From NCBI GenBank assembly GCA_947494305.1, contig CANLUL010000001.1, positions 1,240,001 through 1,304,000 of the forward strand: a stretch of 64,000 bases of DNA. The letters are read 5' to 3'. Of this stretch, positions 1 through 64,000 are shown piece by piece (the first letter of the stretch is position 1; each line of letters opens with the position of its first letter). The notes below the pieces were generated by a model. That model searched no databases and was not told the origin of the DNA. It saw nothing but the letters and a program-made list of their open reading frames with translations. The position numbers and the translations under genes are program-made. Source of the stretch: an uncultured Sphingomonadaceae bacterium (GTDB lineage: Bacteria > Pseudomonadota > Alphaproteobacteria > Sphingomonadales > Sphingomonadaceae).

Positions 1-370
1 TGTACAACAAACCGATATTGATATTTGCGAGCACCATATCTTCGCCAAACGGGATCACCGCCCAGGCCAGTAAAGCAACGGTGAAGGTAATTATTGGCGC
101 GAGCAGAAACAGGCCTTTATTGGCGCTAGATGGAATGATCGTTTCCTGCAGGAACACTTTGATGCCATCGGCGAAGCTCTGCAGTAACCCAAATGGTCCC
201 ACCACATTGGGTCCCCGGCGCAGGGCCATAGCCGCCCAGATTTTGCGGTCGACGTAAATTATCATTGCGACGCCGAGCATCAGCGGAAGCGCAATGAGCA
301 ATATTAATGCAAGGGTGGCTAACAACCAACCTGCTTCATAGCCGAGAAGGTTTTGGAGAAACTCGGTCAT
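1..370 (-). CDS. nuoH: NADH-quinone oxidoreductase subunit H, N-terminal part (runs off the left edge)
   Basis: NuoH is the membrane subunit of complex I at the junction of the quinone site and the proton-pumping arm. Only the first ~123 residues are in the window. Reading the minus strand from 370 gives MTEFLQNLLGYEAGW, a first hydrophobic helix, then the family motif VDRKIWAAMALRRGPNVVG (about residues 35-53) and a second helix. The start ATG overlaps the nuoG stop as ATGA, so the two are translationally coupled. This is the last operon gene visible here; nuoI onward would lie beyond the edge. Identity is secure from the RKIWAAMALRRGPN block and the gene order. Confidence 0.95.
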   Translation of the reverse strand, partial: MTEFLQNLLGYEAGWLLATLALILLIALPLMLGVAMIIYVDRKIWAAMALRRGPNVVGPFGLLQSFADGIKVFLQETIIPSSANKGLFLLAPIITFTVALLAWAVIPFGEDMVLANINIGLLY

Positions 371-2382
371 TCCGCTGCCTCCAGAACTTCATCATCGGCA
401 TGCAACAACTCCGCAGAACAACGCTGCATAGTTGCACTAGCGCGGGCAATGCTGTTGGTCAGGTAAAAATCCTTGATCGGATGAACCCCCTGCCCTTTGG
501 GTTTGTCTGGCAATCCGGTCGGCGGAGACCACTCAAACGAAACCAGACCTTCTTCGGCTAGTTCGGGATGATCCTTTGCCATTTTTGTGCGTAGTTCATC
601 AAAACTGTCAAATGGCAAAGTCTTACCCATCACTTCGGACAGAGCTCGCAAAATGCCCCAGTCTTCGCGCGCATCGCCAGGTGCAAAAATCGCCTTGTTG
701 GAACGCTGCACACGCCCCTCAAGATTAACATAAGTGCCATTTTTCTCGGTATATGCTGACGCTGGCAAGATCACATCTGCGGCATGTGCGCCCGCGTCGC
801 CGTGATGACCAATGAACACCTTAAAGCTCTCATCGAATAGAGCATGATCCATTTCGTCGGCGCCCAAAGCGAACAGCAATTTTGGTTTTTTGGCCGCGAT
901 TGCTTTAATCCCGCCGTCATAGGCATAGCCAAGCATCAAACCACCAGTGCGAGAAGCACCAATGTGCAGGACATTGAAGCCATTCCAACCATCGCGAACC
1001 AATTTATACTTTGTCGCGAGTTTCAAGGCTGCTCCATGAGTACCCTCAACGCTAAGCGCCCCCCCACCAAGTATCAAAGCTGGCTTTTCAGCATTTTTTA
1101 AAGCATCCGCAGCCGCCTTCGGCAGCTTGGTGAGCAAGCTCATATCATCACCGAGCCATTCGACCGGATAGGTCAAATCAACCTCAGGACCAATGGCAAA
1201 CACCTTCGCATGGCCTTTGCGCACCGCTTTGCGAATGCGCGTGTTGACCAGTGATGCCTCCCAACGTGGGTTGGTCGACACCAGAACAATTACATCGGCT
1301 TGCTCAACATTGGCTATGCCAGTGTTGAAATTCACTGCTGCAAGGCTGGACACATCATATTGCAAGCCGGTCTGACGCCCTTCAAGCATCTCCGACTTCA
1401 TCGATTTCAGCAGCTTCTTGGCTGCATACATTGTTTCGCAGTCAACCAGGTCACCGGCTATTGCAGCAACTGAGTTACCGGCTTTCACATCCGCGATCGC
1501 CTGAAATGCCTCTCCCCAGCTAACCGCCTCAAGTTTACCATTTTTGCGAACATAGGGCTTGTCGAGCCGCCGTTTCATTAAACCATCTACGGCGTGGCGT
1601 GTTTTGTCGGTAGCCCACTCTTCATTCACGTCATCATTGACGCGGGGGAGTGCGCGCAGCACTTCGCGGCCGCGTGAATCGATGCGGATATTGGTGCCAA
1701 CACCATCCATCACATCGATGCCAAGAGTCTTGGTTAGTTCCCAAGGGCGGGCTTCAAACGCGTAGGGTTTGCTGGTCAATGCACCAACGGGGCAGAGATC
1801 GACAACATTGCCCGATAGTTCGCTATGCACCGCATGTTCAAGATAGGATGTGATCTGCATCCCCTCACCGCGCCCAATGGCGCCAATTTCCTCAACGCCA
1901 GCGACTTCCTCGGCAAAACGCACACAACGGGTGCAGTGAATACAGCGGGTCATCACGGTTTTGACCACCGGTCCCATGTATTTTTCAGTTACCGCGCGCT
2001 TATTCTCTTCGTAGCGCGACCCGCCTTTGCCATAGGCCATGGCCTGGTCCTGCAAATCGCATTCACCGCCCTGATCGCAAATTGGGCAATCGAGCGGATG
2101 ATTGATCAGGAGAAATTCCATCACGCCTTCGCGGGCCTTCTTGACCATTTCGCTATCGGTACGGATTTCCTGCCCTTCGGTAGCGGGTAACGCGCAGCTT
2201 GCTTGCGGCTTCGGAGGCCCCGGCTTCACTTCCACCAGACACATGCGGCAATTGCCCGCAATGGACAGGCGTTCATGGTAGCAAAAGCGTGGAATTTCTT
2301 TGCCGGCAAGTTCCGCCGCCTGCAACACAGTCGCGCCCTGCGGGACTTCCAATTCGATGCCATCTACGGTGACTTTAGGCAT
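367..2382 (-). CDS. nuoG: NADH-quinone oxidoreductase subunit G
   Basis: This is the large iron-sulfur subunit of the peripheral arm of complex I, carrying electrons from NuoF toward the quinone. The 671 residues match the short alphaproteobacterial/mitochondrial 75-kDa form. Visible cluster sites are an N-terminal ferredoxin-like 2Fe-2S domain (CYHERLSIAGNCRMC, near residues 34-48, then a later Cys), the His-Cys 4Fe-4S motif HPLDCPICDQGGEC near residue 100, and CIHCTRC with a distant CPVGAL near residues 145-200. The rest is a degenerate molybdopterin-oxidoreductase fold. The start ATG follows directly on the TAA of the inserted secreted gene, and the stop overlaps the nuoH start. Confidence 0.97.
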   Translation of the reverse strand: MPKVTVDGIELEVPQGATVLQAAELAGKEIPRFCYHERLSIAGNCRMCLVEVKPGPPKPQASCALPATEGQEIRTDSEMVKKAREGVMEFLLINHPLDCPICDQGGECDLQDQAMAYGKGGSRYEENKRAVTEKYMGPVVKTVMTRCIHCTRCVRFAEEVAGVEEIGAIGRGEGMQITSYLEHAVHSELSGNVVDLCPVGALTSKPYAFEARPWELTKTLGIDVMDGVGTNIRIDSRGREVLRALPRVNDDVNEEWATDKTRHAVDGLMKRRLDKPYVRKNGKLEAVSWGEAFQAIADVKAGNSVAAIAGDLVDCETMYAAKKLLKSMKSEMLEGRQTGLQYDVSSLAAVNFNTGIANVEQADVIVLVSTNPRWEASLVNTRIRKAVRKGHAKVFAIGPEVDLTYPVEWLGDDMSLLTKLPKAAADALKNAEKPALILGGGALSVEGTHGAALKLATKYKLVRDGWNGFNVLHIGASRTGGLMLGYAYDGGIKAIAAKKPKLLFALGADEMDHALFDESFKVFIGHHGDAGAHAADVILPASAYTEKNGTYVNLEGRVQRSNKAIFAPGDAREDWGILRALSEVMGKTLPFDSFDELRTKMAKDHPELAEEGLVSFEWSPPTGLPDKPKGQGVHPIKDFYLTNSIARASATMQRCSAELLHADDEVLEAAE

Positions 2383-3090
2383 TTACTGACTCCCCGCATT
2401 CAAGCTGACTTGATTCTTTTCAACGGAAGCAACTGCCGCCAGCTCGCGGTAAAGTCCAAAGGACAACATCGCTCGTAAAGAGATCTTATCCAACGCAACC
2501 TCATCACCCGAAGGAATACATTGACCAAGCATTGGAATGACCAATTGCAAAGCTTCCTTTTCCGCGTCGCTGGTTGGTATTGTAGAAATAAAGTTCTTAA
2601 CAGCTTTCGGGTTTTTCTTGGCGACACATTGAGCAAAAATTTCCAAACTATTCCGAGGAGCGTAAGGAGGCGAAATTACAGCTTGTTCAGCGTTTGTAGA
2701 TGCTGAAACCAATTCAATCGTCTCATCTGAGAAAATGTCAGTCACATAATACTCGGCCATTCCTCCCACCAATGGAGCATAGTCAAATCTCAGTTTGAAC
2801 CCGAGCCTGTTCATACATTCTTCGCTACCTTGGACTTTTGACCTCGCAAGCTTCTTCTGTTCAGGACTCAAATAAGGTTTTGCAAGTATCATCTTAGCGA
2901 CCGGACTACGCAATTCGGCAGTACATCGCGCCAGGAAATGGACCGCTTTTTCCGCTGCGTTAGGGTCATTATCATGAATATCTGTACGCGCGTCGCTATT
3001 CTTCTTTACATGCGAACCCGTGCTTTGGCTCAGCACAGGATAAGATATCAAAGTAGCAATGGTCGCCACCACTATGGAAAACTTGATCAT
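2383..3090 (-). CDS. Exported protein of unknown function inserted between nuoF and nuoG
   Basis: I do not recognise this 235-residue protein as a complex I subunit. The start chosen is the ATG that overlaps the nuoF stop (TAATG). It gives a clean signal peptide, [21 protein letters not shown], whereas longer readings begin with an implausible polar tail inside nuoF. The mature part contains an internal duplication: two segments of about 99 residues each carry a Cys pair exactly 36 residues apart (C56/C92 and C155/C191), in similar surroundings (FLARC...SPEQKKLARSKV...EEC and FAQC...SDAEKEALQLVI...GQC). Two periplasmic disulfides are plausible. The stop abuts the nuoG ATG, so it is co-translated with the operon. 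Its role is unknown; a periplasmic partner of the respiratory chain or a passenger gene are both possible. Confidence 0.85.
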   Translation of the reverse strand: MIKFSIVVATIATLISYPVLSQSTGSHVKKNSDARTDIHDNDPNAAEKAVHFLARCTAELRSPVAKMILAKPYLSPEQKKLARSKVQGSEECMNRLGFKLRFDYAPLVGGMAEYYVTDIFSDETIELVSASTNAEQAVISPPYAPRNSLEIFAQCVAKKNPKAVKNFISTIPTSDAEKEALQLVIPMLGQCIPSGDEVALDKISLRAMLSFGLYRELAAVASVEKNQVSLNAGSQ

Positions 3091-4415
3091 TACTCCGCAG
3101 CCTCCATCATCGGTTCCGCCTTGGCATTCTCGCGAATACGCCGTTCCATCTCTGGGCGAAAATGCCGGATCAACCCTTGAATGGGCCATGCCGCTGCATC
3201 ACCAAGCGCGCAGATCGTATGGCCTTCAACCTGTTTGGTGACTTCATACAGCGTATCAATATCGCCAATGTCCGCATCGCCATCACGCATTTTTTCCATC
3301 ACGCGCCACATCCAGCCCGTGCCTTCGCGGCATGGTGTGCATTGGCCGCATGACTCATGCTTGTAGAAATAAGCGAGTCTTGAAATCGCACGAACGATGT
3401 CGGTGGATTTATCCATTACGATGACTGCTGCCGTTCCCAAACCGGAGCCCAAGTCTTTGAGTCCGTCAAAATCCATTGGCGCATCCATGACTTGCTCAGC
3501 CGGAACCAACGGAACCGACGAACCACCAGGAATAACGGCAAGCAGATTGTCCCACCCACCAGTTATACCGCCACAATGCTTTTCGATCATATCCTTAAAC
3601 GGGATAGACATCGCTTCTTCAAACACGGCCGGTTTATCGACATGACCGGAAACTTGGAACAGTTTCGTGCCATGATTTCCCTCGCGGCCAAAGCTCGCAA
3701 ACCACGCACCACCGCGTCGCATGATCGTAGGGACCACCGCGATACTCTCAACATTGTTGACCGTTGTCGGACAACCATAGAGGCCCGCGCCGGCTGGAAA
3801 CGGTGGCTTCAAGCGTGGCTGCCCCTTTTTGCCCTCCAGGCTTTCGATCATCGCAGTTTCTTCACCGCAGATATAGGCGCCAGCACCACGATGGACGAAG
3901 ACATCGAAATCATACCCAGATTTGGCGGCATTCTTACCAATCAAACCAGCATCATAGGCTTCCTTGACGGCAGCCTCCATGACTTTGGCTTCGAAAATAT
4001 ACTCGCCGCGAATGTAGATATAGGCGGCCCGCGCGCGCATTGCGAAACCGGCGATCAAAGCACCTTCAATCAATTTATGCGGATCGTTGCGCAGGATTTC
4101 ACGGTCTTTGCAGCTACCAGGTTCTGATTCATCAGCGTTGATGACCAGAAAACTCGGACGCGGATTGCCTTGACTATCGGTCGGCGCTTCCTTCGGCATG
4201 AAAGACCATTTCAGCCCGGTTGGAAAACCAGCACCACCACGACCGCGCAGGCCGCTAGCCTTAATCTCGTCAATTATCTTATCATTGCCAAGCTTGATAA
4301 ACTTTGCAGTTTCATCCCAATCGCCGCGCTTTTTCGCCGCTTTTAGTCCGTAGTCCTGAAAACCATAGACGTTGGTAAAAATACGATCTTTGTCCTGAAG
4401 GAAATCAAAGCCCAT
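3090..4415 (-). CDS. nuoF: NADH-quinone oxidoreductase subunit F
   Basis: NuoF is the NADH- and FMN-binding subunit of complex I and the electron entry point. The start at 4415 gives [15 protein letters not shown], the family N-terminus, and has a strong AGGAGG ribosome site 8 nt upstream; the open frame continues further upstream but only into non-homologous sequence. Visible motifs are the glycine-rich nucleotide site [16 protein letters not shown] (near residue 60), the FMN/NADH region with [14 protein letters not shown], and the 4Fe-4S ligands [15 protein letters not shown] with a later Cys in [12 protein letters not shown]. The length of 441 residues is typical. The start overlaps the stop of the upstream 30-residue gene, and the stop overlaps the start of the downstream exported protein. 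Confidence 0.97.
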
Positions 4416-4507
4416 TACTTTTTCCTCCTGCTGCCCCAAATACCGCCGGCAACGGCAATAATGAGCACGGCAATTCCGATCCAACCCGCATATCCATCGA
4501 CCAGCAT
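4415..4507 (-). CDS. Small single-pass membrane peptide (30 aa) between nuoE and nuoF
   Basis: Translating 4507 down to 4415 gives a 30-residue protein starting MLVDGYAGW, with one hydrophobic helix ([16 protein letters not shown], residues 10-25) and a basic tail SRRKK. This predicts a single membrane helix with the C-terminus in the cytoplasm by the positive-inside rule. The ATG lies 5 nt after the nuoE stop, and the TAA overlaps the nuoF ATG by one base (TAATG). The AGGAGG that serves nuoF is the codon pair for Arg27-Arg28, so the coding and regulatory constraints coincide. The stop-start coupling matches the other nuo genes, which supports real translation. It is too short for default gene callers. 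Function unknown; an accessory complex I peptide is a guess. Confidence 0.72.
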
Positions 4508-4511
4508 GGCA

Positions 4512-5177
4512 TTACCACTCCTTCCGATAGTCATGATTGGCATCGACCATTTCTAGCAGGTTCGTGGGGCCGCCCTCGGCTTCGCTGGTCTTGCGACCGA
4601 TTTGCGAACCAACCTTTATCTCTTTACCTGCTGCTAAATCTTCGAGGATCTGGGTCATGATATCATAGTCCAGATCTTCATAGTTATCGTCATTGATCTG
4701 AACCATTGGTGCGTTGGAACAATTGCCCATGCACTCAACCTCTGTCAGCGTAAACAAACCATCTGGCGTTGTCTTACCCTTGGCCATGCCTTTGTTTTTG
4801 CAAGCAGCCATAACGTCATCGCTGCCGCGCAGCATACATGGCGTCGTGCCGCAAACCTGCACATGATAGCGACCAACGGGCGCAAGATTATACATCGTAT
4901 AAAATGTCGCGACTTCGTATGCCCGCATATAAGGCATATCGAGATAGGCGGCGACATATTCGATCACTGGAACCGGAAGCCAGCCTTGCGTTTTTGTGTC
5001 TACACCAACCTGCCGCTGCGCCAGATCAAGCAGCGCCATCACGGCTGACTTCTGACGGCCTTCCGGATATTTCGCAATCTGCCACTTGGCGAGTTTTTCA
5101 TTTTCCGGTGTGAATGCAAAATCGCCCCATTTGGCGCGCGTTTCTATTTCATCGGGAATTGCTGCTGCTTCAGCCAT
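4512..5177 (-). CDS. nuoE: NADH-quinone oxidoreductase subunit E
   Basis: This is the 24-kDa thioredoxin-fold 2Fe-2S subunit next to NuoF in the peripheral arm of complex I. The four cluster ligands are visible as CGTTPC (near residue 110) and CMGNC (near residue 150). The N-terminal helical part includes the family stretch KYPEGRQKSAVMALLDLAQRQ. The 221 residues match alphaproteobacterial NuoE. The ATG overlaps the nuoD stop (TAATG). The gene is followed within 5 nt by the 30-residue membrane peptide. Confidence 0.97.
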   Translation of the reverse strand: MAEAAAIPDEIETRAKWGDFAFTPENEKLAKWQIAKYPEGRQKSAVMALLDLAQRQVGVDTKTQGWLPVPVIEYVAAYLDMPYMRAYEVATFYTMYNLAPVGRYHVQVCGTTPCMLRGSDDVMAACKNKGMAKGKTTPDGLFTLTEVECMGNCSNAPMVQINDDNYEDLDYDIMTQILEDLAAGKEIKVGSQIGRKTSEAEGGPTNLLEMVDANHDYRKEW

Positions 5178-6409
5178 TATCGATCACACTCCCCGAAAAC
5201 GATATCAATCGCACCCAAAATGGCAGTCGCGTCTGGAAGCATATGCCCTTTGGTCATAAAATCCATCGCCTGCAAATGTGAAAAAGCCGTTGGACGTATC
5301 TTGCAGCGATAGGGCTTGTTACTGCCATCACTCACCAGATAGACGCCAAACTCTCCCTTCGGACTCTCCGTCGCCACATAGACTTCGCCAGCAGGTACAT
5401 GAAAACCTTCGGTGTAGAGTTTAAAATGATGGATCAGAGCCTCCATCGACTGTTTCATTTCGCCGCGCTTGGGCGGAACTACCTTACGGTCGGTGCTCGC
5501 AACAGGACCATCCGGCATATCATTCAGACATTGTCGCATAATCCGCGCGCTTTGATGCACTTCTTCGACGCGGACCATGAAGCGGTCGTAGCAATCGCCC
5601 TTGGTGCCAACCGGGACTTCAAAATCCATCCGGTCATAGACATCATAAGGCTGCGATTTGCGCAAGTCCCAAGCTACGCCGCTACCGCGCAGAACCGGGC
5701 CAGAAAATCCCCAGCGCACAGCGTCATCTTTGGACACCGTCGCAATATCAACATTGCGCTGTTTGAAAATGCGGTTGCCGACAACAAGGCTCATCGCGTC
5801 ATTAAACAGTTTTGGAAATTCATCGAGCCAGTCGGCAATATCGGTGAGAAGCTTCAACGGAACATCCTGATGCACGCCGCCCGGCCGGAACCAAGCACTA
5901 TGCATCCGCGCTCCGCTGGCCCGTTCAAAAAACTCCAAGCACTGCTCACGGACTTCAAAAACCCATAGGTTCGGCGTCATTGCGCCCACATCCATGACAT
6001 GCGCACCAATGTTGAGCATATGATTACAAATGCGTGTTAGCTCAGCGAACAATACCCGCAGATATTGCCCACGCTCTGGAACTTCCAAATCCAGTAGTTT
6101 CTCAATAGCCAGAACATAGCTATATTCCTGCGCCAATGGAGAGCAATAATCCAGGCGGTCAAAATAGGGGAGCGCCTGCAAATAGGTCTTGTGCTCGATC
6201 AGCTTTTCGGTGCCGCGATGCAGCAACCCAACATGTGGATCGACACGCTCAACAATCTCTCCATCAAGCTCCATGACCATACGAAGCACACCGTGGGCGG
6301 CAGGATGCTGAGGCCCGAAGTTGATCGTGAAATTTTCGATTTCCGTATCACCGACGGTTGGGTCAGCGACATCGGTCAAACCTTGCACTTCATCGAGATA
6401 GTCGCTCAT
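5177..6409 (-). CDS. nuoD: NADH-quinone oxidoreductase subunit D
   Basis: This is the 49-kDa subunit of complex I, descended from NiFe hydrogenase large subunits; with NuoB it forms the quinone-binding pocket. Signature segments are [14 protein letters not shown] near the N-terminus and [16 protein letters not shown] followed by [16 protein letters not shown], which include the conserved quinone-site His and Tyr. The C-terminus ends in the canonical [15 protein letters not shown]. The length of 410 residues is standard and C and D are separate genes, not fused. The start overlaps the nuoC stop by 4 nt (ATGA). Confidence 0.98.
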
Positions 6410-7041
6410 TTCGCGTCCTCTCCGTCTTCACCTTCAACTTTTTCATCACCGGGCAGAATATAATCTGCACCTTCCCAAGGCGACATAAAGTCAAAGCTGC
6501 GGAAATCCTGCGCCAGTTTTACCGGCTCATAAACAACCCGCTTGGCTTCTTCGGAATAGCGCAGCTCTTGATAGCCGGTAAGCGGAAAGTCCTTGCGGAA
6601 CGGATGCCCCTGAAATCCATAATCGGTCAGGATACGGCGCAAATCCTTATTCCCGTCAAACAGCACACCGTACATGTCAAACACTTCACGCTCGAGCCAG
6701 CCTGCTACTTCCCAGATATGTGTTACCGTCGGCACAGGTGTGTCTTCGTCGGTCGTTACCTTGATCCGGATACGATGGTTTTTGGTCAGGCTAAGCAGGT
6801 GATAACAAACTTCGAACCGCTCTGGACGATCCGGATAGTCGACACCGGCTATCTCAACCAGTTGTTGATAGTCATGATCGCTGCGCAGTTTTTCCATAAC
6901 ATCGGCCAGCTTCTTGCGGTCAACTGTTATGCTAATTTCGCCAAATGCCTCAACCGTGTCTAGAACAGCAGCGCCTAGTGCCTTGCCGAGAGCATCCGCA
7001 ACACCTTCGTTGCTGGCAATTATGGGAGCAGAATGACCCAT
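6406..7041 (-). CDS. nuoC: NADH-quinone oxidoreductase subunit C
   Basis: This is the 30-kDa hydrophilic subunit of the complex I connecting module. The start at 7041 ([13 protein letters not shown]) gives 211 residues, the family length; a longer frame would run deep into nuoB. The diagnostic C-terminal block is present: [20 protein letters not shown], followed by [20 protein letters not shown]. The C-terminal tail is acidic. The start is 2 nt past the nuoB stop and the stop overlaps nuoD. Confidence 0.96.
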
Positions 7042-7042
7042 G

Positions 7043-7648
7043 CTATCGCTCAAACGTCCCGATGCGCCGAATTTTCCGCTGCAATTGCATGATGCCATAG
7101 AGCAGAGCTTCAGCAGTCGGCGGACAGCCAGGCACATAAATATCTACGGGAACGATACGATCGCAGCCGCGCACAACGCTATAGCTGTAATGATAATAGC
7201 CACCGCCGTTTGCGCATGACCCCATAGAGATCACATATTTTGGATCAGACATTTGATCATAAACTTTGCGAAGCGCTGGCGCCATTTTGTTGCACAACGT
7301 CCCCGCAACAACCATTACGTCAGATTGACGAGGACTAGCGCGCGGCGCAGCGCCAAACCGTTCAAGGTCATAGCGCGGCATATTTGCGTGGATCATCTCA
7401 ACCGCACAACAGGCAAGACCAAATGTCATCCACCAAAGTGAACCGGTCCGCGCCCATTGGAACAATTCTTCGGTCGATGTAACGAGGAAGCCCTTATCAT
7501 TAACCTCGGAATTCAGGTCCTTGAAAAACGCTTCATCGGGCGGTGTCATTTCTTGACCACTCGCAGACATCGGTGTGCCGTCGGCGTTCAAAATTGCTGA
7601 CCCGCTATTGCTTGGCTCTATTCCCAATCTAGCGCTCCCATTTTCCAC
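7043..7648 (-). CDS. nuoB: NADH-quinone oxidoreductase subunit B
   Basis: NuoB (PSST) holds the terminal 4Fe-4S cluster N2 that reduces quinone. The cluster ligands are visible: tandem Cys in [13 protein letters not shown], Cys in [13 protein letters not shown] and Cys in [14 protein letters not shown]. The start is uncertain. The ATG at 7648 overlaps nuoA by 31 nt and gives 201 residues; an internal ATG at 7570 would give 175. I favour the longer form because the extra segment ([18 protein letters not shown]) resembles sphingomonad NuoB N-termini as I remember them. Everything from about residue 45 onward is highly conserved family sequence. Confidence 0.96.
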
Positions 7649-7992
7649 TCATAGATGAACCCAACGGTCAGAATAACAAGAAAAACCATCATCGATGACC
7701 AACCAACCCATCCTGTTTGATCCAGTGAAACCGCCCATGGAAAAATAAACGCAGCCTCCAGATCAAAAATGATAAACAAGATCGCGACCAGGTAAAAGCG
7801 AACGTCAAACTGACTTCGGCTGTCTTCAAACGCCGGAAATCCACACTCATACTCGGACAGCTTTTCTGGATTAGGATTATGGGTTCCTGTGAGACGCGAG
7901 ACGCCCATTGGCAGAAACACAAAGGCAGCAGACAGACCAGCGGCTACAAACAAAAATAGCAGGATTGGCGCATATTCGGAGAGATCGACCAC
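7618..7992 (-). CDS. nuoA: NADH-quinone oxidoreductase subunit A
   Basis: NuoA is a small membrane subunit of complex I with three helices. The 124 residues show helix 1 ([21 protein letters not shown]), the conserved loop with [22 protein letters not shown] that lines the quinone tunnel, and two further helices ([18 protein letters not shown] and [16 protein letters not shown]). The start codon is GTG at 7992. It is the first gene of the nuo operon. The ~105 nt to the preceding phosphatase gene are the likely promoter region, although I see no clear -35/-10 pair. Confidence 0.97.
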
Positions 7993-8097
7993 AAAAGACT
8001 CGTTTCGCTAAATATTAGCGCCCGCTTTTAGGGAGTGGTCGGTCGTGCTGCAAGGGCCAAATGTCTTTAATTTGACCCATTTGCGAGACGTTATCAG

Positions 8098-8916
8098 CTA
8101 CAATAACGACTTGGCCAAGATCTTGTGTAATTTACTGTGCAAAGCGTCGTTGGAGGCCAACAGTTCCTGCTGCCCAATCGGCTGATCGCCGCCTGTATAA
8201 TCGGTCACAAAACCGCCTGCTTCCCGCACCATCAAAATCCCGGCCGCGACATCCCAAACTTGCAGATCAGCTTCCCAAAAACCATCATATCGACCGGCCG
8301 CTAACCACGCGAGATCAAGCGAGGCTGCACCATTACGCCTTATGCCAGCGACTTGCGGAGCAACCGCGCCAAATATGCGTGCCCATTCGGACAAATCTCC
8401 ATGACCCTTGTATGGGATCCCGGTTGCTATCAGCGCCTCAGACAAATCACGCCTCGCAGAAACTCTTAAACGCTTCTCGCCTAACCATGCACCTTTGTCT
8501 TGCTCGGCCCACCACGTTTGGTCCGTCAACGGCTCATAGATCATGCCGCTGGTAACCTTGCCCCAACTCACACCGTCATAGCCACGCTCTTGTACGGCGA
8601 TCGAAATGGCGAAATGCGGAATGCCATGAAGGAAGTTGGACGTACCATCCAATGGATCGATAATCCAACGCGGCTTGCCTTCTTCCGCTTCAATCATACC
8701 GCCTTCTTCTAGGACAAAGCCCCAACCGGGACGGACTTTTAGAAGCTCATCGTATAGAATACGCTCAGAACGCATATCGGCTTTGGACACAAAATCTGCT
8801 GGTCCTTTTTTGGAAACCTGCAAATGTTCGACTTCACCGAAATCTCGGCGTAGGCGAGAACCCGCCTTACGCGCGGCGCGTTCCATGACGGTTATCAGGG
8901 CGGAATGTGCTGGCAT
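8098..8916 (-). CDS. Inositol monophosphatase family protein (SuhB-like)
   Basis: This is a magnesium-dependent, lithium-sensitive-type phosphomonoesterase fold. Metal-site motifs are visible: EEGG near residue 70, WIIDPLDGTSNFLHG near residue 83, and WEADLQVWDVAAGILMVREAGG near residue 215, the second family signature. The 272 residues match the family. Substrate is not determinable from sequence; SuhB-type inositol-1-phosphatase is the nearest guess, with CysQ or histidinol-phosphatase-like members as alternatives. It lies 10 nt downstream of efp and is probably co-transcribed with it. Confidence 0.9.
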   Translation of the reverse strand: MPAHSALITVMERAARKAGSRLRRDFGEVEHLQVSKKGPADFVSKADMRSERILYDELLKVRPGWGFVLEEGGMIEAEEGKPRWIIDPLDGTSNFLHGIPHFAISIAVQERGYDGVSWGKVTSGMIYEPLTDQTWWAEQDKGAWLGEKRLRVSARRDLSEALIATGIPYKGHGDLSEWARIFGAVAPQVAGIRRNGAASLDLAWLAAGRYDGFWEADLQVWDVAAGILMVREAGGFVTDYTGGDQPIGQQELLASNDALHSKLHKILAKSLL

Positions 8917-8926
8917 CTATCGGACC

Positions 8927-9487
8927 TTAGGCCTTGCCAACATATTCGCGAGCATAGACATCAACGATAATCTTAGTGCCAGCAGAAATAAACGGAGGCA
9001 CCATGACCTTCACACCATTGTCTAGAACAGCGGGCTTGTAACTGGATGACGCCGTTTGCCCCTTAACTACGGCATCGGCTTCAACAATCTCAGCTTCAAT
9101 CTGATCGGGAAGTGCAACAGAAATCGGCTTTTCTTCATAGAGCTCGAGCTGAACATCCATCCCGTCTTGCAAAAAAGCAACCGCATCACCGAGTAGATCA
9201 GCGGGCAAGGTGATTTGCTCGTAATTTTCCTTGTCCATGAAGGTCAACATATCGCCATCAGCGAACAGATACTGAAATGTCTTGGTATCCAAGCGCACCT
9301 TCTCAACGGTATCCGCAGAACGGAAACGCACATTGGTTTTGCGGCCATCGACCAAGTTCTTCATCTCGACCTGCATATAAGCGCCGCCTTTGCCTGGCTG
9401 CGTGTGCTGAATCTTGGCTACCTTCCAAAGGCCATTTTCATATTCCAGGATATTGCCCGGACGAATGTCGACGCCGCTCATTTTCAT
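8927..9487 (-). CDS. efp: Translation elongation factor P
   Basis: EF-P binds between the P and E sites and relieves ribosome stalling at polyproline stretches. The start at 9487 gives [19 protein letters not shown], the family N-terminus, with AAGTGAG upstream at good spacing; three other in-frame starts lie within 15 nt (GTG 9499, ATG 9490, ATG 9481). The domain I loop [10 protein letters not shown] carries the lysine (residue 33) at the usual post-translational modification site. The 186 residues match a three-domain EF-P, and the C-terminal [16 protein letters not shown] is conserved. No EpmA or EarP is visible nearby. Confidence 0.96.
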
Positions 9488-9621
9488 CATGTATCTCACT
9501 TGCAGGATTTAGGTGTTGGCGGCGCTCTAATGCGGACACTGACAATAGGCAAGCTTTGTGCTTTTGGTCATAGGTCTTTTTCGTACAATACGGGGAATCT
9601 ATGATCCGCTAATACCCCCTC

Positions 9622-9861
9622 ATGGCACAGTCTATGACACTTGACCCTCTCAACGAGGACGTAACGATCACGATGCCCCCAGCTCCTGCTGCTGGTTTGT
9701 TTGGCTATTCCATCATCAATGGAAAGATGCAGGCCTACAAACCGATGTCCGGATATATTCGTGACATCGAACAAATGCCAAACTTTGCGCCTCCATCAGC
9801 GGAAGTGTTTGCCGCACAATATGTTGCTTCAAATATTGGAAGAACACGCAGTTCTTCCTGA
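9622..9861 (+). CDS. Small hypothetical protein
   Basis: A 79-residue open frame lies between efp (divergent) and thiE (convergent, stops 2 nt apart). It has no recognisable family, signal peptide or membrane segment, and contains a Pro-rich stretch (MPPAPAAGLFGYS) and PNFAPPSAEVF. The composition is protein-like rather than shadow-like, and it fits the gap between its neighbours exactly. However, there is no convincing ribosome site before the ATG. Real translation is plausible but unproven. Confidence 0.45.
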   Translation: MAQSMTLDPLNEDVTITMPPAPAAGLFGYSIINGKMQAYKPMSGYIRDIEQMPNFAPPSAEVFAAQYVASNIGRTRSSS

Positions 9862-9863
9862 CC

Positions 9864-10505
9864 CTATGCCGATTGCTGCAAAACTTCGCTAAACTGTCGG
9901 ACTGCATGTGCCGGTCCCTCCGGGCAATTCCACACCGAGCCGCTGACGGCCAGAAAATCAGCCCCCGCCTCCACCAATGGTTTGCAGTTTTCTGGCGTGA
10001 TGCCACCGATCGCGACGCACGGGATCTCCATAACGGAGGACCACCATTTTAGGATTTCTATGTCGGGCTTGTGATGTGTTTCCTTTGTCTGGGTGGGGAA
10101 AAATGCGCCAAAGGCGACATAATTGGCTCCACCCTCCCCCGCCTCCATCGCCAAATGGCGGCTGTCATGGCAAGTAATTCCTATTTGCACATCCGGACCA
10201 AGTTCCGCTCGGGCAACAGACAGTTTTTCATCACTTTGCCCAAGGTGCAGACCATCGGCTGAGAGGCGTTTGGCCAACGCCACATCATCATTCACGACAA
10301 AGGCAACATCATGAGCATCACAAATCGCTTTTATCGGTTCAGCGAGGCGAACAGCCTCGTGCGCGTCGATATCTTTGACACGAAACTGAAAGGCAGCGGC
10401 AGTACCGTCGCCAAGTGCTAGCTTCAATTGTTCAGGAAAGTTTCCACCAACATCATTGGGTGAAATTAGATAAAGCTGACAGGATGTATCGGGCATGACA
10501 CTCAT
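9864..10505 (-). CDS. thiE: Thiamine phosphate synthase
   Basis: ThiE couples HMP-pyrophosphate with thiazole phosphate to give thiamine phosphate. The TIM-barrel family features are visible: FQFRVKD (substrate-binding Gln-Arg-Lys strand), FVVNDDVALAKRLSADGLHLGQSD, IGITCHDSRH, YVAFGAFFPTQTK with the phosphate-binding Thr, and VAIGGITPENCKPLVEAGADFLAVSGSVW. The 213 residues are typical. No other thi gene is adjacent and I see no TPP riboswitch upstream. The gene sits at the end of the tkt-gap-pgk-fba-methyltransferase run with short gaps, so it is probably read with it. Confidence 0.93.
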   Translation of the reverse strand: MSVMPDTSCQLYLISPNDVGGNFPEQLKLALGDGTAAAFQFRVKDIDAHEAVRLAEPIKAICDAHDVAFVVNDDVALAKRLSADGLHLGQSDEKLSVARAELGPDVQIGITCHDSRHLAMEAGEGGANYVAFGAFFPTQTKETHHKPDIEILKWWSSVMEIPCVAIGGITPENCKPLVEAGADFLAVSGSVWNCPEGPAHAVRQFSEVLQQSA

Positions 10506-10514
10506 AAAATCCAG

Positions 10515-11186
10515 TTAACGTGTAATGGCAAGCAGAAAACCATCCCATTTTTTTGATCCCACAGTCTGTACAGCGGTGGCATCTACTTTGGGGTGATTTT
10601 GCAGCACTTCATATAGCGCCCTTGTGCCTGGTACTTTTGGATCATCGCTCTCAGGATTAAGGATTTCTCCCTCCCGAACAACGTTATCAAAAATCAATGT
10701 AGCTCCGGGACGCGACAATCGGATCGCATGTTCCAAATAGGGTGCATAATTTTGCTTGTCTGCATCAATGAAGACAAAATCGAATGGGTCAGTCCCTTTA
10801 TGGACCAATGCGGATAGAGTCGCGATTGCCTCTCCGACAATTATCTCAACCTTGTCGTCCAATCCTGTTTTGCTGATATTGGTTCTGGCTATTTGGGCAT
10901 AGCTTTCCTCAAGCTCCAAAGTAACGACGATACCATTTTCTGGTAGGGCGCGGGCGAGCCAAATGGTCGAATAACCACCCAGCGTTCCAATTTCCAATAT
11001 CCGCTTTGCCCCCACTCCTTTTGCCAGAAGCTGAAGCATTTTTCCCTGTGCTGCCGACACATCAATAGCTGGCAAGCCAGCCTTTCGATTGGCCTCCAGC
11101 GTCTCTTGCTGAATAGCGTCTTCGCCAATCAGATGATCGGAAATATAGTCGTCAACCGCTGACCAGCGCTGGTCACCATCAGGCAT
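10515..11186 (-). CDS. Class I SAM-dependent O-methyltransferase (COMT-like)
   Basis: This is a Rossmann-fold methyltransferase of the catechol/caffeoyl-CoA O-methyltransferase-like family. The SAM motif I is AKRILEIGTLGGYSTIWLARALPE (near residues 58-80), followed by the acidic ribose-binding strand VVTLELEE and the DFVFIDADKQNY motif that carries metal ligands. A later segment, ATLIFDNVVREGEI, matches the family Asp-Asn pair. The 223 residues are standard. The acceptor cannot be inferred. It lies between fba and thiE with short gaps on both sides. Confidence 0.9.
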   Translation of the reverse strand: MPDGDQRWSAVDDYISDHLIGEDAIQQETLEANRKAGLPAIDVSAAQGKMLQLLAKGVGAKRILEIGTLGGYSTIWLARALPENGIVVTLELEESYAQIARTNISKTGLDDKVEIIVGEAIATLSALVHKGTDPFDFVFIDADKQNYAPYLEHAIRLSRPGATLIFDNVVREGEILNPESDDPKVPGTRALYEVLQNHPKVDATAVQTVGSKKWDGFLLAITR

Positions 11187-11212
11187 GTTTGAATGCCATC
11201 AATTTATCCGGT

Positions 11213-12100
11213 TTATGCAATCGATGCCCGATAAATCTGATCAATTGCTCCGCCGAGAACAGAATCAAATTCCTCATCGGTCTGTGAAACGCGCAAATCC
11301 TGCAATAGACCTCGACTGAAGCTGGCAATCATGCCGTTGTTTTTCGCAAGTTGCTCACAAGCATCGTCGGTCGAGTAACCGCCGGACAGAGCTACCAAGC
11401 GAACTACCTTTGGGTGGTCGATCAATGGCTTGTACAAATTCGCTTCAACAGGAATGGATAGTTTCAGCATCACACGCTGATCATCGCCGAGCGCATCCAG
11501 ATGCTTCGTCAATTCGCCGAGCAATATTTTATCGCAGTCCGCACGCTCGTCACTTTTGATGTTCACTTCCGGCTCTATCATCGGAACAAGGCCGTTTGCC
11601 AGAATCTGTTTCCCGAATTCAAATTGCTGTGCGACATTGGCAGCAATACCGTCTGCATTGGCCTTATTTATCACCGAACGCATTTTTGTTCCAAACATAC
11701 CCTTGGCAACTGCTGCCTTACACTGATCATCCAGATCAGGAATCGGTTTCATCAACTGAACACCGTTTTCTTCGTCGGCCAGACCTTTGTCGACTTTCAG
11801 GAACGGGACAACACCGCGCTCCCAAAGCAGTGTGGGCACAGGTTTACCATCTGCATTGCCATTCATGGTTTTCTCAAACAGAATAGCGCCGATGACCTTG
11901 CCATTGCCAAATGACGGTGCCGTAATAATACGGCTACGCATCTTGTGGATAAGGCCGAACATTTCATCATCGTTTGAAAAAGCATCTTCTCCGATGCCAT
12001 AGCCAGCAAGCGCCTTGGGCGTGGATCCACCACTTTGGTCAAGCGCAGCGATAAAACCCTGGCCGTTTTCAATCTTGTTCATCATTTCTGAATTTGGCAT
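11213..12100 (-). CDS. fda: Fructose-bisphosphate aldolase class I
   Basis: This enzyme cleaves fructose 1,6-bisphosphate (or condenses the triose phosphates) through a Schiff base. The 295-residue protein has the class I features GQGFIAALDQSGGSTPKAL at the N-terminus, LVPMIEPEVNI, the catalytic-lysine strand RVMLKLSIP and ALSGGYSTDDACEQL with a phosphate-binding loop. It lacks class II zinc motifs. Its place directly after pgk fits a glycolysis/gluconeogenesis operon. The symbol is by analogy (also named fbaB or fba). Confidence 0.92.
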   Translation of the reverse strand: MPNSEMMNKIENGQGFIAALDQSGGSTPKALAGYGIGEDAFSNDDEMFGLIHKMRSRIITAPSFGNGKVIGAILFEKTMNGNADGKPVPTLLWERGVVPFLKVDKGLADEENGVQLMKPIPDLDDQCKAAVAKGMFGTKMRSVINKANADGIAANVAQQFEFGKQILANGLVPMIEPEVNIKSDERADCDKILLGELTKHLDALGDDQRVMLKLSIPVEANLYKPLIDHPKVVRLVALSGGYSTDDACEQLAKNNGMIASFSRGLLQDLRVSQTDEEFDSVLGGAIDQIYRASIA

Positions 12101-12128
12101 TTTTTATTTTCCTGTGATCAGTAAATTT

Positions 12129-13319
12129 CTATTTTCGAAGAGCTTCAACACCCGGCAGTTCCTTACCTTCCATCCATTCCAGAAAGGCGCCGCCGGCGGT
12201 GGATACAAAACTAAAGTCATCTGCCACGCCCGCATGATTGAGCGCAGCAACCGTATCACCACCCCCTGCTACGGAAAGCAATTGACCTTCTTTGGTCAGG
12301 GCAGCCGCAGTGCGGGCTAGTGCGACAGTCGCAGCATCAAATGGAGGCGTCTCAAACGCACCCATCGGTCCGTTCCAGACCAATGTCTTGCAGACTTTCA
12401 GTACATCATTGAGCGCTTCAACCGCCGCTGGTCCGACATCCAGGATCATTTCATCCTCAGCGACCTCGTGAACATTAACCGTTCGCGTGGGCGGGTTAGG
12501 TGCGAATTCTTTGGATACCACCACATCATAAGGCAAATGCACCGTGCAATCTGCCTTATCAGCGGCGTCCAATATTTGATTGGCGGTGTCAGTCAGGTCG
12601 TGCTCGCAAAGAGACTTACCAACATCCACCCCCCGTGCGGCAAGGAAAGTGTTCGCCATACCGCCGCCAATGATGAGGTGATCCACTTTTTCGACCATCT
12701 GCCGCAAAACGTCTAATTTGCTGGACACCTTTGCACCGCCGACAACCGCGGCGACGGGATGTTCCGGATCGCCGAGCGCTTTGCTCAATGCATTGAGTTC
12801 CCGTTCCATGGAACGTCCGGCATATGCGGGTAGGTGTTCAGCAATGCCGGCAGTCGTCACATGCGCCCGGTGCGCCGCAGAAAAAGCGTCATTGACATAA
12901 AAGTCGCCAAATGACGCAATCATCTTTGCCATGCCCGGATCATTTTTCTCTTCACCTGGCGCAAAACGGCTATTTTCGACTACAGCTATGCTGCCATTTG
13001 GCAGTTCTGCGATGGCGTCCGGACTGGGACGCTGCATGAAGCGAACTTCCCGGCCCAGAACATCGGCCAAAGGCGCGACAACGGGTTCTAACGAAAATTC
13101 GGGTTTATACTCCCCTTTCGGACGACCGAAATGAGCGAGCAACAGCACTTTTGCGCCTTTCTCGGCCAATTCGGTAACTGTCGGAATAACCGCCTTTAAC
13201 CGCGTATCGTCAGTAACCTTACCATCAGCCATGGGAACATTGAGGTCGACACGAACAAGCCCTGCCTTACCTTCAACGTTGCCCAAATCATCCAGTGTTT
13301 TAAATTTGTTATCTGACAT
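12129..13319 (-). CDS. pgk: Phosphoglycerate kinase
   Basis: PGK transfers phosphate between 1,3-bisphosphoglycerate and ADP. The 396 residues show the N-domain signature [21 protein letters not shown], the substrate site [11 protein letters not shown], and the C-domain nucleotide features [20 protein letters not shown] and WNGPMGAFE, ending with [12 protein letters not shown] and [18 protein letters not shown]. The gene lies 20 nt after gap and 28 nt before the aldolase, consistent with one transcript. Confidence 0.97.
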
Positions 13320-13339
13320 TGTTCAGAACTGCCTTGAAA

Positions 13340-14344
13340 TTAAAGCAAGCCGGCCATTACCTTGCCGGTGTCAATCATACGATTGGAGAAACCCCATTCA
13401 TTGTCATACCAGCTAACAACACGAACAAGTTTGCCATCCATCACTGTCGTCTCAAGACTGTCAATGGACGAACTCGCTGGCTGATGGTTGAAATCACTAG
13501 AAACCAGTGGCTTGTCTTCAAATACAAGAACACCCTTCATCGGACCGTCTGCTGCGGCTTTCAGCGCATTGTTGATTTCCTCGACGCTGGTATCGCGACC
13601 CGGTGTGAACACCAGATCGACCAGGCTAACATTCGGTGTCGGTACGCGTACGGAAGAACCATCGAGTTTGCCATTCAGCTCAGGCAGAACCAAGCCTACT
13701 GCCCGCGCAGCTCCTGTCGTGGTAGGGATCATATTGACGGCCCCCGCCCGTGCCCGACGCATATCGCTATGCATCTGGTCGAGCATGCGCTGGTCATTGG
13801 TATAGCTGTGAATCGTGGTCATAAAACCGCGTTCGATGCCGACGAGATCATTCAAAACCTTCGCAACCGGTGCAAGGCAGTTTGTGGTACAAGATGCATT
13901 AGAAACAATGACATCCGATGACGTCAATACGTCATGGTTCACACCGTAGACGACCGTTTTCAGATCACCTTTGGCTGGCGCCGAGATCAATACGCGTTTT
14001 GCGCCTGCATCAATATGCGGTTGCGCTGCTTCAACGGATTGGAAGAAGCCGGTACATTCCAAAACGATGTCGATCCCCATTTCACCGTGCGGCAAATCGC
14101 CAGGGTTACGCTCAGACGTAACCGCAATTTTCTTACCATTGACCATGATATGATCACCATGGGCTGACACTTCGCCCGGGAAGCGGCCATGAACGCTGTC
14201 ATACCCAAAAAGTATCGCGTTGGCGTCGGCATCAGCGAGATCGTTGATCGCGACCAGCTCAAAATCATCATCATTGCGCTCAAGGATTGCACGGGCAACC
14301 AAACGACCAATGCGGCCAAATCCGTTAATTGCTACTTTTGTCAT
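13340..14344 (-). CDS. gap: Glyceraldehyde-3-phosphate dehydrogenase, type I
   Basis: This enzyme oxidises glyceraldehyde 3-phosphate to 1,3-bisphosphoglycerate with NAD(P). The N-terminal Rossmann motif [17 protein letters not shown], the catalytic Cys in [12 protein letters not shown], the His-containing [12 protein letters not shown] and the C-terminal [12 protein letters not shown] are all present. The 334 residues are standard. It follows tkt by only 12 nt. Cofactor preference cannot be read with confidence. Confidence 0.97.
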
Positions 14345-14356
14345 GGAATATGCTCC

Positions 14357-16348
14357 TTAGGATTCAAACATTGCGGCTTTTTCGCCGACTTTTTCTAGAA
14401 TTTGTGGCGCTATCTTGTCGGCAGTCAAACCAAAATGGTTGTAAAGGTCATTAATCGGGGCTGAGGCACCGAAACTATCTATGCCAAAGTTCAAGCCGTT
14501 CAAGCCGGTGTAGCGCTCCCAACCAAATGTCGTACCTGCTTCAATCGAAACCCGCAGGATATCATCGCCGCCTAGCAGGCCATTCTTGTAAGCGTCGGTT
14601 TGCGCATCGAACAACTCGGTACAAGGCATCGAAACGACATCTGTCCCTGTTCCCTGCGCTTCCAGTTTCGCAGCGACATCCATCGCCAACGATACTTCCG
14701 AGCCGGTTGCGATAATCACAACGCGTTTTTCAGCCTCAGCCGACTTCACGGAATAAGCCCCTTTTTCACAGTGATTTACACTGACGTCATGACGGATTGG
14801 CGGTAGCCCCTGACGGGTTAAAGCCAGAGTGGACGGACCTTCACTATTTTTTAATGCCAGCGCCCAACACTCTGCCGTCTCAATCGCATCACAAGGCCGG
14901 AAGGTGAGCATATTCGGCATCGCTCGCAGGCTCTGCAGATGCTCAATCGGTTGGTGGGTTGGCCCATCTTCACCCAAGCCGATACTATCATGTGTCATCA
15001 CATAGATGGAACGTACATTCTGGATCGCGGAAAGCCGCATGGCGCCGCGGCAATAGTCGGTAAAGACCAGGAACGTCCCGCCATAGGGAATAATTCCGCC
15101 ATGTAGCGCCATTCCATTCATTGCGGCGGCCATTCCGAACTCTCTTATGCCATAATAAATATACCGGCCAGAATAATCCTCTTTAGTCAAAGGCTTAGTC
15201 GCAGATGTTTTGGTATTGTTTGAACCTGTTAAGTCAGCACTGCCGCCGATGGTCTCCGGTAGCGCTTCGGTGATCGCGCCAAGGGCCATTTCCGAAGCTT
15301 TCCGCGTTGCAACCTTTGGAGGATCTGCGGCAAGGCTCTCCAGATAATCCTGCATTGCCGTACCAGTCGGGAGCTCGCCGGCCATGCGGCGCTCGAACTC
15401 GGCTTTGCTGGAACTGGCTGCCAGACGAGCCTCCCAATCCGCGCGTGCTGCAGCTCCTTTTGTACCAATCTGCCGCCACGACGTCAGTATATCTTCTTGA
15501 ATTTCAAAGGGTTTATCATTCCAGCCCAAAGCTTCTCGTGTGCCGTTAATTTCTTCTTCACCAAGCGGTGCCCCGTGGGTTGCGGAGGTCCCCTGCTTGG
15601 TTGGAGCGCCATATCCGATGATAGTTTTACAGGCAACGAGAGAAGGACGGGGATCATTCTGCGCTTCCGTCAGTGCCCGTCTGATATCCGCAAAATCATG
15701 GCCATCACAGGATACAACATGCCATCCCGATGCTCGATAACGCGCCGGAACATCCTCACTGGTCGACAATTCGGTGCCGCCGTCGATTGTTATCTGGTTT
15801 TCATCCCAAAGCACATTCAGACGTCCCAAGCCTAAATGTCCGGCCAATCCCACGGCTTCGTGGTTGATCGCTTCCATCAGGCAACCATCCCCAGCTATCA
15901 CCCAGGTTCTGTGATCAACTAAGTCATCGCCAAAGTGCGCGTTAAGGTGGCGTTCGGCAATTGCCATGCCTACCCCCATTGCGAACCCCTGCCCCAGCGG
16001 ACCGGTCGTCGCTTCGACACCTTCGAGCTTGAAGTTTTCAGGGTGTCCCGCACAAGGCGACGATAACTGTCTGAAATCCTTGATGTCCTGCATGGTTGGC
16101 CGATCATAGCCCGTCAGATGCAACAGTGAATAAATCAGCATCGATCCGTGGCCGGCGGATAAAACAAAACGATCGCGATCCGCCCATTTTGGTGCCTTCG
16201 GATCAAACTTTAGAAAATCGCTGAACAAGACCGTAGCAACATCGGCCATGCCCATTGGCATTCCCGGATGCCCGCTGTTCGCCGCTTGTACCGCATCCAT
16301 GGACAACGCTCTGATGGCGTTTGCCATGCTCTTTTCGGAAACGGTCAT
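14357..16348 (-). CDS. tkt: Transketolase
   Basis: This thiamine-diphosphate enzyme exchanges two-carbon units in the pentose phosphate pathway. The 663 residues contain the N-terminal SGHPGMPMGMADVATVLF, the ThDP-binding GDGCLMEAINHEAVGLAGH...NVLWDENQITIDG segment (near residues 150-190) and the pyrimidine domain with THDSIGLGEDGPTHQPIEHL near residue 460. A GGAGG lies 13 nt before the ATG. It is the first gene of the minus-strand tkt-gap-pgk-fba run; the 218 nt upstream, shared with the divergent zapA operon, must carry its promoter. Confidence 0.97.
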   Translation of the reverse strand: MTVSEKSMANAIRALSMDAVQAANSGHPGMPMGMADVATVLFSDFLKFDPKAPKWADRDRFVLSAGHGSMLIYSLLHLTGYDRPTMQDIKDFRQLSSPCAGHPENFKLEGVEATTGPLGQGFAMGVGMAIAERHLNAHFGDDLVDHRTWVIAGDGCLMEAINHEAVGLAGHLGLGRLNVLWDENQITIDGGTELSTSEDVPARYRASGWHVVSCDGHDFADIRRALTEAQNDPRPSLVACKTIIGYGAPTKQGTSATHGAPLGEEEINGTREALGWNDKPFEIQEDILTSWRQIGTKGAAARADWEARLAASSSKAEFERRMAGELPTGTAMQDYLESLAADPPKVATRKASEMALGAITEALPETIGGSADLTGSNNTKTSATKPLTKEDYSGRYIYYGIREFGMAAAMNGMALHGGIIPYGGTFLVFTDYCRGAMRLSAIQNVRSIYVMTHDSIGLGEDGPTHQPIEHLQSLRAMPNMLTFRPCDAIETAECWALALKNSEGPSTLALTRQGLPPIRHDVSVNHCEKGAYSVKSAEAEKRVVIIATGSEVSLAMDVAAKLEAQGTGTDVVSMPCTELFDAQTDAYKNGLLGGDDILRVSIEAGTTFGWERYTGLNGLNFGIDSFGASAPINDLYNHFGLTADKIAPQILEKVGEKAAMFES

Positions 16349-16566
16349 AGCAGTTCTGATCCTCCAAATTACGGGGTTTTGGCACGAATCCTTGTCAAGA
16401 TTCGGAATTTTCCCATCCCTTTGATGACCTATTGATGCGACGTCAAGGCCCGGATTGCCATGGTTCAGGGATAGTCTGTGGATAGTCTCTTATCGATCGG
16501 CTGTTTACGTCGGCTGCATTGATTGTTACGAACGAAATACAGGCACTGACAAGTCGGAACCAAGTC
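16349..16566. promoter_or_regulatory. Divergent intergenic region between tkt and the zapA operon
   Basis: These 218 nt must hold the promoters of both divergent transcripts. The only structure I see is an imperfectly spaced dyad near 16384-16405 (CGAATC, 8-nt spacer, GATTCG), a possible operator for tkt. No convincing -35/-10 pair is recognisable by eye. Confidence 0.4.
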
Positions 16567-16758
16567 ATGGAAAACGAACGAGTGATCTCAGCCATTGGCC
16601 GTATAGAACGGGCGCTGAGTCGAATAGAGACTGCAAAATCGAAACCGGTATTATCTGAACAGGATGAGTCACTGGATCGCCGTCACACTGCGTTAAAACA
16701 GGAAATGCAGCAGGCCATCGAAACAATCGATGGCTTGATTGCAAAGCAGGGGAGCTAA
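16567..16758 (+). CDS. Small coiled-coil protein upstream of zapA
   Basis: A 63-residue protein starting MENERVISAIGRIERAL. It is almost entirely charged and helical with heptad-like hydrophobic spacing (ISAIGRIERALSRIE, then ALKQEMQQAIETIDGLIA), so a short coiled coil is expected. The ATG at 16567 is preferred over an upstream TTG at 16519 because the extra residues are not helix-like. It ends 2 nt before zapA and so is co-transcribed with it. Genes of this type commonly precede zapA in alphaproteobacteria. A cell-division role is inferred from context only. Confidence 0.72.
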   Translation: MENERVISAIGRIERALSRIETAKSKPVLSEQDESLDRRHTALKQEMQQAIETIDGLIAKQGS

Positions 16759-16760
16759 AC

Positions 16761-17087
16761 ATGGCGCAAATGACACTGGAAATTGGTGGCAGATCGTTTT
16801 CCATTACCTGTCAGGACGGCGAGGAAGCCCATCTTACCAAACTGGGAAGCATGGTTAGTGAAAAGGCTGCAGAAGCGGGAGAATCCGGCGGCTTAACCGA
16901 AAGCCGTATGCTGCTTTTTACATCGCTTTTGTTGGCCGATGAACTTTATGGCCATAGAAACGCGAAATCCCCCGCGGAAACTGAGCAAAAAGCGGAACCT
17001 GGAGACCTGGCGCAGCAAGAACAAGCTATTGCGGCGTTGGAAAAACTTGCCGACAGAGCGGAAGCTGTCGCCAACGGCCTTGAGTAA
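16761..17087 (+). CDS. zapA: Cell division protein ZapA
   Basis: ZapA bundles FtsZ protofilaments at mid-cell. The 108-residue protein starts MAQMTLEIGGRSFSITCQDGEE, the typical beta-hairpin that packs the ZapA dimer head, then has a helical C-terminal half ending with AALEKLADRAEAVA. The stretch SRMLLFTSLLLADELYG matches the family helix. The position upstream of 6S RNA and the folate cyclo-ligase gene is the classic arrangement. Confidence 0.88.
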   Translation: MAQMTLEIGGRSFSITCQDGEEAHLTKLGSMVSEKAAEAGESGGLTESRMLLFTSLLLADELYGHRNAKSPAETEQKAEPGDLAQQEQAIAALEKLADRAEAVANGLE

Positions 17088-17144
17088 ATCGCTTAACACA
17101 CCTAGATGATAGCTGACGGGTTCTGTCTGGCACGAGCTAGAAAG

Positions 17145-17270
17145 CGAACATCCCTGAGGCGATATAACAACATAGGGAGCTGTCCCTGTACGGATTGCGG
17201 GCATTTTGGATGCCGGGTCCGATGCACATGGCCCCCACCTGACGTAATAGGCGTCAGAGGATTTTCCGGA
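17145..17270 (+). ncRNA. ssrS: 6S RNA
   Basis: The region between zapA and the 5-formyltetrahydrofolate cyclo-ligase gene is the standard place for 6S RNA, which binds sigma-70 RNA polymerase. The sequence carries a 5' arm ATCCCTGAGGCG (about 17150-17161) and a 3' arm GCGTCAGAGGAT (about 17251-17262) that pair partially. Between them, segments such as GGGAGCTGTCCC and GGGCATTTTGGATGCCGGG resemble the bulged internal arms of alphaproteobacterial 6S RNA. The exact ends are estimates. A covariance-model search would settle it. Confidence 0.75.
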
Positions 17271-17317
17271 AAACGACTAAGATGGTCCCGTCACCTTTTC
17301 TTTAGAAAGATATATTT

Positions 17318-17902
17318 TTGAGTGATATAAAGCAGAATAAGAAGGTTTTACGTGAAGAGTATCAGCGACGTCGAACCGCTTTTTACAACCAGCTGGATAG
17401 TGCAACCCGCAATCTTGCGTTTCGACGACCACCCTCGCCTTTGAAAACCATCTTGGAAGACGCCGAAACTATCGGCATCTATGCCTCTCGTGGTTCTGAA
17501 GCACCTACCCATCGATTAATCGAATATTTTTCGGAACAGGAAAAACGCATAGCTTTTCCGGTCGTTTTGGGCGCTGCGCCGTTGGAATTCCGCTTAGTTT
17601 CCAACATCAGGTTGCTGGAAGCAGGGTTTATGGGCATCGCAGAACCCGGAACCGACTGCCCGCTCGCCAAGCCAGATGTAATTATTACACCAATGATCGC
17701 TTTTGATCGCTCAATGAACCGGCTTGGCCAAGGTGGCGGTCATTTTGATCGCACTTTCGATAAATACTCCGAAGCAAAACGTATTGGTCTGGCCTGGTCG
17801 GTGCAGGAGACACAAGAATTACCCGTTGAAGATCATGATATTGCGTTAGATGCAATTGTGACAGAAAGTGAATTAATTCAAAAGGTTGAGATGACGTCAT
17901 GA
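17318..17902 (+). CDS. 5-formyltetrahydrofolate cyclo-ligase family protein
   Basis: This enzyme converts 5-formyl-THF to 5,10-methenyl-THF with ATP. The 194-residue protein has the N-terminal basic KKVLREEYQRRR motif, IGIYASRGSEAPTHRLIEYF, a substrate-site strand RIAFPVV, and the family signature near residue 125: IITPMIAFDRSMNRLGQGGGHFDRTF. The usual Gly-Tyr-Tyr-Asp appears here as GGGHFDRTF, a conservative change. The start codon is TTG at 17318, with AGAAAG upstream. The stop overlaps the next gene by 4 nt. Confidence 0.9.
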   Translation: MSDIKQNKKVLREEYQRRRTAFYNQLDSATRNLAFRRPPSPLKTILEDAETIGIYASRGSEAPTHRLIEYFSEQEKRIAFPVVLGAAPLEFRLVSNIRLLEAGFMGIAEPGTDCPLAKPDVIITPMIAFDRSMNRLGQGGGHFDRTFDKYSEAKRIGLAWSVQETQELPVEDHDIALDAIVTESELIQKVEMTS

Positions 17903-18144
17903 CGACTAAAAAGGACGATAACTTACAGGATCAACCTTCATGGAGAAAGCCCGTTGGGATGATTCTCATTCTTTTGTTGATCCTTATTTGGACAGGAGTC
18001 TCTGTCACTTTGATCGAGGCTTTAGGCGATCTCAATTTCTGGCTGTTGATGCCGATCTATGCAATTCTTGGGATCGCATGGATTTTCCCGATGAAACCAC
18101 TGCTTATGTGGATGAACACGGGAAAATTTCGCCATCATACCTGA
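17899..18144 (+). CDS. DUF2842 domain small membrane protein
   Basis: An 81-residue protein with two membrane helices (GMILILLLILIWTGVSVTLI and FWLLMPIYAILGIAWIFPM) and the conserved end IAWIFPMKPLLMWMNTGKF, which matches DUF2842. The family is common in alphaproteobacteria and of unknown function. The start overlaps the folate cyclo-ligase stop (ATGA). Confidence 0.88.
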   Translation: MTTKKDDNLQDQPSWRKPVGMILILLLILIWTGVSVTLIEALGDLNFWLLMPIYAILGIAWIFPMKPLLMWMNTGKFRHHT

Positions 18145-18156
18145 AAACCAGGAAAA

Positions 18157-18233
<77 letters not shown>

Positions 18234-18647
18234 ATATGCACCTGCATGGGCGGTGAAGCAGCGCAAGTATAAGAGGGATGCCCCCCTGTCAACTACGCAC
18301 TTGCATCATTTTGCAGAAAGATTGTCCTGAAGACTGCAATCGACTGATTTGAAGCCTGATTTGAAGCCTGATTTCAACATTCTTTGCAGAATCCGAAAAC
18401 CTCAATTTGAACGCGACAACTATCCATCAACAGCTTCTGGTTTGTTACAATGGTTTACGCAAGTTACATCTTGTTACAGTAAACAGAGGGTTAACCAATC
18501 CTGAAAATTGAATGAACAAGTTGTTGAAAAAGCCTAATTTCTAGGGACTTTGGGCGATGACGTCACATTGAAATAATCGGCGGCTCGTTTACCAAATATT
18601 CGCCTTTTTTGTCCATATATCCGGTCATGAAATTCGCAGAGGCACAC
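18234..18647 (+). promoter_or_regulatory. AT-rich intergenic region upstream of the DUF11 cluster
   Basis: About 414 nt without a gene. It contains a 12-bp tandem repeat (18345-18376), several GTTACA elements (18437-18480: GTTACAATGG, GTTACATC, GTTACAGT) and the perfect 8-bp palindrome TGACGTCA at 18558-18565, about 80 nt before the first gene. These are candidate regulatory sites for the exported-protein cluster. I cannot assign a promoter with confidence. Confidence 0.45.
18345..18376. repeat. 12-bp tandem repeat, about 2.5 copies
   Basis: TGATTTGAAGCC occurs twice in direct succession at 18345-18368, followed by a partial third copy TGATTTCAA. It lies upstream of the DUF11 cluster. Copy number may vary between strains. 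Confidence 0.8.
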
Positions 18648-19661
18648 ATGATCGACTTAACAACTGCACCCAAGCAGCCATCCGCTATGCGCAAAGCCGT
18701 CGCAATTTTTGCAGGCGTTTCTATGCTCTCTATAGCGAGCACAAGCGCAAATGCTGCGGGTACACTCGCGGGAACAGATATCGTAAATGTTGCGCAGGCC
18801 TCTTACGACGGCCCAAGTGGTCCTATAACCGTTGATTCTAATCCGGTAACGATCAAAGTCGATGAGTTGCTGGATGTAACGACTGCATCTAGCAACACTG
18901 GTGATGTTGTCACGAGCCCAGCGGCAACGACACAGGTCCTTTCATATCAAGTTACGAACACCGGAAATGGTCAGGAAGCCTTTACGCTAACAGCAGATAC
19001 TGCCAAAGGCGGCGACGATTTCGATACGACATTTGAGCAAATTGTCCTCGATACGAACGATAATGGGGTCTATGATCCTGGTGTTGACACGGTTTATTCG
19101 GCCGGCACCAATGATCCTGTTCTAAATCCTGATCAAAGTGTCACGGTTTTCGTACTTTCAACCATTCCAGCCGGCGCTGCAGATGCAGAACGAGCAGAAG
19201 TAGGGCTTACCGCCGTTGCTGTGACCGGAAGCGGTGCTCCCGGTACTACATTCGCAAGCGCAGGAGATGGCGGCGGTGACGCGGTTGTGGGTTCAACTGG
19301 TGCAAGTAGCGAAGATAGTGGCTTTTTTATAATTCAAGCAGCGCAGATAACGCTTGTTAAAAGCGCCGCTATTTTAGACCCGTTTAGTGGCAATCAACCG
19401 GTGCCCGGTGCCACCATTACATATCAATTGGTCGCAACCACAACTGGGACCGGAACGCTCAACAATCTGGTCGTATCCGATGATATTCCATCGGACACCA
19501 CTTACACACCAGCAAGCATCACGCTGGAAGGCGTCGGCCTGACTGACAGTGACGCCGATGCCGACGCAGGTTCTTTCGACGGCACGCAAATTTCCGTCGC
19601 TTTGGGCGCCATTCCTGGCGGGCAAACGCGAACCATTACCTTCCAAGTCACGATAGATTGA
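18648..19661 (+). CDS. Exported DUF11-type surface protein, first of cluster
   Basis: A 337-residue exported protein. The start at 18648 (MIDLTTAPKQ) is chosen because AGAGG lies 7 nt upstream; a TTG at 18609 and an ATG at 18627 also lie in frame. The signal peptide is MRKAVAIFAGVSMLSIAS...ANA, with cleavage near residue 36. The mature chain starts with IVNVAQASYDGPSG...SNPVTIKV, a motif shared with two other proteins of the cluster. Next is a beta domain with an Asp-rich loop DTNDNGVYDPGVD that resembles calcium-binding loops, then a DUF11-type Ig-like domain (about residues 235-337: LVKSAAILDP...GATITYQLVATTTGTG...VVSDDIPSDTTYTP). There are no Cys residues. Function unknown; surface structure or adhesion is inferred. 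Confidence 0.85.
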   Translation: MIDLTTAPKQPSAMRKAVAIFAGVSMLSIASTSANAAGTLAGTDIVNVAQASYDGPSGPITVDSNPVTIKVDELLDVTTASSNTGDVVTSPAATTQVLSYQVTNTGNGQEAFTLTADTAKGGDDFDTTFEQIVLDTNDNGVYDPGVDTVYSAGTNDPVLNPDQSVTVFVLSTIPAGAADAERAEVGLTAVAVTGSGAPGTTFASAGDGGGDAVVGSTGASSEDSGFFIIQAAQITLVKSAAILDPFSGNQPVPGATITYQLVATTTGTGTLNNLVVSDDIPSDTTYTPASITLEGVGLTDSDADADAGSFDGTQISVALGAIPGGQTRTITFQVTID

Positions 19662-19671
19662 GGATGATTTG

Positions 19672-20148
19672 ATGAAAGTCAAAATACTAAAATATATCGC
19701 AACGTTCGCCGCACTAGCCGTACCAGGCATAGCCATAGCCGCGAATAACGTTGCTCTGTCGAGCGATGTTTTTGTTGAACGCAAGGTTGAAAAACCAGAT
19801 GGCAAGACTGCCGTTCTTTTGGAGCAACCCAAAACCGTTCTTCCAGGCGATAATTTGGTTTTTGTTGTCAAATATAAGAATGTCGGCAGTGCACCGGCCA
19901 CAGATTTCTCCGTCACCAATCCGCTCCCCAAAGCGGTGGCGTTCAATGGAACGTCCGATGGCGCTGAAATTGTCTCCGTTGATGGAGGTAAAAGCTGGGG
20001 ATCGCTTTCGGCCCTAACATATACACGCAAAAATGGCGAAATTCGGCCAGCTCTCTTGAGCGACGTTACGCACGTAAAATGGAAATTTAATCGCTCTCTT
20101 TCAGTTGGTTCTGAAGGAAAGCTAGTATTTCGTGGAACAGTAAAGTGA
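19672..20148 (+). CDS. Exported single-domain DUF11-like protein, second of cluster
   Basis: A 158-residue exported protein starting MKVKILKYIATFAALAVPG, with cleavage after IAIA. AGGATG lies 5 nt before the ATG at 19672. The mature part is one Ig-like domain of DUF11 type: a Val-rich N-strand, VLPGDNLVFVVKYKNVGSAP, then FSVTNPLPKAVAFN. The gene starts 10 nt after the first cluster gene. Unlike its neighbours it lacks the Asp-rich domain and the shared N-terminal motif. It could be a minor subunit or a periplasmic helper; this is a guess. Confidence 0.82.
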   Translation: MKVKILKYIATFAALAVPGIAIAANNVALSSDVFVERKVEKPDGKTAVLLEQPKTVLPGDNLVFVVKYKNVGSAPATDFSVTNPLPKAVAFNGTSDGAEIVSVDGGKSWGSLSALTYTRKNGEIRPALLSDVTHVKWKFNRSLSVGSEGKLVFRGTVK

Positions 20149-20214
20149 CCACAGACCGTATCGGATTGCCGCGGGGATTAGGCAATCCAAATTTGAGTGA
20201 AACAGGAGACAGTA

Positions 20215-21294
20215 ATGACCAGTAAACTGAAACTTCTCGTTGCCACGAGCGCAATTTCTGTTGCCATGTTGGGCGCAAACCCCGCATTTGCAGCAGATTT
20301 AGGCACCGATGCAGGTACGAGTATAACAAATAATGTAAGTGTAACTTATAGTGTGGGTGGAACGACACAAACACCGCCGCCCGTTGCATCTGATACCTTC
20401 GTAGTAGACCGCGAAGTCAATCTCGTTGTGACCAGAACCGACAATGTCAACACGTTGGTTGCACCGGAGGCGACACAGCAAGCTTTGACTTACACTGTCA
20501 GCAACCAGACCAACGATACTATTGATGTGCTTTTGACATCTGAACAGCTTGGAACTGATGATTTTGATGTAACAGGCACAATCACATATTATCTTGATGA
20601 CGGAACAACGCCTGGTGTTTTTGATGCTGGCGATACCCCAATTACGTCGATTGAAGATCTGGCTGAGGATGAAACGGTAACCGTCCATTTGGTTGCTAAC
20701 ATTCCAGCAGGTGTAGTGACCGGTAATGAAGCTGAAGTTATCCTGATCGGACAAGCTGCTGACACGACTGGAACAGCATTTGTCAACAATATCGGTGATG
20801 CGGACGACCCAACACTGGTGCAAAACGTATTTGCTGACGGTGCCGGAACCCGCACGGGCGGAGCCGCTGGCGATGGTTATCACAGTGATACAGATACTTA
20901 TGAAGTATCAGCCGCCAACCTGACAGTTGCCAAAACAAGCACTGTGCTTTGGGATCCCATCAACGGATCGAGCGATCCAAAGGCAATCCCTGGTTCGGTG
21001 ATCGAATATTGTATTGCGGTAACGAACGCAGCGGGATCTGCGACAGCGACAAACGTAGCAATTACCGATGATATTTCAGCACTTGATCTGGATTATTATG
21101 CAACAGCCCCTGGCTCTGGACCGGCTTCGATCCCGACAGCCAATGGTGTTGTATCGGCCAATTCCTGTAATGGAACCGGGACAAATGCCGACGCTTCGGG
21201 CCTTGGTCATTCCAGCGGCACGATCAGCGGAAACCTCGGTAACGTTGCTCAGAACACAACGGAAGTACTCTTGTTCCGTGTAACGGTTCAATAG
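20215..21294 (+). CDS. Exported DUF11-type surface protein, third of cluster
   Basis: A 359-residue exported protein, start at 20215 (MTSKLKLLVATSAIS) with AGGAG 8 nt upstream and signal cleavage after PAFA. It has the same architecture as the first cluster protein and is probably its paralogue: an N-terminal motif SITNNVSVTYSVGG...SDTFVV, a beta domain with an Asp/Gly loop (DDGTTPGVFDAGDTP) and the phrase VANIPAGVVTGNEAEV (first protein: STIPAGAADAERAEV), then a DUF11-type domain (TVAKTSTVLWDP...PGSVIEYCIAVTNAAGSATATNVAITDDI). Two Cys (in EYCIAV and NSCNGTG) could form a disulfide. Confidence 0.85.
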   Translation: MTSKLKLLVATSAISVAMLGANPAFAADLGTDAGTSITNNVSVTYSVGGTTQTPPPVASDTFVVDREVNLVVTRTDNVNTLVAPEATQQALTYTVSNQTNDTIDVLLTSEQLGTDDFDVTGTITYYLDDGTTPGVFDAGDTPITSIEDLAEDETVTVHLVANIPAGVVTGNEAEVILIGQAADTTGTAFVNNIGDADDPTLVQNVFADGAGTRTGGAAGDGYHSDTDTYEVSAANLTVAKTSTVLWDPINGSSDPKAIPGSVIEYCIAVTNAAGSATATNVAITDDISALDLDYYATAPGSGPASIPTANGVVSANSCNGTGTNADASGLGHSSGTISGNLGNVAQNTTEVLLFRVTVQ

Positions 21295-21307
21295 AAGAGA
21301 TAGAGAT

Positions 21308-21354
21308 GACGGCCCTTTCGTTAATCTAACGAAAGGGCCGTCCTCCCCCTTTTT
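21308..21354 (+). terminator. 16-bp perfect hairpin with T-run between the third and fourth cluster genes
   Basis: GACGGCCCTTTCGTTA (21308-21323) and its exact complement (21327-21342) are separated by a 3-nt loop. CTCCCCC and then TTTTT (21350-21354) follow. The T-run starts 7 nt after the stem, which is not fully canonical. Since the next gene starts at 21357, partial termination or attenuation inside the operon is more likely than complete termination. Confidence 0.75.
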
Positions 21355-21356
21355 AT

Positions 21357-24300
21357 ATGAGCATATTAACCAAACTCTTTAAGCCGGTACAACTGGCTTT
21401 TGCTGCAGGCGCTGCGATATCGTCTGCCTCTACGGTTGGTGCTCAGGCTCAAACTGTTGATGATCAGTCACAGCAGCCAAGTGTCGCAGACGATCAATCC
21501 CAAAACCTGCCCCTAATCAGCAATATTGCTCAGGCAGAGTGGGATATTGGCAATCAAAGGCTTCAAAAGCCGTCCAATTCGGTTGATATTCAAGTTGTCG
21601 CTCCCCCAGCACCACCTGAAATCACCATATACAACTTCGATGACCCGCCAGGAGCGGAGCAAATCTCTCTTCCAGGAACAATCTGTCGCGGCTCCGGGGG
21701 CAATGTCCCTGTTGAGCTCATGGGTGTGTTTGCTGGAACGAACACCAATCCAGCCTCTGTCGCCCCAACAGACAGAATTCGTGCTGGAGAGCCTCTAATT
21801 GTCTCAATTCTTGCCCCAAACAAGAATTTGACCAGTACCGCTATCGATAGATTCGATATTGTGCTCTCGACGCCATCTGGTGATCGAGAAACTATCAATG
21901 TCGTAGAAACCGAGGTCAATAGCGGTCGTTTCGTCGGTATGATCAATACGGCGGCTATTCCTCCCACTCCCATGCAAGGCGATTGCGTCCTTTCGGTGAG
22001 ACCGGGAGATATGCTGGACGTCGGAATTGATGAAATTGGTGGAAATCCTCTCGGTTCAGTGGAAATTGGGATTCTAATTGATCCCTTTGGCGAAACCTTT
22101 GACAGCGGCGATGGCGCCCCTGTTTCCGGTACACGCGTAACGTTGATTGACGTTGCAACAGGCCAACCAGCTGATGTTTTTGGTGATGACGGCGTATCAG
22201 TGTTCCCCAGCACAGTGATATCCGGCGGATCAGTGACAGACAGTGGCGGCAACGTGTATGATTTCACCGAGGGATTTTACCGCTTCCCCTTTGCCCGTCC
22301 CGGGCAATACCGGTTGATTGTAGAGCCGCCAGCCCCCTACACAGCCCCCTCAGAAGCCACGCCAAACCAACTGGCGCAGTTTAGACGAACAGATGGGCTT
22401 CCCTTCACCATTGTTGATGGCTCATATGGTGGCATAATCACGCTAGATGACCCAGCTCCGGTTCGTGTCGATGTCCCGCTTGATAGGCCGGGTGTACCGC
22501 TAATCATCAGCAAAACTGCGTCAAACGCCGTTGTGGTGCCCGGCGATGCCCTGCAGTATCGAATAACCGTCCAAAATAGCGACCCTGTCCGAAACACAGG
22601 TGAGGTAACGATTGAGGACAGTTTACCTAATGCCATGCGGCTTCGCATAGACACTGTTCGCTACAATGGTGCTCTCGTTGCACCCGTAGTGCAGGGAAAT
22701 GGACAAGACTTTACCGTAACTGTTCCTCCTCTAGGCCCCGCAGAGACAGGGACTCTCACTTATTTGGCCGAAGTCCGTCAGGATGCGCGTCCAGGAGATG
22801 CGATAAACAGTGCTCAAGCGAGAGATAACAGAGGCGCGACCAGTCCGGTTACCGATGTAGCCGTTCGGGTTGAACGAGATGGGATCTCCGATCGGTTTAC
22901 AATCATTGGCCGTATCACGGATGGTGGATGCAATATTGATCCTCGCGAAGCCAGCGGCATAGCCGGCGTTCGGGTTATTCTACAGGACGGCACCTATACC
23001 GTTACGGACATAGATGGTCGTTACCATTTTGAGGGCATAAAGCCTGGTTTGCACGTGGTTCAGGTCGATCCATCGACATTTCCTGCTGATTTGGCACCGA
23101 TCGACTGCGCTCAAAATACAAGGTCAGCCGGGAGCGATATTTCACGCTTTGTTGAAGGCCGTGGTGGCGCGCTCAAAAGAGCTGATTTTAGGGCAAAAAC
23201 AGTAACTGCACGTAAAATCGATGCGACTGCGACTTACAATAAACCAGAAGTTGCATCGGATCCAGAAGCCGCTGGTGCCAATCGCGATTGGTTCACTGGC
23301 CAAAAGCCTGGCATTGCTTGGCTTTTCCCCGAAGAAGAGCATAACCCTCGCGTCAAAGCCATTCGCGTGGCTATTCAACATCACGCCGGTCAAAAGGTTA
23401 ATCTAACCGTAAACGGCAAACCCGCGAATGCTTTGGCCTTTGATGGAACCAAAAAGAGCAAGAACGGAAGAATTCGTGTTAGCACTTGGCGCGGTATTGA
23501 AATCGAGGACAGAACCAACGTTCTTATCGCTCGCGTAGTATCGAGAAAAGGCGAACTGATTCAGGAACTTCGCAGAGAAGTTCACTATTCTGGAAGCCCC
23601 TTAAATGCCGAATTTTTGAAGGACCGATCCGTTTTGGTTGCCGACGGCGTAACCAGACCCGTCATTGCGGTTCGGCTTACGGATCGTGAAGGAAATCCTG
23701 TACGTCATGGGTTAGTGGGCGACTTCAGTGTGCCAGCTCCTTACACGCCTGCGATTGAGGTCGATGCACAACAAGCAAATCAGCTTTCCGGTCTGGAACG
23801 CGGTGCCCCTGTTTGGCGCGTTGAAGGTGAAGAAGGCGTTGCTTACATCGAGTTAGCACCAACCACCGCATCAGGCTCACTCAGCATCACATTTCCATTC
23901 AAGGATGGCGAAGTTTCGCGCGAGCAACGTATTGAAACATGGCTTGATCCCGGTGATCGTCCATGGACTGTCGTTGGCTTTGCCGCCGGTACAGTGGGTT
24001 TCAACACATTGGATGAGCGTCTGGAAGACCTTTCCGATGACGAAGATAATATCAATGTTGACGGCCGTGTTGCCCTTTATGCCAAAGGTCGTGTCACCGG
24101 CAAATGGTTGATGACACTGGCCTATGACAGCGACAAAGAAGAAGATGAAACCCGCTTCCAGGGCGTCATTGATCCACGTCGCTATTACACAGTTTATGCC
24201 GATCGCAGCGAACAACGTTTTGATGCTGCATCCGTCCGTCGTCTGTATCTGAAACTAGAGCGTCCACAGTTTTATGCGCTATTCGGCGACTATGAGACGG

Positions 24301-26492
24301 GTATCGATGAACCCGAACTAGCCCGCTATCAACGTGCGTTCAACGGTATCAAAGCCGAGTATCGCAACGAGCAGGTGCACCTGAATGCCTTTGGCGCAGA
24401 CTCGCCCAATCGCTTCCGCCGTGAAGAAATTCAGGGTAATGGCCTGTCTGGTCCTTACGCCCTCGCCACCCGTGATATTCTCGCGAACAGCGAACGTATC
24501 ACTTTGGAAACGCGTGACCGTTTGCGCTCTGACCGGATTGTTGAACGTCGTGAGCTTACGCGCCATATCGACTATGATATCGATTATCTGGCCGGAACAC
24601 TGCGTTTCCGCGAGCCTATCTTAAGCCGTGGTAGCGGCCTTGATCCGCAATTCATCATTGCTGAGTATGAAGTATTGGGTGTTGGCGACCGTAACCTGAA
24701 TGCTGGTGGCCGGGCGACTTACACATCCAAAAACCAGAAATTGAAGATCGGTGCAACGGCCGTTCATGACGAAGATGAGGCGGTTAAAACCGACTTATTA
24801 GGTGTGGATGTGCGCTATCGCCCAGATCTTAAAACGGAATTCCGGGCTGAATTGGCTGTGACGGACAACGAAGCCAAGACCGCTAATGCAACCGGCACAG
24901 GCCGCGCGGCGACAGCATGGCTCGTCGAAGCAGAGCATCATGGTTCGAAGTTTGACGTGCTGGCCTATGTCCGCCGTCAAGCCAGCGGATTTGGGTTGGG
25001 ACAGATTAATGCATCCGAGAGTGGCACCCGCAAATTCGGTATTGATACCCGGGTTCGTGTTACCGATCAGCTTTCGGTTGCGGTAACCGGGTATCAGGAA
25101 AATTTCCTGGATACCAATGCCCGCCGTCGCTCCGGAACAGCAGAAGTTGAATATCGTTCAAAGGACACATCTTTGCGCGCCGGTATCGTGCACGCCAATG
25201 ATCGCCTGTCTGATGGTACGACAAACAAATCGACCTTGGCACGCTTTGGCGCAACGCAAAGACTGTTTGATGGCAAGCTCGAATTGGATGCGCAGACTGA
25301 ATTCGCCTTGGGCGGACAGGATGAAAGCATCGATTTCCCTGCGCGCCACAGCGTGACCGCACGCTATGCGATCACCAATGATATCAAGCTTGTTGGCACC
25401 TATGAAATTGCCGATGGCGAGAACATTGACGCACGAACAGCACGGATTGGTGTTGATGTGGCTCCATGGGATGGTGCGCGTATCGTGAGCAGCATCAACC
25501 AGCAGGAAATTACTGAATTTGGTCCGCGCACCTTTGCTGCCTATGGCTTGACCCAATCTATTCCGCTCGACGAAAAATGGACGATTGATTTCTCACTCGA
25601 TGGCAATGAAACCTTGGGGGGTTTCCAACGCAGCGATGTGATTAATGATGAACAGCCCGTCGCATCTGGCGGCTTCCTGGGCAATGATGGTTCATTGACC
25701 GAAGATTTTGTTGCGGTGACCGCAGGCGCAACCTATCGGGCAGAGGATTGGAGCTGGGTTAGCCGCGCAGAATATCGCGACGGTGATTTAAGCGAGCGCT
25801 ATGGCTTCACTTCTGCGATTTTGAAAGAAATTGGCGAAGGCAGCTCAGTCGGCGCGATTGGCAGTATATTTGTTGCCGAAGATCTAACCGGCACCAAGAC
25901 ACAGGTTGTTGAGGCCGAGGCAAGCTGGGCACATCGTCCATCTGACAGTCAGTGGTCCTGGCTTGAAAAGTTAGAATATCGCGAAGACAAAATTCGCAAC
26001 GCAACGGCTGGAACATCCGGACCGATTGGCGGCGCGCCATTGTTAGTGAACGGAGACGTTACATCGCGCAGAATTATCAATAGTTTAAGCGTCAATTATA
26101 CGCCGATTGACGCGGATGACGGCATCTTTACCGAAGCCGGCGAATATAGCTTCTTTTGGGGAAGTCGCTACGTATTCGACAAATTCGGACAAGATGATGT
26201 CAAAGGCTGGAGCAATGTAATCGGTGCGGACATCAAGTTCGATCTCTCCGACACCATTGACATCGGCGGACAGGCGACTGCGCGCATAGGCACGGATTTC
26301 GATACGATTGCCTATTCGGGTGGACCGAGTGTTGGGATTACACCGTTTAAAAACGGTTATATCTCAGTTGGTTATAATGTGGTGGGTTTTGAAGACCGCG
26401 ACTTTGAAGAAAGTCGATATACCAGAGATGGGCCCTTCATCACCTTCCGCCTGAAGTTTGACCAGGACACCTTTAGCAGTTTGGGGCTGTAA
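21357..26492 (+). CDS. Giant exported DUF11/carboxypeptidase-regulatory-like protein with putative outer-membrane beta-barrel
   Basis: A 1711-residue protein with a signal peptide (MSILTKLFKPVQLAFAAGAA..., cleavage near residue 32). Regions in order: an N-terminal motif LISNIAQAEWDIGNQ...SNSVDIQV shared with the cluster; unknown beta domains (about 80-370); a DUF11-type Ig domain (about 378-500: IISKTASNAVVVPGDALQYRI); a Carb/SdrD_B-like domain (about 514-580: GVRVILQDGTYTVTDIDGRYHFEGIKPG); Ig-like segments (about 640-860); then from about 865 to the end alternating aromatic/polar strands typical of a large outer-membrane barrel, opening with YYTVYADRSEQ...LYLKLERPQFYALFGDYETG...YQRAFNGIKAEYR. 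I recall comparable phrases in large envelope proteins of other phyla. No Shine-Dalgarno precedes the ATG. It is likely the outer-membrane anchor or exporter of the cluster. Confidence 0.85.
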   Translation: MSILTKLFKPVQLAFAAGAAISSASTVGAQAQTVDDQSQQPSVADDQSQNLPLISNIAQAEWDIGNQRLQKPSNSVDIQVVAPPAPPEITIYNFDDPPGAEQISLPGTICRGSGGNVPVELMGVFAGTNTNPASVAPTDRIRAGEPLIVSILAPNKNLTSTAIDRFDIVLSTPSGDRETINVVETEVNSGRFVGMINTAAIPPTPMQGDCVLSVRPGDMLDVGIDEIGGNPLGSVEIGILIDPFGETFDSGDGAPVSGTRVTLIDVATGQPADVFGDDGVSVFPSTVISGGSVTDSGGNVYDFTEGFYRFPFARPGQYRLIVEPPAPYTAPSEATPNQLAQFRRTDGLPFTIVDGSYGGIITLDDPAPVRVDVPLDRPGVPLIISKTASNAVVVPGDALQYRITVQNSDPVRNTGEVTIEDSLPNAMRLRIDTVRYNGALVAPVVQGNGQDFTVTVPPLGPAETGTLTYLAEVRQDARPGDAINSAQARDNRGATSPVTDVAVRVERDGISDRFTIIGRITDGGCNIDPREASGIAGVRVILQDGTYTVTDIDGRYHFEGIKPGLHVVQVDPSTFPADLAPIDCAQNTRSAGSDISRFVEGRGGALKRADFRAKTVTARKIDATATYNKPEVASDPEAAGANRDWFTGQKPGIAWLFPEEEHNPRVKAIRVAIQHHAGQKVNLTVNGKPANALAFDGTKKSKNGRIRVSTWRGIEIEDRTNVLIARVVSRKGELIQELRREVHYSGSPLNAEFLKDRSVLVADGVTRPVIAVRLTDREGNPVRHGLVGDFSVPAPYTPAIEVDAQQANQLSGLERGAPVWRVEGEEGVAYIELAPTTASGSLSITFPFKDGEVSREQRIETWLDPGDRPWTVVGFAAGTVGFNTLDERLEDLSDDEDNINVDGRVALYAKGRVTGKWLMTLAYDSDKEEDETRFQGVIDPRRYYTVYADRSEQRFDAASVRRLYLKLERPQFYALFGDYETGIDEPELARYQRAFNGIKAEYRNEQVHLNAFGADSPNRFRREEIQGNGLSGPYALATRDILANSERITLETRDRLRSDRIVERRELTRHIDYDIDYLAGTLRFREPILSRGSGLDPQFIIAEYEVLGVGDRNLNAGGRATYTSKNQKLKIGATAVHDEDEAVKTDLLGVDVRYRPDLKTEFRAELAVTDNEAKTANATGTGRAATAWLVEAEHHGSKFDVLAYVRRQASGFGLGQINASESGTRKFGIDTRVRVTDQLSVAVTGYQENFLDTNARRRSGTAEVEYRSKDTSLRAGIVHANDRLSDGTTNKSTLARFGATQRLFDGKLELDAQTEFALGGQDESIDFPARHSVTARYAITNDIKLVGTYEIADGENIDARTARIGVDVAPWDGARIVSSINQQEITEFGPRTFAAYGLTQSIPLDEKWTIDFSLDGNETLGGFQRSDVINDEQPVASGGFLGNDGSLTEDFVAVTAGATYRAEDWSWVSRAEYRDGDLSERYGFTSAILKEIGEGSSVGAIGSIFVAEDLTGTKTQVVEAEASWAHRPSDSQWSWLEKLEYREDKIRNATAGTSGPIGGAPLLVNGDVTSRRIINSLSVNYTPIDADDGIFTEAGEYSFFWGSRYVFDKFGQDDVKGWSNVIGADIKFDLSDTIDIGGQATARIGTDFDTIAYSGGPSVGITPFKNGYISVGYNVVGFEDRDFEESRYTRDGPFITFRLKFDQDTFSSLGL

Positions 26493-26630
26493 CGGGCGAC
26501 TGGAAGATTAGCTCCTTTTAGGGGCGAAAAAAAAGTTGCTGACATGGATCAGCGGGCATTTGGATAGCCGTGAACCTTTGGGGGGTGAGCGCTTTTTCAA
26601 ACGGGTCGCGCAATGGTTATATACCGGGTC

Positions 26631-27944
26631 TCAATCAGCGAACAAAAGCACCGGCGTTTCAAGCAAATGCTTGAGCGCCTGGACATAGCTGGCGGCATCA
26701 TAGCCGTCGACGACCCTGTGATCACACGAGATCGACAGATTCATAAGCTTACGCGCGTGAATCTCGCCGTTTTCCGCGAACACGGGGCGCTCTACTATCT
26801 TGTTAGGACCAATAATCGCCACTTCCGGACGATTGATCACTGGCGTGGTTGCAATACCGCCCAGTGGCCCCAAAGAGGTCAATGTCAGCGTAGATCCGCT
26901 CAATTCCTCAGGTTTTAGCCCGCCAGAGCGTGCGCCCTCTGCCAAACGGCCAATTTCGGCGGCTAATTGCCATATATTCATATCCTGCGCATTGCGGATT
27001 ACAGGCACCATAAGGCCCTGATCGGTCTGTGTGGCCATTCCCAGGTGCACCGCGCCGTGACGGGTCACCTGCCCCGCCTCATCGTCAAATGTAGCGTTCA
27101 GCATGGCGAATTTGGGCAGAGATTTGCAAATCGCGACAATCATCAAAGGCAGCATGGTAAGCTTGGGCCGTTCACCGCGATTGGAATTCAAATCCTGCCG
27201 CATGTCTTCCAGCTCGGTCATATCGATTTCATCGACATAAGAAAAATGTGGAATATTGCGTTTTGATTCCGCCATATTCTGAGCGATTTTCCGGCGCATT
27301 CCGATGACCTTTATGGTCTCATCATTGCGTTTCATGGAGGCGTTGGAAGGTCGATAGCCCTGTCCTGATCCGTAGCTTAAAAACGCATCAAGATCGCTGT
27401 GACGGATATGTTCGCCCTGTGCTTTTACCTGACTCAGATCGACGCCGAGATCCGCTGCACGCTTGCGGACGGCGGGTGTTGCGAGTACTTTTGAATGCCC
27501 AGAATCTGACGTCGTGACGCCACTTTCGGAAGCTTCAACGGCCAATTCTTCAGACTGTTTCTGAAGATTAACCTTTTCTACCAGTGGTTCGGGTTTATGT
27601 TCTTTTTCAATACCTTCATCTGACGTCATGGCCTCTTGAGGTGTTTCATCGGCAACCTGCTCTTCGACTTTGACCTCAACTTCCTCCAGATCAACGTCGC
27701 CTTCGACCTCGATCTCGACCAGCATTGATCCGATGGCGATCACATCACCCGCCTCACCTGCTAAAGCAACAATTTTACCGGACACAGGCGCTTCCATTTC
27801 GACGGTGGCTTTGTCGGTCATCACGTCGGCAATCTGATCATCTTCATCGACCACATCGCCCACAGCAATATGCCACGCAACAATCTCTGCCTCGGCAATG
27901 CCCTCGCCAATGTCGGGCAAATTAAATATATATTTGCTGCTCAT
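26631..27944 (-). CDS. bkdB: Branched-chain alpha-keto acid dehydrogenase E2 (lipoamide acyltransferase)
   Basis: E2 core of the branched-chain keto acid dehydrogenase, transferring the acyl group from lipoamide to CoA. The 437 residues show an N-terminal lipoyl domain with the lipoylated Lys in VMTDKATVEMEAPVSG (near residue 44), an acidic linker, a peripheral-subunit binding domain (ATPAVRKRAADLGVDLSQVKAQG, near residue 155) and the catalytic domain with the His motif SCDHRVVDGYDAA near the C-terminus. The start overlaps the E1-beta stop by 4 nt. No E3 gene is adjacent. Substrate class is inferred from the two-gene E1 layout and E1 sequence. Confidence 0.92.
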   Translation of the reverse strand: MSSKYIFNLPDIGEGIAEAEIVAWHIAVGDVVDEDDQIADVMTDKATVEMEAPVSGKIVALAGEAGDVIAIGSMLVEIEVEGDVDLEEVEVKVEEQVADETPQEAMTSDEGIEKEHKPEPLVEKVNLQKQSEELAVEASESGVTTSDSGHSKVLATPAVRKRAADLGVDLSQVKAQGEHIRHSDLDAFLSYGSGQGYRPSNASMKRNDETIKVIGMRRKIAQNMAESKRNIPHFSYVDEIDMTELEDMRQDLNSNRGERPKLTMLPLMIVAICKSLPKFAMLNATFDDEAGQVTRHGAVHLGMATQTDQGLMVPVIRNAQDMNIWQLAAEIGRLAEGARSGGLKPEELSGSTLTLTSLGPLGGIATTPVINRPEVAIIGPNKIVERPVFAENGEIHARKLMNLSISCDHRVVDGYDAASYVQALKHLLETPVLLFAD

Positions 27945-28963
27945 GATTTCAGACCTTTTACAATTTTTTCGAGCGCTTCACCAATACGAACCGGGCCGGG
28001 GAAATATGCCCATTCGAGCGAGTGCGGATATGGTGTATCAAATCCAGTGACCCGTTCAATCGGCGCTTCGAGATGGTAGAAACATCGTTCTTGAACCAAA
28101 GCCGACAATTCAGCACCAAACCCACTAGTCCGGGTTGCTTCATGGACAATCATGCATCGACCCGTTTTTTTCACTGACTCTTCGATCGTTTCGATATCGA
28201 GCGGCACCAATGTACGTAAATCGATAACTTCGGCATCAATATTATGTTCTTCGACTACAGCTTTGGCGACGTGCACCATCGTGCCGTAGGCTAGAACTGT
28301 CACTTCTGTGCCAGGACGAACGATGTTGGCTTTGCCCAATTCCACGCGATAATAGTCGTCAGGAACCTGCGCTTCATCAAATTTGGACCAAGGTTCGACC
28401 GGCTTGTCATAATAGCCGGTGAATGGCCCGTTATAAATCCGTTTGGGTTCAAAGAAGAGAACGGGATCGTTGTCCTCAATCGAAGCAATGAGCAGTCCCT
28501 TCGCATCATATGGTGTAGAAGGGATAACCGTCTTCAATCCAGACACATGGGTAAACATCGCCTCGGGTGATTGGCTATGCGTCTGCCCACCAAAAATACC
28601 ACCGCCAAAGGGCGAGCGCACGGTCATCGGAGCAATAAACTCACCAGCTGAGCGATAACGCAATCGGGCAGCCTCGGAAATCAATTGATCCATGCCGGGA
28701 TAGATGTAATCGGCAAACTGGATTTCTGGTACCGGGCGCAGGCCATAAGCCCCCATCCCTACCGCAGCACCAATAATCCCGCATTCGCTAATCGGTGTAT
28801 CAAAACAACGCGTCTTGCCGTATTTTTCCTGCAAGCCCGCAGTCGCGCGAAAAACACCGCCGAAATAGCCAGCGTCTTCGCCCATGATTACGACATTCTC
28901 GTCGCGCTCCATCATGTTATCGAGACCAGAGTTTATGGCCTCTATCATGTTCATCGTGCTCAT
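27941..28963 (-). CDS. bkdA2: Branched-chain alpha-keto acid dehydrogenase E1, beta subunit
   Basis: Beta subunit of the thiamine-diphosphate E1 component, 340 residues. The family start MNMIEAINSGLDNMMERDENVVIMGEDAGYFGGVFRAT, the region FDTPISECGIIGAAVGMGAYGLRPVPEIQFADYI and the C-terminal EVIDLRTLVPLD...IVHEATRTSGFGAE are characteristic of E1-beta. It overlaps both neighbours by 4 nt (ATGA), giving coupled, equimolar synthesis of the complex. Confidence 0.93.
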   Translation of the reverse strand: MSTMNMIEAINSGLDNMMERDENVVIMGEDAGYFGGVFRATAGLQEKYGKTRCFDTPISECGIIGAAVGMGAYGLRPVPEIQFADYIYPGMDQLISEAARLRYRSAGEFIAPMTVRSPFGGGIFGGQTHSQSPEAMFTHVSGLKTVIPSTPYDAKGLLIASIEDNDPVLFFEPKRIYNGPFTGYYDKPVEPWSKFDEAQVPDDYYRVELGKANIVRPGTEVTVLAYGTMVHVAKAVVEEHNIDAEVIDLRTLVPLDIETIEESVKKTGRCMIVHEATRTSGFGAELSALVQERCFYHLEAPIERVTGFDTPYPHSLEWAYFPGPVRIGEALEKIVKGLKS

Positions 28964-30249
28964 GACTTGGATGCCTCCGTGTCAGGCCACTTGATTGCCC
29001 GCTCTTTATCTGCCTGATCGGCTTGTTCTCTGAGGTGCCAGGGCATATCCTCAAATACATCCTCGAACATGGTTTCAAACGGTTGATGCAGGCCATGACC
29101 AAGGATGCCGTTTTTCGCGGCTTCTTTGACAGCTTCCTTCACAGCTTCAACGCACTCTTTGTCCATTTCTTCTTGCTGTTCGACGCTCCAGACTCCGCGC
29201 TCAATCAGATGTCGTTTGAGCCGCATGATCGGGTCACCAAGCGGCCATTCCTCCCGCTCCTGTGCACTACGATAGGAACTCGGGTCATCCGAGGTGCTGT
29301 GCGCATCGGCACGATAAGTGAAATGCTCAATCACCGTTGGTCCTTGATTGGTCCGTGCGCGTTCCGCGGCCCATTGTGTCGCTGCATAGACAGCCAGGGG
29401 ATCATTGCCGTCTACCCGCAAGCTGGCGATGCCATAGCCAACACCGCGTGCAGCAAAGGTCGTTCGCTCAGCACCGGCAAATCCTGAGAAGGATGAAATC
29501 GCCCATTGATTGTTAATTATATTCATAATCACCGGCGCATTATAGACCGTCGCAAAGGTCATTGCGGCGTGGAAATCACCTTCCGCCGTTGATCCTTCAC
29601 CGCACCACACCGCCGCTATCCGGTTGTCGCCTTTGGACGCACTGGCCATCGCCCAACCTACCGCTTGCGGATATTGCGTGGTGAGATTGCCCGACACGGT
29701 GAAAAAATTTAACCGCGTCGAGCTGTACATGATCGGCAGCTGACGACCTTTTAGCTTGTCTTCCTTATTGGAGAATATCTGATTGACCATATCGACCATC
29801 GGATAGCCGCGCGCGAATAATATGCCCTGCTGACGGTAGCTGGGGAAACACATATCCTCAGCATCCAGCGCCATAGCGGCTGCCACCGAAGTTGCTTCTT
29901 CGCCTGTACATTTCATGTAAAAGCTGGTTTTGCCCTGTCGTTGTTGTCGGTGAAGCCGATCATCAAACGCCCTGACCTGCGCCATGGTCCGCAGCATGCG
30001 TAATAGTGTGTCATCATCCAGTTTCGGATCCCAAGGCCCCACCGCCTTATGATCGTCATCGAGCACGCGGATCAGATCATAAGCCAAATCTGACATTTCG
30101 TCTGGTTTTGTAGAAACATCCGGACGCGGCTGTGCGCCCGCCTTCTGAATTTCAATATTGCTATAGTCTACCTCATCTCCCGGCCGGAATTTTGGTTCCG
30201 GTACGTGCAGTGATAAAGGCGGCAAATTGCTTTTCTTGTCGTCAGCCAT
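28960..30249 (-). CDS. bkdA1: Branched-chain alpha-keto acid dehydrogenase E1, alpha subunit
   Basis: ThDP-binding alpha subunit of the E1 decarboxylase, 429 residues. The ThDP motif is visible as AVWCGEGSTAEGDFHAAMTFA...VIMNIINNQWAISSF (about residues 215-250). The phosphorylation-loop-like TYRADAHSTSDDPSSYRS and the N-terminal branched-chain-type extension (NLPPLSLHVPEPKFRPGDE) point to branched-chain rather than pyruvate E1. First gene of the bkd operon. The 582 nt before it hold a decayed gene and presumably the promoter. Confidence 0.93.
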   Translation of the reverse strand: MADDKKSNLPPLSLHVPEPKFRPGDEVDYSNIEIQKAGAQPRPDVSTKPDEMSDLAYDLIRVLDDDHKAVGPWDPKLDDDTLLRMLRTMAQVRAFDDRLHRQQRQGKTSFYMKCTGEEATSVAAAMALDAEDMCFPSYRQQGILFARGYPMVDMVNQIFSNKEDKLKGRQLPIMYSSTRLNFFTVSGNLTTQYPQAVGWAMASASKGDNRIAAVWCGEGSTAEGDFHAAMTFATVYNAPVIMNIINNQWAISSFSGFAGAERTTFAARGVGYGIASLRVDGNDPLAVYAATQWAAERARTNQGPTVIEHFTYRADAHSTSDDPSSYRSAQEREEWPLGDPIMRLKRHLIERGVWSVEQQEEMDKECVEAVKEAVKEAAKNGILGHGLHQPFETMFEDVFEDMPWHLREQADQADKERAIKWPDTEASKS

Positions 30250-30444
30250 ACGGCCTCTCCAGCAAAACCAGCGCTTATGCTGCGCTGCAATAAATGTTCA
30301 ACAAGCTGTTACAATATTACAAAAAGCTATTTAGGTCAATATCTCTGTCCTTTAACGTTTCACTCGACCTGTTTGCTGCTAAACGCATACCGACGAGCAG
30401 CGTCAACCAAAGCCACAACAGCAGTGTCGTTCAATCCTAGGAAG

Positions 30445-30785
30445 TTACATTCCTACACATGGAATTTCAATTGCCGTGTCCACATCAATAGAGTTTGGAT
30501 GTCTCGATATGAATGAATTCAACAATGACCAACATTCATTGGAGAAAATTGGTACGATCAATACTGAAGGGTGGTCATCGGCCAAAACGATTGCCAGTCT
30601 GCAACGCGGATCACCCGCACCGGACGACCACCATTTCCGGCCGTTTACCTCACAACTATCGCCATCTCTAACGATAGAGGCTTGGATATTGGTCGCATTG
30701 GATGATGCCACATCAGGTTCGGTCTTCAAAAAAGTGGAACGGATTTCACCATCAAGAAGCGGACATGCCGGTTCATCATTCAGAT
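30445..30785 (-). pseudogene. Remnant of an acyl-CoA dehydrogenase gene
   Basis: Translating the minus strand gives [20 protein letters not shown], then [37 protein letters not shown], then sequence that drifts out of similarity (HPSVLIVPI...). This matches the central FAD/substrate region of ACAD10/11-type acyl-CoA dehydrogenases (typical [16 protein letters not shown] and [14 protein letters not shown]). An in-frame TGA lies a few codons upstream of the matching block, and neither the N-terminal nor the C-terminal domain is present; a full gene is about 1.2 kb. It is therefore a decayed fragment. It sits next to the bkd operon, whose products are acyl-CoAs. Confidence 0.85.
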
Positions 30786-30831
30786 TTCACTGCGGTTTCC
30801 AACGGATAAAATCCATCTTCCACTAAATTAC

Positions 30832-33800
30832 CTAGTCCGCAAAACGGAACTGTACTTTACCAACAGCCTGTCCATTTGAGTAACCGCCTGAGGCACCAAA
30901 GCTCCACCGATCATTGCCGCGAAGCGCAATGCCTCCACCAAATCCGGCCTTGCCGTTGACGACGCTGAATCCGCCGGAAATAGCGTAGCTTTCGTTCCGA
31001 TCGAGATATTGATCAGGAATGGCGGCAACCGCAGCTAGGCCACCTTCCAGATCAGATATCCGGCTATCCTGGCTGGCCAGAGCCGTTACAAAATTGTCCA
31101 GCCGCAGATCAAAGGATTCTAGCCGCTGGGTATTGGCCAAAATACTTTGGCCGTTATTGGCTATGCTCGCCGTGTTGCTGGCCACGGCCGTGGTGTTGGC
31201 GGTAATGGCAACGACATTATTGGCGACACCAACTGCATTGGTATCAATATCAGTCCGGTTCGTTGCGATCGACGCTGTGTTTGCAGATATACCGGTATTA
31301 TTGCTATCAACCTGTCCTTGCAAAGCACCACCGTCAGATGCCACATTACCATCAGCATCTGTTGTAATCACACCGGAAACAGCACCCTGGGCGTTGCGGG
31401 CATTGGCACCATTTATGCCGCTGAGGGTATATGTCGTAGTGCTATTGCCATAGACATGTTGATTGTCCCGGGTTGTTGCTGCGCCCGCGCCGAAGGCAAC
31501 TGAGTCCGCAAAGTCAGCCGACGACCCATTCCCAATCGCGATGGCATTTGCACCGGCTGCATTGGCGCTGTCACCAACTGCAACGGACAATTGACCGGTG
31601 GCATCGCTGTTGTCGCCCAGAGCTGTACCGCCATTGGCCGCGTTGGACCCCGCGCCAAGCGCCACCGATCCGGAAGCCGTGGCCCCGAAACCGATAGCAG
31701 TCGCATTGGTGCCGGTGGCCTGCGCATTATCCCCGACTGCGGTGGAATTCTCGGCGGAGGCAATGGCATTGGTTCCAACCGCCGTGCTGTTCGCGCCTGT
31801 ACCGTCGAGTGACCCAAAATTGCTATTGGTCTCCAGACTATTAACCCGCGTGGACAATCCCTGAATCTCTACGGTGTTGTTTGTGACATTATTTGTGTTT
31901 GTTGCAATGGCTGCCGTATTATTCCCGACATCGGTTTGCAGATTGCTGATATTGGTGCTGTTGGTATCAACATTGGTATCAAGTGCATCAATGGCTGACT
32001 GAACATTGGTTGCGGTCAGTCCCGACGTGCCATTGTCATAGCTGTTGGAGGCTGCCCGTGTGTCTATAACGACATCGCCGGCTTCATCGCGATAGGTGTA
32101 GGTGCTGTCGCCATTGTCGACCAGGTCGATCGCACCGACGGTGGTCTGGAGACTGGCAATATCCATCGCATTATTGCCGGTGTTGGTATCAACAGCACCA
32201 AGGGCCGCGTCCAACTGATCCTTGTTCACCGCGTCTGTTGGATCCGTGCCCGCCGCCACATTGACGATGCGGCGCTCACTCCAGGCGGCACCGACTGATA
32301 CGGTATTCTCCTGATTGGCGCTGGAGCCTGCACCAATTGCAACAGAACCGGCGGCAAAAACCTGAGCGCCTTGCCCGATGGCAACTCCGCCATTTACCCC
32401 TGAAGCCGCCAGCGCACCGATGACGATATTATCGTTGCCAGTAGCGCTTGGGCCGTTGGTTGCATTGCCGCCGGCCAGGAAATTGCCACTGCCTTCTACA
32501 ACCGCATTATGCCCGACGATGATATTGCGTCCGGAGTTCGCGCCGTTCACGCTGTTATTCGATCCCAATATCCCGATATGTGATCCTTGCTCGATCCTAG
32601 AATTGACGACATTCTCGGAACCGGCAATATGGATGGATGTCTGGACATTATCACCCCCACCGCCAGCAATCACATTGTTCGCGCCGCTGACCGAGCTGTC
32701 CCAAACCAAATCGCCCAGAATATTGTTTTTGCCCGAAACACTGTTGTCGCGGTTGATTTCGCCCAAATTGTTGTCACGGCCGGTTACCAGATTGCGGCTG
32801 GCGTCTTCGCCAAGGGAGTTATCGTCACCCGCAACGAGGTTCTGGCTGGCAAACAGGCCAATATTATTATCAACACCGCCGACAAGATTGGAATTGGCTT
32901 CCTCATTTAGGATATTACCCCGGCCGAAAACCGCGCTGTTACTGGTTATGCCATCGATCCTGTTTGCGGAGCCAGCAACAATATTGTCGGTGGCGCTGTC
33001 GCGCAGTCTATTTTGCTGCCCAAAAACGGCATTTCTCTGGGCTTCGTCACCCAGCTCATTTCCTTCACCCGAAACAGCGTTGTGAGTGGATCGCCGACCA
33101 AAACTGTTGCGGGCGCCCGACACGCTATTATGGGAAGCAAAATCGCCAAGAAAATTATCTTCACCACCAACTATATTGGAGTTGGCTTCCTGATCAAGGA
33201 AATTGGTTCGACCGAAAACCGCGCTGTTATTGGTTAGTTGGCTAATGTTGTTTGCGAAGCCGGAGACAACATTGTTTCTAGCGTCGTCAAACAGTGCGTT
33301 TTGATGACCCGAAACCGCATTTCCCGCAGCCTGATTGCCCAGTCTATTGTCTTGTCCCGACACATTGTTGTAAGCTGTATTATCCCCCAGCGTATTGATA
33401 GAACCCGATACCGCATTCAATCTTGCATTCGCTCCCAGCTCATGGCGTAATCCCGATACCGAGTTAAAGTCTGCATTTGTCTCCAGAATATGGAAGTTAC
33501 CTGATACCGAGTTGCTGTCTGCACCTGCGTCCAGAGCATTGGAGAAACCCGATACCAAGTTATGACCTGTATTTGCACCCAGATTATTGGTTCCACCCGA
33601 TACCGCGTTAGCTTCTGTATTTGCGCCAAGAATATTATCTTCACCACCAATAATATTGAAACTGGCCTCTTCTCCCAATGTGTTTTGATTGCCGGTAACC
33701 AGATTGCCATCACCGCCTATATCGCCGTCCATGTTGCTGTCAGTGGCTTCGGCAAAAACATCATCGGCGGTAAATAATATACCATCTGTTCCAACGTCTC

Positions 33801-35148
33801 GGACAAAACCCAGCCGGTTGCCGAAACCAGAAACCGCATTTTGATCGCTTTCTGAGCCCAACCTATTGCCCAGTCCGGCAACGGTGTTATGTCTGCCGCC
33901 GTCAAAAACAATGTTATTACCACCGGATACCGCGTTACCGAGGGCATTTTGGCTCAGAACATTGGAGTTACCCGATACCGCGTTACCGAGGGCATTTTGG
34001 CTCAAAAAATTGAAGTTACCCGATACCGCGTTACCGCCTGCATTCTGGTCCAGAAAATTGCTAGAACCTGATACCGCGTTGGATCTTGCACCATCGAGCA
34101 GATTATTGGAGGAACCCGATACCGCGTTATGGTCTACATTTGCTCCCAAATTATTTGAAGACCCCGATACCAAGTTATGGTCTGCATTTTCGCCCAGAGA
34201 TATTCTCTCACCCGATACCGCGTTGAATCTTGCATTTTCGCCCAAGGATATTCTTTCACCCGATACCGCGTTATGGTCTGCATTTGCGCCAAGAATATGA
34301 CCTTCACCGCCAACAATATTGAAATTGGTCTCTTCCCCCAGCGTGTTTTGATTACCAGCGATCAGATTACCATCACCGCCAATATCGCCGTCCATATCGC
34401 TGTCAGTGGCTTCGGCAAAGACATCATCGTCCGTAAATGAAATGCCATCTGCCCCATCCTCCCGGACGAAGCCCAGCCGGTTGCTGGAACCGGAAACCGC
34501 ATTTTGATTGCTTTCTGCGCCCAGTTCATTTCCCTCACCCGAAACCGCATTTGCCTGAGTCCGATTGCCCAGAATATTGTCTCGTCCCGACAGATCATTA
34601 TTGGCTGTATCATCCCTCAGCCTATTGGTATTGCCGGATATTCTATTGCCAGAGCTTGCAATGCCTGTAACGTTGCGAACGCCAGAAATGGCATTGCTGA
34701 AACTATCAGAGCCCAGCCGGTTGCTGTTACCCGATACAATATTATTGCTGCTTTCATCCCCCAACTGATTACTGCGCCCGGAAACCAGATTCTGGCCGGT
34801 TTCTTCGCCAAGGGTGTTACTTTGGCCCGAAACGGCGTTACTTCTGGCTTCAGTGCCCAGACTGTTTAGCTGACCCGATACAATATTATCTTCACTATCA
34901 TCACCAATACAATGGCCGGTGCCGGAAACGTCATTACCGGTCCGGCCATTGCTTGGGGCCGCAGTAATCGGAGCCGAGCTGCATCCCAATGGCGATGTTC
35001 CGTCATAGCCATCGACATCGTTATTTTGCGCCTGCGCCGTCTGTGCGGTCATCGCCAAAGCAATGGAAAGCGCGGCAATGCCGGTGCCGGTGCGCAATTT
35101 TGACGATGTCGCAGAATTTTGATCAAAGACGGTATTTTTAACGATCAT
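30832..35148 (-). CDS. Trimeric autotransporter adhesin (YadA/Hia type) with 16-residue head repeats
   Basis: A 1438-residue surface adhesin, expected to trimerise and anchor itself in the outer membrane. Regions: a long signal peptide (TGIAALSIALAMTAQTAQAQ, to about residue 41); a head of ~50 repeats of 16 residues with consensus N-x-L-x-x-x-A-x-x-N-x-V-S-G-x-x (about 75-880); a YadA-type head (VAIGQGAQVFAAGSVAIGAG); a neck RRIVNVAAGTDPTDAVNKDQL near residue 960; a coiled-coil stalk; a second YadA head (about 1113-1240); another stalk; and the C-terminal YadA anchor (SYAISGGFSVVNGKAGFGGG ... GKVQFRFAD), ending in an aromatic-rich strand. GGAG precedes the ATG. It is divergent from a LysR regulator. 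Confidence 0.93.
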   Translation of the reverse strand: MIVKNTVFDQNSATSSKLRTGTGIAALSIALAMTAQTAQAQNNDVDGYDGTSPLGCSSAPITAAPSNGRTGNDVSGTGHCIGDDSEDNIVSGQLNSLGTEARSNAVSGQSNTLGEETGQNLVSGRSNQLGDESSNNIVSGNSNRLGSDSFSNAISGVRNVTGIASSGNRISGNTNRLRDDTANNDLSGRDNILGNRTQANAVSGEGNELGAESNQNAVSGSSNRLGFVREDGADGISFTDDDVFAEATDSDMDGDIGGDGNLIAGNQNTLGEETNFNIVGGEGHILGANADHNAVSGERISLGENARFNAVSGERISLGENADHNLVSGSSNNLGANVDHNAVSGSSNNLLDGARSNAVSGSSNFLDQNAGGNAVSGNFNFLSQNALGNAVSGNSNVLSQNALGNAVSGGNNIVFDGGRHNTVAGLGNRLGSESDQNAVSGFGNRLGFVRDVGTDGILFTADDVFAEATDSNMDGDIGGDGNLVTGNQNTLGEEASFNIIGGEDNILGANTEANAVSGGTNNLGANTGHNLVSGFSNALDAGADSNSVSGNFHILETNADFNSVSGLRHELGANARLNAVSGSINTLGDNTAYNNVSGQDNRLGNQAAGNAVSGHQNALFDDARNNVVSGFANNISQLTNNSAVFGRTNFLDQEANSNIVGGEDNFLGDFASHNSVSGARNSFGRRSTHNAVSGEGNELGDEAQRNAVFGQQNRLRDSATDNIVAGSANRIDGITSNSAVFGRGNILNEEANSNLVGGVDNNIGLFASQNLVAGDDNSLGEDASRNLVTGRDNNLGEINRDNSVSGKNNILGDLVWDSSVSGANNVIAGGGGDNVQTSIHIAGSENVVNSRIEQGSHIGILGSNNSVNGANSGRNIIVGHNAVVEGSGNFLAGGNATNGPSATGNDNIVIGALAASGVNGGVAIGQGAQVFAAGSVAIGAGSSANQENTVSVGAAWSERRIVNVAAGTDPTDAVNKDQLDAALGAVDTNTGNNAMDIASLQTTVGAIDLVDNGDSTYTYRDEAGDVVIDTRAASNSYDNGTSGLTATNVQSAIDALDTNVDTNSTNISNLQTDVGNNTAAIATNTNNVTNNTVEIQGLSTRVNSLETNSNFGSLDGTGANSTAVGTNAIASAENSTAVGDNAQATGTNATAIGFGATASGSVALGAGSNAANGGTALGDNSDATGQLSVAVGDSANAAGANAIAIGNGSSADFADSVAFGAGAATTRDNQHVYGNSTTTYTLSGINGANARNAQGAVSGVITTDADGNVASDGGALQGQVDSNNTGISANTASIATNRTDIDTNAVGVANNVVAITANTTAVASNTASIANNGQSILANTQRLESFDLRLDNFVTALASQDSRISDLEGGLAAVAAIPDQYLDRNESYAISGGFSVVNGKAGFGGGIALRGNDRWSFGASGGYSNGQAVGKVQFRFAD
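33390..34830. repeat. 48-bp coding repeats in the adhesin head
   Basis: Many in-frame 48-bp units lie here. Two neighbouring units near 33926-34020 are nearly identical at the DNA level (GATACCGCGTTACCGAGGGC repeats with a period of exactly 48 bp). The period of 16 codons equals the protein repeat. Units of this similarity can recombine, so copy number may vary. Confidence 0.85.
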
Positions 35149-35246
35149 TATATTAACTCCGAATAGTAAATGACCCGGGACGACAACAGACGTCCGGCTT
35201 CACACGCAGGTCGGAAATTATTTGAACCGCTTGCCCTTCGGTGACA

Positions 35247-35284
35247 GTTCATTGCAAAGAATGAACTTGGTTCAGAACGAACCA
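35247..35284. promoter_or_regulatory. Two adjacent perfect dyads between the adhesin and lysR genes (putative operators)
   Basis: The first is GTTCATT-GCAAAG-AATGAAC (35247-35266), containing the LysR-type pattern T-N11-A. The second follows 1 nt later: TGGTTC-AGAAC-GAACCA (35268-35284). Both lie about 100 nt upstream of the adhesin ATG and 115 nt upstream of the regulator ATG, where a LysR regulator would be expected to bind. Confidence 0.6.
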
Positions 35285-35399
35285 GTGCAACCCCCTAACC
35301 CAATCAAAAAGGTAATCGGAAAGTAAAATGAGTATAGTCAAATAATTGAAATGGTATATATTCAGTTAATGAATAGTTGTGCCTGCGGGGGGCTGGACA

Positions 35400-36305
35400 A
35401 TGAACTTACGCAAAATCGATTTGAATCTGTTGGTCATTTTTGATGCCATTTATTCTGCTGGCAATATCTCTCATGCTGCAAAAAGCCTAGGCATGAGCCA
35501 GCCGACCATATCTAATGCACTGACCCGTCTGCGCGATACCGTGGGGGATCCGCTGTTTACCCGGGCGGGTCGCGGGATCGAGCCAACGCCAAAGGCGATC
35601 CAGATGATCGGCCCGGTGCGAGAGGCGCTGCAGATGATTCAAAGCGGGGTTTCTGATGCCGGATCCTTTGACCCAGCAACGACCAAGCGCCATTTCCGCA
35701 TGGTGCTGCTCGACCAACTGGAACCGATGTTGATGCCGCCGATTATCCGGAAGATCCAGGATTTTAAAGCGATTACGTTGGAAACACTGCATGTCTGGAA
35801 AACCCCGGTTGTTGAGCGGTTGAACGACGGCAGCCTGGACCTGTTGCTTTCTACCTATGCCAGTAATCTGGGTGATTTCAACTGTACATCATTGGGCCGC
35901 GCGGAGGTCGCGATGATCGCGCGGCGGGGGCATCCGGAAATCGATGGAGAGGTGACCATCGAACAGTTTCAGTCTCTGGGGCATGTTGCGCTGGTCCAGG
36001 AATTGCGCAACCTGACCCGCGCCGATGAACTGCTCCGGGCCATGGATATTGACCGGCATATTGCCTATACCGTCACCAAATTCTGGTCCTTTCCCTATAT
36101 TGTGTCGCAGACCGATTTGATCGCGATGATTCCGGCCGAATTTGCGCGGTTGGCCGCGAAAAACCACCCGATTGAGGTCTATCCGATGCCTTTCGAAATG
36201 CCGAAACAAAAAGTATATATGACCTGGAAGAAAAACCGGGATAACGATCCCGGGCATCGCTGGTTACGCGAACAGATATTGGCGGCCTTTACGGACAATA
36301 TGTGA
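35400..36305 (+). CDS. LysR family transcriptional regulator
   Basis: A 301-residue regulator. The N-terminal winged helix-turn-helix is clear: LRKIDLNLLVIFDAIYSAGNISHAAKSLGMSQPTISNALTRLRDTVGDPLF (about residues 3-53), followed by the linker helix and an effector-binding domain. The start ATG at 35400 follows a G-rich GGGGGG site 7 nt upstream; an in-frame GTG at 35379 is less likely. The N-terminal style resembles the NodD/LeuO subgroup. It is divergent from the adhesin gene and probably controls it, which is inference from context. Confidence 0.93.
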   Translation: MNLRKIDLNLLVIFDAIYSAGNISHAAKSLGMSQPTISNALTRLRDTVGDPLFTRAGRGIEPTPKAIQMIGPVREALQMIQSGVSDAGSFDPATTKRHFRMVLLDQLEPMLMPPIIRKIQDFKAITLETLHVWKTPVVERLNDGSLDLLLSTYASNLGDFNCTSLGRAEVAMIARRGHPEIDGEVTIEQFQSLGHVALVQELRNLTRADELLRAMDIDRHIAYTVTKFWSFPYIVSQTDLIAMIPAEFARLAAKNHPIEVYPMPFEMPKQKVYMTWKKNRDNDPGHRWLREQILAAFTDNM

Positions 36306-36467
36306 AATCAACTCTGGTGTGCGGTGCTTGTGATATTTCAGTTAGGCTTGATCCAACCGCCTTTTTGAACAGCGCAAGCGATAGTTAAGTCGCCAAGGTT
36401 GTTCATGCTTTACGTTTTGTGGCAGGTTTTTCTCTGCGCATTCGAGATTTAGCGGCCACTGAAGCAA

Positions 36468-37019
36468 CTAGATAACTTTAAGTTCCGGCCATTTTTCAAG
36501 CCAGTTTTTTTCTGCAATCCGGGCTTCGAATATGTGTCTTTTGCCAATAAATTTTGGGCACGGCCTTACGATCAAGTTTAGAAGATCATCCACTCCACAA
36601 GGGGCGATGATTTCGATATCGCCATTTACATATCTCGCTCCAATAGCAGTTGTGGTTTCGGACCAGTGTTCAAGAGCATCGAAGCTATCGAGATAGGGCT
36701 GGTCGTTATTTTTGACGTGCATTCTGGCCTGATTTCGCACTTCCCATTCAACCGCGTCATTGAGAGCGGTGAGATTGGTTTCATGAAACTTTTCGGCGTT
36801 TTTTGAAATATTCGCAGGATCAAAATATATCACATCAACATCGGATTCCCCGGTTGGATCAAATGGGACGCCATGAAGGTGACTCCAAATGGGGTTTCTA
36901 ATCGCTCCAGCGGCAACCCAACAATCGGGTAAGCCTATGCTGCTCACCGTCTTTAGAAGACTAACGATCCGTGGATCGGATCGTACGAATTCTTCAATGT
37001 CTTCAATTGTGTTCATCAT
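36468..37019 (-). CDS. Nucleotidyltransferase-family protein (DUF925-like)
   Basis: A 183-residue protein starting MMNTIEDIEEFVRSD; other possible starts are GTG 37046 and ATG 37016. The central WVAAGAIRNPIWSHLHG...ESDVDVIYFDP has the nucleotidyltransferase-like Gly-x-(I/V)-R-N segment and an Asp-x-Asp pair, and matches the YiaA/DUF925 family of predicted nucleotidyltransferases. Substrate unknown. It lies downstream of sdhA on the same strand, 166 nt away, in the position where sdhB is normally found. Confidence 0.8.
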   Translation of the reverse strand: MMNTIEDIEEFVRSDPRIVSLLKTVSSIGLPDCWVAAGAIRNPIWSHLHGVPFDPTGESDVDVIYFDPANISKNAEKFHETNLTALNDAVEWEVRNQARMHVKNNDQPYLDSFDALEHWSETTTAIGARYVNGDIEIIAPCGVDDLLNLIVRPCPKFIGKRHIFEARIAEKNWLEKWPELKVI

Positions 37020-37185
37020 CCGATGTATATGACAATCGAAGCCCACTTACGATGCCGTTGCTATGTCGCTTTCGGCGGTATTGTGAACGTTGGGAAATGC
37101 GCACTCTGGCGCAATAAAGTCATAGGTCTGATGCTCTAGAAAGATCACTATATCCCCAGTTTACACCAGGGCGACGATTGCCTCT

Positions 37186-39015
37186 CTAATAGACCCGGGC
37201 TTTTGGCTCGACATAATCCGCTTCGTCGGTCAGCGTGTAATCGTGGACCGGACGATAGTCGATTTTGGTCTTACCGCCTTTTCCGCCCCAACCATCAAAG
37301 GTAATGGTGGTGTGCTTCATCCACTCTTTGTCATCGCGGTCAGAATAATCTTCCTGCATGTGCGCACCGCGGCTTTCTTTGCGGTTTGCGGCGCTGTTCA
37401 TCGTGACAACGGCCTGTGACATCAGATTGTCGAGCTCCATCGTTTCAACCAGATCGGTGTTCCAGATCAGTGAGCGATCGGTCACGCCAACATCTTTCAG
37501 CTTGGCATTGACCTTGGCCATTTCCTCGACGCCTTCGCCGAGCAATTTGTTATCGCGGAAAACCGCAGCATGTTTCTGCATGGTTTTCTGCATTTCGAGA
37601 CGAAGGTCCGCCGTTGGTATGCTGCCGCTCGCATTGCGGAAATGATCGAGGCGAGAAAGCGCCAGATCAGCACTATCGTCCGGTAGTGGCTTGTGCGATG
37701 CATTGGGCGTCAGTTTTTCTTTCAGACGTAAACCGGTTGCGCGGCCAAAGACCACCAAATCAATCAACGAGTTCGAACCAAGACGATTGGCACCGTGCAC
37801 AGACACACATGCCGCCTCGCCCACTGCATAGAGCCCCTCGACAATTGCATCGGGATCATCCTTGGTCGGATTGACGACTTCGCCATGATAGTTACACGGA
37901 ATGCCGCCCATATTATAGTGAACCGTTGGGACCACTGGCAGAGCTTCACGGGTCAGATCGACGCCAGCAAAAATCTTTCCGGTTTCGGTGATACCCGGCA
38001 GACGCTCCGCCAAAACATCAGGCGCGATATGGTCGAGATGGAGATAGATATGGTCTTTCTCCGGTCCAACACCGCGACCTTCCCGAATTTCAGTGGCCAT
38101 ACAGCGCGACACAACATCACGTGATGCCAAATCTTTGGCACTAGGCGCATAGCGTTCCATGAACCGCTCGCCTTCGGAGTTGGTCAAATAACCGCCCTCC
38201 CCGCGCGCACCCTCTGTAATCAGCACGCCCGCCCCGTAAATTCCGGTCGGGTGAAATTGTACAAACTCCATATCCTGCAATGGCAAACCAGCACGCAGCA
38301 CCATGCCGCCGCCATCGCCTGTACAAGTATGCGCAGATGTTGCGCTGAAATAACAACGTCCCGCCCCGCCAGTTGCCAGAACAACGGCTTTGCTGCGGAA
38401 CCGATGGATCGAACCATCGTCGAGGCATAATGCGATAACGCCGCGGCATTCGCCATCTTCCATAATCAGGTCGATTGCGAAATATTCAATGAAGAAATCC
38501 GCATCATATTTCAGGCTCTGCTGATAGAGCGCGTGTAACATCGCGTGACCGGTACGGTCGGCAGCGGCACAGGTCCGTTGAACCGGAGGTCCGTCACCCA
38601 TATTCTGCATATGCCCGCCAAAGGGACGCTGATAGATTGTGCCATCTTCATTGCGCGAAAATGGGACACCGGCATGTTCCAGCTCGTAAACCGCCTGTGG
38701 CGCTTCGCGAACGAGATATTCGATCGCGTCCTGATCACCCAGCCAGTCCGATCCTTTGACCGTGTCATACATATGCCAGGTCCAGTGATCGGGTGTATTG
38801 TTACCCAGTGAAGCGGCAATGCCGCCCTGTGCTGCAACCGTATGTGAGCGGGTTGGAAACACCTTTGTAATGCAGGCCGTTTTCAGGCCGGATTCCGCAG
38901 AACCCATAGTGGCGCGAAGGCCGGAGCCGCCGGCCCCAACAACCACCGTGTCATAGGTGTGATCAATGATTTTATAAGCAGGCTGTGAGCTGGCGTTTTC
39001 GTTTGTATCAGGCAT
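37186..39015 (-). CDS. sdhA: Succinate dehydrogenase flavoprotein subunit
   Basis: SdhA oxidises succinate to fumarate with covalently bound FAD. The 609 residues show the FAD dinucleotide motif [17 protein letters not shown] near residue 25, the covalent FAD His in [18 protein letters not shown], the active-site region [21 protein letters not shown] and [13 protein letters not shown]. The C-terminus ends [13 protein letters not shown], the standard alphaproteobacterial tail. The start overlaps the sdhD stop (TAATG). The usual sdhB does not follow. Confidence 0.97.
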
Positions 39016-39404
39016 TATGCAGCCACTCCCGTAAAGGCAATTTTGGCAACCGAGAAGATACCCAAAGCGGCACCGCCAACGGCAAAAAAGTTAAGCAAAG
39101 TGATCAAGGCGAATTTCATACCATGATCAGGAATATAGTCTTCGATCAGGACTTGAAGGCCAAGGCGCAAGTGCCAAAAGATGCTGACAAGCATCAACAT
39201 CATCGGGACCGCGACCAATGGCGAAGACAGCCACTCCACCATCAATTCATGTTCGTAATTAGGAAGCCGCATCAGCGAGAAAATCAGCCACAACACCAAA
39301 AGCATGTTGGCGATGGCGGTGACCCGCTGAACAATCCAGTGATGAGCACCTTCTTGTGCCGATCCTAGGCCGCGTACTCGGCCAATATTGGTTCCTGAGC
39401 CCAT
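39015..39404 (-). CDS. sdhD: Succinate dehydrogenase membrane anchor subunit D
   Basis: A 129-residue protein with three membrane helices and heme/quinone-site features: [21 protein letters not shown] at the start, and the heme-type His in [19 protein letters not shown]. It is the alphaproteobacterial hydrophobic anchor type. It follows sdhC by 16 nt and overlaps sdhA. Confidence 0.92.
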
Positions 39405-39420
39405 GTTCCGGTCCTAACGT

Positions 39421-39849
39421 TTATAGATTTTGAAAAGCGACGGACAGCCAAATTGCGGCAGTCACGATAACGGCTAGAAATGGCACGAGTATTGACCACA
39501 TTTTGTTGGTCTTCAGCTCATAGCCAGCCCCGGCATCCATCACAAAGTGGCGGAGCCCGGAGAACAGATGCTCGAAAAAAGCAAAGGTCAATCCAACCAG
39601 CACAACATATCCGAGGTAGTAAAAGTCAAACCAGCTCAGGAAATATTCGTAACTCTCCGCACCGGCAGAAATGGAATATAGCCACCAGACTAACAATGGC
39701 ATGCCCACCAAGGCCATACCATCGCCAGCAATCCGGTGCAGAATAGAGACCAGCATATGCGGCCCCCAAACATAGTGTAAAAGACCACCGCCACCCGAAA
39801 GGTGCGGTGATATTGGACGATTGGATGGCTTGCCCGACATCTCGGTCAT
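39421..39849 (-). CDS. sdhC: Succinate dehydrogenase cytochrome b556 subunit C
   Basis: A 142-residue membrane anchor. The start at 39849 (MTEMSGKPSNRPISPHL) has AGGGGAC upstream; the open frame continues further upstream into an unlikely Arg-rich leader. Family features are RPISPHLS at the N-terminus, SILHRIAGDGMA (the quinone-site Ser-x-x-His-Arg) and the heme-ligand region HLFSGLRHFVMDAG. It has three helices and is the first gene of sdhCDA. Confidence 0.94.
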   Translation of the reverse strand: MTEMSGKPSNRPISPHLSGGGGLLHYVWGPHMLVSILHRIAGDGMALVGMPLLVWWLYSISAGAESYEYFLSWFDFYYLGYVVLVGLTFAFFEHLFSGLRHFVMDAGAGYELKTNKMWSILVPFLAVIVTAAIWLSVAFQNL

Positions 39850-40054
39850 ATTAGTCCCCTGATCAATTTCAGACCCGGGCGACCTCCGGAGTCTTCTCAT
39901 TTCCCCAATGTCTTAGCGAAAAGCAGCGCTGATGCAAAGCTCATGCCTTGTTTTTTCACTATTATTTTTAGTGGCTAAGCCAGCAATACGGCAAAATGCT
40001 CAGTTTTGATTTGAATATTGGACCTTTCGGCCGGGTCACATTAGTTGAAAGAAA

Positions 40055-40774
40055 ATGACAAACACAAAAACACATATCCTGATAACCGGCGCCAGTCGGG
40101 GCATTGGTAAATCTATATTGGATGCTGTTCAAAGCGATCAATCACTAGCTGTTGGTCAAAGCACAGCTGGCGGCGATGACCTTTTACAGGCAGACTTTGT
40201 CCAGGCCAACGCTACTTCCGTTTTTTGGAATGAAGCCTTGGATCGAATGAATGGTCAGATTGATGTGATCATCAATAACGCCGGTATTTTTGATCCCAAT
40301 CCACTGGACAATCCCGATGATCAGTGGTTAGCTAATTGGAGCCGAACGATGCAGATCAATTTGACTGCATCTGCGGAACTTTGCCGTTTTGCTGTACACC
40401 ACTGGCAAGAACGCGAGTGTTCTGGCCGCATCGTAAATATCGCCAGCCGCGCTGCCTATCGCGGGGACAGCCCAAAGCACTGGCATTATGCTGCATCCAA
40501 AGGCGGAATGGTCGCAATGACCAAAACCATTGCCCGCGCCTATGCGAGTCAGGGAATATTGGCTTTTGCAATTTGCCCCGGATTTACCATGACCGGCATG
40601 GCGGAAGAATATCTGGAAAGCCGCGGTGGCGATAAACTGCTGGCTGACATACCGCTCGGCCGCGTTGCGCAGCCAGAAGAAATTGCGGAGATGGCGCGAT
40701 GGTGCGCACTTGATGCACCGCCGAGCATGACCGGAGCGGTTCTCGATGCCAATGGTGCGAGTTTCGTCCGTTAA
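40055..40774 (+). CDS. Short-chain dehydrogenase/reductase
   Basis: A 239-residue NAD(P)-dependent SDR oxidoreductase. Visible: the cofactor motif ILITGASRGIGKSI (residues 8-21), VIINNAGIF near residue 73, the catalytic Ser/Tyr/Lys as IVNIASRA...HWHYAASKGG, and the C-terminal AICPGFTMTGMA. Substrate unknown. It is followed with no gap by a spermidine-synthase-like gene, suggesting a two-gene unit. Confidence 0.93.
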   Translation: MTNTKTHILITGASRGIGKSILDAVQSDQSLAVGQSTAGGDDLLQADFVQANATSVFWNEALDRMNGQIDVIINNAGIFDPNPLDNPDDQWLANWSRTMQINLTASAELCRFAVHHWQERECSGRIVNIASRAAYRGDSPKHWHYAASKGGMVAMTKTIARAYASQGILAFAICPGFTMTGMAEEYLESRGGDKLLADIPLGRVAQPEEIAEMARWCALDAPPSMTGAVLDANGASFVR

Positions 40775-41455
40775 ATGATAGAACGAGAGCTTCTGGACAC
40801 CGCAAAAATTCCGGGTGGTGGCGAATTGCGTCTGTTCCGCCGTCCGTTAAAAAATGGCCCGGAATATTCGATTGCACTCGGGGCCAATGAGTTAATGAAC
40901 AGCCGGTTGAGCAGTTCGGAAGAAGCACTGGCCACTCTCACCTGTGCGCAGCTAAAATCGGATCAGCCACATATACTGATTGGCGGCTATGGCATGGGAT
41001 TCACACTGCGAGCAGCGCTGAAAAATCTGAACGGGCAAGCAAAGATAGATGTGGCGGAACTGGTCCCGGAAATCATCGACTGGGCCAGAAATCAAATGCA
41101 GGATCTGACCGCGCAGAGCCTTGATGATCCTAGGGTCACAACAATGATCGATGATGTCGCCGCAGTCATCGCCAGAAGCGGTGCAAAATATGATGCCATT
41201 TTGCTGGATGTCGACAACGGGCCAGATGGCCTGACTAATGAAGCGAATGACCGACTATATGGAATGACTGGATTGGCAGCAGCCAAGCACGCTCTGTGCA
41301 ATGGCGGCGTCCTGGCTATCTGGTCCAGCGCCAAAGATGCATCATTTACCGGTCGCCTCCATCAATCAGGATTCTCCATCAAAGAAGAAACCGTAACCGC
41401 TCGTCCGAATGGAAAAGGGGCGAGACATAATATCTGGCTGGCAAGCAAAGACTAG
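40775..41455 (+). CDS. Spermidine synthase-like / SAM-binding protein
   Basis: A 226-residue protein of the spermine/spermidine-synthase-like methyltransferase fold. The cofactor strand reads ILIGGYGMGFTLRAALKNL (near residues 70-88), then VDVAELVPEIIDWAR, a DD pair in VTTMIDDVAAVI and YDAILLDVDNGPDGL near residue 145. The last segment replaces the proton-acceptor region of true spermidine synthases, so polyamine synthesis is not certain; an alternative SAM-dependent role is equally possible. The ATG overlaps the TAA of the SDR gene by one base. Confidence 0.78.
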   Translation: MIERELLDTAKIPGGGELRLFRRPLKNGPEYSIALGANELMNSRLSSSEEALATLTCAQLKSDQPHILIGGYGMGFTLRAALKNLNGQAKIDVAELVPEIIDWARNQMQDLTAQSLDDPRVTTMIDDVAAVIARSGAKYDAILLDVDNGPDGLTNEANDRLYGMTGLAAAKHALCNGGVLAIWSSAKDASFTGRLHQSGFSIKEETVTARPNGKGARHNIWLASKD

Positions 41456-41464
41456 CCGTTCTGC

Positions 41465-42958
41465 CTACCGCCCCATGTCCTGCTGGATCGTCCGGCTGGC
41501 CATATAAAAGTGGAAAACCGACCAGATATACATGCATTTGAAGATAATCATCGACCATTGCAGTCCATCGGCATTGGCAGAATCACAAGCTGTTTGAGCA
41601 GCGACCGCAAGATTGGATGCTTTACAAGCCTCCAATGACAATGCTGGATCAATCCCCGACAGGAACGTTGCATTCAATATAGTCGATAGCGCCCCAATAA
41701 GCGGGGGTCCCAGCCCATATCCCAGCAAGTTTACGATAAACAGTGTAACCGCAACAGCCGTCGCCCGCATCCGGCTATCAACCACTCCGCTTGGCACAGC
41801 GTAAAGCGGGCAGAGATAGGTGTAGAGCAGCATTTGGCCAACCATCAACAACGGAACCGCGAGCCACAAGGAATCCGTCATATAGCCGGTTACATGCATC
41901 GGAATGACACCGGCTACGGCAAACATCGGAATTAGCGCCAGGGCTTTGGGAAAACGGTCGGCATATTTGTCTGCCAGATAACCGGACATGTAAGTTCCGA
42001 TAGACGCCATTAGTGCCAACGCCATGGCAATTTTTACCGACGCGTCGAATATCGACATATCATGCGTTCGGATCAGGAAAGAAACGAAAAACTGACCCAC
42101 CCCATAGTTGACAAATGAGGCTATGGTGACGCCCATTGTTATATGCCAATAGGATGGTTTGGTTTTGAGTATCTTTAGGACCTCAACAAATCCGACCTGC
42201 TCCTTATTTTGCATTTCCAGCGGATCGGTATAGCCGCGCGGGGGCTCCTTGATCGACATTTTCACCAGAATGGCGACTATTATTCCGGGAACGCCAACGA
42301 CCACAAACGCAACGCGCCAACCTTCTATACTCTGCCAATCGAGCAAGCCGGATGCCCATGTCCAGTTCCAACTGCTGAACATCGCACCAATTGTTGCCCC
42401 ATCCAGGCTGCCGACAACAAAGCCGCCAAAGACATAGGCCACCATATTACCAAGCGGAATGCCCAATGCGTAAACCGACACTGCGGTTGATCGCTCCTTG
42501 GGCACAAAATAGTCTGCGATGATCGAGTTAGCCGGGGGCGAGCAACCCGCCTCACCGATGCTGACTCCAATCCGGAATAGAAAAAGCGCGAAAAAACTGA
42601 TCGCAAAGCCGCACAGGACCGTCATCAGGCTCCAAAGTGCCACCGAGGCTGCGATGATCCAGACCCGATGATTTCTCTCGGAAAAGCGTGCTATCGGTAT
42701 GCCGACAAACGTATAGAGGATGGCGAAGGCCGGCCCCCCAAGCAGGCCCATTTGCCAATCTTCAACGCCGAAGCTCTCTTTGATGGGCTCGGTAAGAATG
42801 TTGATGATGGTACGGTCGATGAAGTTGAAAATATAAACGACAAGCAATATGCCCAGCACATATTTACGGTAAGCCTTCGTTCCATAGCCCGTTTCGGGAC
42901 TTCCAGCCTTATCATCGCCGGTCGGCCGATCAGCCGCAGTTGCTTCCACCAAATCCAT
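41465..42958 (-). CDS. MFS transporter (spinster-like family)
   Basis: A 497-residue major facilitator with 12 predicted helices. Motifs: GILLVVYIFNFIDRTIINIL in helix 1, GLLGGPAFAILYTFVGIPIARFSERNHR (loop 2-3 type motif A), GEAGCSPPANSIIADYF in helix 5, and a second-half GLGPPLIGALS. This pattern is common in sphingomonad spinster-like carriers, often linked to hydrophobic acids, but the substrate cannot be inferred here. A Cys- and Asn-containing insert near residue 440 lies in a periplasmic loop. Confidence 0.9.
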   Translation of the reverse strand: MDLVEATAADRPTGDDKAGSPETGYGTKAYRKYVLGILLVVYIFNFIDRTIINILTEPIKESFGVEDWQMGLLGGPAFAILYTFVGIPIARFSERNHRVWIIAASVALWSLMTVLCGFAISFFALFLFRIGVSIGEAGCSPPANSIIADYFVPKERSTAVSVYALGIPLGNMVAYVFGGFVVGSLDGATIGAMFSSWNWTWASGLLDWQSIEGWRVAFVVVGVPGIIVAILVKMSIKEPPRGYTDPLEMQNKEQVGFVEVLKILKTKPSYWHITMGVTIASFVNYGVGQFFVSFLIRTHDMSIFDASVKIAMALALMASIGTYMSGYLADKYADRFPKALALIPMFAVAGVIPMHVTGYMTDSLWLAVPLLMVGQMLLYTYLCPLYAVPSGVVDSRMRATAVAVTLFIVNLLGYGLGPPLIGALSTILNATFLSGIDPALSLEACKASNLAVAAQTACDSANADGLQWSMIIFKCMYIWSVFHFYMASRTIQQDMGR

Positions 42959-43146
42959 TCTCCCATTTTCCGGTCTTTTCTATTTTTCACGCTTATCAAT
43001 GAAAAGTCCCGATCCACAGACGATTGGCATGGCTGCACAATTGCATGTGGGCTGTCATGCATAACTATTTGTGCAACGAAATGAAGCCTTAATGTGAAAT
43101 CGACCTTTCGCTAGCGGAATCACTCATCCTCGGCTAACGGGCAGCG

Positions 43147-45027
43147 ATGCTCAATTTTAGCAACATAACGGTGCGCCTTGGCGGCTCCACCATATTGGAG
43201 GGCGCGGCGGCCGCCTTGCCTCCGGGTGCGCGGGTCGGGCTTATCGGCCGCAATGGTGCTGGCAAGTCGACCCTGATGAAAGTGGTTGCCGGAATGCTGG
43301 AGCCGGATGATGGCAGTGTGGATCTGCCAAAAGGCGCGCGGCTGGGTTATATTGCTCAGGAAGCGCCAGCGGGAGAAGCCTCTCCGTTGGAGACTGTTCT
43401 TGCCGCCGATGTTGAACGTGCCAATCTTTTAGTCGAGGCAGAGACCAACGAAGACCCGCACCGCGTGGCAGAGATTCACGAACGTCTCAACATGATTGAC
43501 GCGCACAGCGCACCCGCGCGTGCGGCAAAGATTCTTATCGGCCTGGGCTTTGATGAAACCGCTCAGCAGCAACCTATGGATAGCTTTTCCGGCGGTTGGC
43601 GGATGCGTGTGGCACTAGGCGCGCTGCTATTCTCGCAGCCGGATATGCTCCTGCTTGACGAGCCATCAAACCACCTTGATCTCGAAGCGACGCTTTGGCT
43701 GGAAAATTTCCTGCGCAGCTATCAGGCAACTATTTTAATTGTCAGCCACGAACGCGACTTGCTCAACAATGTGGTCGATCACATCCTGCATCTGCAACAT
43801 GGAAAAACGACACTTTATCCGGGTGGTTATGATGCGTTTGAGAAGCAACGTGCCGAACGACAAGCACAGCAAGAATCAGCGCGACAAAAACAAATTGCAC
43901 AGCGCGACAAATTGCAATCCTATGTCGATCGCTGGGGCGCCAAGGCCCATAGTGCGAAACAAGCCCAGAGCCGGGTCAAAGCGCTTGCCCGGATGGAGCC
44001 AATTGCCGCCGCGATTGATGATCCCTCGCTCAGCTTTCATTTTCCCAGTCCGGCAGAGCTTAAACCACCGCTGATAACGCTTGACAATGCAGCAGTGGGC
44101 TATGGCGACAATATCATATTGTCGAAGCTCAATCTGCGACTTGATCCGGATGATCGCACAGCGTTGCTTGGTCGCAACGGCAACGGCAAGACAACCTTGG
44201 CCCGGTTGCTCGCTAGCCAGCTGGAACCCAAAGAAGGGGAAATAAACAAGTCGGGCAAACTGACCGTTGGTTATTTCACCCAATATCAGGTCGAGGAACT
44301 GGATACTGAAGACACCCCGCTCGAACATATGACGCGGTTGATGAAAGACGCCAAACCGGGTGCGGTTCGGGCACAATTAGGGCGCTTTGGGTTTTCCGGC
44401 GACAAGGCAACGATCAAAGTCGGAAAGCTTTCCGGCGGTGAAAGAGCGCGCCTCGCTCTGGCCCTGATCACGCGCGATGCTCCGCATTTGCTGATTCTCG
44501 ATGAGCCGACCAATCACCTTGATGTGGATGCCCGCGAAGCTTTGGTCCATGCCCTCAACGAATATAATGGTGCAGTCATCATGGTCAGCCATGATCGCCA
44601 CATGCTGGAACTGACAGCGGACCGCCTAGTCATGGTTGATAGCGGCCGCGCAAAGGAATTTGCAGGGACATTGAACGATTACACCGATTTTGTTCTGGGT
44701 AAAAACCAGGATGACAAGACAGAAGGCAAATCTTCTGGCGGCAATCGCAAAGAGGAACGTCGCCAGGCAGCGGAACGCCGCAAACAACTCGGCCAGGTTC
44801 GCAAAGATCTAAAAGCCGCGGAAAAGGACATGGAGATGTATAGCATCACCGTGTCGGCCATCGACAAAGCCATGTTTGACCCTTCATCCGCTGAAGAGCA
44901 ATTGGCTGGCTATACAATGACCGAACTCATGAAGTTGCGCGCGGAAATGCAAGACAAGCTGGAAAAAGCAGAGGCAAAGTGGATGGAAGCAACGGAAACG
45001 CTGGAAGCAGAATCCGAAAATGCCTGA
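43147..45027 (+). CDS. ABC-F family ATP-binding protein
   Basis: A 626-residue cytosolic ABC-F protein with two ATP-binding domains and no membrane segment. Domain 1: Walker A GLIGRNGAGKSTLMK (near residue 31), ABC signature FSGGWRMRVALG, Walker B MLLLDEPSNHLD. Domain 2: ALLGRNGNGKTTLARLL, KLSGGERARLALA, LLILDEPTNHLD. The charged linker (about residues 240-290) and the C-terminal coiled coil (about 555-620) match Uup/EttA-like proteins that act on the ribosome. It overlaps prmA by 8 nt. Confidence 0.95.
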   Translation: MLNFSNITVRLGGSTILEGAAAALPPGARVGLIGRNGAGKSTLMKVVAGMLEPDDGSVDLPKGARLGYIAQEAPAGEASPLETVLAADVERANLLVEAETNEDPHRVAEIHERLNMIDAHSAPARAAKILIGLGFDETAQQQPMDSFSGGWRMRVALGALLFSQPDMLLLDEPSNHLDLEATLWLENFLRSYQATILIVSHERDLLNNVVDHILHLQHGKTTLYPGGYDAFEKQRAERQAQQESARQKQIAQRDKLQSYVDRWGAKAHSAKQAQSRVKALARMEPIAAAIDDPSLSFHFPSPAELKPPLITLDNAAVGYGDNIILSKLNLRLDPDDRTALLGRNGNGKTTLARLLASQLEPKEGEINKSGKLTVGYFTQYQVEELDTEDTPLEHMTRLMKDAKPGAVRAQLGRFGFSGDKATIKVGKLSGGERARLALALITRDAPHLLILDEPTNHLDVDAREALVHALNEYNGAVIMVSHDRHMLELTADRLVMVDSGRAKEFAGTLNDYTDFVLGKNQDDKTEGKSSGGNRKEERRQAAERRKQLGQVRKDLKAAEKDMEMYSITVSAIDKAMFDPSSAEEQLAGYTMTELMKLRAEMQDKLEKAEAKWMEATETLEAESENA

Positions 45028-46003
45028 AACCTCTGATCAAGTGGGTACCAGTTGGAAAGTCACGCTTCCCTGCACCCGCGATGAGGCCGAGACATTAGCT
45101 GAAGACAATTTCTTCATGGCGTCTTCCGATTCCGTTCCGACGATTGTTACCCGTGAAGATGGCGACGGATGGGCAATTGACATCTATTGTGAGGGCAAGC
45201 CCGACAAAAAAATGTTGCAAGGCATTTCGGGGTTAGCCCCTTCGACCAATGCCAAACCGGTTGTCGAGAAACTGGGTGATGAGGATTGGGTCACCATGAG
45301 CCAGGCGGGCCTTGAACCGCTTCGCGCTGGCCGGTTTTATGTCCACACATCCAATGCTGCGCAAGATTCCGAAAAAGATGTCTGCAATATCTGTATCGAT
45401 GCCAGTCAGGCCTTTGGAACGGGTCACCATGAAACAACCATGGGCTGCCTGGAGACATTGGACGGGCTGAAGCGGCGCGGTAAACGGTTTCGCAATATTG
45501 CTGATATCGGAACCGGCACTGGCTTGCTCGCTTTTGCCGCACAACATCTTTGGCCGCGCTCAGAAATAATCGCCGGCGATATCGATGAAATCGCCGTTGC
45601 GGTTAGCATCGATAATGCCAAATTAAACCACATCCCCCTGGGTAATGGCAAACGCGCTGTGCGGCTTTTGAAAAGCAATGGCTTGGATCATCCCGCCATC
45701 CAACGCCGTGCACCCTATGACTTGATTATCGCTAATATATTAGCTGGTCCTTTGGTGTCGCTGGCGCCGCAATTTGCGGCAGCGGCAACAACCAGCACTA
45801 CTCTTATTCTCGCGGGTCTTCTGAAGGAACAGAAGGCTGAGATTGTCCGAGCATATCAAAAAGTGGGGTTTCGATTGCGTGGTAGCCGACTGGAAAATGA
45901 GTGGCCTTGCCTCACCTTTGTCAAAGCTAGAAACTATGGCCGCAAGCGATCACACTTTCGGGCCAAGTCACCTTTGGCTGATGACTATTTCGGTGAATGT
46001 TAG
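45020..46003 (+). CDS. prmA: Ribosomal protein L11 methyltransferase
   Basis: PrmA trimethylates ribosomal protein L11. The 327-residue protein has a weakly conserved N-terminal recognition domain and a SAM-dependent C-terminal domain: DASQAFGTGHHETTMGCLETL (family hallmark near residue 130), the SAM motif NIADIGTGTGLLAFAAQHLWP, AGDIDEIAVAVSIDNAKLN, and the substrate-loop motif YDLIIANILAGPLVSLAPQFA. Co-transcribed with the ABC-F gene. Its stop codon overlaps the convergent phhA stop. Confidence 0.93.
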   Translation: MPETSDQVGTSWKVTLPCTRDEAETLAEDNFFMASSDSVPTIVTREDGDGWAIDIYCEGKPDKKMLQGISGLAPSTNAKPVVEKLGDEDWVTMSQAGLEPLRAGRFYVHTSNAAQDSEKDVCNICIDASQAFGTGHHETTMGCLETLDGLKRRGKRFRNIADIGTGTGLLAFAAQHLWPRSEIIAGDIDEIAVAVSIDNAKLNHIPLGNGKRAVRLLKSNGLDHPAIQRRAPYDLIIANILAGPLVSLAPQFAAAATTSTTLILAGLLKEQKAEIVRAYQKVGFRLRGSRLENEWPCLTFVKARNYGRKRSHFRAKSPLADDYFGEC

Positions 46004-46896
46004 ACAATAATCGCGTCGCCGGACTTGGATTGCGCATATTCCTGCGTGCCTTTGGTTAGCACTTCATCACCATCGATAATTTTGGCAATGGCAATATCGG
46101 GCATGTCAGCAATCTTGTCATAGACTGGCTTAAAATCAGTTTCGACGGTTACCCGTAACAATTCATCCAGCGACGGTATGACGAAATAGTTCTGCTGATA
46201 GTCATCTATACGATATTCGGTCCGCAGCACGCGTTCCAAATCAAACTCGATCCGGTTTGGGCTGGCATCATCCAAAGCAAAGACACTCTCGCCATAGCTG
46301 GAAACAATGCCCGCACCATAAATGCGCAGGCCTTCCGGTTCCTGGATCAGGCCAAATTCCACCGTGTACCAATAGAGCCTTGCTAGCTGCTTCAACGTGC
46401 CAAATTTGAGCGCGCGCAGCCCTCCGCGCCCATAAGCCGCCATGTAATCGCCAAAACGCGGATCTGCGAGCATCGGTACGTGGCCGAAGACATCATGGAA
46501 AATATCAGGTTCTTTCAGATAATCCAGCTGCTCGCGTTTGCGAATGAAGTTTCCCGAGACAAATCGGCGATTGGCCAGATGATCAAAAAACACGTCATCA
46601 GGGACCAGTCCCGGCACCGCAACAACTTCCCAACCTGTGGCATCCATCAATACCCGGTTAAGCTCTCGAAAGTCTGGAATACCTGGCTTGGACAAGTTTA
46701 AGATATCGATACCGTCAAGAAAAGCCTGCGCGGCCCTGCCCGGCAGCATTTCCTTTTGCCGCGCGTACAGAATGTCCCAGGTCTCATGTTCTTCAGCCGA
46801 ATACGAAGCCCAATCCTGATCAATCGTCCAGTCCGCATTTGCGTGTGCAGGCGGCTTGTCATAGACATGGGTTTCAAGTTCGGGTTCAGAAAACAT
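46000..46896 (-). CDS. phhA: Phenylalanine 4-monooxygenase
   Basis: Pterin-dependent iron enzyme that converts phenylalanine to tyrosine. The 298 residues are the compact bacterial form without a regulatory domain. Iron ligands are visible: HDVFGHVPMLADPRFGDYM (two His, near residue 140) and YWYTVEFGLIQE (Glu, near residue 177). The pterin-site stretch GWEVVAVPGLVPDDVFFDHLANRRF precedes them. The C-terminal tail is short and non-helical. No pterin dehydratase (phhB) is visible nearby. Confidence 0.94.
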   Translation of the reverse strand: MFSEPELETHVYDKPPAHANADWTIDQDWASYSAEEHETWDILYARQKEMLPGRAAQAFLDGIDILNLSKPGIPDFRELNRVLMDATGWEVVAVPGLVPDDVFFDHLANRRFVSGNFIRKREQLDYLKEPDIFHDVFGHVPMLADPRFGDYMAAYGRGGLRALKFGTLKQLARLYWYTVEFGLIQEPEGLRIYGAGIVSSYGESVFALDDASPNRIEFDLERVLRTEYRIDDYQQNYFVIPSLDELLRVTVETDFKPVYDKIADMPDIAIAKIIDGDEVLTKGTQEYAQSKSGDAIIV

Positions 46897-46925
46897 GATT
46901 GATCTTTACAGTAAAACTGGTTTCA

Positions 46926-47606
46926 ATGGAAACTAAATTCCTTAAATGGTTGAAAAGGCTTGGTTTGGTCTTTGCTACGATTGTCTCAATCTACCTCCTC
47001 GCAGCACTGATGGGAAGTATATTCCCCGCCAATCAAAGCTGGCAAGAACCGGATGATGGCATCGAGCTTTTCGTCGAAACCAACGGCCTGCACACAGGAA
47101 TCATCATGCCAATCTGGAGCGATGTGCATGATTGGAGCATATTAATCCGTCCGGAGCATATGCAAGAACCGGCGCGCTATGGTAGCCATATTCTGGTAGG
47201 ATGGGGGCATGAGGGTGTTTATCGTAACGCCGAAAAATGGACGGATCTAAGAGCCCGGGATGCTTTGAGCGCTATCTTTGGGACGGGCAATACACTTGTC
47301 CACGTTTATCACCTGCAATATCCACAGGCTTATCCCCACTATCGCCGCAGCATCAAAGTTACTGAGACAGAGTACCTCCAAATTGTAAAAGCAATTCGCG
47401 CCAAATTTGTGTTGGATGAAAATGGTAACCCAACCCCTTCAGCCGGCTATGGCAACAGCGATCTATTCTATCAGTCGCGCGGTACGTATACCGCGTTCAA
47501 TACCTGCAACAATTGGACCAATACTGTCTTGAAAGAGGCGGGGATCAGGACTGCTCGCTGGTCCCCTTTTCAGGGCGGTGTGATGCGTTGGATCCCGGAA
47601 AACTAG
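46926..47606 (+). CDS. DUF2459 (TIGR02117) family membrane-anchored protein
   Basis: A 226-residue protein starting METKFLKWLKRLGLVFA, with one N-terminal helix (VFATIVSIYLLAALMGSIF) and a periplasmic domain with VETNGLHTGIIMPI, ILVGWGHEGVYRN and FNTCNNWTNTVLKEAGI, which match the DUF2459/TIGR02117 family (unknown function, sometimes near urease or PHA genes). An in-frame TTG at 46899 is a less likely start. Its stop overlaps that of the convergent regulator gene through a shared CTAG. Confidence 0.85.
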   Translation: METKFLKWLKRLGLVFATIVSIYLLAALMGSIFPANQSWQEPDDGIELFVETNGLHTGIIMPIWSDVHDWSILIRPEHMQEPARYGSHILVGWGHEGVYRNAEKWTDLRARDALSAIFGTGNTLVHVYHLQYPQAYPHYRRSIKVTETEYLQIVKAIRAKFVLDENGNPTPSAGYGNSDLFYQSRGTYTAFNTCNNWTNTVLKEAGIRTARWSPFQGGVMRWIPEN

Positions 47607-48268
47607 TTGCCGGCGGTGACCATCAGAACTTCTCTTCGCAATATTGTGATGTTGTTGTAGCCGCAAGCCAACACCCCTTTACTTTCAAGGTTTTTCAACG
47701 CTTTTCCGATTGAAACACGCGACACACCAACCAAATCAGCCAAGTCTTGTTGTGAAATTTGTACCACGAATTCAGGAGCATCGCCGTGGCAAAGCCGCAC
47801 CAAGGCACTGGCCAGTTTTTGTGTGGTAGGAAGATTGCGGCTTGCTTCGACTAAGTCGAATACTTCCTGCACGGTCAACGCCATGGTTTTTAGCAGCAGC
47901 CGAACTGCCGTTGGTTCCGACTGGATCAGATTTTGAAACTCTGCCTCTCCAATTCTGACTAACACGGCGTCAGTTCCGGCAATTGCATCAACGGTACGTG
48001 AAAATTCACCAATAAAAGCCAGCTCACCAAAGGTCTCACCAGCTCCCAAAACGGCAAACAAGGTCAAACGACCATCTTCCGAAAATCGACCCACCTGGAC
48101 CGTTCCACTCTCGATATACCAGAACTCTCGCGCGTGATCGCCGCGTTGCTGAACCAGCTGGCCTTTGTCAAAGTTCATCGTCCGACCGCGCTGCAACACC
48201 TGATCACGGACTGTATCCGGCAAGCCTTGCAGAAACCCTGTTGCCCCGAGCGGCGACGGCGCTTTCAA
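47603..48268 (-). CDS. Crp/Fnr family transcriptional regulator
   Basis: A 221-residue regulator with an N-terminal cyclic-nucleotide-binding-type beta roll (FDKGQLVQQRGD...FWYIESGTVQVGRFSEDGRLTLFAVLGAGETFGELAFIG, about residues 33-95), a dimer helix, and a C-terminal winged helix-turn-helix (ISQQDLADLVGVSRVSIGKALKNLESKG, near residue 175). The Arg-Ser-Ala motif of cAMP-binding Crp is not present (it reads GELAFIGEFSRTVDAIAG), so the effector is unknown. There is no Cys cluster for an FNR-type sensor. Confidence 0.93.
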   Translation of the reverse strand: MKAPSPLGATGFLQGLPDTVRDQVLQRGRTMNFDKGQLVQQRGDHAREFWYIESGTVQVGRFSEDGRLTLFAVLGAGETFGELAFIGEFSRTVDAIAGTDAVLVRIGEAEFQNLIQSEPTAVRLLLKTMALTVQEVFDLVEASRNLPTTQKLASALVRLCHGDAPEFVVQISQQDLADLVGVSRVSIGKALKNLESKGVLACGYNNITILRREVLMVTAGN

Positions 48269-48359
48269 AAGAAAATACTCAAATGATAAGTAGTTTGCAT
48301 TTCAATTCTTCTAAATGCTCTAACAGTGTTTCACAAGACAAAGCTTCGGGAGAGAGATT

Positions 48360-49214
48360 GTGCGGCCAGAATTGATTGCGATTGTCAGTATTTTCTTTGT
48401 TTTCGGTATGTTGGAGTTTCTGCGCACGCAGCTTTTCAATAAGCCAGAACAAACCCGCGATGATGCGTGGGTGGAAATTATTGGATCGTTTGTTTTGCTG
48501 GTTATAACCCAGCCAACCATCATTCTGTCTGCCCAATTTCTAATGGGCAACGCAGCCCCTCAGTGGGAAGGTGCGCTCGCGAGTATACCGTTAATCGCCG
48601 CTATTGGTCTGTTCTTGGTTTTCGATGACATGATGCAATATTGGTGGCACCGGTTGTCACACAGTGTTCCGTTTCTCTACAATCTGCATCGTTCGCACCA
48701 CAATGCACAATATATGAGCATTCGCCTCGTCTACCGGAATAACATGTTTTATTACCTCACCATGCCCAGCATCTGGTTCTCTGGCGTACTAATCTATCTT
48801 GGCCTCGGATGGGTTTATGTCGGCTACATCATCGTAAAAATGGCTGTGATCATTGGTGCGCATAGCGATGTTGCATGGGACAAAAAACTATATGATATCA
48901 AATGGCTATCGCCCGTCATGTGGGTGGTGGAACGCACCATTTCTACACCCTCCACTCATCATGCACACCATGGGCGGCATAAGGCCGATGGCGTGACCAA
49001 CTATAAAGGGAATTTCGGGAACCTGCTTTTCTTCTGGGATGTCCTGTTTGGCACCGCAAAGATCACCCGTCGCTATCCCGAAAGCTATGGCGTCGAAAAT
49101 CTGGCGCCGGCAACTTTGGGGCAACAGCTGGCATGGCCGATTTTCCCAGAGAATAAAGAAGGCGGCTATGGCGTGAAGGAATTGGCGGCGAAAGAAGCAG
49201 CGGCCAAGGCTTGA
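48360..49214 (+). CDS. Sterol desaturase / fatty acid hydroxylase superfamily protein
   Basis: A 284-residue integral membrane diiron enzyme. The eight-His pattern is visible: WWHRLSHSV, NLHRSHHNAQYMS, GAHSDVAWD and the late STHHAHHGR cluster. Four or more membrane helices surround these motifs. The start codon is GTG at 48360 with GGGAGA 5-10 nt upstream; it is preferred because the first helix then starts directly. Substrate unknown; sterol, carotenoid or fatty-acyl hydroxylation are all within the family. Confidence 0.92.
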   Translation: MRPELIAIVSIFFVFGMLEFLRTQLFNKPEQTRDDAWVEIIGSFVLLVITQPTIILSAQFLMGNAAPQWEGALASIPLIAAIGLFLVFDDMMQYWWHRLSHSVPFLYNLHRSHHNAQYMSIRLVYRNNMFYYLTMPSIWFSGVLIYLGLGWVYVGYIIVKMAVIIGAHSDVAWDKKLYDIKWLSPVMWVVERTISTPSTHHAHHGRHKADGVTNYKGNFGNLLFFWDVLFGTAKITRRYPESYGVENLAPATLGQQLAWPIFPENKEGGYGVKELAAKEAAAKA

Positions 49215-49220
49215 CTGAGT

Positions 49221-49249
49221 TTGGAGAGAGAAGTCATTGCTTTCTCCAA
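49221..49249. other. Imperfect stem-loop downstream of the sterol desaturase gene
   Basis: TTGGAGA (49221-49227) pairs with TCTCCAA (49243-49249) across a 15-nt interval that can extend the stem. No T-run follows on either strand, so it is not a clear terminator. It lies 7 nt after the desaturase stop. Confidence 0.4.
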
Positions 49250-49347
49250 AAAATATGCCGACGCCGTTCACAGGGTCTGAGAGATACGCAGATGCACATT
49301 CATGCTCAGAACTTGTCTCCTGCAGGTTTTGTTCTTAGTATCGCGTG

Positions 49348-50307
49348 ATGACCATAATCAAATTTTCGCGAACAATTGGAGCAGCGGTTCTCTCTCTCGT
49401 TTTGATAGCACCGTCTTTTTCCTTTCCGGCCCTGGCCACAAAGGACGATAGCCAAAATACTGACCCAATTGTCGTTACTGGACAAAAAACAATATCCGAA
49501 GTCATTCGCCAGGTTATCAGGAATCAGTTCAATATTTCAAACGGTAGCAACCAAACCGGTCAATATGCTCGCTTTGCTTCACCGATCTGCCCTTCCGTCG
49601 GCGGTTTGCCAAAGGAGCAAGCTTCACTGGTTGAAGACCGTATTCGAGATATTGCCGAAATCGCAGAACTACGAGTGGCAACAAACAAGTGCAAAGCAAA
49701 TCTGTTTGTAGTTGCAGTTGAGAACGGTGCGGAAGAAATTAATAGGCTCCGCAACAAACGAGGGCGACTCTTCGCGTCTTTAACGCATAGCCAGCGCGAG
49801 AAAATGATAAAAAGCGGAGGACCAGTTTACAGCTGGAAATCAACGCAACGTATGGCCAGTGACTCCGCACATCCCGCCAGAGCCGGTAATTATACTATTT
49901 TGGCCGGTCCAATGGGTGATATCAAGGTCAAGGGTCAACGTACTCATGTGAAATCTAAATTTTTACAAACTGAATTTGCGGGTATTTCCTACTCCTACCT
50001 GTTTATTGAAAATCGAGTTTTGTCGAAAGTATCAGTTAATCAACTAGCCGACTATGCTGCTGTAGTCTCACTGATCGATATTGATGTGAACTTTAAGACC
50101 ACTCCCCCTCCAACCAACTCGATATTATCGCTCTTCTCCAATGATCAATCCAATCCATCGACACCACAATCGATTGGCGAAGGCGATCTATTGATGCTTC
50201 GTGGTCTTTATAAGGTACCAGCGAATGTGAAGGCACCGTTACAAAGGTCCGCCATGCTGCACACAATTAAGAATGCCTTGGAATCGGATGAGAAGCAGGG
50301 AAAATAA
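49348..50307 (+). CDS. Exported protein of unknown function
   Basis: A 319-residue protein with a signal peptide (MTIIKFSRTIGAAVLSLVLIA..., cleavage near PALA, residue 31). A motif DPIVVTGQKTISEVIRQVI follows, of the type seen at the mature start of many sphingomonad outer-membrane or exported proteins. The central region pairs Cys in SPICPSVGGLPKEQ with Cys in VATNKCKANLFVVAVE. No family is recognised. The ATG at 49348 directly follows an in-frame GTG at 49345. It stands alone between convergent ligA and the desaturase gene. Confidence 0.8.
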   Translation: MTIIKFSRTIGAAVLSLVLIAPSFSFPALATKDDSQNTDPIVVTGQKTISEVIRQVIRNQFNISNGSNQTGQYARFASPICPSVGGLPKEQASLVEDRIRDIAEIAELRVATNKCKANLFVVAVENGAEEINRLRNKRGRLFASLTHSQREKMIKSGGPVYSWKSTQRMASDSAHPARAGNYTILAGPMGDIKVKGQRTHVKSKFLQTEFAGISYSYLFIENRVLSKVSVNQLADYAAVVSLIDIDVNFKTTPPPTNSILSLFSNDQSNPSTPQSIGEGDLLMLRGLYKVPANVKAPLQRSAMLHTIKNALESDEKQGK

Positions 50308-50347
50308 TATCCTCTAAGTTACCTGAATAACCGCGAACAGCGATTGG

Positions 50348-52886
<2,539 letters not shown>

Positions 52887-52887
<1 letters not shown>

Positions 52888-54551
52888 TAGACCCCCTCCA
52901 GCAATCTATCCGCCTGCGCCCTCGCCTCATCAGTAACATCGGCACCCGACAGCATTCGCGCAATTTCCTGACGCCGTCCGTCATCATCCAAGGCATTTAC
53001 ATCTGTGCGAGAGACAGTGCCATCAGATGATTTATTGATCAGCAAATGCGCATCACCTTTGGATGCTACCTGCGGGCTGTGGGTGACCACTAACATTTGC
53101 GCGCTGTCTGACAGACGTGATAGCCGGTCACCAATGGCCGAAGCCACCGCCCCACCGACACCGCGATCGACTTCGTCAAAGATAATGGTCTTGGCACCGC
53201 CTTCTTCCGCCAGCGCCACTTTCAGAGCAAGAATGAAACGCGACAATTCTCCGCCAGATGCAATCTTTCCCAGCGGCGCCAGTGGCGCGCCCGGATTGGT
53301 TGAAATCAAAAATTCTATCCGGTCCATCCCGTTGGCTGACCAACGTTCCTCGGGCAGCTCTTCCAACAAGGTTTCAAATCGCGCCGAATCCAACTTGAGT
53401 GGCACCAACTCCCCGGCAACCGCCTTATCCAGCGCTTTTGCAGCCTTTAACCGTTTTGTTCGCAAAGCCATCGCCGTTTCCGTGTATGACTGCTTGACTG
53501 AAGCCAATGAAGCTTCCAACTCTTCCAGAGATTTGCCGCCATCACTGATCGCCGCCAGCTTTGATTGTAGCTCCGCCAACAATTCTGAAAGCCTGTCGGG
53601 CTCCACTCGGTGCTTGCGAGCCAACCCGCGCAAATCAAATAAACGGGTTTCCATATCATCGAGCCGCTGCGGATCAAAAGTCAGCGCATTGGCCGCATCG
53701 TTGAGTTTTTCCTCCGCATCGCTCGCTTCAATCACAGCACGGTCTAGCGCATCCAACGCCTCTTTAAGCAACGGGTGATCTTCCTGTATCCGGTCCAGTC
53801 GCCGAGCTGCTGCTCGCAAAGACGCAAGGCCGCCCTCCGACCCATCAAAGGCAGATCGGATCGATTCCAGATCACCAGTGAGCTTCTCACCCTTCATCAT
53901 GGTGGCGCGTTCCAAGGCCAGTTCTTGTTCTTCGCCGGGCTGCGGTGCGAATTTGCTCAGTTCTTCGACACTATGCTCCAGATAATCACGATCTGCCTCC
54001 GCCGATTCCTGATCAGCTTTGGCCTGCGCTAGTGCATCCTTGGCCGCTTGCCACATATTATATGTCTTGGATATTTTCGTTCCATCGACACCTGCAAATA
54101 TGTCCAAAAGCGTGCGGTGCCCTTTTGGATTGATCAGTCCGCGATCATCATGTTGTCCATGAATTTCTATCAACTGCCCACCAATGGATCGCAACAGAGC
54201 GGCCGAACAAGGCTGATCATTGACAAAGGCTTTGCTGCCGCCGTCTGCTTTTAATGATCTCCTTATTATCAGCGGCTCACCTGGTTCCAATTCAATGTCA
54301 TTTTCGTCCAGGGTTCCTGATAGTTTCGATTTCAAATCTGGCGTATCAAAACTCGCCGTTACTTGCGCCTTGTCCGCGCCTTTGCGGACCAAGCCGCTGT
54401 CAGCGCGGTTACCCAATACCAGTCCAAGAGAATCGAGCAGGATCGATTTGCCTGCCCCCGTTTCACCGGTCAACACAGACAGTCCTGATCCAAATTCCAG
54501 ATCAAGCGCTTCGATAAGCACGATATTGCGAATGGAAAGGGACTGTAACAC
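52887..54551 (-). CDS. recN: DNA repair protein RecN
   Basis: SMC-like ATPase for double-strand-break repair. The 554 residues show Walker A VLTGETGAGKSILLDSLGLV (near residue 30), a long coiled-coil centre (about 160-360), the signature KIASGGELSRFILALK, Walker B TIIFDEVDRGVGGAVA and MLVVTHSPQVAS. The start codon is GTG at 54551 and the N-terminus MLQSLSIRNIVLIEALDLEF is family-typical. Confidence 0.96.
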
Positions 54552-54603
54552 AGTCCCTTCTTAGTTGCTGTTGCAGCGACCTGCAATCATTTGCGCAATG
54601 GAA

Positions 54604-55392
54604 TTAAGCGCCCGATGCACCATGTTTTTCAACCAGCTCGTAAGCCCGTTCATACCATTTCGAACCGGGATAGTTTGCACCTAGAACGGCTGCGGTTTTT
54701 TTGGCTTCTGACGGGATTCCAAGCGAAAGATACGATTCAGTCAACCGCATCAAGGCTTCTGCCGCATGGGTGGTTGTTTGATATTTCTCAATCACAGTCT
54801 TGAAACGGATGGTCGCCGCCAGCCATTTTCCGCGCCGTTGGTAAAAACGGCCAATTTCCATCTCCTTACCGGCAAGGTGGTCGTTGACCAGATCCATCTT
54901 TAGCTTTGCATCTGACGCATAACGTGAATTTGGGTACCGCCGTGAAACTTCGCCCAATGTCGTTAGCGCCTGTTCGGTAATTTTCTGATCCCGGGTCACA
55001 TCACTAATCTGCTCATAATAGCTGAGCGCGATCAAATAATAGGCGTAAGGCGCATCTTTGTTACCAGGATGGATCGACAGAAAACGACGAGAGGATTCGA
55101 TTGCCTTGTTGTAGTCACTGGCAAGATAATAGCTGAATGCACTCATCTGTTGCGCGCGTCTTGCCCAAGGCGAATAAGGGTGCTGCCGCTCCACTTCATC
55201 AAACAGAGCAGCAGCAATTGCATACTGACCAACATCTAGGCGCCTTTTGGCTGCATTATAGAGCGTGTTAACGTCCCGTGCGACATATCGGGTGTCCGCA
55301 CCAGAAGCTCCGCCACCGCCAAGTGCTGCACATGCTGAAAGAACACTTATCGAAAGACCTAGAAAGGTCGCTTTGATCATCAGATTTTTCAT
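54604..55392 (-). CDS. bamD: Outer membrane protein assembly factor BamD
   Basis: BamD is the essential lipoprotein of the BAM complex that inserts beta-barrel proteins into the outer membrane. The 262-residue protein has a lipoprotein signal with lipobox LSAC (Cys near residue 21), then five TPR-like helical repeats, including LYNAAKRRLDVGQYAIAAALFDEVERQHPYSPWARRAQ and FLSIHPGNKDAPYAYYLIALSYYEQI. AGAGGA lies upstream of the ATG. It would serve the autotransporter and the putative barrel protein of this window. Confidence 0.95.
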   Translation of the reverse strand: MKNLMIKATFLGLSISVLSACAALGGGGASGADTRYVARDVNTLYNAAKRRLDVGQYAIAAALFDEVERQHPYSPWARRAQQMSAFSYYLASDYNKAIESSRRFLSIHPGNKDAPYAYYLIALSYYEQISDVTRDQKITEQALTTLGEVSRRYPNSRYASDAKLKMDLVNDHLAGKEMEIGRFYQRRGKWLAATIRFKTVIEKYQTTTHAAEALMRLTESYLSLGIPSEAKKTAAVLGANYPGSKWYERAYELVEKHGASGA

Positions 55393-55483
55393 ATTGATGT
55401 CCTCTTAGACATATGATGCGTTTGAGCCAAGAATAATCAGATATTTGCAAGCTGATAGCTTTACCGGAGCTTAATCCGTTCAT

Positions 55484-56200
55484 TCAATGCTCTGGATTGA
55501 GCAGAAAAACGACATATCCTCTGAAATTTGGATTTTGTTTGAGTGTATCCGGGTCACGCCATTTTCCATTTTGCACCAACCCAATACGAAATGGCATTGG
55601 CAGATCATCCAAATTGCGTAACCATTTCTCATATCCCTCTATAGTTTTCCGGCCCTGATAGGTTTGAAAGACAGTCTCATCGACCGTCCCTGCCAAATCA
55701 CTCAGCTGCGAAGGATCGCCATTGGCGCTCCAATCGAGAAGGCCGGTAATGCTCAATTGATGTTTGACAGGCAACCGCTCACGAAAACTTCGCAAGAAAG
55801 TAGCATATCCATCCAATCCGCGGGTATTGGCATCAAAATCAATTTGAACCCCAGTCAGGCCGTTACTGGCAAAATTCCATTTACTGACCAAATCTAACAA
55901 CACTTCATATTGTCTTTCACTGAGATCAAGCGTTTCCAATCGGATAACGAGCCAGATATCGGCCCGCTCTACCGTGGGTGGAGAAGGTCGCAATATTTCT
56001 AGTCCTTGCCGATCAGATGATCTGATTTCTGCGCCCAGAATATAGATAGTTTCAGCATCTTTTAGAATGGACTGTGGCTTGACGCCCGCCCAAAGCCAAA
56101 ATGCATCATACTGATTAGCCTCCACTCGTTCTTCGCCAGTTTCCTGACCACCACAGGCAGCAAGCAACAGGCAAAGAAACAGCGTCAGGCAACGAAACAC
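55484..56200 (-). CDS. DUF3142 domain lipoprotein
   Basis: A 238-residue protein with a short lipoprotein signal (LFLCLLLAAC, lipobox Cys near residue 16) and a DUF3142-type body (DADTRGLDGY-like segment as VQIDFDANTRGLDGYATFLRSFRERL, a TIM-barrel glycosidase-like strand). Start GTG at 56200, 4 nt after the stop of the upstream helical-repeat gene, so the two are coupled. Function unknown; the fold suggests polysaccharide binding or cleavage. Confidence 0.83.
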   Translation of the reverse strand: MFRCLTLFLCLLLAACGGQETGEERVEANQYDAFWLWAGVKPQSILKDAETIYILGAEIRSSDRQGLEILRPSPPTVERADIWLVIRLETLDLSERQYEVLLDLVSKWNFASNGLTGVQIDFDANTRGLDGYATFLRSFRERLPVKHQLSITGLLDWSANGDPSQLSDLAGTVDETVFQTYQGRKTIEGYEKWLRNLDDLPMPFRIGLVQNGKWRDPDTLKQNPNFRGYVVFLLNPEH

Positions 56201-56204
56201 AGAA

Positions 56205-58313
56205 TCACCAGTAATATTTTAGTTCCTTGGCCCAGCGGGTGTTGGCGTGATTACGTTTCAGATCGCGGAACCAGTTCGCCCGCTGACTAACGGGTACTTC
56301 TGTCCCGCCGCAACTGTTTCTTCCGCTCGATCCATAACACCAGATTGCACGGTAAAGTGCATAGGCTCGGACACTGCTTGGTGTACTTCGATCCGATATC
56401 AACTGCTTGTATGTTTCTAGCCGCGAATAGGGTTTGCCAGGAAATTGAGACTTAGTGCCTCCGAGCTGATCCTTGGGAGATGACTTATCAAGCCAGTACT
56501 CGTCAAATCCGGCTAGTCGCAAATAGTCAGCAAGACATATCCTGGCACCCGGATTTTTCGCATTCTTGTTCAGCGCGGCCGCGGTCTGCATCAATTGCGG
56601 GCAGTCATAATCTCCATATTCGATTTTGCGCGCAAACATCCCGACAGGAATTTTGGGTGCGGCCTCTTCGTAGCCATAGTCATAGTCATATTGGAAACCG
56701 TAATAAGGTCCATATTGCTCAGCATTGGTGGGCACCAGTTTCGCGGCATTTAGAAAATCCGCATAACGACCCCGGGTCAGGTTTTTGTAGAGCAATGTGT
56801 ACAACGCAATTTCGCGTTCATGGGATGATGCTGAACCACTGTTAGCTTGTTGTTTGAGCAAGTCTGGCCCCGCGTTCCGCAGCAATATTATGTCCCGCAT
56901 AGTTTGATCGGTAATTGGAGACCCGTTGGCAAAAACCGTGCTGAGATCCTTTCCGCGTTCAATGTTCATAGTGAGCGCAAGTTCAACAGTATCACGTTGT
57001 CCAAAGCCGTTCGCGCCCTGTATCAACTGTTGCCAGAAACCACGCGCATTTTTGTCGCCAACCGCCTCCAATGCCATCCCGCGCAAAACCTGACGACTAA
57101 ATTGTAGATAGCCATAGCTTTCTCGGCGTGCATCGTCGGCGATGATTTGGATCACTTTGGCTGGGTCTTTCGTAACATGAAAGGCATGCACAGCTTGCAG
57201 ATATTCAAACAAGGCTGGTTGATCGGCAAACCTGCTTTTCGCCGCCACCAAATCATTCATCGTCAATTGTGGCAGTTCGCCATCTACAAAATAGTCATAT
57301 CCCTCAGTGCGCATCCGATAGAGTAGAACCATGGCTGCCAGCATGGGATCATTTGCATTGTTTTCACGCACCAAAACTGGGAGCAATTTGTCGTCGATTT
57401 CCGCTATCAATTCGAGTTTTGGAATACCATTGTTAGATGCGTTTCCAATGGCATTGGCATATTCAGCAGATAGTTTCGCACCGTCTCCCGCCAACCAGAA
57501 AACGCGCCGTTTCAATCCGCGCGCGGAATTGGCAAAAGGGCCATCGGGATATTGTTTTAGATAAAGGTTAAACCCCCGTTCCGCATTGGCAATCGCGCCC
57601 TGATCCGACTTTTTGGGGTCGAACCAACCATAGTTTCCAAAGGCGTCTTTCTGAGATCGATTTAGTTCCGACCGCGCGATCATGTACAGCGCAGCCTCGC
57701 GAAGCCATGCACTTTTGGGTTTGGATTTCACTATGCTACTAAAACCGATCGTGGCTTCATCAAAGTCGCCGCGATAAAAGGCTAGCGCGCTTACAAGATA
57801 GCTTTTGAATGCCTTGCCAGCCTTGGACCCAACCGCTGGCACTTTTGCCAAATCACCAAGACCATCATTTTTATCTTCACAGTCTGGCGCGACAGACCGC
57901 CGTGCCTCAATCAGCGCTTCACGCTCTATTTTTGGTAAGCGTTTTGCCTGATTCAAGGCTCGAACAAACGCATCGGCCCCACTTTTGTTGGTCTGGCATC
58001 GCGATGGATAGTCGAAACCATCGTCCGTGGTTTTAGGATTGGGGTAAAGCAGCTTTCCTAGTTTACTCCAGCCGAATAAAGCGGTGCCTTGATCATTCTG
58101 GATCGAAGTTGGTCGTTGATCTTGCATCAACAACATCAAATTGGTTCGCGTGTCATTTCCGGGTTGCAAGAATGCCATATTGTTGCACGGCGTCCGTTTG
58201 CTGTGATTTAACTTCCAGTTTAGCGAACAACCGCCATCTGAACTGGCTTGTACTGGTGCAGTGTAACTCCATCCTGCAAAAGCCAATATCGCCATGATAA
58301 CTGTAAACCGCAT
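56205..58313 (-). CDS. Large exported helical-repeat (TPR-like) protein
   Basis: A 702-residue exported protein. The start at 58313 (MRFTVIMAILAFAGWSYTAPVQA) gives a normal signal peptide with AGAGG upstream. The mature part contains Cys pairs near the start (GGCSLNWK, RTPCNN) and many TPR/YfiO-like helical hairpins (FNLYLKQYPDGPFANSARGLKRRVFWLAGD, SAWLREAALYMIARSELNRSQ). It ends ...LKYYW. No enzyme motif is seen. It pairs with the DUF3142 lipoprotein gene; I recall this pair in other proteobacteria but know no function. Confidence 0.82.
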   Translation of the reverse strand: MRFTVIMAILAFAGWSYTAPVQASSDGGCSLNWKLNHSKRTPCNNMAFLQPGNDTRTNLMLLMQDQRPTSIQNDQGTALFGWSKLGKLLYPNPKTTDDGFDYPSRCQTNKSGADAFVRALNQAKRLPKIEREALIEARRSVAPDCEDKNDGLGDLAKVPAVGSKAGKAFKSYLVSALAFYRGDFDEATIGFSSIVKSKPKSAWLREAALYMIARSELNRSQKDAFGNYGWFDPKKSDQGAIANAERGFNLYLKQYPDGPFANSARGLKRRVFWLAGDGAKLSAEYANAIGNASNNGIPKLELIAEIDDKLLPVLVRENNANDPMLAAMVLLYRMRTEGYDYFVDGELPQLTMNDLVAAKSRFADQPALFEYLQAVHAFHVTKDPAKVIQIIADDARRESYGYLQFSRQVLRGMALEAVGDKNARGFWQQLIQGANGFGQRDTVELALTMNIERGKDLSTVFANGSPITDQTMRDIILLRNAGPDLLKQQANSGSASSHEREIALYTLLYKNLTRGRYADFLNAAKLVPTNAEQYGPYYGFQYDYDYGYEEAAPKIPVGMFARKIEYGDYDCPQLMQTAAALNKNAKNPGARICLADYLRLAGFDEYWLDKSSPKDQLGGTKSQFPGKPYSRLETYKQLISDRSTPSSVRAYALYRAIWCYGSSGRNSCGGTEVPVSQRANWFRDLKRNHANTRWAKELKYYW

Positions 58314-58383
58314 CACCCAACCTCTCAACAATCAGCCGACCCGATTCACAATCTAGACTGAAATGCAAAACTCTCCAAGCAAA

Positions 58384-58418
58384 CAAAAAGGGCCCGGATC
58401 GCTCCGAGCCCTTTTTTG
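58384..58418 (-). terminator. Rho-independent terminator of pnp
   Basis: Hairpin AAAAGGGCTCGGA-GCGA-TCCGGGCCCTTTTTT on the minus strand, 20-50 nt downstream of the pnp stop. The stem has one mismatch-type bulge, and T-runs are present on both strands, so it could act in both directions. Confidence 0.85.
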
Positions 58419-58435
58419 TATCTGTTCCAGAAGAT

Positions 58436-60709
58436 CTAGTCTTCGGTGATCGAACTTGGCAATGGAATATCTGCTCCGCCACCTTCGTTCTTAGGACCGT
58501 CATTGTTACGACCGCGACCACGTCCGCCGCCGCCATCACGGCCACGACCACGTCCACCACCATCACGGCGTGGGCCGCGTGGTTTGTTTTCGCGAGGCGG
58601 TCTTGTGTCTTCCAGCTCTTCACCGGTTTCCTGATCAACGACCCGCATCGACAGACGGACTTTGCCGCGCTGATCGATTTCGAGAACCTTGACCTTGACT
58701 TCCTGACCTTCGGACAGTTCGTCAGCGACCTTCTCGACACGTTCATTCTTGATTTCAGAGACGTGGACGAGACCGTCTTTGCCGCCCATGAAGTTCACAA
58801 ATGCACCAAAGTCGACCAGGTTTACGACTTTACCATCATAGATTTTGCCGACTTCCGCTTCTTCTACAATGCCTTCAATCCATTTGATTGCCGCATCGAT
58901 CTGAGATTTATCAGAAGAAGAAACCTTGATCAGACCTTCGTCGTCAATGTCCACTTTCGCGCCGGTTTCGGCAACGATTTCGCGGATCACTTTACCGCCG
59001 GTACCGATAATGTCGCGGATCTTCTCTTTGTTGATCTGCATCGTTTCGATACGCGGTGCGTGCTCGGACATTTCGGTACGAGTGCTGCTCAAAGCCTTGG
59101 ACATTTCGCCGAGGATATGCGCACGGCCGCCGCTGGCTTGTTCCAAAGCGGATTTCATGATTTCCTGCGTAATGCCGGCTACCTTGATATCCATCTGCAA
59201 GGAGGTGATGCCGCGCTCGGAACCAGCAACCTTAAAGTCCATATCGCCGAGATGATCTTCATCGCCAAGAATATCGGAAAGAACCGCAAATTCTTCGCCT
59301 TCGAGGATCAAGCCCATGGCAATACCGGAAACCGGAGCAGCCAGCGGTACACCGGCATCCATCATCGCCAAAGAGCCACCGCACACGGTTGCCATTGAAG
59401 ATGAACCGTTGGACTCGGTAATGTCAGAAAGAACACGGATCGTGTAAGGAAAATCCTCAACCGTCGGCAATACCGGACGAAGCGCGCGGAAAGCGAGCTT
59501 ACCGTGACCGGTTTCGCGGCGGCTGGTGAAACCAAAACGACCAACTTCACCAACCGAATAGGGCGGGAAGTTATAGTGCAGCATGAAATTGCTGTAGCTC
59601 AATCCGTCCAGACCATCGATCATCTGCTCGGCATCTTTTGTTCCGAGGGTAGTCGTCACAATCGCCTGTGTTTCACCGCGGGTGAAAAGCGACGAACCGT
59701 GGGTCCGTGGCAGCAAGCCAACCATCGCTTCGATCGGGCGAACCTGATCCAGCTTACGTCCATCGATACGTGTGCCGTCTTTAATGATGGCACCGCGAAC
59801 GATTTCAGCTTCCAGTTTTTTGACCGCTTTACCGGCAGTCATCTGGGTTTGGCCGTCTTCTTCAGCATATTTTTCTTTGGCCTTTTCGCGCATTGCGTTC
59901 AGCGCATCAGAGCGTGCGGACTTGTCAGTCAACTTGTAAGCAGCAGCGATATCGTCGCCAACCAGCTTGCGAAGGTCTTCCTTCATGCCGCTAATATCTT
60001 CGGCAGGAGCAAGTTCCCAAGGCTCTTTCGCAGCCTGTTCAGCAAGGTCAATAATGAGCCCAGCAACATCTTTACAAGCGTCATGAGCAAAATCGACAGC
60101 GCCAAGCATGACTTCTTCGGAAAGCTCTTTCGCTTCCGATTCCACCATCATCACTGCGCCTTGCGTACCGGCAACAACCAGGTCGAGTTCGCCTTCAGCG
60201 ACTTCTTCCATGCTAGGGTTGAGTTGATATTCGCCTTCTTTATAGCCAACACGCGCCGCGCCGATTGGGCCCATGAAAGGCACACCGGAGATGGTCAGTG
60301 CAGCAGAAGCCGCAACCATGGCGAGAATGTCAGGCTCGTTAACGCCATCATAGCTCATCACCTGAGCGATGACGTTAATTTCGTTGTAGAAGCCTTCGGG
60401 GAACAGCGGACGGCAAGGACGGTCAATCAAACGACATGTCAGCGTTTCTTTTTCCGTTGCACGGCCTTCGCGCTTGAAGAAACCGCCTGGAATACGACCG
60501 GCGGCTGAGAATTTTTCCTGATAGTGTACGGTGAGCGGGAAGAAATCTTGTCCTTCGCGTACCGATTTAGCGGCGGTTACTGCGCACAGTACAACCGTTT
60601 CGCCGAGGGTCGCGAGTACCGCACCATCAGCCTGACGGGCAATACGGCCCGTTTCCAAAGTGAGGGTTTGTCCGCCCCACTCCATTTCAACTTTCTTTGC
60701 ATCAAACAT
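58436..60709 (-). CDS. pnp: Polyribonucleotide nucleotidyltransferase (PNPase)
   Basis: Phosphorolytic 3'-5' exoribonuclease of the degradosome. The 757 residues show two RNase PH domains ([20 protein letters not shown], and [16 protein letters not shown] with the active-site Asp in [13 protein letters not shown]), a KH domain ([21 protein letters not shown], near residue 565) and an S1 domain ([33 protein letters not shown]). The C-terminal tail is unusually rich in Arg and Gly ([19 protein letters not shown]), which may bind RNA or partners. It is followed by a clear terminator. Confidence 0.97.
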
Positions 60710-60841
60710 TGATATTTTCCTTTACCCCACCTGCCCTATGCAGTGCGGGGGCTTTCATTTGTCCAGCAATCCGGCTGAACAGCGGTTCGGGACGGTTTTT
60801 CATCCCACTTTTTCACCGAAACCAGCCTCATTGCCAATTTT

Positions 60842-60934
60842 GGTGTGGTGTTCCCCTGCGAAGGCAGGGGGCCATCTCCTAAGCTAGCGTCTTGCTGCAA
60901 TTTCTGGAGATGGGCACCTGCCTACGCAGGTGCA
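60842..60934. repeat. REP/BIME-like paired palindromes between pnp and rpsO
   Basis: Two short palindromes, CCCCTGCGAAGGCAGGGG and CACCTGCCTACGCAGGTG, lie in opposite orientation around a ~40-nt centre, flanked inside by GCCATCTCC and GGAGATGGGC. Together they form a nested inverted repeat, the typical layout of a bacterial interspersed palindromic element. Related elements are common in sphingomonad genomes (from memory). Confidence 0.78.
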
Positions 60935-60946
60935 CAATGCGAAAAC

Positions 60947-60971
60947 GGCCCCCATTTGGGAGCCGCCCTCA
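60947..60971 (-). terminator. Probable terminator of rpsO
   Basis: On the minus strand GGCGGCTCCCAAATGGGGGCC forms a hairpin followed by GTTTTC, directly after the rpsO stop. Pairing is imperfect (one bulge). Confidence 0.6.
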
Positions 60972-60977
60972 AAATTC

Positions 60978-61247
60978 TTACTTACGCAAGCCCAAGTCTT
61001 TGATGAGCTTGGCATAGCGTCCCACGTCTTTCTTGCGGAGATAGTCCAGCAAGCTGCGACGCTTGTTGACCATCATCAACAACCCGCGGCGCGAGTGGTG
61101 ATCTTTATGGTGGCCTTTGAAATGCTCGGTCAGGTTCACGATACGCTCGGTGAGCACGGCAACCTGAACCTCTGGAGAACCGGTATCGCCGTCATTTTGG
61201 GCGAATTTTTTGATCAGTTCTTGTTTTTTTTCTGCAGTAATAGTCAT
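60978..61247 (-). CDS. rpsO: 30S ribosomal protein S15
   Basis: S15 binds the central domain of 16S rRNA. The 89-residue protein has the family features [48 protein letters not shown] and ends IKDLGLRK. The rpsO-pnp order is the classical one, here with a palindromic repeat between them. Confidence 0.98.
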
Positions 61248-61273
61248 TTATTCAATTTTCCTTCGAACATCAT

Positions 61274-62272
61274 TTACATATTAAACCCGCGAACAACCTT
61301 TACGGTCCCATCGAAAAGCTCTGCCAGAGCAACCGGTGAACCATGGTTCTCCGTTGCGAGAAAAAGCCCGTCGATAGCGGGGTTCCCGATCAATTCCTGC
61401 TCGTCCAGCGTTAAGCCTTGCCGAAGCATTCTTGCCTGATCAGGAGTGAGGTCAAAAGCCGGGATGTCGTCCAGCCCCGCCTCAAGCGGCAAGAGGTAAT
61501 CTTTAATGTCCGCGCCCTTACCAATTTCGTTGAGTTTGTCCAGTGAAATCGCCTCCTCCAAGGTAAATGGCCCTGCTTTGGTGCGGCGCAGCATTGAAAC
61601 ATGGCCAAATGTACCGAGCGCGCGGGCGATATCTCGCGCGAGAGAGCGGATATAGGTGCCTTTTGAGACGGTGGCGATGAGGGTTACTTTGTCCACTATG
61701 TCATCCCCGCGGACGCGGGGATCCAGCTGCTCGCTGGTATTTTTTGGAACTGGGTTCCCGCCTTCGCGGGAATGACAGATGGAGAGCGAATAAACGGTCA
61801 CCTCCCTCACCTTCATCTCAACCGCAACGCCCGCCCGTGCCAGATCATAAGCCCGCTTGCCGTCAATTTTCAGCGCAGAATATTTTGGCGGTATTTGCTC
61901 AATCGCCCCGGTAAACTCGGGCAATATAGCTTTTACATCCGTCAAAGTTGGCAGTTGGTCAGATGTGTCGGTGACATCCCCTTCGACATCCAGCGTTTCG
62001 GTTTCGCTGCCAAAAGCGATCGTAAACTCATATACTTTGGTAGCATCCAGCATACGGCCGCACAATTTGGTTGCCTCGCCAAGGGCTATCGGCAAGACGC
62101 CGGTCGCTAGCGGATCCAGAGTCCCGCCATGCCCCACCTTCAGCTTGTCCTTGCCCTTGCCCAGCAAGCCCGCTTCGCGCAAATTCCGCTTCACCGCCCC
62201 GACGGCTTGCGTCGAGCCGAGTTCCAGCGGTTTATCGAGTATGATCCAGCCGTGGGGTTTCAACGCTGCCAT
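61274..62272 (-). CDS. truB: tRNA pseudouridine(55) synthase with an in-frame palindromic-repeat insertion
   Basis: TruB forms pseudouridine 55 in the T-loop of tRNAs. The start at 62272 gives MAALKPHGWIILDKPLELGS, the family N-terminus; a longer frame extends into the preceding gene. The catalytic Asp lies in VGHGGTLDPLATGVLPIALG (near residue 48). Other motifs are KVYEFTIAFGSETETLDVEG, QIPPKYSALKIDGKRAYDLARAG and KGTYIRSLARDIA. Between the strand VREVTVYSLSI and VTLIATVSKGTYIR lies an insertion of about 29 residues (CHSREGGNPVPK...DPRVRGDDIVDK) encoded by a palindromic repeat. The frame remains open and all catalytic motifs are intact, so function is probably kept. Confidence 0.93.
   Translation of the reverse strand: MAALKPHGWIILDKPLELGSTQAVGAVKRNLREAGLLGKGKDKLKVGHGGTLDPLATGVLPIALGEATKLCGRMLDATKVYEFTIAFGSETETLDVEGDVTDTSDQLPTLTDVKAILPEFTGAIEQIPPKYSALKIDGKRAYDLARAGVAVEMKVREVTVYSLSICHSREGGNPVPKNTSEQLDPRVRGDDIVDKVTLIATVSKGTYIRSLARDIARALGTFGHVSMLRRTKAGPFTLEEAISLDKLNEIGKGADIKDYLLPLEAGLDDIPAFDLTPDQARMLRQGLTLDEQELIGNPAIDGLFLATENHGSPVALAELFDGTVKVVRGFNM
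61700..61776. repeat. Palindromic repeat element inserted in frame in truB
   Basis: A 77-bp element bounded by GTCATCCCCGC at one end and GCGGGAATGAC at the other, which are inverted complements with one mismatch. Inner palindromes CCCCGCGGACGCGGGG and CCCGCCTTCGCGGG are also seen. Its translated form SREGGNP...DPRVRGDD is the well-known coding signature of such elements. Confidence 0.9.
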
Positions 62273-62796
62273 TCTTCTTTGAGCAAGCCAAATACGCAGG
62301 TGTCCCGCTGATAGCCTGTCCATGTAATCCGGTTTTTGCGCAACGTGCCCTCATGCTTGGCACCCAGTTTCAACACTGCCGCTTGCGAACGTTTGTTGCG
62401 GCCATCGACCCGAAATTCCACTTTGCGAAAGCCATTGGCGAATGCATTGTTGATCAAAAGCTTTTTCATAATGTCATTGAAACCAACACCGCGTACCGAT
62501 GGCGCGATATAGGTTCCGCCGATTTCCACCACGCCATGTTGATCGGGATTGATATAATTGGTCATGCCAATAACTTTGCCGGTTTCATTGTTGATGACGG
62601 CAAATTGCACCCATGCTTTCATGTCGTGAAACGCTTGCATCGCCTTGTCAAAATCATCGCCAAGCATGTTGATCGGGTATATCTCCCAGATGTCCTGATC
62701 TTCAGCACAAGCGGAACGCAGCGGTTCGATGTGGTGCTCCGCCAAGGGTTCCAGGCGCACCTGACCTTCCTCCAAAACCGCGGATAAATCACCCAT
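62260..62796 (-). CDS. GNAT family N-acetyltransferase (RimJ/RimL-like)
   Basis: A 178-residue acetyltransferase. It has VRLEPLAEHHIEPL at the start, the cofactor-binding region VVEIGGTYIAPSVRGVGFNDIMKKLLINNAF (near residue 90, in place of the standard Q/RxxGxG/A) and a C-terminal KVEFRVDGRNKRSQAAVLKLGAKHEGTLRKN, typical of the RimJ/RimL group. Substrate unknown. It overlaps tdk by 8 nt and truB by 13 nt, so all three are co-transcribed. Confidence 0.9.
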   Translation of the reverse strand: MGDLSAVLEEGQVRLEPLAEHHIEPLRSACAEDQDIWEIYPINMLGDDFDKAMQAFHDMKAWVQFAVINNETGKVIGMTNYINPDQHGVVEIGGTYIAPSVRGVGFNDIMKKLLINNAFANGFRKVEFRVDGRNKRSQAAVLKLGAKHEGTLRKNRITWTGYQRDTCVFGLLKEEWQR

Positions 62797-63367
62797 TTAG
62801 TCGCTCCATAAAATGCTTCCGGCACAGCGCTAAATAGCTCTCGTTGCCGCCAATTTCGGTCTGTTCACCTTCACCAATAGCCTTGCCGCTTTCGTCAATG
62901 CGCAGGTTCATCGTCGCTTTGCGGCCGCATTCGCATACGGCTTTGAGTTCAACTAGGCTATCGGCAAGCCCAAGCAATTTCGCCGATCCGGGAAAGAGAT
63001 TCCCCCGAAAATCAGTGCGCAGACCATAGCAAAGAACCGGAATGCCCGCTTCGTCAGCCAACCGCGCACATTGCCAGACTTGTTCCTCCGAGAGGAATTG
63101 TGCTTCGTCAATCAGGACACAGGCTAGTTCATTTTCCCTATGTACATCCAGAACAGCGCGGAACATATCTGTCTCATCATGGAAACGATGCGCGTCTGCG
63201 TTGAGGCCAATTCGCGATGCAATCGCGCCAAAATTCTCGCGGTCGTCAATGGCGGCCGTCCAAAGCATGACCTTCATTCCGCGCTCACCATAGTTAAACG
63301 CCGCCTGCAGTAAATTGCTCGACTTTCCAGCGTTCATTGATGCGTAGTAGAAATAGAGTTTGGCCAT
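62789..63367 (-). CDS. tdk: Thymidine kinase
   Basis: Type II thymidine kinase, salvaging thymidine with ATP. The 192 residues show the P-loop ASMNAGKSSNLLQ (near residue 10), the Asp-Glu motif CVLIDEAQFLSEEQVWQ, the substrate lasso VLCYGLRTDFRGNLFPGSAKLL and zinc ligands CECGRKA and a late Cys in LALCRKHF. Typical length. Confidence 0.96.
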   Translation of the reverse strand: MAKLYFYYASMNAGKSSNLLQAAFNYGERGMKVMLWTAAIDDRENFGAIASRIGLNADAHRFHDETDMFRAVLDVHRENELACVLIDEAQFLSEEQVWQCARLADEAGIPVLCYGLRTDFRGNLFPGSAKLLGLADSLVELKAVCECGRKATMNLRIDESGKAIGEGEQTEIGGNESYLALCRKHFMERLNG

Positions 63368-63391
63368 TGGTAGGCCTTTAGAACGAAATAA

Positions 63392-63416
63392 TCGTCATTG
63401 CGAGAAACGAAGTGAC
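63392..63416. repeat. Short palindromic repeat between tdk and rbfA
   Basis: CGTCATTGCGAG followed by AAACGAAGTGACG forms an imperfect palindrome (CGTCA...TGACG ends). It resembles the CGTCATTGCGAGCGAAGCGAAG type of intergenic repeat seen in many bacteria (from memory). Confidence 0.6.
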
Positions 63417-63422
63417 GGCATG

Positions 63423-63827
63423 CTATTCTCTGTCGGAATCCAAATCCTGAGCCACCTTGGGATCGCTTAGCAAATTCTCGATATGCTCAGCCGTGTCAAA
63501 ACTCTCATCCGACAGAAATTTGAGCCGCGCCGCATATTTCATCTTCACCCGCTTCGCGACTTCCTTCTGGAAATAGGCCGTGTTGGTTTTCAGTGCCTTG
63601 AGTACATCCGCCTCATTCGCGCCCAGCAGCGGTTTTACAAACACCGTCGCATGGCGCAAATCCGGTGACATGCGTACTTCGGTCACGCTCACGCTGGTGG
63701 CGGTGAGCAATTCGTCATGCACCTCGCCGCGCATCAACAATTCCGACAAAATATGCCGCACTTGCTCACCCACGCGAAGCAAGCGCACCGAGCGGCCTTC
63801 TGGCGATGTGTCGTTATATTTTGCCAT
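63423..63827 (-). CDS. rbfA: 30S ribosome-binding factor A
   Basis: RbfA assists 16S rRNA processing and 30S maturation. The 134-residue protein starts [20 protein letters not shown] and shows family features [40 protein letters not shown] and a [26 protein letters not shown] segment (KH-type fold). It is near truB as usual. Truncation is not evident. Confidence 0.95.
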
Positions 63828-63831
63828 CTTC

Positions 63832-64000
63832 TTATCTCAAGCTAGCGCCGTCAAATGGTTTCCATTGATCAAACGGAACGTCGAAATCTTCTTCGCACAA
63901 TTCTTTCACAATTTGCTTCGTGTCTTGCAGATAGTCTCTTTCTGGAAACTTGCTGTCACTTCTTTCGAAAACGAAGCAATAAAAACCTTCAGGACTAGGC
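63832..64000 (-). CDS. C-terminal end of a hypothetical protein (runs off the right edge)
   Basis: An open frame on the minus strand enters at the right edge and ends with TAA at 63832-63834, 5 nt before the rbfA ATG. The 55 visible residues end with [34 protein letters not shown]. It is acidic and does not match a family I recognise. The close spacing suggests co-transcription with rbfA. Confidence 0.6.

What the first reader, a model, noticed from the sequence alone, without database searches (positions are those of the whole stretch)
18648..26492. Four-gene cluster of exported DUF11-type proteins with a giant outer-membrane protein: candidate undescribed surface system
Seen: three consecutive exported proteins (337, 158, 359 aa), all made mainly of Ig-like DUF11-type domains, followed by a 1711-aa exported protein with the same domain types and a ~850-residue C-terminal region that looks like an outer-membrane barrel. 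All are on one strand with gaps of 10-66 nt. Known: DUF11 domains occur in large surface and adhesive proteins. No chaperone, usher, sortase or type I/II secretion gene is adjacent. Inference: the small proteins are the exported subunits of a surface layer or fibre and the 1711-aa protein anchors or exports them.
Basis: partly seen in the sequence, partly recalled or inferred. Interest (0 to 1): 0.8.

Follow-up and report, generated by a model that had tools for sequence, protein, structure and literature searches.

The report
Self-locking pilus built from split domains
Four neighbouring genes in a sphingomonad bacterium look like an undescribed hair-like surface fibre whose building blocks each carry an unfinished domain that the next block completes, probably sealed by a spontaneous chemical bond and anchored to a giant outer-membrane barrel; no experiment has tested this yet.

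Summary
The four genes (here p1-p4) exist as described. The cluster is conserved: 115 of 122 fetched loci carry p1-p2-p3-p4 in order; six of the other seven have no sequence upstream.

New observation: the protein ends fall inside DUF11 (CLIPPER) domains. p1 and p3 stop before the last DUF11 strand, yet keep its isopeptide Lys and Asp (p3: 111/111, 110/111). The missing strand, with the partner Asn, sits free at the mature N-termini of p1, p3 and p4 (Asn 108/111, 109/111, 108/109). p2 has an acceptor but no donor. A fifth protein, next to p4 in 46 of 110 loci and encoded elsewhere five times in the window's genome, has a variable N-terminus plus a terminal acceptor, like a tip adhesin. Appending the donor completes the DUF11 profile (p1: 102/103, shuffled 469/2060). 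p4 ends in a large barrel of outer-membrane type.

Best reading: a donor-strand-exchange fibre, probably sealed by autocatalytic Lys-Asn bonds and anchored by p4, without a PapD-type chaperone. Related operons occur outside the family, including Gammaproteobacteria. Assembly, fibre length, the bond and the export route are inferred.

The parts
18648..19661 (+). p1, shaft-type subunit: N-terminal donor strand, Ig-like middle, C-terminal incomplete DUF11 (acceptor)
18771..18812 (+). p1 donor strand (residues 42-55, Asn47)
   Evidence: Asn 108/111, Ala49 110/111 distinct rows
19341..19658 (+). p1 acceptor domain, with Lys238 and Asp278, ends before the last DUF11 strand
   Evidence: Pfam DUF11 10-84 of 114; Lys 108/111, Asp 108/111
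19672..20148 (+). p2, acceptor-only subunit without donor; lacks the bond residues in sphingomonads
   Evidence: donor motif 0/110; Asn at the Asp position in 103/110
20215..21294 (+). p3, shaft-type subunit, related to p1
20311..20352 (+). p3 donor strand (residues 33-46, Asn39)
   Evidence: Asn 109/111
20914..21291 (+). p3 acceptor domain with Lys240 and Asp285
   Evidence: Lys 111/111, Asp 110/111
21309..21341 (+). strong hairpin between p3 and p4
   Evidence: strong stem after p3 in 76 of 111 distinct loci, after p1 in 3 of 111, after p2 in 8 of 107; not called as a consensus terminator
21357..26492 (+). p4, donor strand + complete DUF11 + SdrD_B-like and further Ig-like regions + barrel; predicted anchor
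21507..21551 (+). p4 donor strand (residues 51-65, Asn56)
   Evidence: Asn 108/109, Ala58 108/109
22500..22826 (+). complete DUF11 in p4 with Lys386, Asp421, Asn484
   Evidence: Pfam; all three residues 109/109
24066..26489 (+). p4 C-terminal barrel region (residues 904-1711)
   Evidence: 36 strands of 8 or more residues counted from the model's strand list; barrel-type matches; closure not inspectable

Best explanation
The cluster encodes a surface fibre assembled by donor-strand exchange across split DUF11/CLIPPER domains. p1 and p3 are shaft subunits, each with an N-terminal donor strand and a C-terminal DUF11 domain that lacks that strand; the donor of one subunit completes the acceptor of the next one outward. 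Lys and Asp lie on the acceptor and Asn on the donor, so insertion should trigger between subunits the autocatalytic Lys-Asn bond known inside single CLIPPER domains. Acceptor-only proteins can only end the chain at the far side: p5-type proteins with variable N-termini (tip adhesins), perhaps p2. p4 has a donor and no free acceptor, so it can only end the chain at the near side and tie it to its barrel. Shown here: synteny, complementary breaks, residue conservation, profile completion, a barrel-type model. Inferred: assembly and its length, the inter-subunit bond, polarity, passage through p4, adhesion as purpose, and that the p3-p4 hairpin sets the subunit-to-anchor ratio.
For: 115 of 122 loci keep p1-p2-p3-p4. 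Acceptors without Asn keep Lys and Asp; free N-terminal strands keep Asn. Free-strand motif in the first 130 residues of 105/111 p1, 105/111 p3, 99/107 p4, 0/110 p2, and 11/3208 other ORFs of the loci. Donor segments of 33 residues complete the DUF11 profile far more often than shuffled ones: p1+p1 102/103 (469/2060), p3+p3 98/103 (501/2060), p3+p4 89/103 (355/2060). Pfam score of the window p1 acceptor 29.9 alone, 33.2-36.8 with donors. p5: Lys 43/45, Asp 44/45 rows, terminal acceptor, no donor seen; CshA_NR2 or P-domain N-termini in 4 of 19 scanned. Five acceptor-only proteins elsewhere in the genome. Correlated loss of bond residues in genome L051. Barrel model. Same layout outside the family. 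CLIPPER bond chemistry: PMC12617251 (passages).
Against: No complex structure could be inspected: the tethered p3-p4N model (pLDDT 87.2, pTM 0.49) gave no readable coordinates, and its strand list fits a local hairpin too. With 19-residue donors score gains were small (p1+p1 beat all 20 shuffles in 11 of 103), and the window's own p3 acceptor gained nothing from the p3 or p4 donor. The p2 N-terminus, a control, raised the Pfam score slightly (31.6 against 29.9). Donor Asn is lost without acceptor loss in L069 (p1) and L099 (p3). In loci L213, L214, L216 and L217 outside the family the p4 strand lacks Asn, and in L215 it is unclear, so a covalent anchor is not universal. p2 lacks the bond residues. 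No chaperone or export machine is known for it.
Confidence: 0.68

Rival explanations
1. The same donor-strand fibre, but without a covalent bond between subunits; Lys, Asp and Asn are kept for fold stability.
For: Asn missing in the p4 strand of several loci outside the family and in single rows L069 and L099; p2 lacks the residues; chaperone-usher pili need no such bond (recalled).
Against: Lys and Asp near-invariant in acceptors that have no Asn of their own, Asn near-invariant in donors; in complete CLIPPER domains these three make the bond (PMC12617251); loss of residues on partner proteins together in L051.
Confidence: 0.13
2. A stalk of fixed length, one copy each (tip-p1-p3-p4), rather than a polymer: the genes split a fibrillar adhesin into strand-linked pieces.
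For: Only one or two shaft genes per locus; loci with one very large donor+acceptor protein (966 and 969 aa in L210 and L213); L051 fits the order p5-p1-p3-p4.
Against: p3 and p1 acceptors accept their own donors about as well as each other's in the profile test; a strong hairpin before the anchor gene in 76 of 111 loci would fit a surplus of subunit, though this is inference.
Confidence: 0.13
3. The N-terminal strands pack on their own chain (own first domain or own C-terminal domain), so the proteins are separate surface proteins and the similarity to the last DUF11 strand is only a common N-terminal motif.
For: The strand lists of the N-terminal hairpins also fit local packing.
Against: p4 has a donor but no free acceptor, p2 and p5 have an acceptor but no donor, so closure on the own chain leaves unpaired halves. 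The donor regex did not ring in the four barrel ORFs beside giant DUF11 proteins (L079-L082; the ORF start of L082 is doubtful).
Confidence: 0.05

Closest known systems
Chaperone-usher pili
   Same: Works alike: N-terminal donor strand completes the Ig-like domain of the neighbour; tip protein has an acceptor and no donor; outer-membrane barrel at the base (features of these pili recalled).
   Different: No PapD_N match in the genome; only a sub-threshold usher match elsewhere; DUF11 fold with Lys/Asp/Asn set; the barrel protein itself carries a donor strand.
Archaeal threads (Saci_0406)
   Same: Donor-strand complementation plus a proposed covalent inter-subunit isopeptide bond; a second protein thought to cap the filament (PMC9715654, passages).
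   Different: There the bond joins an N-terminal amino group to Asn two subunits on; archaeal, no outer-membrane barrel; not DUF11.
CLIPPER (DUF11) fibrillar adhesins
   Same: Same domain family and bond residues; p4 holds one complete copy; CshA_NR2-type tip domains occur in both.
   Different: In the described adhesins the domains are complete repeats in one chain (PMC12617251, passages); here they are split between chains.
SprA/Sov (type 9 secretion translocon)
   Same: Very large single-chain barrel; weak match of p4 1065-1142 to TIGR04189 (E 0.13); SprA among the Foldseek rows (rank 18).
   Different: 9.3 bits against a cut-off of 200; TM-scores low.

Membership tests
DUF11 / CLIPPER domain | Profile match above cut-off | tested here: met
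   p4 38.6 bits against 24.6; p1 and p2 pass TIGR01451. p1 and p2 full-length are just below the Pfam cut-off; p3 has no match.
DUF11 / CLIPPER domain | Complete domain with Lys, Asp and Asn in one chain | tested here: not met
   Met only by p4's internal copy (109/109); p1 and p3 acceptors lack the Asn strand.
Chaperone-usher pilus | PapD-like chaperone | tested here: not met
   0 matches in the genome; E. coli control rings.
Chaperone-usher pilus | Usher (PF00577) | tested here: not met
   p4 has no usher match; one sub-threshold match elsewhere, 25.3 against 27.1 bits.
Chaperone-usher pilus | Subunit with missing strand supplied by the neighbour's N-terminus | tested here: inconclusive
   Sequence logic and profile completion met; no structure inspected.
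Type 9 translocon SprA | Match to TIGR04189 | tested here: inconclusive
   E 0.13, 9.3 bits against 200; genome search found none but rang in no control.
Outer-membrane beta-barrel protein | Closed membrane barrel | tested here: inconclusive
   Long strand series and barrel-only matches; closure could not be inspected.
Archaeal thread | Homologous subunit | not tested
   No comparison with Saci_0406 was run.
Sortase-assembled pilus | Sortase and C-terminal sorting signal | not tested
   Subunit C-termini end in the DUF11 strand with no sorting motif seen by eye; sortase was not searched.
Anti-phage defence systems (PADLOC) | Match to a PADLOC model | tested here: not met
   0 matches for the four proteins.

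The most novel reading that the evidence does not exclude
A widespread, undescribed class of Gram-negative fimbriae in which a split self-sealing domain, in effect a natural SpyTag/SpyCatcher at every joint, links subunits covalently without sortase or PapD-type chaperone, with interchangeable tip adhesins encoded at scattered loci and a giant barrel that caps, and may also export, the fibre; p2 may be a reversible placeholder for donor strands.
Probability: 0.5. Interest if true: 0.92.

Novelty: new variant of a known kind. Interest (0 to 1): 0.82.

Why it matters
If true, sphingomonads and some other proteobacteria carry a pilus class hidden behind labels such as DUF11 protein, hypothetical protein or TonB-dependent receptor. 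It would show a natural split isopeptide domain used for assembly, offer new protein ligation pairs, and give scattered 'terminal-acceptor' surface proteins a function as interchangeable tips. It also makes a clear test possible: mix an acceptor domain with a donor peptide and look for a bond.

Tried and rejected
Considered and set aside: (1) Defence system: no PADLOC match. (2) SprA homology of the barrel: weak profile match; the genome search rang in no control. (3) C-terminal residue as the bond partner of Lys: p1 ends in D/N in 84 of 111 and p3 in 97 of 111, but p5 proteins, which keep Lys and Asp, in only 18 of 45. (4) The hairpin as a classical terminator: not called; a T-run follows in 17 of the 76 loci with a strong stem. 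(5) Plasmid spread of the whole gene: 1 of 52 plasmid records with a match holds most of p4. (6) Literature: eight searches listed no title or abstract start describing this system; I read passages in four papers (PMC12617251, PMC11952670, PMC9715654, PMC10952558) and no paper whole. Preprint servers and most subscription papers are not held.

The 46 p5 genes were chosen by eye from 59 downstream ORFs; 13 were dropped as antisense or unrelated. Rows L068, L124, L139 and L159 that lack key residues look like frame or start errors; the K miss of L162 is outside the stretch compared. The chimera tests used 28, 103 and 103 loci after rows without full segments were dropped. One weak match (C1:1484300) showed no acceptor protein and was dropped. 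Most weak matches were not examined. Recalled, not from a call: how chaperone-usher pili assemble, SpyTag/SpyCatcher.
Full report
WHAT IS THERE. The window is G000:C1:1240001-1304000 of a 3.35-Mb genome. Among the named loci with the most similar p4 are Parasphingorhabdus and uncultured Sphingomonadaceae. Four exported-looking proteins are encoded on + at the stated places. Immediate neighbours are housekeeping genes: zapA and 5-FTHF cyclo-ligase and a tRNA-Asp before, a branched-chain 2-oxoacid dehydrogenase operon on the other strand after. None of the nine neighbouring proteins scanned is a secretion or chaperone protein; one is a YadA-like protein.

CONSERVATION. Of 149 genomes of the same family, 54 (own included) have a p4 match, some only over part of the barrel. 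Of 122 loci with a strong p4 match, 115 have p1, p2, p3 and p4 on one strand in that order; six of the other seven have no sequence upstream, and L099 gave no p2 match. p1 and p3 are paralogues (28-30% identical).

THE SPLIT DOMAIN. Pfam DUF11 has 114 positions; the p1 match stops at 84, where p1 ends. In the CLIPPER crystal structure 9IFR the residues are Lys715, Asp748 and Asn806 (PMC12617251, passages). Across distinct homologues p1 keeps Lys238 (108/111) and Asp278 (108/111), p3 keeps Lys240 (111/111) and Asp285 (110/111), but both stop before the Asn strand. Conversely the mature N-termini of p1, p3 and p4 begin with a strand of the form I-x-N-x-A whose Asn is kept in 108/111, 109/111 and 108/109. 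p4's internal DUF11 is complete, with K386, D421 and N484 in 109/109. A motif for the free strand occurs in the first 130 residues of 105/111 p1, 105/111 p3 and 99/107 p4, in 0/110 p2 and in 11/3208 other ORFs of the same loci; it is in the last 60 residues of no p1-p4 row.

COMPLETION TEST. A DUF11 profile seeded on p4's complete domain and enlarged with full-length hits scored acceptors alone and with appended segments. With 33-residue donor segments the profile was completed for p1+p1 donor in 102 of 103 loci (shuffled 469 of 2060; mean gain 7.4 against 0.4 bits), p3+p1 in 100, p3+p3 in 98, p3+p4 in 89 and p2+p1 in 91 of 103. A first run on 28 loci agreed overall, but there the window's own p3 acceptor gained no score from the p3 or p4 donor. 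With 19-residue segments completion still exceeded the shuffles, but score gains were small. Pfam rose from 29.9 to 33.2-36.8 bits for the window p1 acceptor with the three donors, against 29.5 (scrambled) and 31.6 (p2 N-terminus).

WHO CAN SIT WHERE. p1 and p3 carry both halves. p2 has an acceptor only, and in sphingomonads lacks the bond residues (Asn at the Asp position in 103/110). p4 has a donor only. In 46 of 110 loci with at least 1200 nt downstream a fifth gene follows p4, often overlapping its stop by 4 nt; its product has a variable N-terminal part and an acceptor end, with Lys in 43 and Asp in 44 of 45 distinct rows, three of them from the window's genome. Recognised N-terminal domains are CshA_NR2 with SpaA_3 (L157, L145) and a P-domain (L142, L066): 4 of 19 p5-type proteins scanned. 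CshA_NR2 is a fibronectin-binding adhesin fold (PMC10952558, passages). The window's genome has no p5 beside p4 but five acceptor-only, exported-looking proteins elsewhere: three in a row at C1:1703233-1709299, one at C3:233127-234800 and one at C5:16604-17812. In L051 the p1 donor Asn is Ser, the p5 acceptor has lost Lys and Asp and the p3 acceptor Asp is Glu, whereas the p3 and p4 donor Asn and the p1 acceptor residues stay. This one case fits an order p5-p1-p3-p4. In L069 and L099 a donor Asn is lost with no partner change seen.

BARREL. p4 640-1711 was modelled with 55 sequences: mean pLDDT 72.1, pTM 0.62, with 36 strands of at least 8 residues from model residue 265 on, counted from the strand list. 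Of the 50 Foldseek rows shown, all but the first are outer-membrane barrels or complexes with one, among them SlpA, BtuB, LptD, SprA and PapC, all with low TM-scores. A tethered p3-p4N pair from L085 was modelled with mean pLDDT 87.2 and pTM 0.49, but coordinates could not be read and the second structure library was absent, so strand placement is untested. Its Foldseek matches are multi-domain Ig-type proteins, including Gram-positive surface proteins and pilins.

HAIRPIN. A strong stem follows p3 in 76 of 111 distinct loci (median z -3.45), p1 in 3 of 111 and p2 in 8 of 107. It is not a consensus terminator in the window. That it makes more subunit than anchor is inference.

BEYOND THE FAMILY. 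In 385 genomes of the class 11 matched, eight of them outside the family; of these G204 had full-length p4, with p2 and a p3-type subunit beside it but no p1, and G315 had a donor+acceptor protein, a donor+barrel protein and an acceptor-only protein in a row. An Acinetobacter haemolyticus plasmid carries a p2 relative (E 4.7e-11), a shaft gene broken into several ORFs, a 2008-aa p4 relative with a donor strand, an OmpA-family gene and an acceptor-only protein. With that 2008-aa protein 62 of 398 genomes across the phylum matched, many only in part and some from the window's own family. Of 12 such loci fetched, L210 and L213-L219 show the module, L211 and L221 show parts cut by the stretch end, and in L212 and L220 I did not make it out. 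p2 relatives were found in seven of the 12 (E 4.6e-31 to 1.4e-8 in a set of 41 proteins). In L213, L214, L216 and L217 the p4 strand lacks Asn, and in L215 it is unclear.

MECHANISM AND LIMITS. The data fit a donor-strand-exchange fibre: tip protein outward, shaft subunits behind it, p4 closing the base. This parallels chaperone-usher pili in logic, not in parts: PapD_N gives no match in the genome and the only usher match is sub-threshold and elsewhere. Covalent sealing follows from CLIPPER chemistry; archaeal threads are a precedent for strand exchange plus an inter-subunit isopeptide bond of another type (PMC9715654, passages). A fixed-length stalk is not excluded. How subunits cross the outer membrane, which side p4's N-terminus faces, and what keeps donors and acceptors apart in the periplasm are open; p2 as a reversible placeholder is a testable idea.

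Noticed in passing
window 30832-35148 (-): 1438-aa protein with YadA-head repeats and many N-x-V-S-G repeats, a likely trimeric autotransporter adhesin, 5 kb from the cluster.
   Followed up: no
L077:9233-15299; L195:3127-4800 (-); L196:2604-3812: Five acceptor-only exported-looking proteins scattered in the window's genome, candidates for interchangeable tips.
   Followed up: partly
L079, L080, L081, L082: Barrel proteins of 1208-1487 aa related to p4's barrel stand beside giant DUF11 ORFs (1636 to over 2600 aa); no donor motif rang in the barrels. A second type of DUF11-barrel pair.
   Followed up: partly
L198:3492-16999: Acinetobacter haemolyticus plasmid with a p2 relative, a shaft gene broken into several short ORFs, a 2008-aa p4 relative, an OmpA-family gene and a 978-aa acceptor-only protein.
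   Followed up: partly
L199:5174-14177: Novosphingobium sp. THN1 conjugative plasmid holds p1, p2 and a p5-type ORF, with p3 and p4 matches spread over several frames in the unannotated record.
   Followed up: no
L055 and L058: One genome (G014) carries two complete p1-p4 clusters.
   Followed up: no
G000:C2:274927-275541 (-): Sub-threshold usher match (25.3 bits, cut-off 27.1) in a 942-aa frame, elsewhere in the genome without any PapD_N match.
   Followed up: no
plasmid hits H45-H72: p4 residues about 380-580 (DUF11 plus SdrD_B-like pair) match proteins on Thermus and Deinococcus plasmids.
   Followed up: no
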